The notes: a model not told the origin generated them from the letters alone. A stretch of 48,970 nucleotides of DNA from Spirochaetales bacterium (GCA_016936615.1 JAFGXN010000146.1:1-48970); one strand, 5' to 3'; counted from the stretch's first letter, positions 1-48,970 are shown. Numbers and translations are program-made.

Positions 1-1
1 C

Positions 2-580
2 TTAGAATCAGTTGCTCCATATCCAAGAGCTGCTTATGCATCTGCAAGACCTCGACAATTGAAGATGACTGAAGAGGCTGGAAAGGATTACAAGGTTTTG
101 GGTGTCTCTTCTCAGTTTAGACGAAGAGGTTACAACTATGTAGAAATTTTCCCAGTAAGAAAAGGTTCAAGCCCTGAAGCAAAAGAGTATGAGCCTCTAA
201 ATGTTAAAGGTTACTGCGAAGAGTTCACTATGTGGGTCTGGGGTGCTAATTTTGACTATGAAATTGTTATCTATGTAAGAGATTTTCATGGAATTATTTA
301 TCCTTTAAGAGCAATTAAATTGAATTATGCTGGATGGAGATTGTTAAGATTCCCAATTCCAAAGCATATTCCTCAGTTGGTAAAAGAGATGCCACAAGAG
401 AGACCGATTGAAATTGTAAAGATTGGTATTACAACTACACCATTCGCGAGAGTTGATATGTTCTATATCTATTTTGATGAGTTGAAGGTTGTAACTAATA
501 CATATAAGGCTCAGTTTGATGGATTCGAGCTTCTTGAGAAAGAGAAGATAGAAGAAATCTGGGGCGCAACTGGAAGATAA
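2..580 (+). CDS. flaA: FlaA-family flagellar filament outer layer protein, 5'-truncated by window edge
   Basis: The reading frame is open from base 2 to the stop at 580, so the true start lies upstream of the window; the TTG at 59 is internal. The visible 192 residues are the C-terminal part of a spirochaete FlaA sheath protein, which coats the periplasmic flagellar filament. The FlaA signature is the beta-rich region with 'FTMWVWGANFDYE' and the later 'FYIYFDELKV', a segment almost repeated in the next gene. The gap to that second flaA is 12 bases, so the two are co-transcribed. Family assignment is confident; which FlaA paralogue it is cannot be told from here. Confidence 0.85.
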   Translation, partial: LESVAPYPRAAYASARPRQLKMTEEAGKDYKVLGVSSQFRRRGYNYVEIFPVRKGSSPEAKEYEPLNVKGYCEEFTMWVWGANFDYEIVIYVRDFHGIIYPLRAIKLNYAGWRLLRFPIPKHIPQLVKEMPQERPIEIVKIGITTTPFARVDMFYIYFDELKVVTNTYKAQFDGFELLEKEKIEEIWGATGR

Positions 581-592
581 GAGGTATAAATT

Positions 593-1321
593 ATGAAAAG
601 ATTATTACTGCTATGTTGTTTTGCATTTATTTTTGGAACTGCAGTAGTTTTGGCACAAGTTCCTGATACTCCAACAGATCCTAGCCGACTAGATAGTTCT
701 ACTATTGGTGTAACTCAGCAGGGTTCAGATATCAAGGAATATGTTATTGACAGTTTTGAGAGGTTGGCATCTTGGTATCCAAAGATTGATTATGATGTTG
801 GTTTGTCAAAGGTTAAGTTTATTGAGGGTGGACCTGCTGCAAATGCTGAGAATGCTGGAGAGACTCAAACTGGTGAGGCTTTTGAAGGTAATCAGTATGT
901 TCTAGGTGTTAAATGCGAATATCTAAAGGCTTATCATAGTGAGCTTTACATATATCGTGTAAATCCTGTTCAGGTTAGAGGTGTAACTAAGACTATAAGT
1001 GTATGGACACTTGGAAGAATGTATCGACATCAGATGTATGTGATTGTTGAGAATTTTCAAGGTCTTGTAAGTGAACTTTACATGGGTGACTTAATGTTCC
1101 AGGGTTGGAAGAAGATGGAAGTTGCTGTTCCACCTGCGATTACTCAGGAAGATTATTACTACCCACAGTATGGTGGAATAAAGATTATAGGCTTTAAGGT
1201 TAAATTGAATCCAAGAGAGATGTTCAGACCATTTTACATTTATTTTGATGATTTAAGAGTTAATACTGATATTTTTCCTGAATCATTTATTAGAGAAGAT
1301 GATATTCCTGATGAGTGGTAG
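593..1321 (+). CDS. flaA: FlaA-family flagellar filament outer layer protein
   Basis: This 242-residue protein has a signal peptide (MKRLLLLCCFAFIFGTAVVLA, cleavage probably before QVPD), as expected for a periplasmic flagellar sheath subunit. Residues 45-240 match the FlaA pattern. They include 'VWTLGRMYRHQMYV' and 'FYIYFDDLRV', which parallels the upstream gene. AGAGGT precedes the ATG. The two proteins probably form a mixed sheath around the FlaB core, as in spirochaetes with more than one FlaA. The gene is last in its transcript, with a strong hairpin terminator about 40 bases after the stop. Confidence 0.85.
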   Translation: MKRLLLLCCFAFIFGTAVVLAQVPDTPTDPSRLDSSTIGVTQQGSDIKEYVIDSFERLASWYPKIDYDVGLSKVKFIEGGPAANAENAGETQTGEAFEGNQYVLGVKCEYLKAYHSELYIYRVNPVQVRGVTKTISVWTLGRMYRHQMYVIVENFQGLVSELYMGDLMFQGWKKMEVAVPPAITQEDYYYPQYGGIKIIGFKVKLNPREMFRPFYIYFDDLRVNTDIFPESFIREDDIPDEW

Positions 1322-1361
1322 GATATCAGATAATAAGATTTGTTTGTTATGATGATTATGG

Positions 1362-1393
1362 TAGCTCCAGTGAGAACTGGAGCTATTTTTTTT
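1362..1393 (+). terminator. Rho-independent terminator of the flaA operon
   Basis: A perfect 9-bp stem TAGCTCCAG/CTGGAGCTA (1362-1370 with 1377-1385) encloses a 6-base loop and is followed by eight T residues. It sits 40 bases after the second flaA stop. Its T-tract touches the 3' end of the convergent histidine kinase gene. Confidence 0.9.
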
Positions 1394-3137
1394 ATTCAGC
1401 TGTTGGTAGTTTGATTGTGAAGGTAGATCCGGATGGGGAAGAAGATAGATTGATGGTTCCCTTGTGGGCGATTATTATATGTTTGACTATTGCAAGACCA
1501 AGGCCTGAGCCGCCTTTGTCTCTCGACCTTCCAGAGTCTAATCTAAAAAATCTTTCAAATATTCTCTCTTTATACTCTTGGGCTATTCCATATCCATTGT
1601 CTTTTACCTTGATAATAAGGCTATTCTCTATTATTTGAGTCTTTATCTCGACTTCGGGTATGTTCTCGTTATATTTGAATGCGTTTTGTATCAGGTTCTT
1701 CACAGCATGAGCAATTAGGTTGGGTGATATGTTCCAGAGGAGTTCCTTGTCGCAATCTATGCTGATTGTTCCAGGTTTGGCTAATTGCTCTGATATTTCA
1801 TCTTTTATATTGCATAGAAAGTCGTAGATGTTGGTGGATTTTAGATCTTCCTTGTTGAGAGTCTCCTCTTCGAGTTTTGCAAGTATTAAAATATCATTTA
1901 TAATTTCTGTTAATCTAAGCGTGTTGTTGTGTGCAGTTGTAATGAATTTCCTAACTGTCTCTTTGTCTGCATCAGGATTATCTATCAGAGTCTCTAGGTA
2001 GCCGCTGATAGAGGTGATCGGTGTCTTTAATTCGTGTGATACATTTGCGACAAAGTCTCGCCTGATTGTCTCTAGTTTCTTGATCTTGCTTATATCATCT
2101 ATTACAAGGAGAATAGAGTCGTTTTTGTTATAGTTAAAAAAGGAGAGGTGAGTCTGGAGAATCTTGGGTTGTCCCTGTTGTGTCTGTTCGAATGTTATTT
2201 TTTGTATCTCTTTTTCTTTAAGAACCTTGCGCGCCGTGTCGAGTAGTATCGTGTTGTCGAAAATTCGAATTAACGAGCTCTTTCCATAGTTCTCTTTTGA
2301 TAGTTTGAAGGTTCTTTTTGCCTTTTTGTTGCATCTAAGAAGTATTAGGTTCTTGTCAAAGACAAGTATGCTGTCGTTTATGCTGTTGAATATTGATTCA
2401 AACTCTTTCTTGCGCCTGATAATTTGCCTAATCTTCTTCTCAAGATTCATTGCCATGTTGTTCAATGTTTGAGAGAGTATCATAAACTCTTTGGGGTTGT
2501 CAAAGTAGATTTTCTGCGAGAAATCCCCGTTGCTGTAGGCTGTCGCTGTCTCGGTTATAGCCTTCAGTGGGCGGGAAATTCTTAATGTTAAAATCAAATT
2601 GAGAAAAAGCGAAGAGATTAAGATAATAACTCCAGCAAAGATGAAATTTTTTATAAATGAATTTGCAAAAAGATCTATGGATTTCAGTGGCATTGAGGTT
2701 CGAAGATAATAGATCTTACCTTCATGGGAAAATCTCAATGCAACATACATCATGTCAGTGTTGATGCTTTCGCTAAATCTAACAGCATCGCCTTTGCCGC
2801 TTATCTTTGCCATTGTAACTTCTTCTCGATTCAGATGGCTTGAAAGAAGCTCCTTATCCTTGCTAGAATCTGCAATAACTACTCCTACTTGGTCTATTAA
2901 TGTTATTCGAAGCTCTGAGTTCTTGGTTATTGAGTTGATGTAGTCATCTATGTCGCTATTTCCTAGCTTTTCTGTGATGATTGGTGTCAGTAGAACTGCT
3001 GTGTTAGTCAGTTCTTGCTTTGTCGATTCTGCTGTAGCCTTTTTGTGTATGGAAAAAGATATTCCAATTGAAGTTATTATTGCTATTATTGTTATCAGAT
3101 TAAAAATTTTTAGAATTGAAGAGATCTTGTATTTCAT
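1392..3137 (-). CDS. phoR: PhoR-type membrane sensor histidine kinase
   Basis: This 581-residue sensor kinase has, in order, a TM segment (about 10-30), an extracytoplasmic domain (about 31-160), a second TM (about 165-187), HAMP, PAS (about 245-345), HisKA with 'NVSHELKTP' (phospho-acceptor His368), and a HATPase with 'DNGYGI' and 'GGSGLGLAI'. I place the start at ATG 3137: AAGGA lies six bases upstream, and the ATG overlaps the regulator's stop codon by one base (TGATG). A TTG one codon earlier is less likely. The architecture and the PhoB-like partner suggest PhoR, but the signal sensed (phosphate or other) cannot be inferred. No phosphate transport genes are nearby. Confidence 0.85.
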   Translation of the reverse strand: MKYKISSILKIFNLITIIAIITSIGISFSIHKKATAESTKQELTNTAVLLTPIITEKLGNSDIDDYINSITKNSELRITLIDQVGVVIADSSKDKELLSSHLNREEVTMAKISGKGDAVRFSESINTDMMYVALRFSHEGKIYYLRTSMPLKSIDLFANSFIKNFIFAGVIILISSLFLNLILTLRISRPLKAITETATAYSNGDFSQKIYFDNPKEFMILSQTLNNMAMNLEKKIRQIIRRKKEFESIFNSINDSILVFDKNLILLRCNKKAKRTFKLSKENYGKSSLIRIFDNTILLDTARKVLKEKEIQKITFEQTQQGQPKILQTHLSFFNYNKNDSILLVIDDISKIKKLETIRRDFVANVSHELKTPITSISGYLETLIDNPDADKETVRKFITTAHNNTLRLTEIINDILILAKLEEETLNKEDLKSTNIYDFLCNIKDEISEQLAKPGTISIDCDKELLWNISPNLIAHAVKNLIQNAFKYNENIPEVEIKTQIIENSLIIKVKDNGYGIAQEYKERIFERFFRLDSGRSRDKGGSGLGLAIVKHIIIAHKGTINLSSSPSGSTFTIKLPTAE

Positions 3138-3823
3138 CAAATATCCTTTATTCGATAGCCAACACCTCTAACTGTCTCTATTAGATCTATTCCATTGTCG
3201 CTTAGCTTTTTTCTAATTCCAGTAATTTGAACATCTACAGATCTATCTGTCACCGGGTAGTCATCACCTTTTACCTTTTCGATTATAGAAGATCTCGTAA
3301 AAACCTTGCCAGGATTTGAGGCCATTAGCTGAAGTATGTCAAATTCAGTGCGGGAGAGTTCAATCTCTGTTCCGTTATAGTCGACGGCACGTTTCTCCGA
3401 GTTGATGTTTACTCCATGAATAGATACAATTAGTTCGTTTCTAATAACAGCTGAGTTTCTTCGAAAAAGAGCCTTTATTCTAGCAGTTAATACCCTTGGG
3501 CTGAAAGGTTTTACGACATAATCATCTGCGCCGAGTTCTAGTCCGATAATCTGATCAGTATCATCTGTTTTAGCAGTTAGTATAAGTACAGGAATGCTTG
3601 CTGTTGAAGGATTCATCTTGAGTCTCTTGCAGACTTCTAATCCATCAATTCCTGGTAGCATCAAATCCAGAAGGACTAGATCAGGTAAAATCTTTTTCAT
3701 CTTTTCTAGCAACTCTTCACCAGTCTCGAAGTTTTCAACAAGGTAGCCTTGAGATTTTAAATTGAATGAGATTATCTCTCTTATATCATGTTCATCATCA
3801 ACGACATATATTGTCTTTTTCAT
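3137..3823 (-). CDS. phoB: PhoB/OmpR-family DNA-binding response regulator
   Basis: This 228-residue protein has a receiver domain (acidic pair DD9-10, phospho-acceptor Asp53 in 'LLDLMLPG', Lys in 'VVKPFSP') followed by an OmpR-type winged helix (about 130-228, ending 'DLIETVRGVGYRIKDI'). The start is ATG 3823. The in-frame TTG at 3835 lies within the Shine-Dalgarno GGAG itself, so it is not used. The gene is co-translated with the downstream PhoR-like kinase, and they form one two-component system. Confidence 0.88.
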   Translation of the reverse strand: MKKTIYVVDDEHDIREIISFNLKSQGYLVENFETGEELLEKMKKILPDLVLLDLMLPGIDGLEVCKRLKMNPSTASIPVLILTAKTDDTDQIIGLELGADDYVVKPFSPRVLTARIKALFRRNSAVIRNELIVSIHGVNINSEKRAVDYNGTEIELSRTEFDILQLMASNPGKVFTRSSIIEKVKGDDYPVTDRSVDVQITGIRKKLSDNGIDLIETVRGVGYRIKDI

Positions 3824-3874
3824 TTTTTTCTCCAAAATATTATATACATAGCTTTATCAATTTACTTTTGTATT

Positions 3875-3903
3875 ATATTAGGCAATTGTTAGTAAAGTGT
3901 TAA
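3875..3903 (-). promoter_or_regulatory. Candidate sigma-70 promoter for the phoB-phoR-like pair
   Basis: On the minus strand, TTAACA (3903-3898), a 17-base spacer and TAATAT (3880-3875) precede the regulator gene by about 50 bases. A TATAAT also overlaps the -10 region at a longer spacing. This is a consensus match by eye in AT-rich DNA. Confidence 0.4.
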
Positions 3904-3907
3904 ATTA

Positions 3908-4672
3908 CTAGATAATATTTTCTTTTGCAAACCAATCATATATTGCTTGTAATCTATTGTGCATAGAGTCACTTCGCTTACGCATAATCCCAAGTTTGTC
4001 TTTGTAATCGGTTCGAAGAGTTCCGTAGAAGATATAGCCTTTATCAGTCTTGAAGAGAGTTGCAGTGATTTGTAATTTTTCAGGATCTATCAGCTTAAAA
4101 ACTCCTAGCTTTAGATGAGAATTGCTTAGAAGGCTGAGATTAATGCAGTTTTCTGAAAAATCAGATTGAACATTGTAGAACATATCACCAAAAGAGGTGT
4201 CTTCCTGGAAGATCTCGAACTCGTTTCGAGAGAGCTTCGGGATTATATCTGGAATCTGCTTTGCAGAACTCTTTGATTCGATAGTGTAAGACTGCTCAAA
4301 TAGAGTTCGCATCTTTCCTTTGCTTTGTGAAAAATACTCCACGTCAGTTAGGGATGAAATCTTATGGAAATTTTTAAAAATTTGCTCGAAGTTGTTCTTT
4401 ATCTTGTTGTGAGGTATAAAATAGATCTTCTCTATTATCATTGTTGGATTTGTCACAGAATTGAATGCTGGATTCTCTATGTAAAATGTTTTGTTCACAA
4501 GTGGGGAAAAAGCGACCTCGTTACTCTGGAAAAATTCCCTGGTATAGCTTTTGCCTGATTCAATAGTCTGTAAAATCTCTTCTGAAAAAAGCTGTTGGCT
4601 ATCTAGATTTTCAGAAAATAGAGGAAAAATCGAAATAAAAAATAATATTGTTGAAAAAAGTCTTTTACTCAT
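3908..4672 (-). CDS. Exported protein of unrecognised family
   Basis: This 254-residue protein begins with a clear signal peptide (MSKRLFSTILFFISIFPLFS, cleavage probably before ENLD) and has no later TM segment, so it is probably periplasmic. I do not recognise its fold. The body is mixed alpha/beta, ends in a conserved-looking amphipathic helix ('SMHNRLQAIYDWFAKE') and has no obvious catalytic motif. It is divergent from murG (39 bases between starts) and lies 84 bases upstream of the PhoB-like gene. It could be a spirochaete-specific family. No function is assigned. Confidence 0.7.
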   Translation of the reverse strand: MSKRLFSTILFFISIFPLFSENLDSQQLFSEEILQTIESGKSYTREFFQSNEVAFSPLVNKTFYIENPAFNSVTNPTMIIEKIYFIPHNKIKNNFEQIFKNFHKISSLTDVEYFSQSKGKMRTLFEQSYTIESKSSAKQIPDIIPKLSRNEFEIFQEDTSFGDMFYNVQSDFSENCINLSLLSNSHLKLGVFKLIDPEKLQITATLFKTDKGYIFYGTLRTDYKDKLGIMRKRSDSMHNRLQAIYDWFAKENII

Positions 4673-4711
4673 GTTATTCTATATTAACTTCTTTTTTTTA
4701 GGATGACAAGT

Positions 4712-5821
4712 ATGAGCAGAAAACAAAGCAAAAATATAAAGATTTTTTTCACTGGTGGGGGAACAGGTGGCCATGTATATCCTGGTCTTGCAGTTATTGA
4801 TAGCTTGCTAGAGAAGGGGATTTGTAAAATCGATGAGATTGGTTGGATTGGTAACAAACATGGTATTGAAAAAAAGATTGTAGAGAGCCGTGGTATTGCG
4901 TTTTTTAGTATTCCAGCTGGAAAATTACGTCGTTATTTTTCCTTAAAAAATTTTATAGATATCTTTAAGGTGCTAGGTGGGGTTATTAAATCATATTTTA
5001 TCTTATTAAGATTTAAACCTGAGATTCTCTTCTCAAAGGGAGGATTTGTGACTGTGCCTCCAATCTTCTGTTCTAAATTATTGAAGATAACTGGGATAAC
5101 TCATGAATCTGATACAAGTCTAGGTCTTGCAACAAGGATAAACTCTAAGTTTGCAAGCTGTGTTATGACTGCCTACGAGTCGACTGCAGAGAAGGTTGTA
5201 AAGCGACCAGGTCTTGAGGTTGTTGTCTCTGGGAATCCTGTGCGGCGGGAGATTCTTCTTGGTGATGCTGGGAAGGGTTATGAATTTATTGGAAGAAAGC
5301 CTGGGAAAAAAATTATGCTGGTTCTCGGCGGAAGCCTTGGAGCAGTACAAGTTAATCAGCTAATCCATGATAATCTTGATCAACTCTGCCAGAATTGGTT
5401 TGTTGTTCATCAGACTGGTGATAAGAATTTTAAGGAGATTGCTCATCCTAACTACTTTGCAGCACCTTTTTTCTACAAGGAGCTTGCTGATCTTTACGCG
5501 ATAGCAGATCTTGTTGTTAGTCGGGCAGGTGCTGGTACAATCTGGGAGAATGCGATCTGTGGCAAACCTGCGCTACTTATTCCGTTGGGGTCGAAGAATT
5601 CCCGCGGGGATCAGGTTCTGAATGCACAGCTTTTTTACGATAACGGAGCTGCAGATTACCTTTTAGAACCAAGTGCGCAGGAGTTTCTTGAGAAGGTAGA
5701 CTCCTACGTGGGGGAAGATTCCTTGTTGGATAAGATGGCTTTAGCTGCAGGTGAATTTTGTCGGAGAGATTCTTCTGATTTTATTGCTGAATATCTTGGT
5801 TCGGAGCTTAAAGGTGTTTAA
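4712..5821 (+). CDS. murG: UDP-GlcNAc:lipid I GlcNAc transferase MurG
   Basis: MurG adds GlcNAc to undecaprenyl-PP-MurNAc-pentapeptide (lipid I) at the inner face of the membrane, giving lipid II for peptidoglycan. The GT28 signature 'GGGTGGHVYPG' is at residues 15-25 and the C-terminal donor site 'SRAGAGTIWE' is intact. The 369-residue length is typical. I choose ATG 4712 because AGGA ends eight bases before it, whereas the ATG at 4703 overlaps that site. It is first in a plus-strand run with cvpA-like, holB-like and signalling genes. Confidence 0.93.
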   Translation: MSRKQSKNIKIFFTGGGTGGHVYPGLAVIDSLLEKGICKIDEIGWIGNKHGIEKKIVESRGIAFFSIPAGKLRRYFSLKNFIDIFKVLGGVIKSYFILLRFKPEILFSKGGFVTVPPIFCSKLLKITGITHESDTSLGLATRINSKFASCVMTAYESTAEKVVKRPGLEVVVSGNPVRREILLGDAGKGYEFIGRKPGKKIMLVLGGSLGAVQVNQLIHDNLDQLCQNWFVVHQTGDKNFKEIAHPNYFAAPFFYKELADLYAIADLVVSRAGAGTIWENAICGKPALLIPLGSKNSRGDQVLNAQLFYDNGAADYLLEPSAQEFLEKVDSYVGEDSLLDKMALAAGEFCRRDSSDFIAEYLGSELKGV

Positions 5822-6338
5822 TATTTCAGTTTTGAATACATTAGATATTATTTTTATTCTTGTTCTTGTTGTCTTTGGAATTAGAGGCATTGTTAAGGGC
5901 GCAGTCTCTGAGCTGACTTCGCTAGGGATACTGATTCTTAGCATTGTCGGGAGTATTTTTTTGAGAAAACCGATTGCTGATTTTATAAGTAGCATCTTTA
6001 AAATAGAAAAGATTGGGAGTGTTAATCCAGCAGAGATTGTTGCTGTTCTGCTGATTTTTATCTGTCTGTATGCTTTCTTGCGTTTGATTGAGTCGAAGAT
6101 TCATGATGCACTTGAGAGTGTTGATCTCTCGAATTTGGATAAGGCTTTTGGTTTTTTTCTTGGATTGTTAGAGGGGGTCTGTATCTGTTTTTTAGTTGTA
6201 TTCCTGTTAACTCATCAACTTTTCTTCGATGTGAGCCAACTGATTTCAGATAGTAAATTTGCAAGTATTGCAATCAAAATTTTACCTAATACTGATCTCT
6301 ATCTGGAATTTTTTAAAAATAAAGCAATAGGTGTGTAG
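5814..6338 (+). CDS. CvpA-family membrane protein
   Basis: The 174-residue protein starts at GTG 5814, inside the last codons of murG (8-base overlap), with GGAG seven bases upstream. The frame is open further 5', but that part is antisense-like filler within murG. It has about four TM segments, the pattern 'LDIIFILVLVVFGIRGIVKG' at the N terminus, and glycine spacing typical of CvpA/colicin V production proteins. These inner-membrane proteins are linked to envelope integrity in other bacteria. Its position after murG fits an envelope role, but the molecular activity is unknown. Confidence 0.8.
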   Translation: MFNISVLNTLDIIFILVLVVFGIRGIVKGAVSELTSLGILILSIVGSIFLRKPIADFISSIFKIEKIGSVNPAEIVAVLLIFICLYAFLRLIESKIHDALESVDLSNLDKAFGFFLGLLEGVCICFLVVFLLTHQLFFDVSQLISDSKFASIAIKILPNTDLYLEFFKNKAIGV

Positions 6339-7514
6339 ATGTTTGAAAATATAATTGGTAACAACATAGTAGTTAAGAGATTAAGTTCGGAGATTCAGAA
6401 TGAGAATCTACCGTCAAGTATACTTTTTTCAGGTCCAAAATTCTCGGGAAAGCTGAGTTTGTCGCTTGAGTTAGCGCGGGTTCTTTCGTGTAAGGAGGGG
6501 GCAAAGTGGAATTGTTCATGTACCTCGTGTTTAGAGCACCGTTTTTTGCAGAATCCTAATCTGCTTTGTCTTGGAGATGGTGAATTTCTCTCTGAGATAT
6601 ATGCGGCTAGCCAGACATTTAAGATGAATAGTGATAAGGCCTCAATGTTCTTGTTTGTTCGAGCTATTCGAAAGTTGCTACTTAGATTTTCGCCTGTCTT
6701 GTGGGAGACTCAGAGTGCTAAATTGTCGAAGAATTTGAGCAAATTTGAAAAGATTGACGAGCTGCTTGATACTCTTAAAGAGGATGCTAGTTCGCAGGAG
6801 AAGGAGAAGGTTGTGGATAAGATTATCAAGGTCGCAGTAGATCTTGAGTCTTCGCTTCCAAATAGTGGTATTTCTGTAGATCAGGTCAGAAGTGTCAAGA
6901 ATTGGCTCTACACCTCGAACTCAAACAATGTGCGCGTGGTAATCTTTGAGAATGCAGATACGATGAATAGCTCTGTGAGAAATGCTTTGCTGAAGGTTTT
7001 AGAGGAACCACCACATAATACATATTTGATTTTATTAACAAGTAATAAGTCTGCGATTATGCCGACTATCCTCTCTCGAGTTAGGTCTTATTCGCTACCA
7101 CCAAGGGATCTATCGCAATCGACACAGATAATTTCAAAGATTTTTCGTTCACAAGAGTATTCTCAAATAAGTTTAGATGATTTTTTTCTTATAAATCTTG
7201 GTCTACGAGGTGATAATATCTTAGGTGATGCGAAGGAGTTCTTGAATACAGTTCTAGCTTCTCACCGAGATTCTTTTCTTTATCCATCTGAGATAGTTGC
7301 CAAATATTCAGATCAAAATCTATTTTTGCCATTTATGAATAAGCTCTTATTAGCTATTGCTGGTTTAATTCGAGATGAAGATGATGGTGGATTTGTCTTT
7401 CTTGCAGATAAGTGGACTAAGCTTATAAATACAAGTGTATTGTTGGTTAATACTTACAATGTGAATTTGAAAAATACCCTTGAGAAATTATTTTTTGATA
7501 TGAAAAATAGGTAG
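6339..7514 (+). CDS. holB: DNA polymerase III delta-prime/gamma-tau-type clamp-loader subunit
   Basis: This 391-residue AAA+ protein resembles HolB/DnaX, which load the sliding clamp at replication forks. It opens 'MFENIIGNNIVVKRL', followed by a P-loop-like 'GPKFSGKL', a Cys cluster ('CSCTSC') like the clamp-loader zinc motif, and 'NALLKVLEEPP', the strongest family signature. The sensor segment reads 'ILSRVRSY' where ATP-hydrolysing or arginine-finger subunits have SRC. The P-loop Lys is followed by Leu, not Ser/Thr, so this subunit probably does not hydrolyse ATP, which is typical of delta-prime. The start directly abuts the cvpA-like stop. Confidence 0.85.
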   Translation: MFENIIGNNIVVKRLSSEIQNENLPSSILFSGPKFSGKLSLSLELARVLSCKEGAKWNCSCTSCLEHRFLQNPNLLCLGDGEFLSEIYAASQTFKMNSDKASMFLFVRAIRKLLLRFSPVLWETQSAKLSKNLSKFEKIDELLDTLKEDASSQEKEKVVDKIIKVAVDLESSLPNSGISVDQVRSVKNWLYTSNSNNVRVVIFENADTMNSSVRNALLKVLEEPPHNTYLILLTSNKSAIMPTILSRVRSYSLPPRDLSQSTQIISKIFRSQEYSQISLDDFFLINLGLRGDNILGDAKEFLNTVLASHRDSFLYPSEIVAKYSDQNLFLPFMNKLLLAIAGLIRDEDDGGFVFLADKWTKLINTSVLLVNTYNVNLKNTLEKLFFDMKNR

Positions 7515-7517
7515 TTT

Positions 7518-8687
7518 ATGAAAAAATTTATAAAAAAGGCAATGGAGAAGGCGCCAAAGTTAGGAAAAGAGAGATTGATAACCTTAATGGGTGATATTTT
7601 TTCTGAATATCAACAACTAGAGACAGTGTTAAATTCTATTCCTATTGCTACGATTGTCGCAGATAAACAGGATAGAATCATCTATGTCAATAAAAGTGCA
7701 ATTGCTAAGATTCCATTTCGTAACTATGAGATTATTGAGAAGAATCTTTTTGATATAATTGATGATTTTGATATATCGATTTTTTTAGCAAATTCAATTG
7801 GTTCTGGTGATTCTAGGTCTCAAGAATTTATAATTGCTAAAGATGATAAAGATCTTGTGTTGGAGATTAATGTTGTCCCTTTAGTTGCGAATGGTGCAAT
7901 TCAAGGTAATATTGTTCTAGCTGATGATATTACTGAGCAGAAAGAGCTTGATATCCAGTTGAAGAGAGCTGAGAAATTAGCATCATTGACAACCTTGACA
8001 GCAGGTGTAGCTCATGAGATTAAAAATCCGCTCGGGTCTATCAGTATTCATATTCAGCTTATTCAAAAACTTCTCAAAGGCGATCTTGATGATGATAAAA
8101 TTGAGAAGATAAATAAGTTTTTACTTGTTGTAAATGAGGAGATTGACAGATTAAATTCTATTATTGTTGATTTTCTTTTTACTGTTAGGCCTATGAATTT
8201 GAGTCTTGAGCCAATAAATATGAATAATTTGTTGGCAGATCTTGTTGAATTTATGCACTATGAGTGCGAAAAACAGAATATTGTTTGTGATTTTTCACAG
8301 GCTGAGAATCTCCCGTTGGTAAGGGCGGATATAAAGTATTTGAAGCAGGCTGTTCTCAACATTGTAAAAAATGCGATTGCTGCAATGCCGAGTGGCGGAA
8401 CCTTGAAGGTTGCGACCCTGTTCAAAAATTCAAAGGTATTTATTGAATTTCAAGATTCTGGCACTGGTATTCCTCAGGAGGAGTTGGAGAAGATTTTTGA
8501 GCCATATTTTACAACAAAAGATAGTGGTTCAGGGCTAGGTCTTACTGTTGTCTATAAGTTAGTCAAAGAGATGAAGGGTGAGATAAATATTGATTCTGAG
8601 TTGGGAAAAGGGACAAGGGTTACATTGAGTTTTCCTGTGGAAAATCGAAGTAAGATATTATTAGAGTACAATGCGACTCATAGATAG
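7518..8687 (+). CDS. Soluble NtrB/AtoS-like PAS histidine kinase
   Basis: This 389-residue kinase has no TM segment, so it senses a cytoplasmic cue. A PAS domain (about 35-145) precedes HisKA ('AGVAHEIKNP', His166) and an HATPase with 'NIVKNAIAAMP', 'DSGTGI' and 'TTKDSGSGLGLTVV'. The H-box with HEIKNP is typical of kinases that pair with NtrC-family regulators, and such a regulator begins 12 bases downstream. It follows the holB-like gene with a 3-base gap. The stimulus is unknown. Confidence 0.87.
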   Translation: MKKFIKKAMEKAPKLGKERLITLMGDIFSEYQQLETVLNSIPIATIVADKQDRIIYVNKSAIAKIPFRNYEIIEKNLFDIIDDFDISIFLANSIGSGDSRSQEFIIAKDDKDLVLEINVVPLVANGAIQGNIVLADDITEQKELDIQLKRAEKLASLTTLTAGVAHEIKNPLGSISIHIQLIQKLLKGDLDDDKIEKINKFLLVVNEEIDRLNSIIVDFLFTVRPMNLSLEPINMNNLLADLVEFMHYECEKQNIVCDFSQAENLPLVRADIKYLKQAVLNIVKNAIAAMPSGGTLKVATLFKNSKVFIEFQDSGTGIPQEELEKIFEPYFTTKDSGSGLGLTVVYKLVKEMKGEINIDSELGKGTRVTLSFPVENRSKILLEYNATHR

Positions 8688-8699
8688 TGAGGGTTTGTG

Positions 8700-10055
8700 A
8701 TGAAATTTAAGATTCTAGTTGCAGATGATGAAAAAAATATCCGGGAAGGATTAGCTAGTGCTTTGGAGATGGATGGTTATGAGGTCTATACTGCTTCAAA
8801 TGGTGATGAGGCAAGTGTTTTTATAAATAATAATGATATTGATTTAGTTATAACTGATTTGAGAATGCCTAAGATGTCGGGGAATGATCTCTTGAAACAT
8901 ATTTCTTCTTCATTTCCAACAATTCCTGTTATTATTTTGACAGGTCATGGCACTATTGAGTCTGCGGTTGAGGCTATGCGGGATGGGGCTTTTGATTTTA
9001 TTACTAAGCCGGTTAATCTTGACAGGCTTAGCCTTCTTGTGAAGAGAGCTTTATCTAATCGGGAACTGGTTCTGAAGCATAGGATGCTAGAAGAAGAGGT
9101 TGAGAAGCTTGGTCGAGCTAATAAGTATTCTAAGATGATTGGAAAAAGCTCTCAAATGCGTAAAATCTTTGATGTTATACAGCAGGTTGCATCGACTAAG
9201 GCTTCAGTCTTGATAACTGGTGAGAGTGGAGTAGGTAAGGAGTTAGTTGCTGATGCCTTGCATAATCTCTCAAATCGAAAAGATTCTCCTTTTGTGAAGG
9301 TTCATTGTGCAGCCTTGACTGAGTCTCTTCTTGAGAGTGAGTTGTTTGGTCATGAGAAAGGCTCTTTTACTGGGGCTATCTCTGATAAAAAAGGTAGATT
9401 TGAGCTGGCAAATAAGGGTTCTATCTTTCTTGATGAGATTGGCGAAATAAACCAATCTGTTCAGATTAAGATTCTTCGAGTATTGCAGGAACGAGAATTT
9501 GAACGGGTCGGAGGAGAGAAGACAGTCAGTGTTGATGTTCGAGTAATTGCTGCTACAAATAAGGATTTGAAGAAGGAGATTGAGGGTGGTAATTTCAGGG
9601 AGGATCTCTTTTATCGGCTTAATGTTGTGAATATTCATGTCCCACCTTTGCGGGAAAGACGGGAGGATATCTCGCTGCTAGTTACCTCTTTTATCTCGGA
9701 GTTTTCAGATGAAAATGGCAAGAAGATTGAAGGGATTGATTCAAAGGCGATGTCTGCTCTTTATAATTATTCTTGGCCAGGTAATATCCGAGAGTTGCGC
9801 AACTGCATCGAGAGTGCTGTTGTAATGTGTCGAAGTGACTTTATTGGTATTGATGATCTTCCTCCTTCTGTTGCAGAGAGTACTGAAGGTGATTTTATTC
9901 GAATTAAGCCTGGTTCTTCAATGTCGGAAGTCGAGAGGCTTGTGATTTTGGAGACGCTCAAACGTGAGAATGGCAATAAATCTAAGACAGCTAAAATTTT
10001 AAATATGGGACGAAAGACTTTGTATCAAAAACTCAGCGAGTATGGTATAGAATAA
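8700..10055 (+). CDS. NtrC-family sigma-54-dependent response regulator
   Basis: This 451-residue activator has a receiver (phospho-acceptor Asp53 in 'VITDLRMPK'), a central AAA+ domain with Walker A 'GESGVGKE', Walker B 'GSIFLDEIGE', and 'GSFTGA' in place of the usual GAFTGA sigma-54 contact loop. The C-terminal Fis-type helix-turn-helix is 'NKSKTAKILNMGRKTLYQKL'. ATG 8700 is six bases after GAGGG and is preferred over the GTG one codon upstream. The kinase encoded just upstream is its obvious partner. I saw no clear -24/-12 promoter in this window, so its targets lie elsewhere or were missed. Confidence 0.9.
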   Translation: MKFKILVADDEKNIREGLASALEMDGYEVYTASNGDEASVFINNNDIDLVITDLRMPKMSGNDLLKHISSSFPTIPVIILTGHGTIESAVEAMRDGAFDFITKPVNLDRLSLLVKRALSNRELVLKHRMLEEEVEKLGRANKYSKMIGKSSQMRKIFDVIQQVASTKASVLITGESGVGKELVADALHNLSNRKDSPFVKVHCAALTESLLESELFGHEKGSFTGAISDKKGRFELANKGSIFLDEIGEINQSVQIKILRVLQEREFERVGGEKTVSVDVRVIAATNKDLKKEIEGGNFREDLFYRLNVVNIHVPPLRERREDISLLVTSFISEFSDENGKKIEGIDSKAMSALYNYSWPGNIRELRNCIESAVVMCRSDFIGIDDLPPSVAESTEGDFIRIKPGSSMSEVERLVILETLKRENGNKSKTAKILNMGRKTLYQKLSEYGIE

Positions 10056-10101
10056 ATTGCACGAGCAGATTAAATCTCCTATATTTAATAGAGGAGTTGT
10101 T

Positions 10102-10893
10102 ATGAGAGTGAAGACTTTTTCTATTATTACGTGGATTGCCAGCGGAATTCTGTTTGTTGCGATGATAATTGTTAATGCTTTAGCGAGCAGTTTGCGTCTA
10201 AATGGATTTTCGACTGGGGATATCTCGAAGTTTTACGATAATATCTTTGTCCCAGCTGGGTTTACTTTTTCTATATGGGGAATTATCTATTTAGCCTTAA
10301 TTTTCTATGTAAGCTACTCTTTTACAGTTGTTTTATCAAATAGAGCTGTAAGTCAAAAGAAAAATATTGTAAATGGGGTCTTGTTTTCATTGTCATCTGT
10401 TTTGAATGGAACTTGGCTGATTGCTTGGCACTATCAGAAGATAGTCTTGACAATGGTATTGATGATTCTTCTGCTCTTGACCTTAGTTTTTCTCTACATA
10501 AATTCCCAGTCTATAGAAAATTTGCGTGATAAGATCTTTTTAAATATTCCAATTAGTATTTATCTTGGTTGGGTCTGTGTTGCTACTATTGCAAATTTCT
10601 CAGCACTGTTAGTTAGTTATCAAGTTGATACATTTTTGAACTCTCAAGTAGCTTGGGTAATCTCATTCTTTGCATTAGCCTTTATCTGTGCTTGTGTTAT
10701 GTTGCTGTTTAAAAATGATACTATATTTTCTTTCGTGGTTATCTGGGCATTTCTTGGAATTTCAGTAGGGAATTATCTTAAAATCAATGAATTCGATATT
10801 GTTTCTGCCTCTCTTATTGTCTTTATCTCAGTACTTTTGGCTCTTGTTGTCGTTTCGATGTATTGGCGCAAATCTTATTATGGGAAAAGGTAA
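10102..10893 (+). CDS. TspO/MBR-related tryptophan-rich sensory protein
   Basis: This 263-residue integral membrane protein has seven predicted TM segments and little else. 'FVPAGFTFSIWGIIYLALI' in the second helix region is characteristic of the larger TspO/MBR-related branch, whose relatives bind tetrapyrroles or cholesterol-like ligands. The true start is ATG 10102, five bases after GAGGAG; the upstream in-frame TTG at 10057 lacks such a site. It lies 46 bases after the NtrC-like gene and may be the last gene of that run. The ligand is unknown. Confidence 0.7.
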   Translation: MRVKTFSIITWIASGILFVAMIIVNALASSLRLNGFSTGDISKFYDNIFVPAGFTFSIWGIIYLALIFYVSYSFTVVLSNRAVSQKKNIVNGVLFSLSSVLNGTWLIAWHYQKIVLTMVLMILLLLTLVFLYINSQSIENLRDKIFLNIPISIYLGWVCVATIANFSALLVSYQVDTFLNSQVAWVISFFALAFICACVMLLFKNDTIFSFVVIWAFLGISVGNYLKINEFDIVSASLIVFISVLLALVVVSMYWRKSYYGKR

Positions 10894-10899
10894 AGATAA

Positions 10900-10924
10900 A
10901 GGCCCCTCGATAGATGAAGGGCCT
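10900..10924. terminator. Hairpin between convergent genes, probable bidirectional terminator
   Basis: AGGCCC (10900-10905) pairs with GGGCCT (10919-10924), with further partial pairing inside. It lies seven bases after the TspO-like stop and 32 bases after the 3' end of the convergent lipoprotein gene. The flanking T-tracts are short in both directions, so termination efficiency is uncertain. Confidence 0.55.
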
Positions 10925-10955
10925 GTTAGTATTACTTTTTTCCTATAAAAAACTT

Positions 10956-12629
10956 CTAAAGATTATCAAGCGCATCTAGGTAGCTGTTAAGATTCTCAAT
11001 TACGGTTGAAACATCTCTAGTGTAGTTAAACTTATTTACAGATTCATTTATCTTCGCAAATTTATCTGGATAGTCGCGTTCTAGCAGTTTAAGTCTCTCA
11101 TAGTCTTCGATTCCATCTCGGAACTTCTCGAATCGTATTGATGTGATTGCGCCTGGGTAGACTAGGTATGTGTCTCCTGGTGGCCAGTTACCAAAGTCTG
11201 AGGTTGTAAATGGTGCTTCTGGCCAACTATTGAAGGCCCATCTAAGTATACCAGTCAGGTTGAGGTTGAAGGCGTGTATCGCAAGCCAGTGAGCCTCTGC
11301 AGGCTTGGATATAGTGAAGGTATTAGGCTTCTTTGGATTGGTACATACGTAAAATGTAGTTACAAAGCCTTTATCGTTTCTCTCTTGTTTCCACTCTTCT
11401 GGTAGTATATTAGTATGTTCTATTGAAATGCTAAAATCTTTGATATCGTTTGAGATCTTCGGGATATAATTGTAGGCAGAGCTAATACCAAGTCCAGGAG
11501 CTTCTTTGTGTAAAAAGCTTACAACCTTGTCCATAAGAGCCTCAGGTCTCTCATCCATAGCGATATTTGTATGGTCTAGCCAGCCTTTTTCTTTGAGATG
11601 AGCTTCAAAGCTGTTTAAAAATGGTCGCCAAAGATTTTCAAAATCTGTAGTTCCTGGCTTTGTCTTTAATGTAACATTCTTATTCTTAGCTTCATCAAAG
11701 AACATAAATGTCTCATGCCAAGGAATCATTGTATAACAATTTATCATACCTGTAAGACCAGCACTTTTCGCCATTGTTACCCATATGTCAAAGTGTGTGT
11801 AGTCAAACTCGAAGCTACCATCTCTCTTCTTTGTCCATTTTATCATAGAGTGAAAAGGGTCATAGGTCTGGCCGCCCCAAGGCTTGTCGATGATGCTGGC
11901 TGTAATTTGCTTCTGTCCAGCATCTGCTAGAATTTCTAAATATGGTCGTAGTAATTCGATGTGTTTGTCGCTCCATGGTTCTACATCGAAGTATCTAGCA
12001 ACAGCATATGGGTTCTGCCATAGGTCAAGAGTAAATCCCCATTTGTCTGGAGATGGTAGAGTGTAATCTTTTACCTCAAGTTCAAGCTCGATCTCTTTTG
12101 TTAGAGTTTGGCTATCAAATTCTGCGGTTGCAGAGAATTTAAGCTTGTAGCTTCTAGCAGCTGTGTTAGCAGGAAGTTTAATTTTGATCCACACTGGTGT
12201 GATTCTAGCTGCAGCTAGATCTGCTGTCTCCTTAGGAAAAAGTGGATCTGCATACATGTTCGAGTATGCTTTTGTATAATCTGCGACTAGTATCTGCATG
12301 CTTTGTTTATCGATCTTTGAGCCACTGCTTATATCTGAGATTGATAACTTTACATTTTCAAGATCATAAGATGAGAATATTGCAGTTGTGAAAGAGATTG
12401 TTTCGCCTTTCCATGCTGTCTTGTAGTTTTTCTCTGTTTTGTGTTCGAAGGGGGAGGCGTATCTGTCAAAGTTATGAGTAGAGTCGTAGATGTATGCCTC
12501 TAATCCGAAGTTAGAGTTTGCCCAAGCCTCGCTGTGGGCCTGTTGTAGCGCTAGTGAGTCGTCTTCTTTTGTCTGACAGCTGAAAAAAATAAAGCATGTT
12601 AGACAGATTGAGATGAGTTTTTTTATCAT
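10956..12629 (-). CDS. DUF4091/GH123-like lipoprotein, putative amino-sugar hydrolase
   Basis: This 557-residue protein has a lipoprotein signal (MIKKLISICLTCFIFFSC, lipid-modified Cys18 before QTKEDD). An N-terminal beta domain (about 40-190) is followed by an alpha/beta barrel. The barrel's 'FDLDLWQNPY'-like segment ('GFTLDLWQNPYAVARYF') and C-terminal 'FEKFRDGIEDYERL' mark DUF4091. 'AMDERPE' holds an Asp359-Glu360 pair resembling the catalytic pair of GH123 beta-N-acetylgalactosaminidases. It is probably surface-exposed or periplasmic. The substrate is inferred only from family similarity. It stands alone, with AGGAG upstream of its ATG. Confidence 0.75.
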   Translation of the reverse strand: MIKKLISICLTCFIFFSCQTKEDDSLALQQAHSEAWANSNFGLEAYIYDSTHNFDRYASPFEHKTEKNYKTAWKGETISFTTAIFSSYDLENVKLSISDISSGSKIDKQSMQILVADYTKAYSNMYADPLFPKETADLAAARITPVWIKIKLPANTAARSYKLKFSATAEFDSQTLTKEIELELEVKDYTLPSPDKWGFTLDLWQNPYAVARYFDVEPWSDKHIELLRPYLEILADAGQKQITASIIDKPWGGQTYDPFHSMIKWTKKRDGSFEFDYTHFDIWVTMAKSAGLTGMINCYTMIPWHETFMFFDEAKNKNVTLKTKPGTTDFENLWRPFLNSFEAHLKEKGWLDHTNIAMDERPEALMDKVVSFLHKEAPGLGISSAYNYIPKISNDIKDFSISIEHTNILPEEWKQERNDKGFVTTFYVCTNPKKPNTFTISKPAEAHWLAIHAFNLNLTGILRWAFNSWPEAPFTTSDFGNWPPGDTYLVYPGAITSIRFEKFRDGIEDYERLKLLERDYPDKFAKINESVNKFNYTRDVSTVIENLNSYLDALDNL

Positions 12630-12720
12630 AGTCTTCTCCTATTGTATGATATTGATTATAAAATGAATATCTGATTAAAAAGATTAAAATAAGATTATAA
12701 GAGGATTAGCTTTTTTTTAT

Positions 12721-12757
12721 AAAAAAAGGCTGTTCAAGATTATCTCAAACAGCCTTT
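12721..12757 (-). terminator. Rho-independent terminator of the asd-lysC operon
   Basis: Read on the minus strand, AAAGGCTGTT (12757-12748) pairs with AACAGCCTTT (12734-12725) and is followed by a run of T residues. It lies 16 bases beyond the aspartate kinase stop. Confidence 0.9.
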
Positions 12758-12772
12758 TGTCTATTCTAAATT

Positions 12773-14110
12773 CTAGTTAAAGAAAAGTTTGTGTAAATCA
12801 ATGATAGTTTGTTGTGAGTTTGCCTCGTTCACAACAATTCCAAGATTGGTCTCAGAAGAGCCCATACTGATCATATTTATCTCTGTCTTACCAGCTGCCT
12901 TGAAGACATCTGAGATGAAATTAGGATCTTTCCATAGTTCTTGTCCTACCATGCTGATTATTGATTTGTCTTTTTCGATTTTGACAACACCAATATTGCT
13001 AAGTTCAGATTTGATCTCGTCGAGATTCTCTTCAGAGTCAATTGTCATTGATACTGATACTTCACTTGTAGCGATTAAGTCTACTGATGTCTTGTATTTC
13101 TCGAAAACAGAGAAAATTTTGCTTAGAAAGCCATAAGCATTCAGCATTCTTGACGATGTTATATTGACAAGGATTATTCCTTTTTTCTTTGTGATTGCTT
13201 TTAGCCCCTTTTCAGGTACTTCTGAGCAAATCTCAGTATATGCACTCTCTGGTGCAAGAGAATTAAGTACTGTTATCGGTATCTGCTTCTCGATTACTGG
13301 CTGCATTGTCGATGGGTGAACAACCTTTGCACCGAAGAAGGCTAGCTCTGCTGCCTCTTGGTAGGTCATCTTGTCGATTGTTCGTGCCTCTGCTATAATT
13401 CGAGGGTCTGTTGTCATGATTCCACTTACGTCTGTCCATATCTCAACAACCTTCGCATCAAGTGCAGCACCAATTATTGCTGCTGTGTAGTCTGATCCAC
13501 CTCGCCCAAGGGTTGCAGTAACGCCTTCGTCAGTCGAACCGATAAAGCCTTGTGCAATTAGTAGTTTGTTTGTCTTTGGCTTTACAATTTCTTTTATTTT
13601 AGCATTTGTCTCTGCAAAATCTACTGCTGCGCAAGTAAAGTTGTCATCAGTCTTGATGAAGTCTCGTGAGTCTAGGAACTCTGCGTCAAATCCACGCTCA
13701 AGCGCTCTGAAATAGATTAGTGTTGTAGATAAAAGCTCTCCAAAAGAGAGAATCTTATCATAGCTTCTGTCAGAACACTCTTTAAGAAGAGACATTCCAC
13801 GTACAAGCGATTCAAACTCACCACATAGCTTGTTAATCTGTTGAATTGCCGCAACAAGGTTATCGCCAGAGAGGAAAGCCTTTGCAACATCGATGTGTCT
13901 AGCAATTAGATCGTCAGTCTCTTTGTCTGCCTCTTCTTTCTTTCCAGCGCTAGCCAATTCAGAAATTCTGATTAGACCATCAGTTACCTTTGCCATAGCA
14001 GAAGAGACTAATACAGGTGCAGCATCTAATCGAGTCTTCGCAATATCTAAGACATTATCTATTTGAGTATTTCCGGCAACCGAAGTGCCACCAAATTTCA
14101 TAACTATCAT
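12773..14110 (-). CDS. lysC: Aspartate kinase
   Basis: Aspartate kinase phosphorylates L-aspartate, the first step towards lysine/diaminopimelate, threonine and methionine. The 445-residue protein has 'KFGGTS' at residues 5-10, 'TLGRGGSDYTA' in the kinase domain, and two C-terminal ACT domains (about 300-445, 'ISMVGQ' and 'INMISMGSSE') that usually bind an amino-acid inhibitor. Its ATG overlaps the asd stop by one base (TAATG), so the two are translationally coupled. The operon has a lysine riboswitch leader, so expression should fall when lysine is plentiful. Confidence 0.93.
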   Translation of the reverse strand: MIVMKFGGTSVAGNTQIDNVLDIAKTRLDAAPVLVSSAMAKVTDGLIRISELASAGKKEEADKETDDLIARHIDVAKAFLSGDNLVAAIQQINKLCGEFESLVRGMSLLKECSDRSYDKILSFGELLSTTLIYFRALERGFDAEFLDSRDFIKTDDNFTCAAVDFAETNAKIKEIVKPKTNKLLIAQGFIGSTDEGVTATLGRGGSDYTAAIIGAALDAKVVEIWTDVSGIMTTDPRIIAEARTIDKMTYQEAAELAFFGAKVVHPSTMQPVIEKQIPITVLNSLAPESAYTEICSEVPEKGLKAITKKKGIILVNITSSRMLNAYGFLSKIFSVFEKYKTSVDLIATSEVSVSMTIDSEENLDEIKSELSNIGVVKIEKDKSIISMVGQELWKDPNFISDVFKAAGKTEINMISMGSSETNLGIVVNEANSQQTIIDLHKLFFN

Positions 14111-15144
14111 TATACAAGCCCCATCTCAACAATTGCTTCTGCATTTAAAATTGCAGCTCCAGCTGCGCCTCTTACTGTGTTGTGACCCATGATAACCATC
14201 TTCACATCGTTTAGTGGGCATTTTCTGATTCGGCCAACGCAAGTTGCCATTCCGTTACCTTTCCAAACATCTCTAGCTGGCTGAGGTCTGTTCTCCTCTT
14301 CAAAGACAATTATAGGTTGTGCTGGTGCTGAAGGAAGATTCTTCTCTTGAGCAAAGCCTCGGAAATTTCTTAGTACTTCTTTAACCTCTTCAGGAGTTGC
14401 ACTTTTTTTGAATTTGATTGAAAGAGTCTCTGTATGTCCATCAAAAACAGGAACACGGTTACACTGTGCACTTACTTTGAAGTCGGCAGATATAATCTTT
14501 TCTCCATCAAAGCTTCCAAGAATCTTCTGTGCTTCAATTTCCATTTTCTCTTCTTCTCCACCGATAAAAGGAACAACATTGCCAAGAATATCCATAGATG
14601 CAACTCCAGGATAACCAGCACCGCTGATTGCCTGCATAGTTGTAACATGAAGAAAATCAATCCCAAAGGCTTTGTGAAGTGGCGCTAGAACCATAGCTAA
14701 GAACATAGTTGAACAGTTAGAATTAGTAATAATTCCACCCTTCCAAGGCTGAGTCTTAATCGCGTTAAGGTGATCATGGTTAATCTCAGGTATTGCTAAA
14801 GGAACAACAGGATTCATTCTGTGGTTACGAGCATTACTGATTATAATATGGCCTGCAGCAGCATATTTCTCTTCAATTTCACCAGCAACAGAAGCATCCA
14901 TTCCTGAAAAAAGAATCTTGCTTTCAAGTGCATCATCTGTTGATTTAACAACTAGGTTTGCGACATCTGTCGGGATAAAATTATCTTGTTTCCAGTTTGT
15001 TGCTTCATCATATCTTTTCCCAGCTGATCTAGGAGAAGCAACAACCTCAGCGACTTTGAAATAAGGGTGACCCTCTAAAAGTGTGATAAATTTTTGACCA
15101 ACTGTACCAGTAGCACCTAGTACAGCTACATTGATTGTATTCAT
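14110..15144 (-). CDS. asd: Aspartate-semialdehyde dehydrogenase
   Basis: Asd reduces aspartyl phosphate to aspartate semialdehyde using NADPH, directly after aspartate kinase. The 344-residue enzyme has the nucleotide-binding 'GATGTVGQKF' (10-19), the catalytic Cys144 in 'SNCST', and a likely catalytic His in 'DGHTETL'. The 'SPRSAGKRY' segment and overall form look like the archaeal/fungal branch of Asd, not the enterobacterial type. The ATG at 15144 has GGAGG six bases upstream. That site can pair with an upstream CCGC-containing segment of the riboswitch leader. Confidence 0.92.
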   Translation of the reverse strand: MNTINVAVLGATGTVGQKFITLLEGHPYFKVAEVVASPRSAGKRYDEATNWKQDNFIPTDVANLVVKSTDDALESKILFSGMDASVAGEIEEKYAAAGHIIISNARNHRMNPVVPLAIPEINHDHLNAIKTQPWKGGIITNSNCSTMFLAMVLAPLHKAFGIDFLHVTTMQAISGAGYPGVASMDILGNVVPFIGGEEEKMEIEAQKILGSFDGEKIISADFKVSAQCNRVPVFDGHTETLSIKFKKSATPEEVKEVLRNFRGFAQEKNLPSAPAQPIIVFEEENRPQPARDVWKGNGMATCVGRIRKCPLNDVKMVIMGHNTVRGAAGAAILNAEAIVEMGLV

Positions 15145-15151
15145 ACAATTC

Positions 15152-15191
15152 CTCCGCTATTATATTAGCAGATCTTAAAACGAAGGCGGAA
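15152..15191 (-). promoter_or_regulatory. Putative Shine-Dalgarno-sequestering helix of the lysine riboswitch
   Basis: TTCCGC (15191-15186) can form six pairs, one of them G-U, with GCGGAG (15157-15152), which contains part of the asd ribosome-binding site. This would give a ligand-dependent off state. How P1 formation is coupled to this helix is inferred, not shown. Confidence 0.45.
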
Positions 15192-15212
15192 AAACGAATT
15201 GACTTTAATGTC

Positions 15213-15381
15213 GATCAATAGCGCTCCACATCCGGTGACAGTTTCTAGGATATTTTCCTAAAAAACCAGCCTGATTACTATGTGCTATAATCAAACTTCG
15301 GCAATTACACCTTTCTCTCTGCTTCACAAAGATCACACTCTCTCCACAAAAATACTAATTGCAACCGCGCCTCTACTGATC
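15213..15381 (-). ncRNA. Lysine riboswitch (L box) controlling asd-lysC
   Basis: The minus-strand leader carries the L-box hallmarks in order. P1 is a perfect 9-bp helix, GATCAGTAG (15381-15373) with CTATTGATC (15221-15213). Inside it are 'GAGGCGCGG', 'GCCGAAG', the later 'GGCTGG', 'CTGTCACC' and 'GGAGCGC', which line up with the conserved core of known lysC/lysine riboswitches. The gene controlled is asd followed by lysC, which is the expected regulon. There is no terminator hairpin plus T-run between the aptamer and asd, so control is probably translational. Confidence 0.92.
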
Positions 15382-15397
15382 CGCTTGTTTTACTTAA

Positions 15398-15426
15398 TAT
15401 ATAGCATAAGCAAAAAATAAAGTCAA
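15398..15426 (-). promoter_or_regulatory. Promoter of the lysine-riboswitch leader
   Basis: On the minus strand, TTGACT (15426-15421), a 17-base spacer and TATATA (15403-15398) predict a start near 15391, about ten bases before P1 of the aptamer. The placement agrees with the riboswitch call. Confidence 0.65.
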
Positions 15427-15439
15427 CTATAGAGGTAGG

Positions 15440-16456
15440 TTATTTGTTTGTTGTCACTCTTTCGATTAATCTTGGCATTATCAACGCTTGTTGTGGCGTA
15501 AATTTCTCCTGTTCTGTTGATTTTTCTTGTCTTTTTTCAATTCTTTCAAAGAGAATTTTCCCAGCTTGTTCCCCAAGATCAGTAAGTGGGCTTTGAATTG
15601 AGGTTATTGGTGTCGGCCAAATCTCGCAGAACTCTTTGTTGTCGTAGCCAACAATCTTGATATCTTTAGGGCATTTTAATCTTGTTTCGCTGATAGCATT
15701 AAGTGCTCCAGCTGCAATTAAATCATTAGCACAGAATAAGGCATCGAATTTTTTCTTTGATGATATGAATTGCTTAGTTGCATTGTATCCTGTGTTGTAG
15801 TCCATCTCTCCGTGAAATATCAGATCATCATTGATGTTTTTGTTATTTGATACCAATTCATCAATGTAGCCTCGTTTTCGGTCATTGCTTGAAGGTCTAT
15901 CTTCTGGTCCAGCTATCATTGCAAAATTATTACACCCCTTCTCAATTAGATGTAGTGCAGCAATCCTTCCACCTTCGTAGTTGTTAGGGATTACGCTATC
16001 GCTATTCTCAGATCCAGGGCAGTTTGCAAAGATAAAGGGAATTTCAATCTTTGACATCAATGATAAATTCTTGTCAGATGTGAAACTTGATACATAAATT
16101 ATCCCTTCGATTCTTTTTCGATACAGAAAATTCATTGCTTTCTCAAAGTTTCCACCGAATTGTTTGATGCTTAACAGCAGAATGTGGTATTGCTTTGCAT
16201 ATGAGACAGATTCAATGCCACCTAGAATTTCTGCAAATAGAAAATCTGACTCTTCGTCGGTGAGAATTCCAATAGTGTGAGTATTTTTCATATTCAAAGA
16301 TCGAGCATTTTCATTTGGAATATATCCTAGTTTTTTTATTGCTTCTTGAACTCTGATCTTAGCTGATTCGCTAGTCGGTCTATTTCCGTTTACAACCTGA
16401 CTAACTGTTGTTGGTGAAACATTTGCTTCTCTTGCTACGTCTTTAATCGTTATCAT
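15440..16456 (-). CDS. LacI/GalR-family transcriptional repressor
   Basis: This 338-residue regulator has the LacI DNA-binding head (residues 2-50: 'TIKDVAREANVSPTTVSQVV', hinge 'GYIPNENARSL') and a periplasmic-binding-protein-like effector domain (about 60-335). It is divergent from a secreted GH2 enzyme with a palindromic LacI-type operator in its promoter, so it very probably represses that gene until a sugar released by the enzyme, or one like it, is present. GAGGG precedes the ATG. A plausible TTTAAA-17-TAATAT promoter lies upstream. Autoregulation is possible, but no second operator was seen. Confidence 0.88.
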   Translation of the reverse strand: MITIKDVAREANVSPTTVSQVVNGNRPTSESAKIRVQEAIKKLGYIPNENARSLNMKNTHTIGILTDEESDFLFAEILGGIESVSYAKQYHILLLSIKQFGGNFEKAMNFLYRKRIEGIIYVSSFTSDKNLSLMSKIEIPFIFANCPGSENSDSVIPNNYEGGRIAALHLIEKGCNNFAMIAGPEDRPSSNDRKRGYIDELVSNNKNINDDLIFHGEMDYNTGYNATKQFISSKKKFDALFCANDLIAAGALNAISETRLKCPKDIKIVGYDNKEFCEIWPTPITSIQSPLTDLGEQAGKILFERIEKRQEKSTEQEKFTPQQALIMPRLIERVTTNK

Positions 16457-16597
16457 ATTCCCTCATTTGTATTATCCCCAAAGATATATTACACTATTTT
16501 TGCTATTTTTTAAAGTATTACGTTTCACATATTGTTAATTATTTTTTCATAATTTATAATTTAAGATAATTTTAATATCTGTAAGTAGTTATTAATG

Positions 16598-16626
16598 TTG
16601 ACAGGTGCAAAGAGTGATAGTAGAAT
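16598..16626 (+). promoter_or_regulatory. Sigma-70 promoter of the GH2 gene
   Basis: TTGACA (16598-16603), a 17-base spacer and TAGAAT (16621-16626) form one of the best consensus promoters in the window. The predicted start falls at about 16633, right at the edge of the palindromic operator. Confidence 0.75.
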
Positions 16627-16633
16627 TATGGCA

Positions 16634-16647
16634 ACAAAACGTTTTGT
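16634..16647. promoter_or_regulatory. LacI-family operator palindrome
   Basis: ACAAAACGTTTTGT is a perfect 14-base palindrome with the central CG typical of LacI/GalR operators. It lies seven bases after the -10 element, at the predicted transcription start and just before the ribosome-binding site. A repressor bound here would block initiation or early elongation. The divergent LacI-type gene next door is the obvious binder. Confidence 0.8.
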
Positions 16648-16659
16648 AAGGGGTATGTT

Positions 16660-18666
16660 TTGAACAAATATTTTTTTATGGTAATTGGGCTTATTGTTGG
16701 AGCTTTTTCGTTTGCAAATGAGCAAAAGTTAACTGGGGAGTGGACTTTTAGATTTGACAATGAAGAGAAAGCAGTGAAGGTTGAGATTCCTCACACATGG
16801 AATGCTGAAGATTCAATTGATGGGGTAAAAGGTTATAGACAGGATGTTGGAGTTTATAACTGCGAGTTTAATATGGTAGTCAATCCTGGAAAGCGATATT
16901 TCCTGAGATTTGATGCTGTAAATGAGAGTTCTGAGATCACAATAAATGGAGAGAAAGTCTACTCAAACGAGGGTGGATATAATGCTTTTGCCTTTGAGAT
17001 TACTGACATTGTTGTATCTGGTAAGAATAAAATGATAGTCAAGGCTGATAATCGCTACAACGAGAATATCATGCCTTTGACTGGGGATTTTAATTTCTGT
17101 GGCGGAATATATCGAGATGTCTGGTTGATTGAGAAGGAAAAAATTTCAATCTCCCCAATCGATTATGCTTCTTCTGGGGTCTATTTTACTCAGGAGACCA
17201 ATAAGGATTTAGCTAAGTTCTCGGTTAAGACATTATTGTTATCTGATAATCCTAATGCGACAGTGAGAGTTAGTATCAGTGATGCAGAAGGAAAGGTCTT
17301 GTTTACCGATAATTCTGGTATTGAAAAGGCAGATTTTGATAATGCAGACTACTACTCTGTTATAAATGGTGAAATTTCTAATCCTCGACTTTGGAACAGT
17401 GTTAGAGATCCTTATTTATATTCTATGAAGGTTGAGACCCTTGTCTCAGGAAAAGTTACAGATGTTCAAGAAGAGAAGATTGGTTTTAGGTTTTTTTCTG
17501 TAGATCCAAAGCAAGGATTTTCTTTAAATGGCGAGCAATTTAAGATTCAGGGTGTCTGTAGGCATCAGGATAAAGAAGGTAAAGGTTTTGCTCTCTCTAA
17601 TGAAGATCATGATCTTGATTTTGAGATTATGAGAGAAATGGGGGTGAATTCTGTAAGATTTTCACATTATCCTCATGCAAAATATGTCTATCAACTTGCA
17701 GATAGGAATGGAATTGTTGCTTATGCGGAGATCCCATTTGTCGGACCAGGAGGATACTCTCCAGTTGGATTCAATGATTCAGAAGAGTTTAAGGCCAACG
17801 GCAAAGAGCAACTTATAGCGATGATTAAGCAAAATTTTAATCATCCTTCGATTATCTTCTGGGGCTTGTATAATGAGCTTAATCGACAGGGTAATGAGCC
17901 TTATGGTTATTTAGCTGAGTTAAATGCTCTTGTTAAGGAGTTAGATCCTGCGAGAATAACAGTTGGTGCAACAAATGTTGAAGAGGAGTATCTCAAGATA
18001 ACAGATGTTGTTGCATATAATCTATATTGGGGCTGGTATGGCGGTGAGCCAAGATGGATTGGCCCAGTTCTAGATGGTTACAAGAAAAAATTTCCGAATA
18101 GAAATCTAGGAATTAGTGAATATGGAGCAGGCGGAAGCCCTAAGCATCATACCGAGAAGGATTTTGCACCTGTTCCTACTAGCAAGTTTCATCCAGAGAA
18201 CTGGCAGGCTAAGTTCCATGAAGATCACTGGAAGGCAATTTCAAGGCGAGATTTTGTCTGGGGTACATATGTCTGGAATATGTTTGATTTTGCGAGTCAT
18301 CATAGGACAGAGGGCGACCGAGATGAGATAAACGACAAAGGTCTTGTCTCTCATGATAGAAAGGTTAAGAAAGATGCATTTTACTTTTATAAAGCAAATT
18401 GGAATAAGGAAGATAAATTTGTTCATATCGCAAATCGAAGATTTACTGAGAATAGAGCTACTTTTGTTCGAGTAAAGATTTACTCCAATTTGCCACAGGT
18501 TAGGATAAAGGTAAATGGAAAAGAAAAAATCGTAAAGACAAACAATGGCATAGGAATCTTCGAGTGGAAGCCTGTTTTACTTAGTAAAGGTGAGAATAAA
18601 ATAGAGGCATTTGGTCTTGCTAATGGTGAGATCGTTGCCCAAGATTCATGCACCTGGAATAGATAG
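16660..18666 (+). CDS. Secreted GH2-family glycoside hydrolase (beta-galactosidase-like)
   Basis: This 668-residue enzyme starts at TTG 16660, with AAGGGG six bases upstream; the nearby ATG at 16655 is out of frame. It has a signal peptide (cleavage probably after FSFA), a GH2 sugar-binding domain ('VEIPHTWNAED', 'YRDVWLI'), an immunoglobulin-like domain, and a TIM barrel with acid/base Glu406 in 'WGLYNELNR' and nucleophile Glu487 in 'GISEYGAGG'. The specificity may be beta-galactoside, glucuronide or another sugar; motifs alone do not decide. It is controlled by the adjacent LacI-type repressor and ends in a strong terminator. Confidence 0.88.
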   Translation: MNKYFFMVIGLIVGAFSFANEQKLTGEWTFRFDNEEKAVKVEIPHTWNAEDSIDGVKGYRQDVGVYNCEFNMVVNPGKRYFLRFDAVNESSEITINGEKVYSNEGGYNAFAFEITDIVVSGKNKMIVKADNRYNENIMPLTGDFNFCGGIYRDVWLIEKEKISISPIDYASSGVYFTQETNKDLAKFSVKTLLLSDNPNATVRVSISDAEGKVLFTDNSGIEKADFDNADYYSVINGEISNPRLWNSVRDPYLYSMKVETLVSGKVTDVQEEKIGFRFFSVDPKQGFSLNGEQFKIQGVCRHQDKEGKGFALSNEDHDLDFEIMREMGVNSVRFSHYPHAKYVYQLADRNGIVAYAEIPFVGPGGYSPVGFNDSEEFKANGKEQLIAMIKQNFNHPSIIFWGLYNELNRQGNEPYGYLAELNALVKELDPARITVGATNVEEEYLKITDVVAYNLYWGWYGGEPRWIGPVLDGYKKKFPNRNLGISEYGAGGSPKHHTEKDFAPVPTSKFHPENWQAKFHEDHWKAISRRDFVWGTYVWNMFDFASHHRTEGDRDEINDKGLVSHDRKVKKDAFYFYKANWNKEDKFVHIANRRFTENRATFVRVKIYSNLPQVRIKVNGKEKIVKTNNGIGIFEWKPVLLSKGENKIEAFGLANGEIVAQDSCTWNR

Positions 18667-18683
18667 TATTTAGATAGATTGTA

Positions 18684-18715
18684 GTAGCCTGTTTGATAGC
18701 AGGCTACTTTTTTTT
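18684..18715 (+). terminator. Rho-independent terminator after the GH2 gene
   Basis: GTAGCCTG (18684-18691) pairs with CAGGCTAC (18700-18707), followed by eight T residues. It is 17 bases downstream of the stop. Confidence 0.92.
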
Positions 18716-18721
18716 ATATTT

Positions 18722-18750
18722 TTGCGTTTGGTTGGGGAAATGTTTATATT
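18722..18750 (+). promoter_or_regulatory. Candidate promoter of the solute-binding protein gene
   Basis: TTGCGT (18722-18727), 17 bases and TATATT (18745-18750) lie just after the preceding terminator and 25 bases before the ATG. The -35 match is weak and the -10 match is good. Confidence 0.45.
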
Positions 18751-18774
18751 TAAAGATAATTGTAGGAGGCTATT

Positions 18775-19485
18775 ATGTTTAATAGTTTGATAAAAAAGAG
18801 CATTTTAATTTTGTGTATCTGTTTTGCTTCGGTTGGGGTGGTTGGTGCTAACCAATTTGCTGGTGAGACATGGAGGATTACTTCGCTTGATTGGCAGCCT
18901 TATTCTGGGAGTGATATGGCTACTCTTGGGAATTCTATTCAGAAGCTTAAAGGTCTTCTTGCTAAAGAGGGGATAACTCTTGAGGTTGATTTTTTCCCAT
19001 GGTTAAGATCTCAGCAATTGGCTAAGACAGAGAAGTATATCGGGTATTTCCCAGCTTGGCCGGAAGAGGTTGCTGATGGATTTGTTGCTTCACTTCCAGT
19101 CGATTGGTCAGAGATCGGAATATTGAAGCAGACTGGAAAATCTATCTCATACAAAGATATGGATGATCTGTTTAAAAATTACAAGGTGGGTATTGTCAGT
19201 ACCTACGAATATCCTAAAGAGATTGCAGATGCAATGAAAAAGTATCCAAAAAATGTAGATGAATCTCCTGATGAGGTCTCTCTATTGAAAAAGCTATCAG
19301 CAGGAAGGTTTCAAGTAGCAATAACAGATCCAAATGTAATGATGTATCTAGCCTCTCGTGAAGGAATATCAAATATTGAGGTTCTTGTTCAGGTTGTTGT
19401 TAAGAAAGAGCTTGTAATTGCTCTTCGAAATGATCCTGATAATCAGGCTAGGATTGAGTTTTTGAAAAAATTACTTAAACAATAG
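18775..19485 (+). CDS. Periplasmic solute-binding domain protein (family 3-like), orphan
   Basis: This 236-residue protein has a signal peptide ending near GVVGA and a single family-3-type solute-binding domain ('WRITSLDWQPYSG' at the start of the ligand site, 'LLKKLSAGRFQVAITDPNV', 'ELVIALRNDP'). Such proteins capture amino acids or related polar solutes in the periplasm. No permease or ATPase gene is nearby, and it has its own promoter and terminator. It may feed a transporter encoded elsewhere or act as a free sensor or scavenger. TAGGAGG precedes the ATG. Confidence 0.75.
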   Translation: MFNSLIKKSILILCICFASVGVVGANQFAGETWRITSLDWQPYSGSDMATLGNSIQKLKGLLAKEGITLEVDFFPWLRSQQLAKTEKYIGYFPAWPEEVADGFVASLPVDWSEIGILKQTGKSISYKDMDDLFKNYKVGIVSTYEYPKEIADAMKKYPKNVDESPDEVSLLKKLSAGRFQVAITDPNVMMYLASREGISNIEVLVQVVVKKELVIALRNDPDNQARIEFLKKLLKQ

Positions 19486-19492
19486 CTTATCA

Positions 19493-19519
19493 AGGGTCTA
19501 GTGATTGTCGCTAGACCCT
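19493..19519. terminator. Hairpin between convergent genes, probable bidirectional terminator
   Basis: A perfect 9-bp stem AGGGTCTAG (19493-19501) / CTAGACCCT (19511-19519) lies between the solute-binding gene and the end of the DUF58 gene. The plus-strand side continues AATTTTAT. Confidence 0.75.
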
Positions 19520-19523
19520 AATT

Positions 19524-20843
19524 TTATACACGTCTAAAATTATTATAGATATCAAGCGCAGCGTTTAGGCTAGATTTGGGGTTGATGTCTGCCGACTTTA
19601 TTCCAGACCTTGACAGATTGAGGATGGTTTTTTTTCTAGTTAAAAATATATCCTTAGCTGAGGTGCTGATAAATAATTCCTTCTTAGTTGTAGGTATTTT
19701 TTTTATCTCTTCCTCTAATATTGAATTAGAAAAAAGAAGAAAGAATACTTGATGTTTTTTCTGTAATATTTTCAGGTTCATAATTGCGTTATCATTATAG
19801 TTTTCACAGATATCTGTAAAAAAGATTACATAGCTTCTTTTTTTTATATTATTCAGCAGGTATTCTGATATCTTTGTGTAACTTGTCTCTTCGTATGAGG
19901 CTTGTATCCTCGAGCAGAACTCTTTTACTTCGTTAATCTTCGATGTGCCGCGGATTCCCATCAGTGAGCTCTGAATTGTGTTAGAGCAGGCAATTAAGTT
20001 GAGCCTATCGCCTTGTTTTAGTACAGACCATGAAAAAATTAGAACTGAATTGATGCAGTAATCTAGATACGACATATTTTCATATTCAGTATTCATAAGT
20101 CTTCCGCAGTCAATTATCACAGTTATCTCATTGTTGTGCTCACGAGTGAAGTTCTTGATAATTGGCGTCTTAGATCTTGCAGAAGATTTCTGATCTATCT
20201 TTGTCGCATCATCTCCAGGGACATATTCTCGAAGCGACTCAAACTCTGTGCCTTCATTGATAATTCTGTTTTTTCTAGATCCAATTATCATCTCGCGGCT
20301 AAGTTTGGAGAGCTTTATAAATTCGCTAAGCGCGACACTATCTGGTGTAACATCTATTGTAAAATTGCATTCTACTCTCTCTTCTAGCTCGACAAAATTG
20401 AAGAGGGTTAGCCTTGTATAGATTTTTTTTACCTTGATGCTTCGCCTTTTGTGTGAGATAAAATCATATTTGCAGATATTTGTCCCTTTTTTTATTTTAA
20501 AAAAATTAGGCTGGTTGACATCATTAAAGTTTTTCGGATATTCAATTCGGAATTTGATCTTTGTATAATTTATTGTAGAGCGAACCTTTAGATTAATGCT
20601 GTCTGCTCGGTTAATAGATACTGAGTATTTATCTTTCTCTGGTTCAATAAGTGGCTTAGGTAAGCTTAACAGAATAAAGGTTTCAATAAAAATTATTATT
20701 ATGATTCCACCACTCATCATCAAGGTTATGTAGAAGAAAATAGGGAAAAATACGCTAATTAGTGCAGGAATAAGTGTTGCTGCAATGAGCTTTAGAGTTT
20801 TACTTGTTATGACTACCTTAGTCTTTCCCCTGTTCTGACTCAC
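19524..20843 (-). CDS. DUF58 / von Willebrand factor A-like protein
   Basis: This 439-residue protein has two N-terminal TM segments (about 15-55), then the DUF58 signature 'EFESLREYVPGDDATKID' and a vWA-like region with 'VIIDCGRLMN' in place of a full MIDAS motif. The usual Trp after the Ile-Asp is Gln here. DUF58 proteins pair with MoxR AAA+ ATPases. This GTG start overlaps the moxR stop by four bases (GTGA), so the pair is translationally coupled. It is the last gene of the block and probably acts at the membrane. The client process is unknown. Confidence 0.85.
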   Translation of the reverse strand: MSQNRGKTKVVITSKTLKLIAATLIPALISVFFPIFFYITLMMSGGIIIIIFIETFILLSLPKPLIEPEKDKYSVSINRADSINLKVRSTINYTKIKFRIEYPKNFNDVNQPNFFKIKKGTNICKYDFISHKRRSIKVKKIYTRLTLFNFVELEERVECNFTIDVTPDSVALSEFIKLSKLSREMIIGSRKNRIINEGTEFESLREYVPGDDATKIDQKSSARSKTPIIKNFTREHNNEITVIIDCGRLMNTEYENMSYLDYCINSVLIFSWSVLKQGDRLNLIACSNTIQSSLMGIRGTSKINEVKEFCSRIQASYEETSYTKISEYLLNNIKKRSYVIFFTDICENYNDNAIMNLKILQKKHQVFFLLFSNSILEEEIKKIPTTKKELFISTSAKDIFLTRKKTILNLSRSGIKSADINPKSSLNAALDIYNNFRRV

Positions 20844-21805
20844 TTAGGAACCTCGGTGGTGTCAATAATTTCTTGTATTATCGAAGCATTATCAATATTT
20901 GTTATTTGAGCCTCAGTTGTTAGTATAAGCCTGTGGGCTAGGACAGAGATTGCATTAGCCTTTACATCATCCGGAATTACAAAATCACGGCCTGACATCA
21001 GTGCGATTGTTCTGGCAACTGAGAATAGGGCTACACTTGATCTTGGAGATGCCCCAAGCTCTACATCCTTGTGATCTCGAGTCTTCCTAACAATTTCAGT
21101 GATATAGTCAAGGATATTCTCTTCAACATTGACCTTGTCTACAGCTTCTTTTATCTCGGATAGAAGTTGCCTGTCAATTATCTTGGTTAGTTTATTTGCT
21201 TTTACGGTGGAGATCTCGCCATCTCGGTATCTTCTGATAATCTCTTTTTCCGCATCTGCATCTGGATAGCCAATGGTGATTTTCATCAGGAATCTATCAA
21301 TCTCTGCTTCTGGCAACGGGTAGGTCCCTTCCATCTCCACCGGATTCTGAGTTGCAAGACATGTAAAAAAGCTAGATAACTGGTTGGTCTCTGTATCAAT
21401 TGTTACTTTTTTCTCTTGCATTGCTTCGAGTAGGGCAGCTTGAGTCTTTGCTGGTGCACGGTTTATCTCATCGGCGAGCAGGATATCTGTGAAGATTGGG
21501 CCTTTACGAAGGTGAAAATCTGAGGTATTTCTATCAAAGATTGTTGTTCCAGTGATATCTGCTGGCATTAAATCTGGGGTAAATTGTATCCTTTTAAAAT
21601 CAAGGTCAAGTACCTGGCTAATGCTTGATGCAGTAAATGTCTTTCCTGTTCCAGGTACACCTTCAAGTAGGGCGTGTCCTCCACAGATTATTGTTGCTAG
21701 AATCTTCTGAATAGACTCCCGGTTGCCTGATATAACCTTTTGAGCCTCGTCTACTGCGTTCTCAATCTGTTGTGCAAAATTATTAATTCTTTCTTGGTCT
21801 AACAT
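20840..21805 (-). CDS. moxR: MoxR-type AAA+ ATPase
   Basis: This 321-residue MoxR ATPase has Walker A 'GVPGTGKT', Walker B 'ILLADEINR', the arginine-containing 'PEAEIDRFLMK' and sensor 'GASPRSSVAL', all intact. MoxR proteins act as chaperone-like remodelling ATPases on vWA partners, and the DUF58 gene directly follows. The start is ATG 21805, five bases after GGAGG; the in-frame ATG at 21817 overlaps that site. It overlaps the end of the DUF4350-like gene by 23 bases. Confidence 0.93.
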   Translation of the reverse strand: MLDQERINNFAQQIENAVDEAQKVISGNRESIQKILATIICGGHALLEGVPGTGKTFTASSISQVLDLDFKRIQFTPDLMPADITGTTIFDRNTSDFHLRKGPIFTDILLADEINRAPAKTQAALLEAMQEKKVTIDTETNQLSSFFTCLATQNPVEMEGTYPLPEAEIDRFLMKITIGYPDADAEKEIIRRYRDGEISTVKANKLTKIIDRQLLSEIKEAVDKVNVEENILDYITEIVRKTRDHKDVELGASPRSSVALFSVARTIALMSGRDFVIPDDVKANAISVLAHRLILTTEAQITNIDNASIIQEIIDTTEVPK

Positions 21806-22805
21806 TTTTTCCTCCATTAAGTTGTTTGTCAGCTTGATAAATATTTTCGATTATCTTCTCGCTAGATTTATTCAAATCATTTGTAGTTTTCATTTTAATT
21901 TTTTTATATTTATAATAATTACTTTGCAGCTTTTCAGCTTCATCAAGAGAATTAGTCTTTTCAAGTATGTGGGCGACTGCGTATATGTGGTAGAGTAGTG
22001 ATTTTCTCTTCTCGTAGTAGTTACTCTGCTTTTTTCCAAAATAAAAAATGTTATAAAAGAAAAAGAAAATAAGAAATAGGAGTATTTGCAGCGTAAAAGG
22101 TAGTAGAGGCATCTTAAATATTGAAAAAAATGAGTTTGTTGCACCTTTGCCTTTTTTGAAAAAGGGAGTATCGTCGTAGACATAAATTCGCCGAGGAGTC
22201 TCTTCTCCAATCTTTGCTATTGCCTGAGGAATTTGGTACTCTTTATTCTTTTGAAAAAATCTAATTGTAGTATTATTTATATTTCTTTTTGTAGTCAGAT
22301 AAATTATTGAGCTCTCTAACTCTTTTCTGTATATGTAGATTTTTTCATCTATTGTAAGAAAAGGTTCAAACTCATACTTCTCTGAGAACTCTTCTGTGAT
22401 GGATGGAGTATTAGACCCTAATTCATTGTTATCTTCATCATTAAAGATCAATTTCACCTCAATATCGGAGATAATAAAAATTCCCACCTTGGGTTCTGAT
22501 AGCTTTGCTGAGCTCTCTTCGGTGAACTCTTCATAGAGTTCTACAGAGCGGTCAAGTGTATTTGTAAAAAATATATAAGACTTTTCATCTTTCATAGAGG
22601 GGGTCTTTTTGTTTACTATAATTGTCTTCTTGTGTTTCATTATCTTGTTAAAGACATCAAGTCCAGTTCTAGAATTATTTGACAAATCTTGCTTTTTCGC
22701 CCTTGGATTTATCCATACACCTGTAAAGGCTGCGACAATTATTAGAATTATTATGGCTAGTAGGAAAATTCCTAAGGCAAGAGATAATTTTCTACCCCAA
22801 CTCAT
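21783..22805 (-). CDS. DUF4350-like membrane protein of the MoxR operon
   Basis: This 340-residue protein has an N-terminal TM anchor (about 8-30), an extracytoplasmic alpha/beta domain ('RTGLDVFNKIMKHKK' then 'YIFFTNTLDR'), and a second TM (about 235-255) followed by a basic cytoplasmic tail. The order and topology match the DUF4350 proteins found with MoxR/DUF58/DUF4129 genes. Sequence similarity is not strong by eye, so the family name rests partly on context. It overlaps both neighbours by a few codons. Confidence 0.6.
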   Translation of the reverse strand: MSWGRKLSLALGIFLLAIIILIIVAAFTGVWINPRAKKQDLSNNSRTGLDVFNKIMKHKKTIIVNKKTPSMKDEKSYIFFTNTLDRSVELYEEFTEESSAKLSEPKVGIFIISDIEVKLIFNDEDNNELGSNTPSITEEFSEKYEFEPFLTIDEKIYIYRKELESSIIYLTTKRNINNTTIRFFQKNKEYQIPQAIAKIGEETPRRIYVYDDTPFFKKGKGATNSFFSIFKMPLLPFTLQILLFLIFFFFYNIFYFGKKQSNYYEKRKSLLYHIYAVAHILEKTNSLDEAEKLQSNYYKYKKIKMKTTNDLNKSSEKIIENIYQADKQLNGGKNVRPRKN

Positions 22806-23397
22806 ATTTTACCTCACTTTTTCCTTGTGCTCTCTCTAGTATTTTAAAAGCCTCGGAGTAGTGTTCTAGGGTAATTTCGTAGTCGCTAAACATTGCGAGG
22901 TCTGAGATTCTCGAGAAATTCTTAAAATTATTTCGAAGATCCTTCTCTTCGAGCTTGGCAACTATCTCAAAGTTAGTTAGTCTTGCTAAGGCCTTGAGAT
23001 TGTTGAAAACTCGTAAATCTAATTCCAAGATGAAATTACGACGCAATTCAATGATCGCCTCCCTGTAATTCCCCTCAGCAGCTAGATCTTCTGCCTTTTT
23101 GACCGAGGTAAGGGCTATCATCTGAGACTCGTTCTCTATCTCATCGTCTAGCTCAACCTTGGTGTTGCGGGAACGATTTTTTATTGCAAAGATAATCCAA
23201 ATAGCTATAATTACAACAATAATAGTGATAAGGATTGAAGATATAATTATTGCGTTGTCTTTGAAAAAATTTAAAAGATTTTCAAAAAAATTATCATTAT
23301 TTCTAAGTTTTTTTTCCTTAAAGATCTTTTTTAAGACCTTATCTGTTAGTTCATTTATTTCATCAGGGTTATCTATGCGAAAATTTCTAAATCTCAT
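22792..23397 (-). CDS. DUF4129-like membrane protein of the MoxR operon
   Basis: This 201-residue protein has a cytoplasmic or short N-terminal part, one strong TM (about 49-70), and a C-terminal helical domain 'AAEGNYREAIIELRRNF' ... 'DYEITLEHYSEAFKIL'. That pattern resembles the DUF4129 domain of transglutaminase-linked and MoxR-linked proteins. It overlaps the fusion gene upstream by 11 bases and the next gene by 14, so it is part of one translationally coupled operon. The function is unknown. Confidence 0.65.
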   Translation of the reverse strand: MRFRNFRIDNPDEINELTDKVLKKIFKEKKLRNNDNFFENLLNFFKDNAIIISSILITIIVVIIAIWIIFAIKNRSRNTKVELDDEIENESQMIALTSVKKAEDLAAEGNYREAIIELRRNFILELDLRVFNNLKALARLTNFEIVAKLEEKDLRNNFKNFSRISDLAMFSDYEITLEHYSEAFKILERAQGKSEVKYELG

Positions 23398-25117
23398 TGG
23401 CTACCTGCCTTAGTTGTCGTGAGCTTTTTTCTTTAATCTTCGCGATTACTGGATAGAGTATGAAAACTCCAAAAATAGTAAAAAAAGATATTAGAGCTAT
23501 AGCAAATTTGAAGGGCCACGGAAGGCTAGTAGGCGAGATTGATCCTTCGATTATTGCAGCTAGGAAGAAGAAAAGTATGAATACGCAGATCAGTGATGAG
23601 ATATTATCTTTTTCCTTGTCAATTATGTCAATTATTGAGTATTTAGATTTTTTGAAGAGGAGAAATCCTATCTTCATTCCAGCAGCGCCAGCTAGGGCAA
23701 TTCCTGTTAACTCAAAGACGCTGTGAGCAGTAATAAATGTTCCTATGTTTTCTCCAAGACCGATAGATATTAGGTAACCGATTGTCGCGCCAATTGATAA
23801 TCCATTAGATAATAGAAAAAAGATTGAGCCGAGTCCAAAGAGTATTCCTGCAGCAAATGTGACAAATGCAATTGTTGTATTGTGCTGTATGTAGAATGAG
23901 ACCATATATGCCTTCTGATCAGCAGCTCTGTCTGAGTCAAATGGCTCTTCATACATCTCTCGATACATTGTTTTTGTCTCTTCATTTAGAAAAAGGTTGG
24001 AATTTTCAGGATTTAGTGAGCAGTAGTATAGGCTTGCAAAAAATGAGCCAAAAAAGAGTAGAGATGCCCAAAATACATAGTGTTTGTTCTTTGAAAAGGA
24101 GTGTAGGATTGAGTTCTTAAAGAATGAACCGAAGGTGTTGTCAGCAGATTGTCTGGAGTAGAGAAGTGTGTGTGCATTGTTGACAATTGTACTGAGGTAG
24201 TTGGTTATCTCCGGAGCAAGCCGATCTGCCCGCGCCTTGGATAGATCCTCGCACGCTTTTCTGTATGCGCGAGGCAGTAGTAGTGCGAATTTCTTGTAGC
24301 TTAGTCTTACGCGGCCAGAGAGTGTCATGTGATTGGAAATCTCGCGCAGATTGTTCCAGTCTTTACGGTTCTGAGCAATAAATAGATCACTCTGTGTCTG
24401 AAAATCTTTTGTATTAACCTTGTAGAGAGAGTATAGAAAGTCACTATAATCTGTAACCTCTTGGGTGTATCCAATTTTTTTACAAAATCTTAGAGTAATT
24501 TGCCTCTTTGTCTCTCTATTAGTCTCTTTGTTTAGGAAATTTTTTAGTAGATATAAGTCTTTTTCAGAAATTTTGTAGCTTTGTAGTTCATTAGCATATG
24601 TCAGCTCAATCTCTGGCAACTTCAGCTTCGTTATTTGAATGGATTGCTTTCTTTTGAATTTCTCGACAACAACAGTTCCAGCAGCAAAATCGCCTAATCT
24701 TCTGTGTTCCTTATCTATCAGTGCTGAAATAAGTCCCACAATGTGGAAAAAAGGAAATCTATCAAGCCCTCGCATTATGTTTCGTATCAAGATAGATGAA
24801 AAATCGATTGGTTCGCCATTTTTCTTTATAACCTTGATTCCACACATTGCTTTTCCGGGAGAAGATCCTGAGAGGATATATTCAAAAAATATAGAATAGA
24901 ACCAAGTGATAAGGAAGTATGTTACAACAATAAATGGTGCTGCATAGTTACCCTTCAAAGTGTAGCCTAAGCTTCCAAAGAGGATTAGCGTCAGTATGAA
25001 GAGTACAACTTGTAAAAAAGAATCGATAATATGTGCAAGAATCCTGATGATCAAAGGAGCTACCGAGTAAGTTAGTATTATCTTTTCAGGAGTCTGCACT
25101 TTTATATAGTTTTTCAT
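23387..25117 (-). CDS. RDD - SpoIIM domain fusion membrane protein
   Basis: The N-terminal part of this 576-residue protein (about 10-160) is an RDD domain ('LAHIIDSFLQ', 'GSSPGKAMCGIKVI', 'RRLGDFAAGTVVV'). The C-terminal part (about 340-570) is a multi-TM Stage II sporulation protein M-type domain ('AYMVSFYIQHNTTIAFVTF', 'SVFELTGIALAGAAG'). A long helical cytoplasmic region lies between. In other bacteria these are usually separate neighbouring genes of the MoxR cluster. ATG 25117 comes one base after the upstream stop; the TTG at 25129 is less likely. SpoIIM here does not imply sporulation. Confidence 0.85.
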   Translation of the reverse strand: MKNYIKVQTPEKIILTYSVAPLIIRILAHIIDSFLQVVLFILTLILFGSLGYTLKGNYAAPFIVVTYFLITWFYSIFFEYILSGSSPGKAMCGIKVIKKNGEPIDFSSILIRNIMRGLDRFPFFHIVGLISALIDKEHRRLGDFAAGTVVVEKFKRKQSIQITKLKLPEIELTYANELQSYKISEKDLYLLKNFLNKETNRETKRQITLRFCKKIGYTQEVTDYSDFLYSLYKVNTKDFQTQSDLFIAQNRKDWNNLREISNHMTLSGRVRLSYKKFALLLPRAYRKACEDLSKARADRLAPEITNYLSTIVNNAHTLLYSRQSADNTFGSFFKNSILHSFSKNKHYVFWASLLFFGSFFASLYYCSLNPENSNLFLNEETKTMYREMYEEPFDSDRAADQKAYMVSFYIQHNTTIAFVTFAAGILFGLGSIFFLLSNGLSIGATIGYLISIGLGENIGTFITAHSVFELTGIALAGAAGMKIGFLLFKKSKYSIIDIIDKEKDNISSLICVFILFFFLAAIIEGSISPTSLPWPFKFAIALISFFTIFGVFILYPVIAKIKEKSSRQLRQVANEI

Positions 25118-25118
25118 A

Positions 25119-26096
25119 TTACTCGTCAAATCTATTTATATCACTCATCTCACTTTCATATGAATCATCGATTATGTTCTTTTCAATCTCATTGTCTGAA
25201 AACTCTCCATTAACTTCAAGGAGTTTCTTGTAGTAGACATATTGTGCAGCTGTTCCAAAGGAAGCATATAGAGTAGCTATTGCTACCATTACTAGAGTTG
25301 AAATTCCAATGAAAATAGAGGTTGTTGTAGACGGGAGTGTTTCGCTCTCGATATATGGAGAAATGAAAATCATCAATACTACAAAATAGATTATAAAGAT
25401 AATTGCTAGTGGTAGATATATTACAATTAGTCCTGAAATATATTTTAAAACTCTACCCTTTGCGAGTTTCCAGCCATGTTTTAAAGATTCAAAGACCTCT
25501 CTATCTTGAAAAAGAGCACAGAGCATTCCAAAGCTAAATATAATTGTAAAATAGATTTGAATTGGATATGTTATAATGTTTATAATTTCGGTGAATTCTG
25601 GCCCAATTGTGAGACTTATAATAACTGCAATTATCATTATAGGTATTAGCAATGCCATTCCTACTGCAAAGATTAGAGCATTCATGAGAAGAGAGTAGAC
25701 TAGTAGCTTGCCGTATCGATCCTTTGCGTAAGTCCAGGCAAATTTCATTGGATTGTCAGTATTCTCATCTTTTGCTTTAACAAAGGTTAATATTGTTCCT
25801 GTATATAGTGGATTGATAAAGAAGTAGAGTATTACTATTAAAAAAATTAATCCAGCTATTAATACAATACTTGCCATCCACGAATATATATCACCATCGG
25901 AGATGTTATTGGTCTGAGCTAACTCAAAAATCATCGGAATTATCTCAGTTCCTAGCAGTGCAAAGAACAAGGTAGCACATATTAAGATTGGCAAAATATA
26001 GATAAATGTCGTAATTGTAATACCTTTCATTGATTTGAGGCCTAATGAAAATGACTCATTTATAAAAGGGCTAAAACTTATCTTCTCGTTTTTCAT
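25119..26096 (-). CDS. Polytopic membrane protein, tandem paralogue 2
   Basis: This 325-residue protein has six predicted TM segments and belongs to the same family as the next gene upstream. Both start 'MK.EKIS..P....SFSLG.KS.K' and end with a conserved acidic tail, 'EVNGEFSDNEIEKNIIDDSY' then 'INRFDE'. I do not recognise a named family with certainty; it resembles uncharacterised DUF4013/DUF975-like membrane proteins. It runs directly into the RDD-SpoIIM gene, so it probably belongs functionally to the MoxR operon. It has its own promoter-like site. Confidence 0.65.
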   Translation of the reverse strand: MKNEKISFSPFINESFSLGLKSMKGITITTFIYILPILICATLFFALLGTEIIPMIFELAQTNNISDGDIYSWMASIVLIAGLIFLIVILYFFINPLYTGTILTFVKAKDENTDNPMKFAWTYAKDRYGKLLVYSLLMNALIFAVGMALLIPIMIIAVIISLTIGPEFTEIINIITYPIQIYFTIIFSFGMLCALFQDREVFESLKHGWKLAKGRVLKYISGLIVIYLPLAIIFIIYFVVLMIFISPYIESETLPSTTTSIFIGISTLVMVAIATLYASFGTAAQYVYYKKLLEVNGEFSDNEIEKNIIDDSYESEMSDINRFDE

Positions 26097-26130
26097 AAAA
26101 TTCCTTTCTCGTTTAATTTTTTGTATCTTA

Positions 26131-26159
26131 AATCTATCATATAATGGAGGCTTTGTCTA
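26131..26159 (-). promoter_or_regulatory. Candidate promoter of paralogue 2 (duplicated element)
   Basis: On the minus strand, TAGACA (26159-26154), 17 bases and TAGATT (26136-26131) lie upstream of the gene. The element is similar to the one before paralogue 1, in the form AAATAGACAAAGC...ATGATAGA. Confidence 0.5.
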
Positions 26160-26166
26160 TTTGAAA

Positions 26167-27135
26167 TTATTCGTCAAATCTATTTATCTCTCTCATCTCG
26201 AGTTCATATGAATCATCGATTATACTTTTTTCAATTTCGCTATCCGAGAACTCTCCATTAACTTCTAGAAGTTTTTTGTGGTAGAGATATGAGTATGCTG
26301 TTTGAATTGGAATCAAAAAGAGCAGTATACCAAATAAAAATGTAAAGAATATCGATGATAAAATAATCCCTGCAGATGGGTCTGGATTATATGAAAATTG
26401 TTGGATATTCACCATGATTGCAAAAAACGCTATAAATAAAATTATGAAAGGTGAGGCTATTACAATTCCTCCACCCATAAACTTGAGTATTCGACCTTTT
26501 GATATCTTAAATCCAAATTTGAGTGCCTCAATTACATCCTTTTCCTGATAAATCAAACTTAATAGTCCAAAATGTAGTGCGATAAAGAAGTATATGAGTG
26601 CGGCATATAATATTATTAAGAGAGGGAACATTCCAAAAGGACCTAAAAGTAGAGATAGAACCATTCCAATTAACATTATCGGGAACATTGCTACCATTGA
26701 TATTCCCATTTGTATTGCATACAACAAAAGTATATACAAAAAGACCTTTCCATATTTTGATTTTGCATTCTGCCATGAAAATTTAAGAGGCTTGTCAACT
26801 TTTTCATCCTTAGTTTTGACTATACTAGAGATAGTTCCTATGTAGAGAGGGTAGGTTGCAAAGTAAAAGAGAATTAGCGCCAGGTAGATTAATGCAAATC
26901 CTCCTGCGAGATACATTCCCTGTTTTATGTTGTTTTCTACTGATCCATCTGTCTCTTCTAGCCACGGCATCGATCCAATAAACTGATTATCAGCTAATAT
27001 CATTGCAACGGTAAAAATAGTTATCAAAGGTAGATAATAGATGATATTTGCTATTAATATCTCTTTTATTGACTTTACTCCTAGTGAAAATGAATCTTTC
27101 ATCAGTGGCCCAAGGCTTATCTTCTCTTTTTTCAT
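26167..27135 (-). CDS. Polytopic membrane protein, tandem paralogue 1
   Basis: This 322-residue, roughly six-TM protein is a tandem duplicate of the downstream gene. Similarity is strongest in the first 25 residues, the cytoplasmic loop 'TKDEKVDKPLKFSWQNAKSKYGK', and the last 35 residues ('EVNGEFSDSEIEKSIIDDSY' then 'INRFDE'). The TM helices are more diverged. The two may form a hetero-oligomer. No catalytic motif is visible. AAAGGAT precedes the ATG. Confidence 0.65.
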   Translation of the reverse strand: MKKEKISLGPLMKDSFSLGVKSIKEILIANIIYYLPLITIFTVAMILADNQFIGSMPWLEETDGSVENNIKQGMYLAGGFALIYLALILFYFATYPLYIGTISSIVKTKDEKVDKPLKFSWQNAKSKYGKVFLYILLLYAIQMGISMVAMFPIMLIGMVLSLLLGPFGMFPLLIILYAALIYFFIALHFGLLSLIYQEKDVIEALKFGFKISKGRILKFMGGGIVIASPFIILFIAFFAIMVNIQQFSYNPDPSAGIILSSIFFTFLFGILLFLIPIQTAYSYLYHKKLLEVNGEFSDSEIEKSIIDDSYELEMREINRFDE

Positions 27136-27169
27136 AAAAATCCTTTTTGCTTAATTTTTCTGTATTATC

Positions 27170-27199
27170 ACTCTATCATGGAATTGGTTGCTTTGTCTA
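27170..27199 (-). promoter_or_regulatory. Candidate promoter of paralogue 1 (duplicated element)
   Basis: On the minus strand, TAGACA (27199-27194), 18 bases and TAGAGT (27175-27170). It shares the AAATAGACAAAG block and ATGATAGA block with the promoter region of paralogue 2. Confidence 0.45.
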
Positions 27200-27212
27200 T
27201 TTCACAAACATC

Positions 27213-27241
27213 AACCCAGCCAGAATTTCTGGGTGGTTGGG
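27213..27241 (-). terminator. Hairpin directly after the LRR lipoprotein gene
   Basis: The minus-strand sequence right after the stop folds as CAACC-A-CCCAG with CTGG-CT-GGGTTG around a short AATT loop, with one mismatch and a bulge. There is no T-run, so it may stabilise the 3' end or be an atypical terminator. Confidence 0.4.
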
Positions 27242-27242
27242 G

Positions 27243-30200
27243 TTAGATGGGGGAGATCTTGTCGGCGTATTTTGACCACCACTCGGCAGCTTTGTAGAGC
27301 TCTACAGATTCAGCTGGAACTTTGATTGATTGGAGATTCCAACTAAAACTGTTATTTATGCCTACAGTAGGGGGTGTTGTCGCATGGATTATAACTTCTC
27401 TGAGAAATACGTTATTATAAAAAACACCATCTCCTATCTCTATTAAGTTTTTTTGTATCGTTATTTTCTCCATTCTTTTGCACTCATAGAATGCTCTGTC
27501 TCCAATGGTTGTTGTTGATTCTGGAAGTATTATTTCTGAAATATTCTCACAGAAGGAAAATGATTCATCTGAAATTAAAGGAATTGTCCAGTTCTCAAAA
27601 GGGCTCGAGATTATTACTTTGCCACTAATAGCTCTATTTTGATTTGGTAAAGTAAATATTCGAGTCTCTGGGTATCCTTTGTATTTAATTCCGTTGACTT
27701 CCTGATCGAGAGATGGTGCTTCTATTGGATAGAATTTGGAGGAAATCTCAGACCATCCGAATGCTGATTTGTAATTATCTAAACTAGATTCTGGTACAAG
27801 GATTGCTCTGGTCTTTTGCATATTTTGAAAAATTTCAGAAATATTATATCCTGTGTAGTCAACAGTCGGCGGAGTAGTTGCTAAAATAGTTATTATCATC
27901 TCTCTATTTAATTCAAGAGATTTGAAGTGTATCTTCTCAAGGTTTTCAGGTAGAGTTAAAGCTCCTATTCTAGAACTACTAAACGCATCTGCACCTATTG
28001 ATTTGAGTGAGCTAGGTAGAGATATCTCGGATAGCGCAGTATTATAAAATGCCAGTTCTCCTATTGATTCTAGTAACTCAGGCAGTGATATAGATGTAAG
28101 CCTTGAGCAATAATGAAAGGCCTTTGCCTTAATTTCTTTTACAGAGCTTGGAATTGTTATGCTTGATAGTTTTGTATGTTTAAAGGTTGATTCCTCAATA
28201 ACTGTAAGTGAATTTGGAATATTTATTTGACTGAGATTTAAACACCAATTAAATGCACCAGCACCTATAACAGACACACTCTCAGGGATTGTGATATTCT
28301 CGAGTTTTTGGCACTCAGAAAAAGCATAACTTCCTATGTATGTTAGGTTTTCAGGTAGTATAATGTCTTTGAGTTCTGAACATCGATTGAAAGTGTTATT
28401 TTCAATTCTAGTTATTGCGTTTGGAATGTTTATTTGTGTAATCTTTGAGCAACCTAAGAATGCTCCTTCTCCAAACGATGTGATAGTTTCTGGAATATTT
28501 ATTTGTTCAAGGCTTGAACAGTTAGCAAAGGTATAACCTTCAATGGTAGTTACTAGGCTAGGAATATTTATTTGAGTTAGATTCTTGCAGCCTGAAAATG
28601 AGCTTTCGCCAATAAAGTTTACACTTTCAGGTATTGTTATTTGGGTTAGTTTACTGCATCCGGAGAATGATAGATTTTCAATTCTTTGTAGAGTTTCTGG
28701 TAATTCTACACTTCTTAGGTTGCTACAGCCTCTAAATGTTTCTTGTTCTATTACTTTTATAGAATCAGGGAGTGTAACATTATCTAGACTTGCACAGAGA
28801 TAAAAGGCTTGATACCCTAGTTTTGTTACCGTGGCAGGAATCTCGACAGTTTCGAGGCTCTTACAGTTGTAGAATGTTCCATTTTTGATCTCTGCTAATG
28901 AACTTGGAATATTTACTGTTTTTAGTTGCTCGCAATTCATAAATGCATAAGAGCCTATATTTAATACCGAGTTTGGGATATTGATAGTGGCTAGATTCGT
29001 GCAGCCAGAGAATGCAGATGAAGGTATTTCTGTTATGTTGTTGCCTATTGTTACTGATGTTATATTTTTTGTGTTTGAGAAATTTCTGAACGATGTTACT
29101 TTTAAATTTTGTAAATTATCTGGAATAACAATTTCGCCTGAGACTTCTGTGTTTATTAGCGATACCTCTGCAGTCTTATCATAAAAGTTAGCTCTAAATT
29201 TGAGATTTCCATCAATAGTCATATAGTCAGGCCAAGAAGGTTCTTTGATTCTTCTCTTGTACGATGACCACACATTTGCGTTTTGATATATATCTGCTTT
29301 ACCCTCTGGAACGACTATTTGGGAGAACGTATCGGGTAAAGATAGACTCCAATTTGTTATTTCTGGTGGAGTATCTGAATTAATTATCAGCTCTGTTATT
29401 GAAGAATTGTAAAATCCACCTCGAATCTTTGTAATATTTTCATTTATTGTAACAGATGCAATCTTCGATGAATTTCTAAATCCTTCTTTATCTATTTCTG
29501 TTATCTTCCATCCTAACAGTTGCTCTGGAATTGTTATATCTCCTGTAAGTTCTGAGTTTGCAGCGCTTATTGCCCATGTCTTTGTTTCATAGTTTGCAGT
29601 GAATTTAAAATTATCTTGAATAATAGTTGATTCTGGCCAATTAAGGGCAATAATCTTGGTTCCAAAAGATTTCCAGTTATCATCAGATCGGTAGTTTTCT
29701 ATTAATTCTTCTTTTACCCTTATCTCTTTAAGATTTGGATGATTTTGTATGAAAGAAGATTCAGTCGTTGGTACTTGTTCTGAATGAATTTTGAAGGTCG
29801 TAATATTAGTACAACCAGAGAATGCCCAAGATTTTATACTTGTTATTGTCGATGGGAGTTCAAAAGAAGTAACAGATTGTAAATCTCTAAATCCTCCATA
29901 TCCAATTTCTGTTACATTCCAGCCTTCTATTTGTTCTGGAATTATTATTTCTCCTGAAATTTCATTGTTACTAGCAGCTACAGACCAAGTTTTGCTCATG
30001 TAATTTGCAGTAAATGTAAAATCTCCTTGTATTAGTGGAGAAGATGGCCATTCCTTTGCTATAATTTTATTTGCAAAGTTTTTCCAGTTATTTGCATTTC
30101 TGTAGGCTTCTACGAGTACTTCAGGAACAATAATTTTTTTCAATGTGTAGTTTTGGTTTGTGCTGAAGCAAAATTCGGCAATAGTCATCTCTTCAGCAGG

Positions 30201-32408
30201 CACAATAAGTGTCTCAAGCGATGTACAATCGCAGAAGCTTCCATCTCCAATCTTAGTTATTGTTGATGCAAGTTCAATTTGTGTTATCTTATTACAAGAT
30301 GAGAATCCATAACTTGTTATTTTTGTAACATTCCAACCCATAAATGTCTCTGGTATGATCACCACGCCTATTATGTCTTTGTTAGCAGCAGCTATAGACC
30401 ATGTCTTTGTAAAAAAGTCAGCAGTAAATTTAAAATCACCATCTATCTCTTCATAGTTCGGCCATGAGGCTTCTTTGATCTTTGTTTTGTATTCTGACCA
30501 TAACGGTGCTTCTTGATAAACTTGAGAATAGCCATCGGGAACTATGATTTGTTTTATCCTATAAAATGCAGGCAAGGTGTCCGAGGAGATTATAGGAGGA
30601 TTTATGCTTTTTAGTTCAATTTCCTCTGTCGCATATGAAAATGTCCTTTCGTATATTTTGGAAATTTCTCCTTTAATTATCATTTTTTTAAGTATTGAAC
30701 AATTTCGGAATGTCTCATAACCTATTGACGATATATTTTCACTAATTATTACAGAGGTTATTTTGTCACAATCTTGGAAACTTCTATTTTCAATGGAAGT
30801 TACTTTCCAACCTTTAAATTCGTTGGGAATAGTAATATCTCCACTTATTTCTTTATTTGCAGCAGCGATAGAAAATGTCTTTGTCTCATAGTTGGCCTTA
30901 TATATGTAATCACCGTCGATTATCATGTCATTTGGCCATGTAATGCCTATTATGTAGCTAGATCTTGAACTCCACGACGCTCTGTAGGTATCAACACTTT
31001 CGTCAGGAACTCTGATAATGCAATAATTATTAAAATTTCCATAACCTTCGTTCCCTAAAATAGGTGGGGTCTCTGCGTTGATTGTTAGTTCTTTGATTTT
31101 ACTCTCGTCTGGAGTTGTTTTGAATGCAACTTTTCCAATAGATTTAATTTTTGAGCCAATTTTTATTTTTTCTTGCCCTAAAATTAAGCAAAAAGCATAA
31201 TCCCCAATCGTCTCTAAACTCTCAGGCAGTGTTACATCTGTTAAGGTTACGCAGTTATAAAACGCATGTTCCCCGATTTCAACTATGCCCTCAGGTATAA
31301 TCACTTTTTTTAAATTTCTATACTCGAAGAAAGCCTTGCTGCCAATCTTTGTAACCTGCCAGTTAATTCCATCATCTTCAGCATTTTCTCGTGAATCAAA
31401 GAAGCTAGGGATTGTTATCTCTTCAGCATTTATGTTGTTGCCGTAGACAGTCCAGGTCTTGGTCTTGTAGTCGGCAACAAGTCTGATGTCGCCGAGTTCA
31501 ATAGATGGACTTGGTAGACCATATTCGCAGATCTTGTTTGCATAATTTTTCCACATACTGTCATTTATATATGCCTCGTATGTGCCCATTGGAACACGAA
31601 TCTCTTTTACATTTGTGCCGACTGCAAATGATCCAAAGGCTGGAGGAGTTGTCGGGTCAAGCATAATATATTCAAGTTTTGCAGCTGCTGCGAATGCGTT
31701 AGCATCGATCTTTGTTATTGATGTTGGTATTTCAATTGTATGGAAGCTTTGTATATTCGTTGTTTCGTTTGCACCCATATTTGCTACTGGCCAGCTATTA
31801 AACTCTGCTGGTATCCGTAGGTATTCGTCTGAAAATCCAGCAGCCACAGATACCGACCATGATTTCTCGATATAGTTAGCAGTATACTTAAGTCCATCCT
31901 TCTCAATTGTTGATGATGGCCAGCTTAATCCACATATTTTATCTGCGAATTTTCCCCATGTCTTGTCATTTCTGTATTTTTCTACACTTTCGTCAGGAAC
32001 TCTTATCTCAGCTAACGCATTGGTTAGAGTTAGAAAGCTTCGATCAGCCGTTGGTGGTTCTTTTGCGTTTATTGTAATAGTCTTGAGTAGACTACAATTA
32101 GAAAAAGCATAATTTTCGATTTTGGTTATGCTCTGAGGTAGTGTTACTGTTGTAATTCTTGAAAAAGAGCTAAATGCATTGTCTCCAATGTGTGTTACAG
32201 GTTTCTCATTTGCGATTTCAGGCACAGTAATTGATTGCATATCTGAATTGCTTAAATCTCCATAGACTGTCCATGTCTGAGTTTCATTTATCTCAAATTT
32301 TAGACCATCTTTTGAGAAGTTAATCTCTGGTTCTGGTTTAGGACAGGCCATAAATAGCCCTACAACAATAAAATTTAATAATGATATTTTTCTTATAAAT
32401 GAGTTCAT
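27243..32408 (-). CDS. Giant BspA-like leucine-rich-repeat lipoprotein
   Basis: This 1721-residue protein has a lipoprotein signal (lipobox 'LFMAC', Cys22). It is built from nine modules. Each has a beta-strand cap ('KFTANYETKTWAISAAN', 'GDITIPE..GW.VT.I'), a few LRR_5 units of the BspA/TpLRR type, and a closing 'TPP ... VP...V..YR....W..YA.KI' segment. Between modules 8 and 9 (about 1070-1480) runs an uninterrupted ladder of about 17 repeats of 23 residues (consensus L..I.IP.S...I...AF..CS.). BspA-like proteins are surface adhesins that bind host or partner-cell ligands. GGGGGAG precedes the ATG. Confidence 0.9.
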   Translation of the reverse strand: MNSFIRKISLLNFIVVGLFMACPKPEPEINFSKDGLKFEINETQTWTVYGDLSNSDMQSITVPEIANEKPVTHIGDNAFSSFSRITTVTLPQSITKIENYAFSNCSLLKTITINAKEPPTADRSFLTLTNALAEIRVPDESVEKYRNDKTWGKFADKICGLSWPSSTIEKDGLKYTANYIEKSWSVSVAAGFSDEYLRIPAEFNSWPVANMGANETTNIQSFHTIEIPTSITKIDANAFAAAAKLEYIMLDPTTPPAFGSFAVGTNVKEIRVPMGTYEAYINDSMWKNYANKICEYGLPSPSIELGDIRLVADYKTKTWTVYGNNINAEEITIPSFFDSRENAEDDGINWQVTKIGSKAFFEYRNLKKVIIPEGIVEIGEHAFYNCVTLTDVTLPESLETIGDYAFCLILGQEKIKIGSKIKSIGKVAFKTTPDESKIKELTINAETPPILGNEGYGNFNNYCIIRVPDESVDTYRASWSSRSSYIIGITWPNDMIIDGDYIYKANYETKTFSIAAANKEISGDITIPNEFKGWKVTSIENRSFQDCDKITSVIISENISSIGYETFRNCSILKKMIIKGEISKIYERTFSYATEEIELKSINPPIISSDTLPAFYRIKQIIVPDGYSQVYQEAPLWSEYKTKIKEASWPNYEEIDGDFKFTADFFTKTWSIAAANKDIIGVVIIPETFMGWNVTKITSYGFSSCNKITQIELASTITKIGDGSFCDCTSLETLIVPAEEMTIAEFCFSTNQNYTLKKIIVPEVLVEAYRNANNWKNFANKIIAKEWPSSPLIQGDFTFTANYMSKTWSVAASNNEISGEIIIPEQIEGWNVTEIGYGGFRDLQSVTSFELPSTITSIKSWAFSGCTNITTFKIHSEQVPTTESSFIQNHPNLKEIRVKEELIENYRSDDNWKSFGTKIIALNWPESTIIQDNFKFTANYETKTWAISAANSELTGDITIPEQLLGWKITEIDKEGFRNSSKIASVTINENITKIRGGFYNSSITELIINSDTPPEITNWSLSLPDTFSQIVVPEGKADIYQNANVWSSYKRRIKEPSWPDYMTIDGNLKFRANFYDKTAEVSLINTEVSGEIVIPDNLQNLKVTSFRNFSNTKNITSVTIGNNITEIPSSAFSGCTNLATINIPNSVLNIGSYAFMNCEQLKTVNIPSSLAEIKNGTFYNCKSLETVEIPATVTKLGYQAFYLCASLDNVTLPDSIKVIEQETFRGCSNLRSVELPETLQRIENLSFSGCSKLTQITIPESVNFIGESSFSGCKNLTQINIPSLVTTIEGYTFANCSSLEQINIPETITSFGEGAFLGCSKITQINIPNAITRIENNTFNRCSELKDIILPENLTYIGSYAFSECQKLENITIPESVSVIGAGAFNWCLNLSQINIPNSLTVIEESTFKHTKLSSITIPSSVKEIKAKAFHYCSRLTSISLPELLESIGELAFYNTALSEISLPSSLKSIGADAFSSSRIGALTLPENLEKIHFKSLELNREMIITILATTPPTVDYTGYNISEIFQNMQKTRAILVPESSLDNYKSAFGWSEISSKFYPIEAPSLDQEVNGIKYKGYPETRIFTLPNQNRAISGKVIISSPFENWTIPLISDESFSFCENISEIILPESTTTIGDRAFYECKRMEKITIQKNLIEIGDGVFYNNVFLREVIIHATTPPTVGINNSFSWNLQSIKVPAESVELYKAAEWWSKYADKISPI

Positions 32409-32448
32409 TCAATTCTCCCCCGAGTTGTTTAATTTTAATCCTTTAGAG

Positions 32449-32477
32449 ATAATACTAATAAAATATCTTTTTGACTA
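32449..32477 (-). promoter_or_regulatory. Candidate promoter of the LRR lipoprotein gene
   Basis: On the minus strand, TAGTCA (32477-32472), 17 bases and TATTAT (32454-32449). It lies 40-70 bases upstream of the ATG and suggests transcription separate from the CAP gene. Confidence 0.5.
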
Positions 32478-32502
32478 GTTCCCATAAATTGATTTTTGAG
32501 AA

Positions 32503-33486
32503 TTATTCCATAATCATAATCTGCAAATTTTCAACTGGTTTGTTGCTGATTGCTATCCACTCCGCCTCGCTTTGCTTGGTTACTGTTGTTTTGAGCGTGT
32601 AGTATCCGCGGATAAATGTTTTGTCGGGGAATTCTTTGTAGTAACGGATTATAATCGATGAGTTTATCGGTACTCGGATGCTGAACTCTGCGGATTTTTG
32701 TCCTTTTTCGATGGTAACCTTTGTCCAGTATTTTCTATCCTCAGAATCGATTGCTCCTACCCAGAGATCTTCGATAGTTTCAGCTGCTGGTTGTTTGTTA
32801 TAGGTAAAAATTTTGCCTGATACGTAAGTTTGTCTTGGTCCTTTGTTGCCAGTCATCACAACTAGGTAGCCTTTGTATTTGCTTTTGGGGTTGTATGCAA
32901 AGCCGATTCCAACATCGGTGTGCTTCTCCCAAAAATTGTTCATACCGAGAAGGTGTTTGCGGTGGTTTGCTTGTGGGCTAGAGTGGGGGACGCCTCTGTC
33001 AAAGATAAGATTCTTGATGTGTTCTATGCCACTGCGTGAGCTACCGCCTGAGAGCGACTCGTTGTAGTTAACAGTATCAATATCTGGCCATTCTAACGGG
33101 AAAAAGTAGCCTTCAGCCTCTGCGAATTTGTTTGGTCCTACTCCCTCAGGCGTGAAATGGTCAAAGTAATCGCGAGTTGCCATGTCAATTGCTTTATTCT
33201 CAGCTGCTCTTGCTAATTTTTCATTCCAAACTAGTGGGTTTTGTGGTTTTACATCACTTAAATTGATTTGTAGTTCTTCTGAGAATTCAGCGGGGTTGGT
33301 TCGTATCTTGTTTAGATAGGAAAAAGCAACCCTAGCCTCTGTAGAAAGGGTTTCTGCATCACCATCGCCTTCCCGACTGATCTTCTCAGATGAATGAACC
33401 TGCTCGTTAACGCAGAAGGTGCAAAAGATTGCAATGGCGCATGCAAAAAAAATACTTTTTCTCAAAAAAATTGACTTTTTTAACAT
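32503..33486 (-). CDS. Exported CAP-domain (SCP/PR-1-like) protein
   Basis: The 327-residue protein has an N-terminal hydrophobic export signal (about 12-27). The Cys-containing end ('FCTFCVNE') is a poor lipobox because Phe precedes each Cys. Residues 50-215 form a CAP domain: 'YLNKIRTNPAEF', 'DYFDHFTPEG', 'YNESLSGGS', 'HRKHLLG'. His and Glu at the usual cavity positions are present. The C-terminal 100 residues are beta-rich. Bacterial CAP proteins are secreted and mostly of unknown function. It has its own strong promoter and sits just upstream of the LRR lipoprotein. Confidence 0.85.
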   Translation of the reverse strand: MLKKSIFLRKSIFFACAIAIFCTFCVNEQVHSSEKISREGDGDAETLSTEARVAFSYLNKIRTNPAEFSEELQINLSDVKPQNPLVWNEKLARAAENKAIDMATRDYFDHFTPEGVGPNKFAEAEGYFFPLEWPDIDTVNYNESLSGGSSRSGIEHIKNLIFDRGVPHSSPQANHRKHLLGMNNFWEKHTDVGIGFAYNPKSKYKGYLVVMTGNKGPRQTYVSGKIFTYNKQPAAETIEDLWVGAIDSEDRKYWTKVTIEKGQKSAEFSIRVPINSSIIIRYYKEFPDKTFIRGYYTLKTTVTKQSEAEWIAISNKPVENLQIMIME

Positions 33487-33515
33487 AATCCTCAGATTTA
33501 ATTTTTCTCTCTATA

Positions 33516-33544
33516 ATTATTAATTATGATTCCATATTTGTCAA
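33516..33544 (-). promoter_or_regulatory. Sigma-70 promoter of the CAP-domain gene
   Basis: On the minus strand, TTGACA (33544-33539), 17 bases and AATAAT (33521-33516) match the consensus at 11 of 12 positions. The ATG is 30 bases downstream of the -10 element. Confidence 0.7.
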
Positions 33545-33619
33545 GGATTTCTGGTGATACTTTTCTTGCAAAGATTTAAAATAGGTCTCTTAGGGCTCGA
33601 TTATTAAGCTCTGAGCGGG

Positions 33620-34642
33620 TTACTTCTGTTTTTTTGCATAAAAAGTAGCACTATGGTATTCGATTATCTCTTTTCTGCTAAAATTCTTGACTTTTTTCAA
33701 TCCTAGTTCTTTGACTGCAAGTCGCACAATCTCTTTGGTCTTCTGCTTCTTCGAAGCTCCCAGCTCCTCTTTGTTGTTGCCTGAAATTTTCCCCTTATAG
33801 AATTTCCCGGCAATTACTAGAGCTTCTGCAGGGCATAATCCCACAATCTCGCTTCCATTTGGCTTCTCTCCAAGCTTAGCTAATTCCTCTTTGACAGCCT
33901 CAAAGAGTGTGTGCAGATTTGTCTCCTTGTAATTGTGTAGATTGCAGGTTATCTGGACTTGGTCAAAATCTTCTATATACCAAGCCTTTGCCTGGAGAGC
34001 TTTTAATCTTCCAGGGGTTGTCCCATCTCCTGAGCTTCGTAACTTTTTTGCAATCAACGAAGCCTCTTCGAGTGAACATGGTACATTCACATTGTAGGCA
34101 ATCATAATCCCTCGGGCACCAATTGCGGTGACTCCTGCAGATGGGTGCACTTCGGGTGGTCCAAGATCTGGTGGGAAGGTTTTTATTTTTTCCTTAAAAA
34201 ATTCATATTCTCCTGCTCTAATCTTTGGCAAGGCGTAGTGATCTTTCTGTTGCGCAGATTCAGCATAGAGATAAACTGGGATTTTAAGATTTTCTGCAAC
34301 AAACTCAGCTATTTCGAGTGCGATCTCTTTTGCATCTTCGATTGTTGCATCTTCGAGTGGAATAATTGGGCATACATCCACCGCTCCCATTCTCGGATGG
34401 GTTCCGGTGTGTTTTTCCATATCAATCAGTTGTGTCGCTCTCTGATATAGGGATTTTGCTGCTGATGTTATGCCTGATTTTGTTCCTAAGATTGTTATTA
34501 CTGTTCTATTTGCAGCAATTCCTGAATCAATGTGGATAACTTTAGCCTGTTTGCTAACGTTAGCAGATTTCACAATTAATTTTATTTTATTGTGATCTCT
34601 GCCTTCGCTAACATTTATTACTGCCTCAAAGATTTTTTTCAT
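33620..34642 (-). CDS. ftcD: Glutamate formiminotransferase
   Basis: This 340-residue protein matches the stand-alone formiminotransferase domain: 'INVSEGRD', 'HTGTHPRMGAVDVCPIIPL' with the catalytic His region, 'GARGIMIAYNVN' and 'VQITCNLHNY'. The enzyme moves formimino or formyl groups between glutamate and tetrahydrofolate. It may serve histidine degradation or the recycling of 5-formyl-tetrahydrofolate. There is no cyclodeaminase domain and no hut gene nearby. The start lies two bases after the nagA stop with no clear ribosome-binding site, so translation is probably coupled to nagA. Confidence 0.9.
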   Translation of the reverse strand: MKKIFEAVINVSEGRDHNKIKLIVKSANVSKQAKVIHIDSGIAANRTVITILGTKSGITSAAKSLYQRATQLIDMEKHTGTHPRMGAVDVCPIIPLEDATIEDAKEIALEIAEFVAENLKIPVYLYAESAQQKDHYALPKIRAGEYEFFKEKIKTFPPDLGPPEVHPSAGVTAIGARGIMIAYNVNVPCSLEEASLIAKKLRSSGDGTTPGRLKALQAKAWYIEDFDQVQITCNLHNYKETNLHTLFEAVKEELAKLGEKPNGSEIVGLCPAEALVIAGKFYKGKISGNNKEELGASKKQKTKEIVRLAVKELGLKKVKNFSRKEIIEYHSATFYAKKQK

Positions 34643-34644
34643 GA

Positions 34645-35820
34645 TTATAGCTTGTTATACTTTATATCACCTTCGACCATTGTCAGCTTTACATCAAAGT
34701 TGTGGTCAAATACTGTAATATCTGCATCACTTCCAGGTAGAAGGATTCCTTTCTTTCTGTCGATTCCTAGTACCTTTGCTGGATTTGGCGCAGCCATCTT
34801 CAATGTGTTTTCAAGGCTTGTTCCCCATGTGAAGAGGTTGTTGACACCTTTTAGCATTGTTAGGGATGATCCTGCAATTACATCATCAGTAACCCTTCTG
34901 AATACATTGTTTTCGTCTAGGTAGACCTCTTCGTTATTTGCGTAGAGTGATTTTGCACACTGGCAAGTAGGTCGTAAAGAGTCAGTTACAAGAACAACCT
35001 TGTCGGCTGGTTTTTCCTTGAGAAGATGCTTAACTAGTTCTGGGTGGACGTGAAATCCATCTGCGATTACTTCGCATGAGATCTCAGGGTGGATGAGGAT
35101 AGCGCCAACGCAGCCTGGATCACGGTGGTGGAGTTTTCTCATTGCGTTGAAAAAGTGTGTTGAGTGTAAAATTCCAGCCTGCATTCCTTCTAGCATATTC
35201 TCGTAAGTTGCATTTGTATGTCCTGCAGATAGCACAATTCCCTGTTTTGTGCAGTATAGTGCAAGATCTCGCATGTTTTTGAGCTCTGGAGCTACAGTCA
35301 TTATCGAGATATTTCCCTGAGCAATCTTATCGAACTTCTTCATTAGTTCAAGATCTACATCTCTCATATATTCTGTCTTCTGTACACCTTTCTGGTCTCT
35401 TGAGATAAACGGACCTTCGAGATGCATTCCATTTATTTTAGCACCAGCCTCTTTCCCCATCGCAGATACAACGCTTCGGATTGCTGCTATGAAATTTTCT
35501 TCAGAATCTGGGTAAAGTGTTGGGCAAAAACTTGTAACTCCATATTCTGTAAGTGCTTCGCTCATTCCAAGTATATCATCTACGCTTCCGTTTTCAGTTC
35601 CAAAACCTTTGATGCCGTGTATGTGTGTGTCAATGAATCCTGGCGATAGTATCAATCCGTTTAAGTCAATAATCTCAGCATCTTTTGGGATGATTTTTTT
35701 ATTAAACCTCTCGTGGCTGACTACATCGTCAATAAATCCGTTTTTTACGATTACTGCACCGTTTTTGATTGTCATAATTCCAGTGTAGATCTCTGCATTT
35801 ATCAAACAATATGTCTTCAT
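34645..35820 (-). CDS. nagA: N-acetylglucosamine-6-phosphate deacetylase
   Basis: NagA deacetylates GlcNAc-6-phosphate to GlcN-6-phosphate in amino-sugar use and cell-wall recycling. The 391-residue protein has the amidohydrolase metal site 'FIDTHIHG', 'HLEGPFIS' (metal-binding Glu), 'SAGHTNATYE', 'HSTHFFNAM' and the catalytic Asp in 'VTDSLRPT', then 'AGSSLTMLKGVNNL'. No nagB or PTS gene lies in the window. AGGGGA precedes the ATG. It heads a two-gene transcript with ftcD. Confidence 0.93.
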   Translation of the reverse strand: MKTYCLINAEIYTGIMTIKNGAVIVKNGFIDDVVSHERFNKKIIPKDAEIIDLNGLILSPGFIDTHIHGIKGFGTENGSVDDILGMSEALTEYGVTSFCPTLYPDSEENFIAAIRSVVSAMGKEAGAKINGMHLEGPFISRDQKGVQKTEYMRDVDLELMKKFDKIAQGNISIMTVAPELKNMRDLALYCTKQGIVLSAGHTNATYENMLEGMQAGILHSTHFFNAMRKLHHRDPGCVGAILIHPEISCEVIADGFHVHPELVKHLLKEKPADKVVLVTDSLRPTCQCAKSLYANNEEVYLDENNVFRRVTDDVIAGSSLTMLKGVNNLFTWGTSLENTLKMAAPNPAKVLGIDRKKGILLPGSDADITVFDHNFDVKLTMVEGDIKYNKL

Positions 35821-36087
35821 TCTATTTCCCCTTTTGTATAGTATATTAAAATTTACTAAAAATCTGAATTACTTTGGTCAAAAAAATTAAATATTCTTTA
35901 TTAAATTACGTAGAGAAAAGTATTAAGAAATTTTCTTTTTGTATCATTTATTGGCTATCTCTATGTAAATAATTTTTTTAGAAAAAGATGCACAAATATT
36001 GTTTTATAGGATTTTTTTCATTTGCAAAAAATAAAAAACCGTTATACCGTATAGTATATAAAAAAACTTTTCATGGAGGGAGATTTT
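35821..36087. other. AT-rich intergenic region between nagA and the exported TPR-like gene
   Basis: These 267 bases separate two divergent genes and must hold both promoters. I find no promoter that stands out from the AT-rich background, no convincing hairpin and no small ORF. An 11-base word, GTATAGTATAT, occurs twice in the same orientation (35836-35846 and 36049-36059), next to each gene start. Confidence 0.5.
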
Positions 36088-37011
36088 ATGAAAAAAAAAT
36101 TAGTGTTGTTTCTTCTTGTTGCAATTAGCGCTAGTCTATTTGCTAATTTTGAAGAGGAGCTAAAGAAGGCGGACAAGTTTTTCTGGGAGTGTAAGAATGC
36201 TGAGTCTTTGGGTGTTGTAGAGAAATTATGGTCGGAAGATTTGACTGATGATCAGAAATTTGATGTGGCTTGGAGAATGTCTCGAGCAGTTGTGACTTAC
36301 ACAGATGATTTGTACTACAAGGGTGGAACCTCTAAGGGTGATCTTCTTGCTGGTTATGATAAGGGAGCTGAGTGGGCACAAACGGCAATTGATATTAACC
36401 CTTCTTCTCCTATTGGGCACTATTGGAAATCTGCTAATTTAGGCAGATATGGTCAGACTAAGGGTATTTTTGATTCTTTGGATAAAGGTTATATGATGAG
36501 AGATCTTTTGACTCAAGGTGCTAATCTGGATTCTGATTTTGCGGATACATTCTTTTTGATTGGGCAACTCTATAATGAGGTTCCTAAGATGTTTTTTGGT
36601 GATAAGCAGTGGGCAGTCTCCTCTTCACGTCTCTCAATTGCTAAGTTTGATCCAAATAAACCATATATTTACTATACTCCAGAAAGGAATTCATACTATT
36701 ACGAGAGATTGGTTATTCATCTTGTAGATAGAAATTGGAATTCTGGAAAGAGAGTTTCAGAGATGAATAAGTTAAAATCTTCGATAACAGAAGATATGAA
36801 GCCTTTTGAAATGTCTAAATATTATGAGGCTACGATTGATTTCTCTACAGTTCCAGATTATTCGACTAAGCCATTATCTCAATTATCTGATAGGGAAGAG
36901 GCTGTTGCAATCTGCAAATGGATGATTACTTGGATAGATAAGCAGTCACCAGTAAAATATTTGCAAGATCACAAGAAATACTATGAAAGTATTGTAAACA
37001 AGTATCAATAA
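36088..37011 (+). CDS. Exported alpha-helical (TPR-like) protein
   Basis: This 307-residue protein has a signal peptide (cleavage probably after SLFA) and then helical hairpins of TPR-like spacing. It contains 'GAEWAQTAIDINPSSPIGHYWKSANLGRY', split here across a helix pair, and 'FADTFFLIGQLYNEVP'. The start is ATG 36088, seven bases after GGAGGG; the in-frame ATG at 36073 overlaps this site. I recognise a repeat-type periplasmic protein but no specific family. It is monocistronic, with a strong terminator, and is divergent from nagA across 267 AT-rich bases. A TatT-like role in TRAP transport is conceivable but unsupported. Confidence 0.7.
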   Translation: MKKKLVLFLLVAISASLFANFEEELKKADKFFWECKNAESLGVVEKLWSEDLTDDQKFDVAWRMSRAVVTYTDDLYYKGGTSKGDLLAGYDKGAEWAQTAIDINPSSPIGHYWKSANLGRYGQTKGIFDSLDKGYMMRDLLTQGANLDSDFADTFFLIGQLYNEVPKMFFGDKQWAVSSSRLSIAKFDPNKPYIYYTPERNSYYYERLVIHLVDRNWNSGKRVSEMNKLKSSITEDMKPFEMSKYYEATIDFSTVPDYSTKPLSQLSDREEAVAICKWMITWIDKQSPVKYLQDHKKYYESIVNKYQ

Positions 37012-37017
37012 TAACTT

Positions 37018-37046
37018 ATCCTACCAATTCTGGTAGGATTTTTTTT
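37018..37046 (+). terminator. Rho-independent terminator after the TPR-like gene
   Basis: A perfect 9-bp stem ATCCTACCA (37018-37026) / TGGTAGGAT (37031-37039) with a 4-base loop, followed by seven T residues. Confidence 0.93.
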
Positions 37047-37172
37047 AGTTTTTAATTCAAATTTAATTACTTTTTTTATTAAAAATGTTACATTTATATG
37101 CGTATAAATATGCTCTTTAGTGTATTTATTTTTTTATTAAATCCAACAATTTACATTCAGAGTGGGGGAAAT

Positions 37173-38606
37173 ATGAATATAGATATGGTTATTTCTAAGA
37201 CTAATGATCAGAGAGTAAAGAATCTTGCAATAAAATTTAGTAAAATTTTTGATGAGACAGAAGTGTTTGTAGCTCGTTCGCCTGGACGAACTAATTTAAT
37301 TGGGGAACATACAGATTATAATGGTTGTCCTGTATTTCCAATGGCAGTTGATAGAGATATTCTTGCTGTTTGTTCACCTAGAGATGATAAGAAGGTTGTT
37401 ATCTACGATTATAATGATGCCTATGGTTATAAGGAATTTTTTATACAAAAAGAGATACCTTCTTCTGCTACAGGAGATTGGGGTAACTATCCAAAGGCAG
37501 CAGTTCAGGGCTTGATAAATTATTATGCTCAGACAGGAAAGATTAAGTTTGATAATCTAAATGGTTTTAATGCGGTTATAACTTCAAATATTCCTGCTGC
37601 AGGTGGAATGAGCTCTTCGTCTGCTTTTGTTGTACTCTCTGCGCTTTTGCTTTTAGGTGCTAATAATATTAATGAAGATAAGAAGCTTTTAGCTTCGTTG
37701 ATGGCTAAGTCCGAGACCTATGTAGGGACTCAGGGTGGTGGAATGGATCAGGCTGCTTGTCTTATGGGGTTGAATAATCATGCCTTGAAGATTGATTTCA
37801 ATCCGTTAAGAGTTCGTGAGGTTATCATTCCTAGTGGTTACTGTATTGTTGTTGCTGATACCTTGAAAAAGGCGCCAAAGACAGAGTCAGCTTTGCAGAA
37901 CTATAATAGAAGATCTATAGAGTGTAAGATTGCTACAGCATTGATTAAGAAGGCTTTTGAGAAAGAGTATGAGAGGATTTTCCCAATTACTGCACTTGGT
38001 GATATTACTTGTGAGAGATTAGGTCTTAGCGAGGCTGAGATTGATAAGGTCTTAGATAGTGCATTACATAAGAATTTTTATTATCTTGATGAGATTGCTA
38101 GTATCTTAAAGTTATCTCCAGATGCTGTGATTCAGAAATACTGTAAGATGAAAGATGGTCAATATTTAGATATGCCACCGGAAGGTTTTAAGTTGTATCA
38201 GAGATTCTACCATGTTATGACTGAGTGGAAGAGAGTAGAGAAGTCTGTTCTTGCCCTTGAGAGCGGCAATGTTAAGAAATTTGGCCAGTTGATGAATGAT
38301 TCTCATTTTAGTTGTAGAGATAACCATGAGGTTAGTTGTAAAGAGTTAGATGTGCTTACTGAGATTGCTCGAAATGCTGGGGCTTTGGGCTCTAGGATGA
38401 CTGGAGCTGGATTTGGTGGATGTACTGTCAGTTTAATAAAGATTGATAAGGTTATGACTTTCATTGAGAAGGTTAAGGCTAAGTATTATGATTCATATTT
38501 GGTTAATAATGCGCCTGAATTGTTGAAAAATGCATCGGGTGATCCTATCTTTATGGTATATCCTGCAGATGGCGCAGGAATTATCAAGGGTTTTGAGTTA
38601 GAATAA
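37173..38606 (+). CDS. galK: Galactokinase (GHMP kinase)
   Basis: Galactokinase makes galactose-1-phosphate from galactose and ATP in the Leloir pathway. The protein has the galactokinase signature 'GRTNLIGEHTDYNG', the GHMP glycine loop 'IPAAGGMSSSSAF' and the C-terminal 'MTGAGFGGCTVSL'. I choose ATG 37173, four bases after GGGGG. An upstream in-frame ATG (37098) would add 25 hydrophobic residues with no ribosome-binding site. At 477 residues it is longer than typical bacterial GalK (about 390), with extra sequence about 250-360 as in larger eukaryotic-type or GalNAc-kinase-like members. It heads a run with hslO, sppA and the MATE gene. Confidence 0.88.
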   Translation: MNIDMVISKTNDQRVKNLAIKFSKIFDETEVFVARSPGRTNLIGEHTDYNGCPVFPMAVDRDILAVCSPRDDKKVVIYDYNDAYGYKEFFIQKEIPSSATGDWGNYPKAAVQGLINYYAQTGKIKFDNLNGFNAVITSNIPAAGGMSSSSAFVVLSALLLLGANNINEDKKLLASLMAKSETYVGTQGGGMDQAACLMGLNNHALKIDFNPLRVREVIIPSGYCIVVADTLKKAPKTESALQNYNRRSIECKIATALIKKAFEKEYERIFPITALGDITCERLGLSEAEIDKVLDSALHKNFYYLDEIASILKLSPDAVIQKYCKMKDGQYLDMPPEGFKLYQRFYHVMTEWKRVEKSVLALESGNVKKFGQLMNDSHFSCRDNHEVSCKELDVLTEIARNAGALGSRMTGAGFGGCTVSLIKIDKVMTFIEKVKAKYYDSYLVNNAPELLKNASGDPIFMVYPADGAGIIKGFELE

Positions 38607-38618
38607 GGATGGTTTGTT

Positions 38619-39530
38619 GTGTTTGAAGGTAAAAAAAATCCTATTACACGCTTTATGATTGCTGATAAGAGTGTAAAATGCGTGGTTGCGAATTTGAATA
38701 ATTTAATATCAGATGCAATTGATATTCACAAGTTAGGGCCAATCGAACAATTGTTTTTTGGTCGAGGTCTTGTGGCAGCTGCTCTAATCTCCACCACAGT
38801 TAAGGGTTCTGATAGATTAGTCTTGAACTTAGAGTCTGATGGACCTGCAGAAGGATTTGTTATCGAGACTTGTGCAAATGGTCAGGTTAAGGGTTATCCA
38901 AAGGTTAACCCTATCCCTGCGAGTCCTGATATTTCGAGTTTTTCTCAGATAATTGGAGAGGGCTTTCTTTCTGTTTCCAAATATATTGAAGACACAGCTA
39001 CTCCTTTTACTGGAACTGTTGAATTGGTCTACAAAGATTTAGCACTTGATCTTGCGAATTTTTATACCAATTCAGAGCAGGTTCCGACAGCCTTCTTGCT
39101 GAGTATAAATCTTTCACCAGAGGGTAAATTTTTAGGTGCTGGTGGTGTGCTGATTCAATCTATGCCAGGGGCTAAGTCAGAGATTCTAGAGAAAATAAAT
39201 GAGTCTGTGGATTTTTTTGTCTCTCCAGGTGTCTACTTTGCTAATGGGAAGAGTAATAGTGAATATATAGATGAGTTTTTTAGTGAATTTGGTGTTTCTT
39301 CTGTTTTTGATTCTGAAATTCAGTATTCTTGCCCTTGCATTCGTGGTCGGTTCAAGGCATATCTTGGGAATCTCCCTAAGCAGCAGTTAGAAGAGATTCT
39401 TGCTGAGGATGATTTTCCTGTTAAAGTTAACTGCTTTAATTGTGGCGAGGTCTATGATTTTTCGAAAGAAGAAGTTGAGAAGATGTTGCATAAGTTAAAA
39501 TTAGAAGATAAACATGGTAAACAGATATAA
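38619..39530 (+). CDS. hslO: Redox-regulated chaperone Hsp33
   Basis: This 303-residue protein is Hsp33, a cytosolic holdase switched on by oxidation. The four zinc-binding cysteines are present as C-x-C ('YSCPCIRG') and C-x-x-C ('NCFNCGE') near the C terminus, and the N-terminal substrate domain has 'FGRGLVAAALIS' and 'GPAEGFVIE'. It starts at GTG 38619 with AAGGA nine bases upstream, 12 bases after galK. Confidence 0.93.
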   Translation: MFEGKKNPITRFMIADKSVKCVVANLNNLISDAIDIHKLGPIEQLFFGRGLVAAALISTTVKGSDRLVLNLESDGPAEGFVIETCANGQVKGYPKVNPIPASPDISSFSQIIGEGFLSVSKYIEDTATPFTGTVELVYKDLALDLANFYTNSEQVPTAFLLSINLSPEGKFLGAGGVLIQSMPGAKSEILEKINESVDFFVSPGVYFANGKSNSEYIDEFFSEFGVSSVFDSEIQYSCPCIRGRFKAYLGNLPKQQLEEILAEDDFPVKVNCFNCGEVYDFSKEEVEKMLHKLKLEDKHGKQI

Positions 39531-39542
39531 TTAGGAGATTTT

Positions 39543-41348
39543 ATGGAATATACAGAGAATAAACGAGGGTTTTTCAAAACTGTTGGCTTGATATTTGATA
39601 TAACTAGAAAGGTAATTGTTAATCTTGCCTTTTGGTTATTTGCTTTAGCAATTTTGGGATATCTTCTTTCAGATAAAAGCTATGTTGTTCGTGGCGACTC
39701 TGTATTGTTGATACAGCCTGAAGGAGTTGTTGTAGATACCCTTTCTGAAAAATTTTCCCTCTCTGATTCTCTTCCTTCGCGCCAGAAATTACAGGTGGCT
39801 GCTTTAGATATTATCTCTTCGTTGAAGAATGCAAAGGACGATTCTAGAATCAATTCAGTAATTTTTAACGGTAGTGGAATTTATTCCTGCTCCTTTGCAA
39901 ATGCTCAGGAGATTGCAGAGGCTATAGTTGACTATCGGGAGAGCGGTAAGGATATTGTTTTTTACGATGTAAACTATGCTCAGACTTCATATTATCTTGC
40001 AAGCTTTTGTTCAGAAGTTGTTGTTGATCCTCTTGGCTCTTTCTCAATTCCTGGCTTCGGGATATATTCACCCTATTTTAAGAAAGGGTTTGATAAGATT
40101 GGTGTTGAATGGAATATTTTTCGAGCAGGTGAGTACAAGAGTGCAGTTGAGCCTTTTACTAGAAATAACATGTCTGAAGAGTCTAAGCAGAATACAATGT
40201 TGTTGTTAGATGATTTGTGGTCTGTATATGTTGAAGATATCTCAAAGGCTCGTGGTATAGATTCTCAGCTTATTAAGGATTTTTCTTCAAATCCGCTTAG
40301 TTCTTTGAGGGCTAATAATGGAAATCAGGCAAAAAGTGCAATTGACTTAGGGTTTGCAGATACTATCTCTTCGATGAACGATATTTATTATAATGTTGAT
40401 TCTAATCTGGAAGATAATATAACTTTTGTAGATTACAATGATTATCTTTCTAGCTTTTTAAATAAGAAAAATTCAAGTCCTAGTATAGGCTTGATTGTAC
40501 TCGAAGGCGATATTACCTCATCTGGTTCTGGACCTAATATTATAAACGGGGCAATAGAGAGTCAGAAGATTATTGACGTTGCTAATGATTCCTCGATTGA
40601 GGCTGTTGTTGTAAGGATAAATAGTGGTGGCGGTGGTATTACTGCTTCGGAAGAGATTCGAAGGGCTGTCGAATATTGTAGTGATAAGAAGCCTATTGTT
40701 GTATCTATGGGTGGTGTCTGCGCTTCTGGTGGCTACTGGATTTCTTCAGCTGCTGACTTGGTCTACGCTAATTCTACGACAATTACAGGTTCTATTGGTG
40801 TCTTTGGCATGATTCCTACTGCTCAGAAGGCTATGCGGGATTATCTTGGAATAAGCTTTGATGGAGTTGGAACAGGGCCATATTCTGGAGGTATTCGCAT
40901 CGATAGGGCTATGACTGCGAATGAAAAGGAGCTTTTTCAGCTAGGGATTGATTTTGCTTATCAGAATTTTCTTGAAATTGTTGCAAAGGGGAGAAGTCTT
41001 CCTCTTAATGAGGTTGAAGAGGTCGCGTCTGGGCGAGTCTTTACCGGGGGCAGAGCGCTTGAATATGGTCTTGTCGATGAACTCGGTGGTCTTCGATCTG
41101 CTATTGATGGAGTGGCTGAGCTTGCAGGACTTGAAAAATATAAGGTAATAGTAATTCAGGACAAAATGACACTTGTAGAGAAGATGTTAGCAGATATGAT
41201 GCGTCAGAGTGTTGATGTGGATTCTGGTCTAAATTATTATATCTTGTCATTGAGAGATCATGCATTCAAAAGCCTTTTTAATTTGGCTATGATTTCTGAT
41301 CCTAGTTGTAGATATGTTTGGTCTTTCGAAAATTTTATGCTATATTAA
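39543..41348 (+). CDS. sppA: Signal peptide peptidase SppA (long form)
   Basis: This 601-residue membrane-anchored serine protease degrades cleaved signal peptides at the periplasmic face. It has one N-terminal TM (about 24-45) and the two tandem protease domains of the E. coli-type long form. The catalytic Lys199 is in 'GEYKSAVEPFT' and Ser395 in 'GVCASGGYW', with 'TGSIGVFG' following. AGGAG precedes the ATG and there are 12 bases to hslO. The many exported proteins in this window give it ample substrate. Confidence 0.92.
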   Translation: MEYTENKRGFFKTVGLIFDITRKVIVNLAFWLFALAILGYLLSDKSYVVRGDSVLLIQPEGVVVDTLSEKFSLSDSLPSRQKLQVAALDIISSLKNAKDDSRINSVIFNGSGIYSCSFANAQEIAEAIVDYRESGKDIVFYDVNYAQTSYYLASFCSEVVVDPLGSFSIPGFGIYSPYFKKGFDKIGVEWNIFRAGEYKSAVEPFTRNNMSEESKQNTMLLLDDLWSVYVEDISKARGIDSQLIKDFSSNPLSSLRANNGNQAKSAIDLGFADTISSMNDIYYNVDSNLEDNITFVDYNDYLSSFLNKKNSSPSIGLIVLEGDITSSGSGPNIINGAIESQKIIDVANDSSIEAVVVRINSGGGGITASEEIRRAVEYCSDKKPIVVSMGGVCASGGYWISSAADLVYANSTTITGSIGVFGMIPTAQKAMRDYLGISFDGVGTGPYSGGIRIDRAMTANEKELFQLGIDFAYQNFLEIVAKGRSLPLNEVEEVASGRVFTGGRALEYGLVDELGGLRSAIDGVAELAGLEKYKVIVIQDKMTLVEKMLADMMRQSVDVDSGLNYYILSLRDHAFKSLFNLAMISDPSCRYVWSFENFMLY

Positions 41349-41351
41349 GGT

Positions 41352-42719
41352 ATGATAGATAGTAAAGAGTTGCTCGAGGGCTCTCCGTCGTTTTTACTTC
41401 GGCGGTTAGCTGTACCAGCAGCAACTGGTTTGGTTTTTAATACTTTTTTTAATATAACAGATCTTCTTTATGCTAGTAGATACTCCCTTGATGCCTTGTC
41501 AGGTCTGACACTTGCGAGTTCAATTTTCTTCATGTTAATATCAATCTCTGTGGGGCTTGGTTCTGGGCTTTCAGTTCTTATGTCAAATTCCCGCGGCGAG
41601 GGCAGAAATGCAGATGTGAAGATTCTTTTTGTTAATGGATTGTTGATTGCAATATTCTTGACAGTTCTAATCCTCTCGTTCTTTTTCCCATTTATCGATG
41701 ATCTGGTATTGCTTTTCACAGGTGACAAGTCGTCGGGAATTCTAGAAGCTGAAGAGTATTTGAGAGTGATTGTCTGGGGTTTTTTCTTTTTTATGTTTAA
41801 TGGTATTCTGAATTCTGTGCTTGCATCTTCTGGTGATACGAAAACCTATAGAAATTTTCTCATGGCTGGATTCTTGATAAATATTATTTTAAACTACTTT
41901 TTCATGTACGGAGTTGGAGGATTTGAGGGATTAGGCGTTGCTGGTGTTGCATTATCGACAGTTCTAATTCAGGTAATTGGTAGTTGTTTTCTGCTTGTTA
42001 AGGTCGCCCAATCTGGTGTGTTTGGTCAGAGGGTCAAGTTTAGCCTGGTTAGCTTTTCTTCTTTAAAAAAAATTATTCTCTTTGGTTTGCCTGTCTTCAT
42101 AAATTTAATGTCAATATCGCTATTTCAGATTTTGATTCAGTTCTTTCTGTACCGGGATTCACTGTCGGGGCAGGCAATTGCAGGTTATGGAGCAGGAACA
42201 AGGGTCGAGCAAATTGTCTTGTTGCCGTTTCTGGGACTTTCTACCGCGGTTGTTCTGGCTACTAGTACTTGTTTCGGAGCAAAGAGGTTTGCTAGAATCA
42301 AGGAGTTTGTTATATCAGCCTTTCAGGATAGTTTCTTGCTGATGATAATTCTTTTTGTTCCGGTTATTATCTTTAGAAAGGATTTAGCTCTGTTTTTTAC
42401 TAACGATGAGGTTTCAGCTGGTATTGCTGTAGTTTATATTTTTTTCTCATTTATAGGTTTTTACTTTAATTTTATTGCCCTGATTCTTGCAACCGTCTTG
42501 CATAGTTTGAAGCGTCCGCTTTCTGCTGCAATAATCTACTTTGCAAATAATCTTTTTCTTCCATTTGTTATTGTCTTTATTTTCTGGGTCTTTAATCATA
42601 CCGACATCTACTATCTTTTTGCTGGATTAGCTATTGGGAAGGTTATATCAGGTCTAATCTCAATTATTTGCTTAAAGGTTGTATTTGTCTCTCTTGATAA
42701 GTTAGAAGAGGGGCTTTAG
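41352..42719 (+). CDS. MATE-family multidrug/Na+ antiporter
   Basis: This 455-residue inner-membrane protein has twelve predicted TM segments and the MATE pattern: 'LAVPAATGLVFNTFFNITDLLY', 'GLGSGLSVLMS', 'ASSGDTKTYRNFLMAGFLIN' and, in the second half, 'GYGAGTRVEQI'. MATE proteins export cationic drugs or metabolites against Na+ or H+. It starts three bases after sppA, so translation is coupled. Its last four bases overlap the end of the convergent hydrogenase-like gene. Confidence 0.9.
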   Translation: MIDSKELLEGSPSFLLRRLAVPAATGLVFNTFFNITDLLYASRYSLDALSGLTLASSIFFMLISISVGLGSGLSVLMSNSRGEGRNADVKILFVNGLLIAIFLTVLILSFFFPFIDDLVLLFTGDKSSGILEAEEYLRVIVWGFFFFMFNGILNSVLASSGDTKTYRNFLMAGFLINIILNYFFMYGVGGFEGLGVAGVALSTVLIQVIGSCFLLVKVAQSGVFGQRVKFSLVSFSSLKKIILFGLPVFINLMSISLFQILIQFFLYRDSLSGQAIAGYGAGTRVEQIVLLPFLGLSTAVVLATSTCFGAKRFARIKEFVISAFQDSFLLMIILFVPVIIFRKDLALFFTNDEVSAGIAVVYIFFSFIGFYFNFIALILATVLHSLKRPLSAAIIYFANNLFLPFVIVFIFWVFNHTDIYYLFAGLAIGKVISGLISIICLKVVFVSLDKLEEGL

Positions 42720-43999
42720 TTGTTGTCGATTGGTGGAGGCATTTTCTCTTGCAGTTCCATCATAGAGTTTGTCAGCTTTCTGATTCGCTCTCTGAGGACG
42801 AAGACACAGTAAGTAATTTCAGCTTTTCCTCTCACAATATCCTCGGCAAGCGCCTTGCATGTCGGAGCGCCACAAGCACTACAATCAAGCCCTGGTAACT
42901 GTTGCTGAATCATCTGCATCTTCTGTATCTTCTCAATTGCTTCGCCAAAATCGTCTGAGAGCTTCATTATTTGCCGTGGTTCAATCTTTGTATCCCAATC
43001 AAGGCGTATTTTTTCAAGATTATCTGGCTCGATAACACTCTCTGGTAGATCAAGGATTTTTGCAGTGACAATACTCTTGCAGATATATGGGTTCTCTACT
43101 GTCAGAGCTCCACCCACACAGCCTCCAGGGCAGGCCATTACCTCGACATAGTCAATCTCGTCTAGCCGTCCATCTGCAATCTTTTCAAGAACCTTCGAGA
43201 CATTATTAATCCCATCCACAGCAACATAGGAAATTGGCTTCACCGCCTCAGTCTCACCATCTCGAACTGCCCACGATACTCCACGACCAGAAGCGCTTGC
43301 AAGGTGTTCAATCTCGGTATTGCTTGACATCGCTTCAAGCAGAGGAAGGTATATATCCTTAATTGATAATACTCGATCTACAGTGCTAGAATCATGTCCA
43401 AGTGGAGCCTTTACACTTGTTATCTTTGCAGGACAAGGACTTATGAAAAAAATTCCCAAATCTTTAATATCTTTGTACTTCTCTCTGACAATTTGCGCCG
43501 CAATCTCCATCGGAGACTCAACTCTGATAATATTGTCAAGAAGCTCTGGGTATTTTACCTGGACAAGACGGACACAAGCAGGGCATGAGGAAGATATTAG
43601 AGGTTTAGGTTTGTCAGGTTTCGCAAGCTCTTGTATTATTCTATCTGAGACATATTCAGCCGCCTTTGCTACCTCAAAAACTTCGTCAAATCCAAGGTGT
43701 TTTAATCCTGTCAGTATTCTATCAATTGAGAATCTTTTGTCAAATTGTCCATAGAGGGTCGGAGCAGGAATTGCAACCTTAAACTGAAATTTTTCAAGAT
43801 CTCTCATCGAATCTGGCAGAGCTATCTTTGCATGATGGGGACATCGTCTAATACATTCCCCGCAATCTATACACCTGTCTGTGATAATACGAGCCTTTCC
43901 TTTAGATACTCTTATCGCTTCGGTAGGGCAGTATGTAATACAATTTGTGCATCCCTTGCATAAATCTTTGTTAAGTGCTACTGAATGACTTATTTCCAT
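42716..43999 (-). CDS. [FeFe]-hydrogenase-like (putative sensory HydS-type) iron-sulfur protein
   Basis: The 427-residue protein has, in order, two 4Fe-4S ferredoxin motifs (Cys 14-24 and 43-53), an H-cluster domain, and a C-terminal 4Fe-4S motif (Cys 373, 376, 381, 398). All four H-cluster-ligating cysteines are present: Cys139 in 'SSSCPAC', Cys189 in 'SPCPAK', and Cys290/294 in 'VMACPGGCVGG'. The proton-transfer Cys of catalytic enzymes is Ser138, and the Trp after the first motif is Cys. This points to a sensory or low-activity group C/D type. The small ATPase gene upstream probably shares its operon. AGGAGG precedes the ATG. Confidence 0.85.
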   Translation of the reverse strand: MEISHSVALNKDLCKGCTNCITYCPTEAIRVSKGKARIITDRCIDCGECIRRCPHHAKIALPDSMRDLEKFQFKVAIPAPTLYGQFDKRFSIDRILTGLKHLGFDEVFEVAKAAEYVSDRIIQELAKPDKPKPLISSSCPACVRLVQVKYPELLDNIIRVESPMEIAAQIVREKYKDIKDLGIFFISPCPAKITSVKAPLGHDSSTVDRVLSIKDIYLPLLEAMSSNTEIEHLASASGRGVSWAVRDGETEAVKPISYVAVDGINNVSKVLEKIADGRLDEIDYVEVMACPGGCVGGALTVENPYICKSIVTAKILDLPESVIEPDNLEKIRLDWDTKIEPRQIMKLSDDFGEAIEKIQKMQMIQQQLPGLDCSACGAPTCKALAEDIVRGKAEITYCVFVLRERIRKLTNSMMELQEKMPPPIDNN

Positions 44000-44012
44000 A
44001 TATACTTCCTCC

Positions 44013-44441
44013 TTAGCCTTTGGTTAAATCTATCTTAATTGTTACAGTTGTTCCTTCTCCCACAACGGAATTAATTGTCAATTCGTCGCTATTTTTCTTT
44101 ATATTAGGAAGTCCCATTCCTGCACCAAATCCGATCTCGCGGATATGATCAGGCGCTGTTGAGTAACCTTCTTGCATAGCTAAATCTATATCTGGAATTC
44201 CAGGCCCTTTATCTTCGAATCTTATTAAAATTGTTTCGGGGGAAATTTCGACAAAGCCTTCGCCGCCTCCGCCGTGGATTACAAGATTTACCTCAGCTTC
44301 ATACATTGAGACTGCTGTTCTTTTTATAGCTTGAGCTGGTAATCCAAGAGTTTTGAGAAGCTTCTTTATCTCGCTTGAAGCCTCACCCATTGAGTCAATC
44401 TTATCACCTGCTATTTCGAAATGCTTACTTATTTTACTCAT
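44013..44441 (-). CDS. GHKL ATPase domain protein (anti-sigma factor-like)
   Basis: This 142-residue stand-alone ATPase domain resembles RsbW/SpoIIAB-type anti-sigma kinases. The N box is 'YEAEVNLVIHG', the G1 box 'EDKGPGIPD' and the G2 box 'GFGAGMGLPNI'. It lies 13 bases upstream of the hydrogenase-like gene. Similar pairs accompany sensory hydrogenases in other anaerobes, so it may relay redox or H2 status. I place the start at ATG 44441, because the GTG at 44459 would lie upstream of the predicted -10 element. Confidence 0.8.
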   Translation of the reverse strand: MSKISKHFEIAGDKIDSMGEASSEIKKLLKTLGLPAQAIKRTAVSMYEAEVNLVIHGGGGEGFVEISPETILIRFEDKGPGIPDIDLAMQEGYSTAPDHIREIGFGAGMGLPNIKKNSDELTINSVVGEGTTVTIKIDLTKG

Positions 44442-44449
44442 ATTTAAAT

Positions 44450-44478
44450 AATATATCACAACCTTAGTCAGACGACAA
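44450..44478 (-). promoter_or_regulatory. Promoter predicting a leaderless transcript for the GHKL ATPase gene
   Basis: On the minus strand, TTGTCG (44478-44473), exactly 17 bases and TATATT (44455-44450). Only eight bases separate the -10 element from ATG 44441, and no Shine-Dalgarno lies before that ATG. Confidence 0.5.
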
Positions 44479-44486
44479 GAAAAAGA

Positions 44487-44514
44487 TAAAAAAACCTCCG
44501 ACTTTTGCCGGAGG
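44487..44514 (-). terminator. Rho-independent terminator of enolase
   Basis: Read on the minus strand, CCTCCG (44514-44509) pairs with CGGAGG (44500-44495) and is followed by a run of T residues. It lies 13 bases beyond the enolase stop. Confidence 0.9.
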
Positions 44515-44526
44515 CTGAATTAGAAA

Positions 44527-45828
<1,302 letters not shown>

Positions 45829-45910
45829 CTAAAAAAAATATATAATTACTTTAATACTAAAGTATTTTAACCTAATCGTGTAAAAAATAATGTTGTATTT
45901 CGTATTATTC

Positions 45911-45939
45911 TTGCTATTTTACATAATAGATAATAAAAT
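45911..45939 (+). promoter_or_regulatory. Promoter predicting a leaderless proS transcript
   Basis: TTGCTA (45911-45916), exactly 17 bases and TAAAAT (45934-45939) place the start of transcription at about the A of ATG 45946. No Shine-Dalgarno is seen before this ATG. Confidence 0.5.
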
Positions 45940-45945
45940 ATAAAT

Positions 45946-47649
45946 ATGTTTTATTCAACGATTTTTGGTAAAAGTATTAAAGATTTTCCAGGTAGTCATA
46001 ACGATAAGGTCTATGGATACCTCTACAAAGGTGGTTTTGTCCGTCCTTTAGGTAGTGGTCTAGCCTGTTTTCTCCCCATGGGTCTTAGAGTTTTAAATAA
46101 TATGAAGAAGATAATACGTGAAGAGATGAATAATCTCGAAGGTCACGAAGTTCATATGCCGATTGTCTCTCCTCTTTATCTTTGGGAAAAGTCTGGGCGA
46201 GCTGAATTCCTTGATAAGTCCTTGCTGACCTTTAATGATAGACATGGCAAATCCTTCACTGTCTCCTACAGCCATGAGGAGAGTATAAGTGATTTGGTAA
46301 AGAACACATTAGATTCTTATCGAGATCTCCCAGTATTGCTATATCAATTCCAATCTAAGTATAGAGATGAGGAAAAAGTCAGATCAGGATTACTTCATCT
46401 CAAAGAGTTTTTGATGAATGATGCCTATTCGTTCCATTTAAGTTATACAAGCTTGAATAATTTTTTTCCAAAGGTCTTCAAGGCATACTCTCAGATCTTT
46501 CAACGATGTGGAATTGAGCCCTTAACTGCAGAGTCTTCGCCTGGGTATATGGGAGGAGAGCGCGCGTACGGTTTCTTCTTTAAGACTGAACAGGGATTAG
46601 AATCGTTAGTTGAGTGTGAAGGTTGTGGATATCGTGCAAACATCAAGATTGCTAGAGGATTAAAAAGCAGTGATTATCAGAATCCCAAACCTTTGCAGAA
46701 GGTTAAAACAAAAGATGTTAAGACAATCGCTCAACTTTGCGACTTTTTTGAAGTAGATGCTTCGAGTATTGCCAAATCTATATTTTTTAAGACAACAGAA
46801 GGCTTTGTGCTTGCTGTTGTACTTGGGGATTCCGAAGTTAGCTTTGATAAACTAGCAGCAGTTCTCTCTTGTAATGTAATAAGAAAAGCAAATGAGCTTG
46901 AGTTAGAGTTGTACGGACTTAATGAAGGCTTTCTTTCTCCAATAAATGTTGATGAGACAAAGGTCAAGGTTGTTATAGATGAGAATGTTGCAAATGCTTC
47001 AAACTTAATAATGGGCGCTAATGAAAAGGATTTTCACTATTTGAACGCAAATTTTGGAGTTGATTTTGAGTCTGACACAGTCGCTGACATCGGATTGATA
47101 AATGAAGAGTATGTCTGCAAGCAGTGTGGCGGTAATCTTACTCATTGTAATACAATTGAGATTGCAAAATTATATAAGCTAGGAAAGCAGTATTCACGTA
47201 ATATGGATATAACCATACATGATGATAAGATGAATAAAAGATTTTTGCAGATGGGCGCATATGGGATTAGCATGAATAGGCTTTTTATGACAGCAGCAAT
47301 AGCAAATTCCGATGACAAGGGTATAATTTGGCCAGAAGAGATAGCACCCTTTCTTTTTTGTATGATAAGTATTGGTCCGTCTCTTGCTGTTAAACGAACT
47401 GTGGAGCTTATACACTCTAAATTTAAGATGCTAGTTTTATTTGATGATAGAAACGAGTCGATTGGGGTCAAGTTAAAAGATGCTGATGTTCTAGGGATTC
47501 CTTTTCGCATCGTAGTCTCTGAGAGACTTATACAAGATGGAAAAGTTGAATTAAAGACACGGAGAACTGGTGAAATTGAAGAAATTTCGGTAGATTACCT
47601 AGTTAAATTCATGTATTCAAAGCAAATTGAGTATAAATGTTATCTTTAA
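45946..47649 (+). CDS. proS: Divergent bacterial-type prolyl-tRNA synthetase
   Basis: The 567-residue class II synthetase has the bacterial ProRS order: catalytic core, inserted editing (INS/YbaK-like) domain at about 240-385, and anticodon-binding domain at about 465-560. Recognisable parts are 'RPLGSGLACFLPMGLRVL', the motif 2 region 'YQFQSKYRDE..VRSG' and 'GIIWPEEIAPF'. Several usually fixed motifs are altered. SYSHEE replaces GPTHEE, HLKEF replaces the R-G/S-REF of motif 2, the GGSxSHEF segment reads MGGERAYGF, and motif 3 is 'GAYGISMNR' (second Gly is Ser). It is either the organism's only, fast-evolving ProRS or a paralogue with changed function. Confidence 0.8.
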   Translation: MFYSTIFGKSIKDFPGSHNDKVYGYLYKGGFVRPLGSGLACFLPMGLRVLNNMKKIIREEMNNLEGHEVHMPIVSPLYLWEKSGRAEFLDKSLLTFNDRHGKSFTVSYSHEESISDLVKNTLDSYRDLPVLLYQFQSKYRDEEKVRSGLLHLKEFLMNDAYSFHLSYTSLNNFFPKVFKAYSQIFQRCGIEPLTAESSPGYMGGERAYGFFFKTEQGLESLVECEGCGYRANIKIARGLKSSDYQNPKPLQKVKTKDVKTIAQLCDFFEVDASSIAKSIFFKTTEGFVLAVVLGDSEVSFDKLAAVLSCNVIRKANELELELYGLNEGFLSPINVDETKVKVVIDENVANASNLIMGANEKDFHYLNANFGVDFESDTVADIGLINEEYVCKQCGGNLTHCNTIEIAKLYKLGKQYSRNMDITIHDDKMNKRFLQMGAYGISMNRLFMTAAIANSDDKGIIWPEEIAPFLFCMISIGPSLAVKRTVELIHSKFKMLVLFDDRNESIGVKLKDADVLGIPFRIVVSERLIQDGKVELKTRRTGEIEEISVDYLVKFMYSKQIEYKCYL

Positions 47650-48363
47650 TTAGAAAATACTATTTTTACTATAGAAATTTACTTCACCTTGAATAGAAAG
47701 GTATTTTTTCTGAGTGTTAAAAGAGTCTAGTACTTTTTTTCCATTATCAAGAAAGTAGTAGAAGAACTCTTCATTATTAATGTTTAGCTCTATTTCATAG
47801 ATACCAGCTGTAATTTCTTTCATTCTATACATAAACGGATCCCATCCATTAAAGTCGCCAGCAATTGTTATCTTGCTGTTAGGTCTTCCTGTGTATATGA
47901 ATTTATAACGGTTGCCAGTAATCTGCTGAGGTGTTTTTATCTCTTTGTCATATTTTAATTCATTTAGATATATTTTAGACATCTCAAATCCGTGTCTGTT
48001 GAATTCCTTGTTTGGATTGTTTTTATCAATGCTCCAAAGACCGTTTATGTTGAGTCTATAATGGAAAAAATCAATATCTTGAGGTATTGGGTAGATTAAA
48101 ATATACATGTTAATTTTTTCATAGAATGCAAAAGTATTTAGCTTTTGGAAATTTTCATGGCTGAAAACCGCGTAAACAGTCGATATCTGTTGAGTTGGTT
48201 TGTAGGAAAATATAATATGATTGCTAATAATTGTTGGAGGTTCTGCTTGTTGGAGATCTTCGATATAAGATTTTATTGCTAGGTTCTCATTTTCTGAACT
48301 AAAAGCAAAGACAAAATTTGATAAGGATAGTATAATAAAAAGAAAAATAATTTTTTTATTCAT
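47650..48363 (-). CDS. Exported protein with a CBM48/glycogen-binding-like domain
   Basis: This protein of about 237 residues has a signal peptide (cleavage near FVFA) and ends in a CBM48/isoamylase-N-like beta sandwich, 'SKITIAGDFNGWDPFMYRM' then 'GIYEIELNI'. Such domains bind alpha-glucans or act as structural modules. The N-terminal part is unrecognised. Two in-frame ATGs (48378 and 48363) both lack a good ribosome-binding site. I prefer 48363 because a TAATAT overlaps the upstream one. The stop directly abuts the convergent proS stop with no terminator between. Confidence 0.65.
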   Translation of the reverse strand: MNKKIIFLFIILSLSNFVFAFSSENENLAIKSYIEDLQQAEPPTIISNHIIFSYKPTQQISTVYAVFSHENFQKLNTFAFYEKINMYILIYPIPQDIDFFHYRLNINGLWSIDKNNPNKEFNRHGFEMSKIYLNELKYDKEIKTPQQITGNRYKFIYTGRPNSKITIAGDFNGWDPFMYRMKEITAGIYEIELNINNEEFFYYFLDNGKKVLDSFNTQKKYLSIQGEVNFYSKNSIF

Positions 48364-48396
48364 GTGTATTTTGTTCATATTATTCTTTCGACAAAA

Positions 48397-48425
48397 GTGA
48401 CTAAAAAATTAATTTTTATTATAAT
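48397..48425 (+). promoter_or_regulatory. Candidate promoter of the acidic repeat protein gene
   Basis: GTGACT (48397-48402), 17 bases and a perfect TATAAT (48420-48425) lie 28 bases before the ATG, with TAGGAAG as ribosome-binding site in between. Confidence 0.55.
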
Positions 48426-48453
48426 AAAACCGATTATAAATGTAGGAAGTTAT

Positions 48454-48970
48454 ATGCCTGATCTTAATAAAATAAGACTATTTGAGAAAAAGATTCAATC
48501 GCTAGCTGGTGAGCCTGAGTATTTAGCTGAGAAAGGAGAAACTCTTCACTCTGTGGCTGATACGAAGAAGGATGATCCATCAGCTGATTTATCAGATTTA
48601 TTTGATGAAGATGTTTCTGGAGCAGAAAATAATAAAAAAGACTCATTGAAAGATATATTTTCGGGGATGGATGATCTCCTTTCTCCGGATGATTTTGCTA
48701 CGTCGTTAGATACTATTGAGGAACAGGATGACTCTGAAGATGTAGATCTATCTGATCTATTTGGCAGTGAAGATGAAAGCTTCGAGGAGACAAGCCTCAC
48801 CGACAGTGAAGATTCGAGCGGCGAAGATGGAGATGACCTCTCAGATCTATTTGGCAGTGAAGATGAAAGCTTCGAAGAGACAAGCCTCACCGACAGTGAA
48901 GATTCGAGCCCCGAAGATGGAGATGACCTTTCAGCTCTATTTGGCAGTGAAGATGAAAGCTTCGAGGAGA
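48454..48970 (+). CDS. Acidic tandem-repeat protein, 3'-truncated by window edge
   Basis: The frame from ATG 48454 (TAGGAAG upstream) stays open to the end of the window, so only the first 172 residues are visible. There is no signal peptide or TM segment, so the start looks cytoplasmic. After about 40 residues the protein becomes very acidic, with 'DLSDLF' recurring. From 48748 it carries 30-residue repeats (core 'LFGSEDESFEETSLTDSEDS') that are almost identical at DNA level. I do not recognise the family. It may be a disordered linker ahead of a folded C-terminal domain beyond the window. Confidence 0.8.
   Translation, partial: MPDLNKIRLFEKKIQSLAGEPEYLAEKGETLHSVADTKKDDPSADLSDLFDEDVSGAENNKKDSLKDIFSGMDDLLSPDDFATSLDTIEEQDDSEDVDLSDLFGSEDESFEETSLTDSEDSSGEDGDDLSDLFGSEDESFEETSLTDSEDSSPEDGDDLSALFGSEDESFEE
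48748..48970 (+). repeat. 90-bp in-frame tandem repeats
   Basis: Units start at 48748, 48838 and 48928 (the last cut by the window edge). Each is 90 bases long and they differ at only a few positions. Each encodes 30 residues rich in Asp, Glu and Ser. Confidence 0.93.

Follow-up and report, generated by a model that had tools for sequence, protein, structure and literature searches.

Two adjoining genes on the minus strand were identified in the window, by which we mean the whole 48,970-nucleotide stretch of DNA analysed, from a Spirochaetales bacterium (GCA_016936615.1, JAFGXN010000146.1:1-48970; Table 1). The downstream gene, hydS, encodes a putative sensory [FeFe]-hydrogenase (HydS), and the gene upstream encodes a small ATPase of the GHKL type (HATPase). 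The two are separated by exactly 13 bases, and both reading frames and the gap were as a preceding sequence-only reading had described them. The HATPase can also be read from an ATG at 44441, giving 142 aa; this is probably the true start, as it fits the starts of related proteins better than the GTG. The 3′ end of hydS overlaps a convergent MatE gene by 4 bases, and an enolase gene, closed by a terminator-like hairpin, sits upstream of the HATPase gene. The -10 element of a promoter-like match stops 8 bases short of the HATPase ATG. Sites of this kind were no more numerous than in shuffled sequences and the match is therefore weak; if genuine, it would give a leaderless HATPase-hydS transcript. 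Position 44478, the upper limit of the range given earlier for the pair, is not a gene end but the 5′ edge of this match. Elsewhere in the window, at 48754-48970, a 90-bp tandem repeat (2.4 copies, 95% match) reaches past the contig end and, in coding frame, gives the acidic repeats DLSDLFGSEDESFEE.

Table 1. Features of the hydS locus, in window coordinates.
Feature	Position	Strand	Evidence
HydS, group D (M2e) putative sensory [FeFe]-hydrogenase	42716..43999	-	ORF of 427 aa with ATG start; Pfam; D clade 100/100
C-terminal FeS domain of HydS, CX2CX4CX16C (C373, C376, C381, C398), residues 373-398	42800..42898	-	Pfam FeS; 99/99 relatives
H-domain of HydS, residues 75-298	43106..43777	-	Fe_hyd_lg_C, 140.9 bits
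Group D proton-path residues E249, D262, E286 of HydS	43142..43255	-	Equivalent to TamHydS E252, D265, E289
HydS residues 138-142, S-C-P-A-C	43574..43588	-	Ser138 at C299 (CpI) position; Cys142 at W303 position
N-terminal [4Fe-4S] motifs of HydS	43829..43975	-	Fer4_10/Fer4 matches; C14, C17, C20, C24, C43, C46, C49, C53
SpoIIAB/RsbW-like GHKL ATPase (HATPase)	44013..44459	-	148 aa from GTG; HATPase_c; SpoIIAB fold
Promoter-like match, TTGTCG-17-TATATT	44450..44478	-	9/12 match; weak
Intrinsic-terminator-like hairpin closing the upstream enolase gene	44493..44516	-	10-bp stem and T-tract

Pfam matches in HydS comprised two N-terminal Fer4 motifs, the large H-domain and a C-terminal FeS domain. 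The eight cysteines of the N-terminal motifs were each conserved in at least 95% of 99 relatives, and the four H-cluster ligands recognised earlier (C139, C189, C290 and C294) were invariant in all 99. An AlphaFold2 model of the protein (mean pLDDT 89.0) matched group A [FeFe]-hydrogenase structures across the F- and H-domains. Alignment also bore out the earlier observation that Ser138 replaces the proton-transfer Cys and that Cys142 replaces the neighbouring Trp. Among the 99 group D relatives, the position of CpI C299 was occupied by Ala (73), Ser (17), Tyr (5), Phe (3) or Asn (1) and never by Cys, so the loss of this residue is a feature of the class and not a peculiarity of the window protein. 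Ser was found mainly in spirochaete relatives. Cys142 occurred only in the window HydS, but since the usual residue there is Val or Ile and not Trp, the change is a minor one. The combination was thus not retained as a special active site, only Cys142 being unique.

The residues that carry protons in group D were also kept. The numbering of TamHydS, the group D (M2e) protein of Thermoanaerobacter mathranii, was transferred to HydS by residue spacing (PMC10407848), and the spacing was exact. E249, D262 and E286 were conserved in 97, 91 and 98 of the 99 sequences, respectively, while the variable TamHydS position S249 is an Arg (R246) in HydS. Further towards the C-terminus, TamHydS D378, C379, E392, D393 and C404 (PMC13104023) correspond to D372, C373, E386, D387 and C398. 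The position of CpI M353 was Ser or Thr in 98 of the 99 sequences and is S187 in the window HydS. TamHydS, which has Ala at the lost-Cys position, is a slow reversible hydrogenase that uses a Glu/Glu/Asp path (PMC10407848). Because it turns over without the Cys, and because the Glu path is kept in HydS, loss of the Cys does not imply a non-turnover enzyme. The sequence-only reading of a “sensory or non-turnover” hydrogenase is therefore supported in its first half, as a sensory-type and not a group A protein, by the tree and the marker residues, and not in its second.

In a tree of 75 sequences the window HydS fell within a 50-member D clade; the group A HydA proteins, group B and the group C proteins, which are fused to PAS or kinase domains, lay outside it. 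TamHydS was not part of this tree, and the clade was tied to the group D (M2e) name by its marker residues and operon type. Group labels in the tree rest on NCBIfam, domain make-up and operon position; by NCBIfam, the HydA of the same genome scored over the group A cut-off and a 496-aa protein over the B1 cut-off. HydS has the four H-cluster cysteines, no C299 equivalent and S187 in place of M353, together with the E249/E286/D262 path, two N-terminal [4Fe-4S] motifs, the CX2CX4CX16C motif and no PAS match. One usual but not strict trait of group D was lacking, as HydABC is encoded on contig C76 and not beside the pair; several spirochaete relatives likewise have no HydABC genes next to theirs. 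Phylogenetic placement had been proposed as a check, and catalytic group A can be set aside on Ser138, on a TIGR02512 score of 106.7 bits where the cut-off is 405.95 and on the position of HydS outside the A clade. Group C (M2f) was rejected because Pfam detected no PAS domain in HydS, whereas group C proteins have one behind the C-terminal FeS motif, and the protein lies outside the C clade. By these sequence characters, the window HydS has diverged yet conforms to the previously described group D (M2e) class, whose members are putative sensors.

TamHydS is its closest described counterpart in the comparisons made here (PMC8163306, PMC10407848, PMC13104023), sharing the domain order, the lack of PAS, the lost C299, the change of M353 to Ser, the E/E/D spacing and a HATPase neighbour. 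The two differ in Ser138 versus Ala137, R246 versus S249 and Y397 versus D403, and the window HydS, unlike TamHydS, has Cys142 at the Trp position and lies outside any hydABC operon. The M2e genes of Clostridia that lie upstream of trimeric bifurcating hydrogenases, such as Cthe_0335, belong to the same class and have a kinase-like companion as here (PMC3561251); they are linked to HydABC in the Firmicutes loci examined, whereas the module is split in the window genome. The group C (M2f) protein TmHydS (PMC10055695) is also putatively sensory and shares the lost C299 and the C-terminal FeS motif, but it is fused to PAS and belongs to a separate clade; the window genome encodes a group C protein of its own, on contig C36.

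No hydA, hydE, hydF or hydG was seen in the window, as stated before, but all were found elsewhere in the genome. HydF (contig C14), HydG (C129) and HydE (C122) all scored over curated cut-offs, and the presence of these maturases makes assembly of an H-cluster possible. The check for maturases and HydABC proposed by the sequence-only reading thus found the full set, and neither of the two outcomes that would have refuted that reading came about. The HydA of the HydABC operon on C76 is accompanied by a divergent Rex-like gene. Besides the window HydS, four other H-domain proteins were present in the assembly. On C36 (L015:1216-5817), a group B hydrogenase, a Trx-like 2Fe-2S protein, a SpoIIE phosphatase and a PAS-containing group C HydS form one operon, which resembles the published hfsABCD arrangement (PMC11837493). 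On C163 (L017:5660-7846), a 728-aa fusion joins two [4Fe-4S] motifs, a divergent H-domain, an FeS domain and a methyl-accepting (MCP) domain. It formed a long branch near group C and is possibly a cytoplasmic H2 or redox chemoreceptor.

The HATPase matched Pfam HATPase_c with 44.7 bits. The solved fold nearest to its AlphaFold2 model (mean pLDDT 90.4) was SpoIIAB (1til, TM 0.80/0.85), with RsbW lower in the list. Its N-box residues, E54 and N58, are the counterparts of E46 and N50 in an alignment with SpoIIAB and were conserved in at least 95% of relatives, which makes ATP binding and phosphoryl transfer plausible. SpoIIAB was also its best NCBIfam match, yet at 52.6 bits against a cut-off of 135 the family threshold was not reached. 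The protein shares the GHKL fold and the N-box Glu/Asn with the anti-sigma Ser kinases SpoIIAB and RsbW (1til, 1th8, 6m36) but differs from them in its ATP-lid, in an identity of only about 24% and in having no STAS or sigma partner in its neighbourhood. At the relatives' loci, no STAS, SpoIIE or sigma-factor gene was a conserved neighbour of the pair, and partners elsewhere in the genomes are possible; the conserved companions were DRTGG, PHP and HydABC genes. The earlier term “anti-sigma-like” therefore describes no more than a likeness of fold. The window genome contains 7 STAS and 6 SpoIIE matches, one SpoIIE adjoining the group C HydS, but the pair has none of them in linkage. On C14, SpoIIE and STAS genes lie within a few kb of hydF, which looks incidental.

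A histidine-kinase-like ATPase beside TamHydS has been noted before (PMC8163306), and earlier papers described group D sensors, the kinase-like gene that accompanies them and HydABC genes in their proximity (PMC3561251, PMC8163306). In our survey, all 18 relatives taken from related genomes had the HATPase gene immediately upstream of hydS. A script recovered the same arrangement in 76 of 80 named loci; three of the four misses were HATPase genes overlapping over-called HydS starts and the fourth lay at a contig edge, so that inspection raised the count to 79 of 79 testable loci. All 97 testable relatives thus had the HATPase directly upstream. Conversely, among 61 genomes searched, the stand-alone ATPase was present in exactly the 19 that have a group D HydS; in 60 related genomes it was seen with HydS only. 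Two apparent exceptions without HydS (genomes G012 and G056) were both CBS fusions cut by contig ends. HATPase and HydS are strictly co-inherited and obligately linked, which supports the proposal that the ATPase is the partner of HydS.

Other members of the HATPase subfamily, found with the same profile (E about 1e-45), were proteins of about 310 aa in which two CBS domains precede the ATPase. CBS pairs are typical sensors of adenine nucleotides, that is, of energy state. The fused form is part of a cassette in the order DRTGG - [CBS-CBS-HATPase] - DRTGG - PHP, which in several genomes lies beside HydABC or a Rex-like gene. Such fusions were found in cassettes at L172:4027-5016, L175:4853-5779 and L181:4830-5768, and some of these adjoin both HydABC and a Rex-like gene. 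The Firmicutes group D operon has the order DRTGG-HATPase-HydS-DRTGG-PHP-HydC-HATPase2-Trx-2Fe2S-HydB-HydA. In 44 non-spirochaete loci with ample flanks, DRTGG was within reach in 40, PHP in 37 and at least one hydABC gene in 32. HATPase relatives share the DRTGG/PHP cassette even at loci without HydS, and two genomes from the family to which the window genome belongs encode the CBS-fused ATPase and lack a group D HydS. The window genome carries the module in three pieces, with HATPase-HydS on contig C93, DRTGG-PHP on C25 and HydABC on C76. The DRTGG-PHP pair on C25 (L184:5139-6186; DRTGG at 5860-6186, PHP at 5139-5867) is an orphan, whose homologues in other genomes adjoin HydS or CBS-HATPase. 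In the ATPase tree, stand-alone and CBS-fused forms were not cleanly separated (support 76/76). HydS seems to take the place of the CBS pair, so that one SpoIIAB-like transmitter would serve two kinds of input. Neither this exchange nor the strict linkage of HydS and HATPase was found in the literature searched, a partial, open-access selection, which likewise yielded nothing joining CBS, DRTGG or PHP to a hydrogenase and no account of CBS-CBS-HATPase fusions.

We suggest, with a probability of roughly 0.6, that the two genes form a sensor-transmitter unit in which the state of HydS is passed to the HATPase, with output to DRTGG/PHP that ultimately tunes HydABC. HydS would bind H2 at its H-cluster, which has a slow Glu-based proton path, or have its poise set there by reduced ferredoxin. 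Either input would alter the state of the H-cluster and the N-terminal clusters and shift the conformation of HydS. This electronic or conformational state may reach the SpoIIAB-like HATPase by protein contact, and bound HydS would change its ATP-dependent, probably Ser/Thr-kinase, activity. The HATPase would then act on the DRTGG/PHP branch and finally tune the bifurcating HydABC hydrogenase. H2 alters the secondary structure of TamHydS without reducing its C-terminal cluster, which fits a conformational signal better than an electron relay; as that cluster keeps its redox state under H2, the obvious electron route to the output is doubtful (PMC13104023). Against the model, neighbouring genes at the relatives' loci, among which neither STAS nor sigma nor phosphatase genes are conserved, do not point to the substrate of the HATPase, the ATPase tree fails to part the two forms cleanly, and the link to HydABC rests on Firmicutes operons, because the spirochaete pair often stands alone. 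A narrower version, which we put forward tentatively, is that HydS regulates a Ser/Thr kinase as an H2-gated subunit, plugged in instead of the CBS nucleotide-sensing pair, and that the kinase feeds a DRTGG/PHP pathway controlling hydrogen metabolism. Such a route was not described for hydrogenases in the literature searched, which was partial and open-access.

Alternatively, the signal could be the redox state of the cell and not dissolved H2: reduced ferredoxin would be read via the N-terminal clusters, and the H-cluster would gauge electrons in both directions. The [4Fe-4S] motifs at the N-terminus are both intact, the CBS pair that otherwise provides the input of this ATPase is of a type that typically senses energy state, and TamHydS, reversible and biased to H+ reduction, can equilibrate with a donor (PMC8163306). 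A cofactor needing three maturases would, however, be costly for a mere ferredoxin gauge, and the raised H2 affinity of group D (PMC8163306) also speaks against this explanation, which we consider rather unlikely. It is improbable that HydS simply works as a slow hydrogenase that cycles H2 or trims the redox balance, served by a chaperone-like or assembly ATPase and without signalling: TamHydS is catalytically competent (PMC8163306) and the window HydS conserves the proton path, but the group D rates measured are very low, the ATPase has a regulatory SpoIIAB-type fold, and its relatives carry CBS sensors and the DRTGG/PHP cassette without HydS. A true anti-sigma switch, in which the ATPase sequesters a sigma factor, a STAS anti-anti-sigma factor releases it and SpoIIE phosphatases antagonise, is most improbable, since the SpoIIAB-like fold and family match and the STAS and SpoIIE genes of the genome, including the one beside the group C HydS, are outweighed by the sub-threshold SpoIIAB score, the different ATP-lid and the lack of a conserved STAS, SpoIIE or sigma neighbour.

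How group D hydrogenases, which lack PAS, transfer their signal is a stated open question (PMC8163306, PMC13104023). Two findings, that HydS and HATPase are strictly linked and that HydS is exchanged for CBS, go beyond the published description, and their interest lies in the hypothesis of output that they provide: they name a specific partner and, in DRTGG and PHP, candidate downstream proteins, so that the question of the signal becomes testable with a few purified proteins. The different sensor of the HATPase relatives, a CBS pair, suggests how a hydrogen signal could be relayed.
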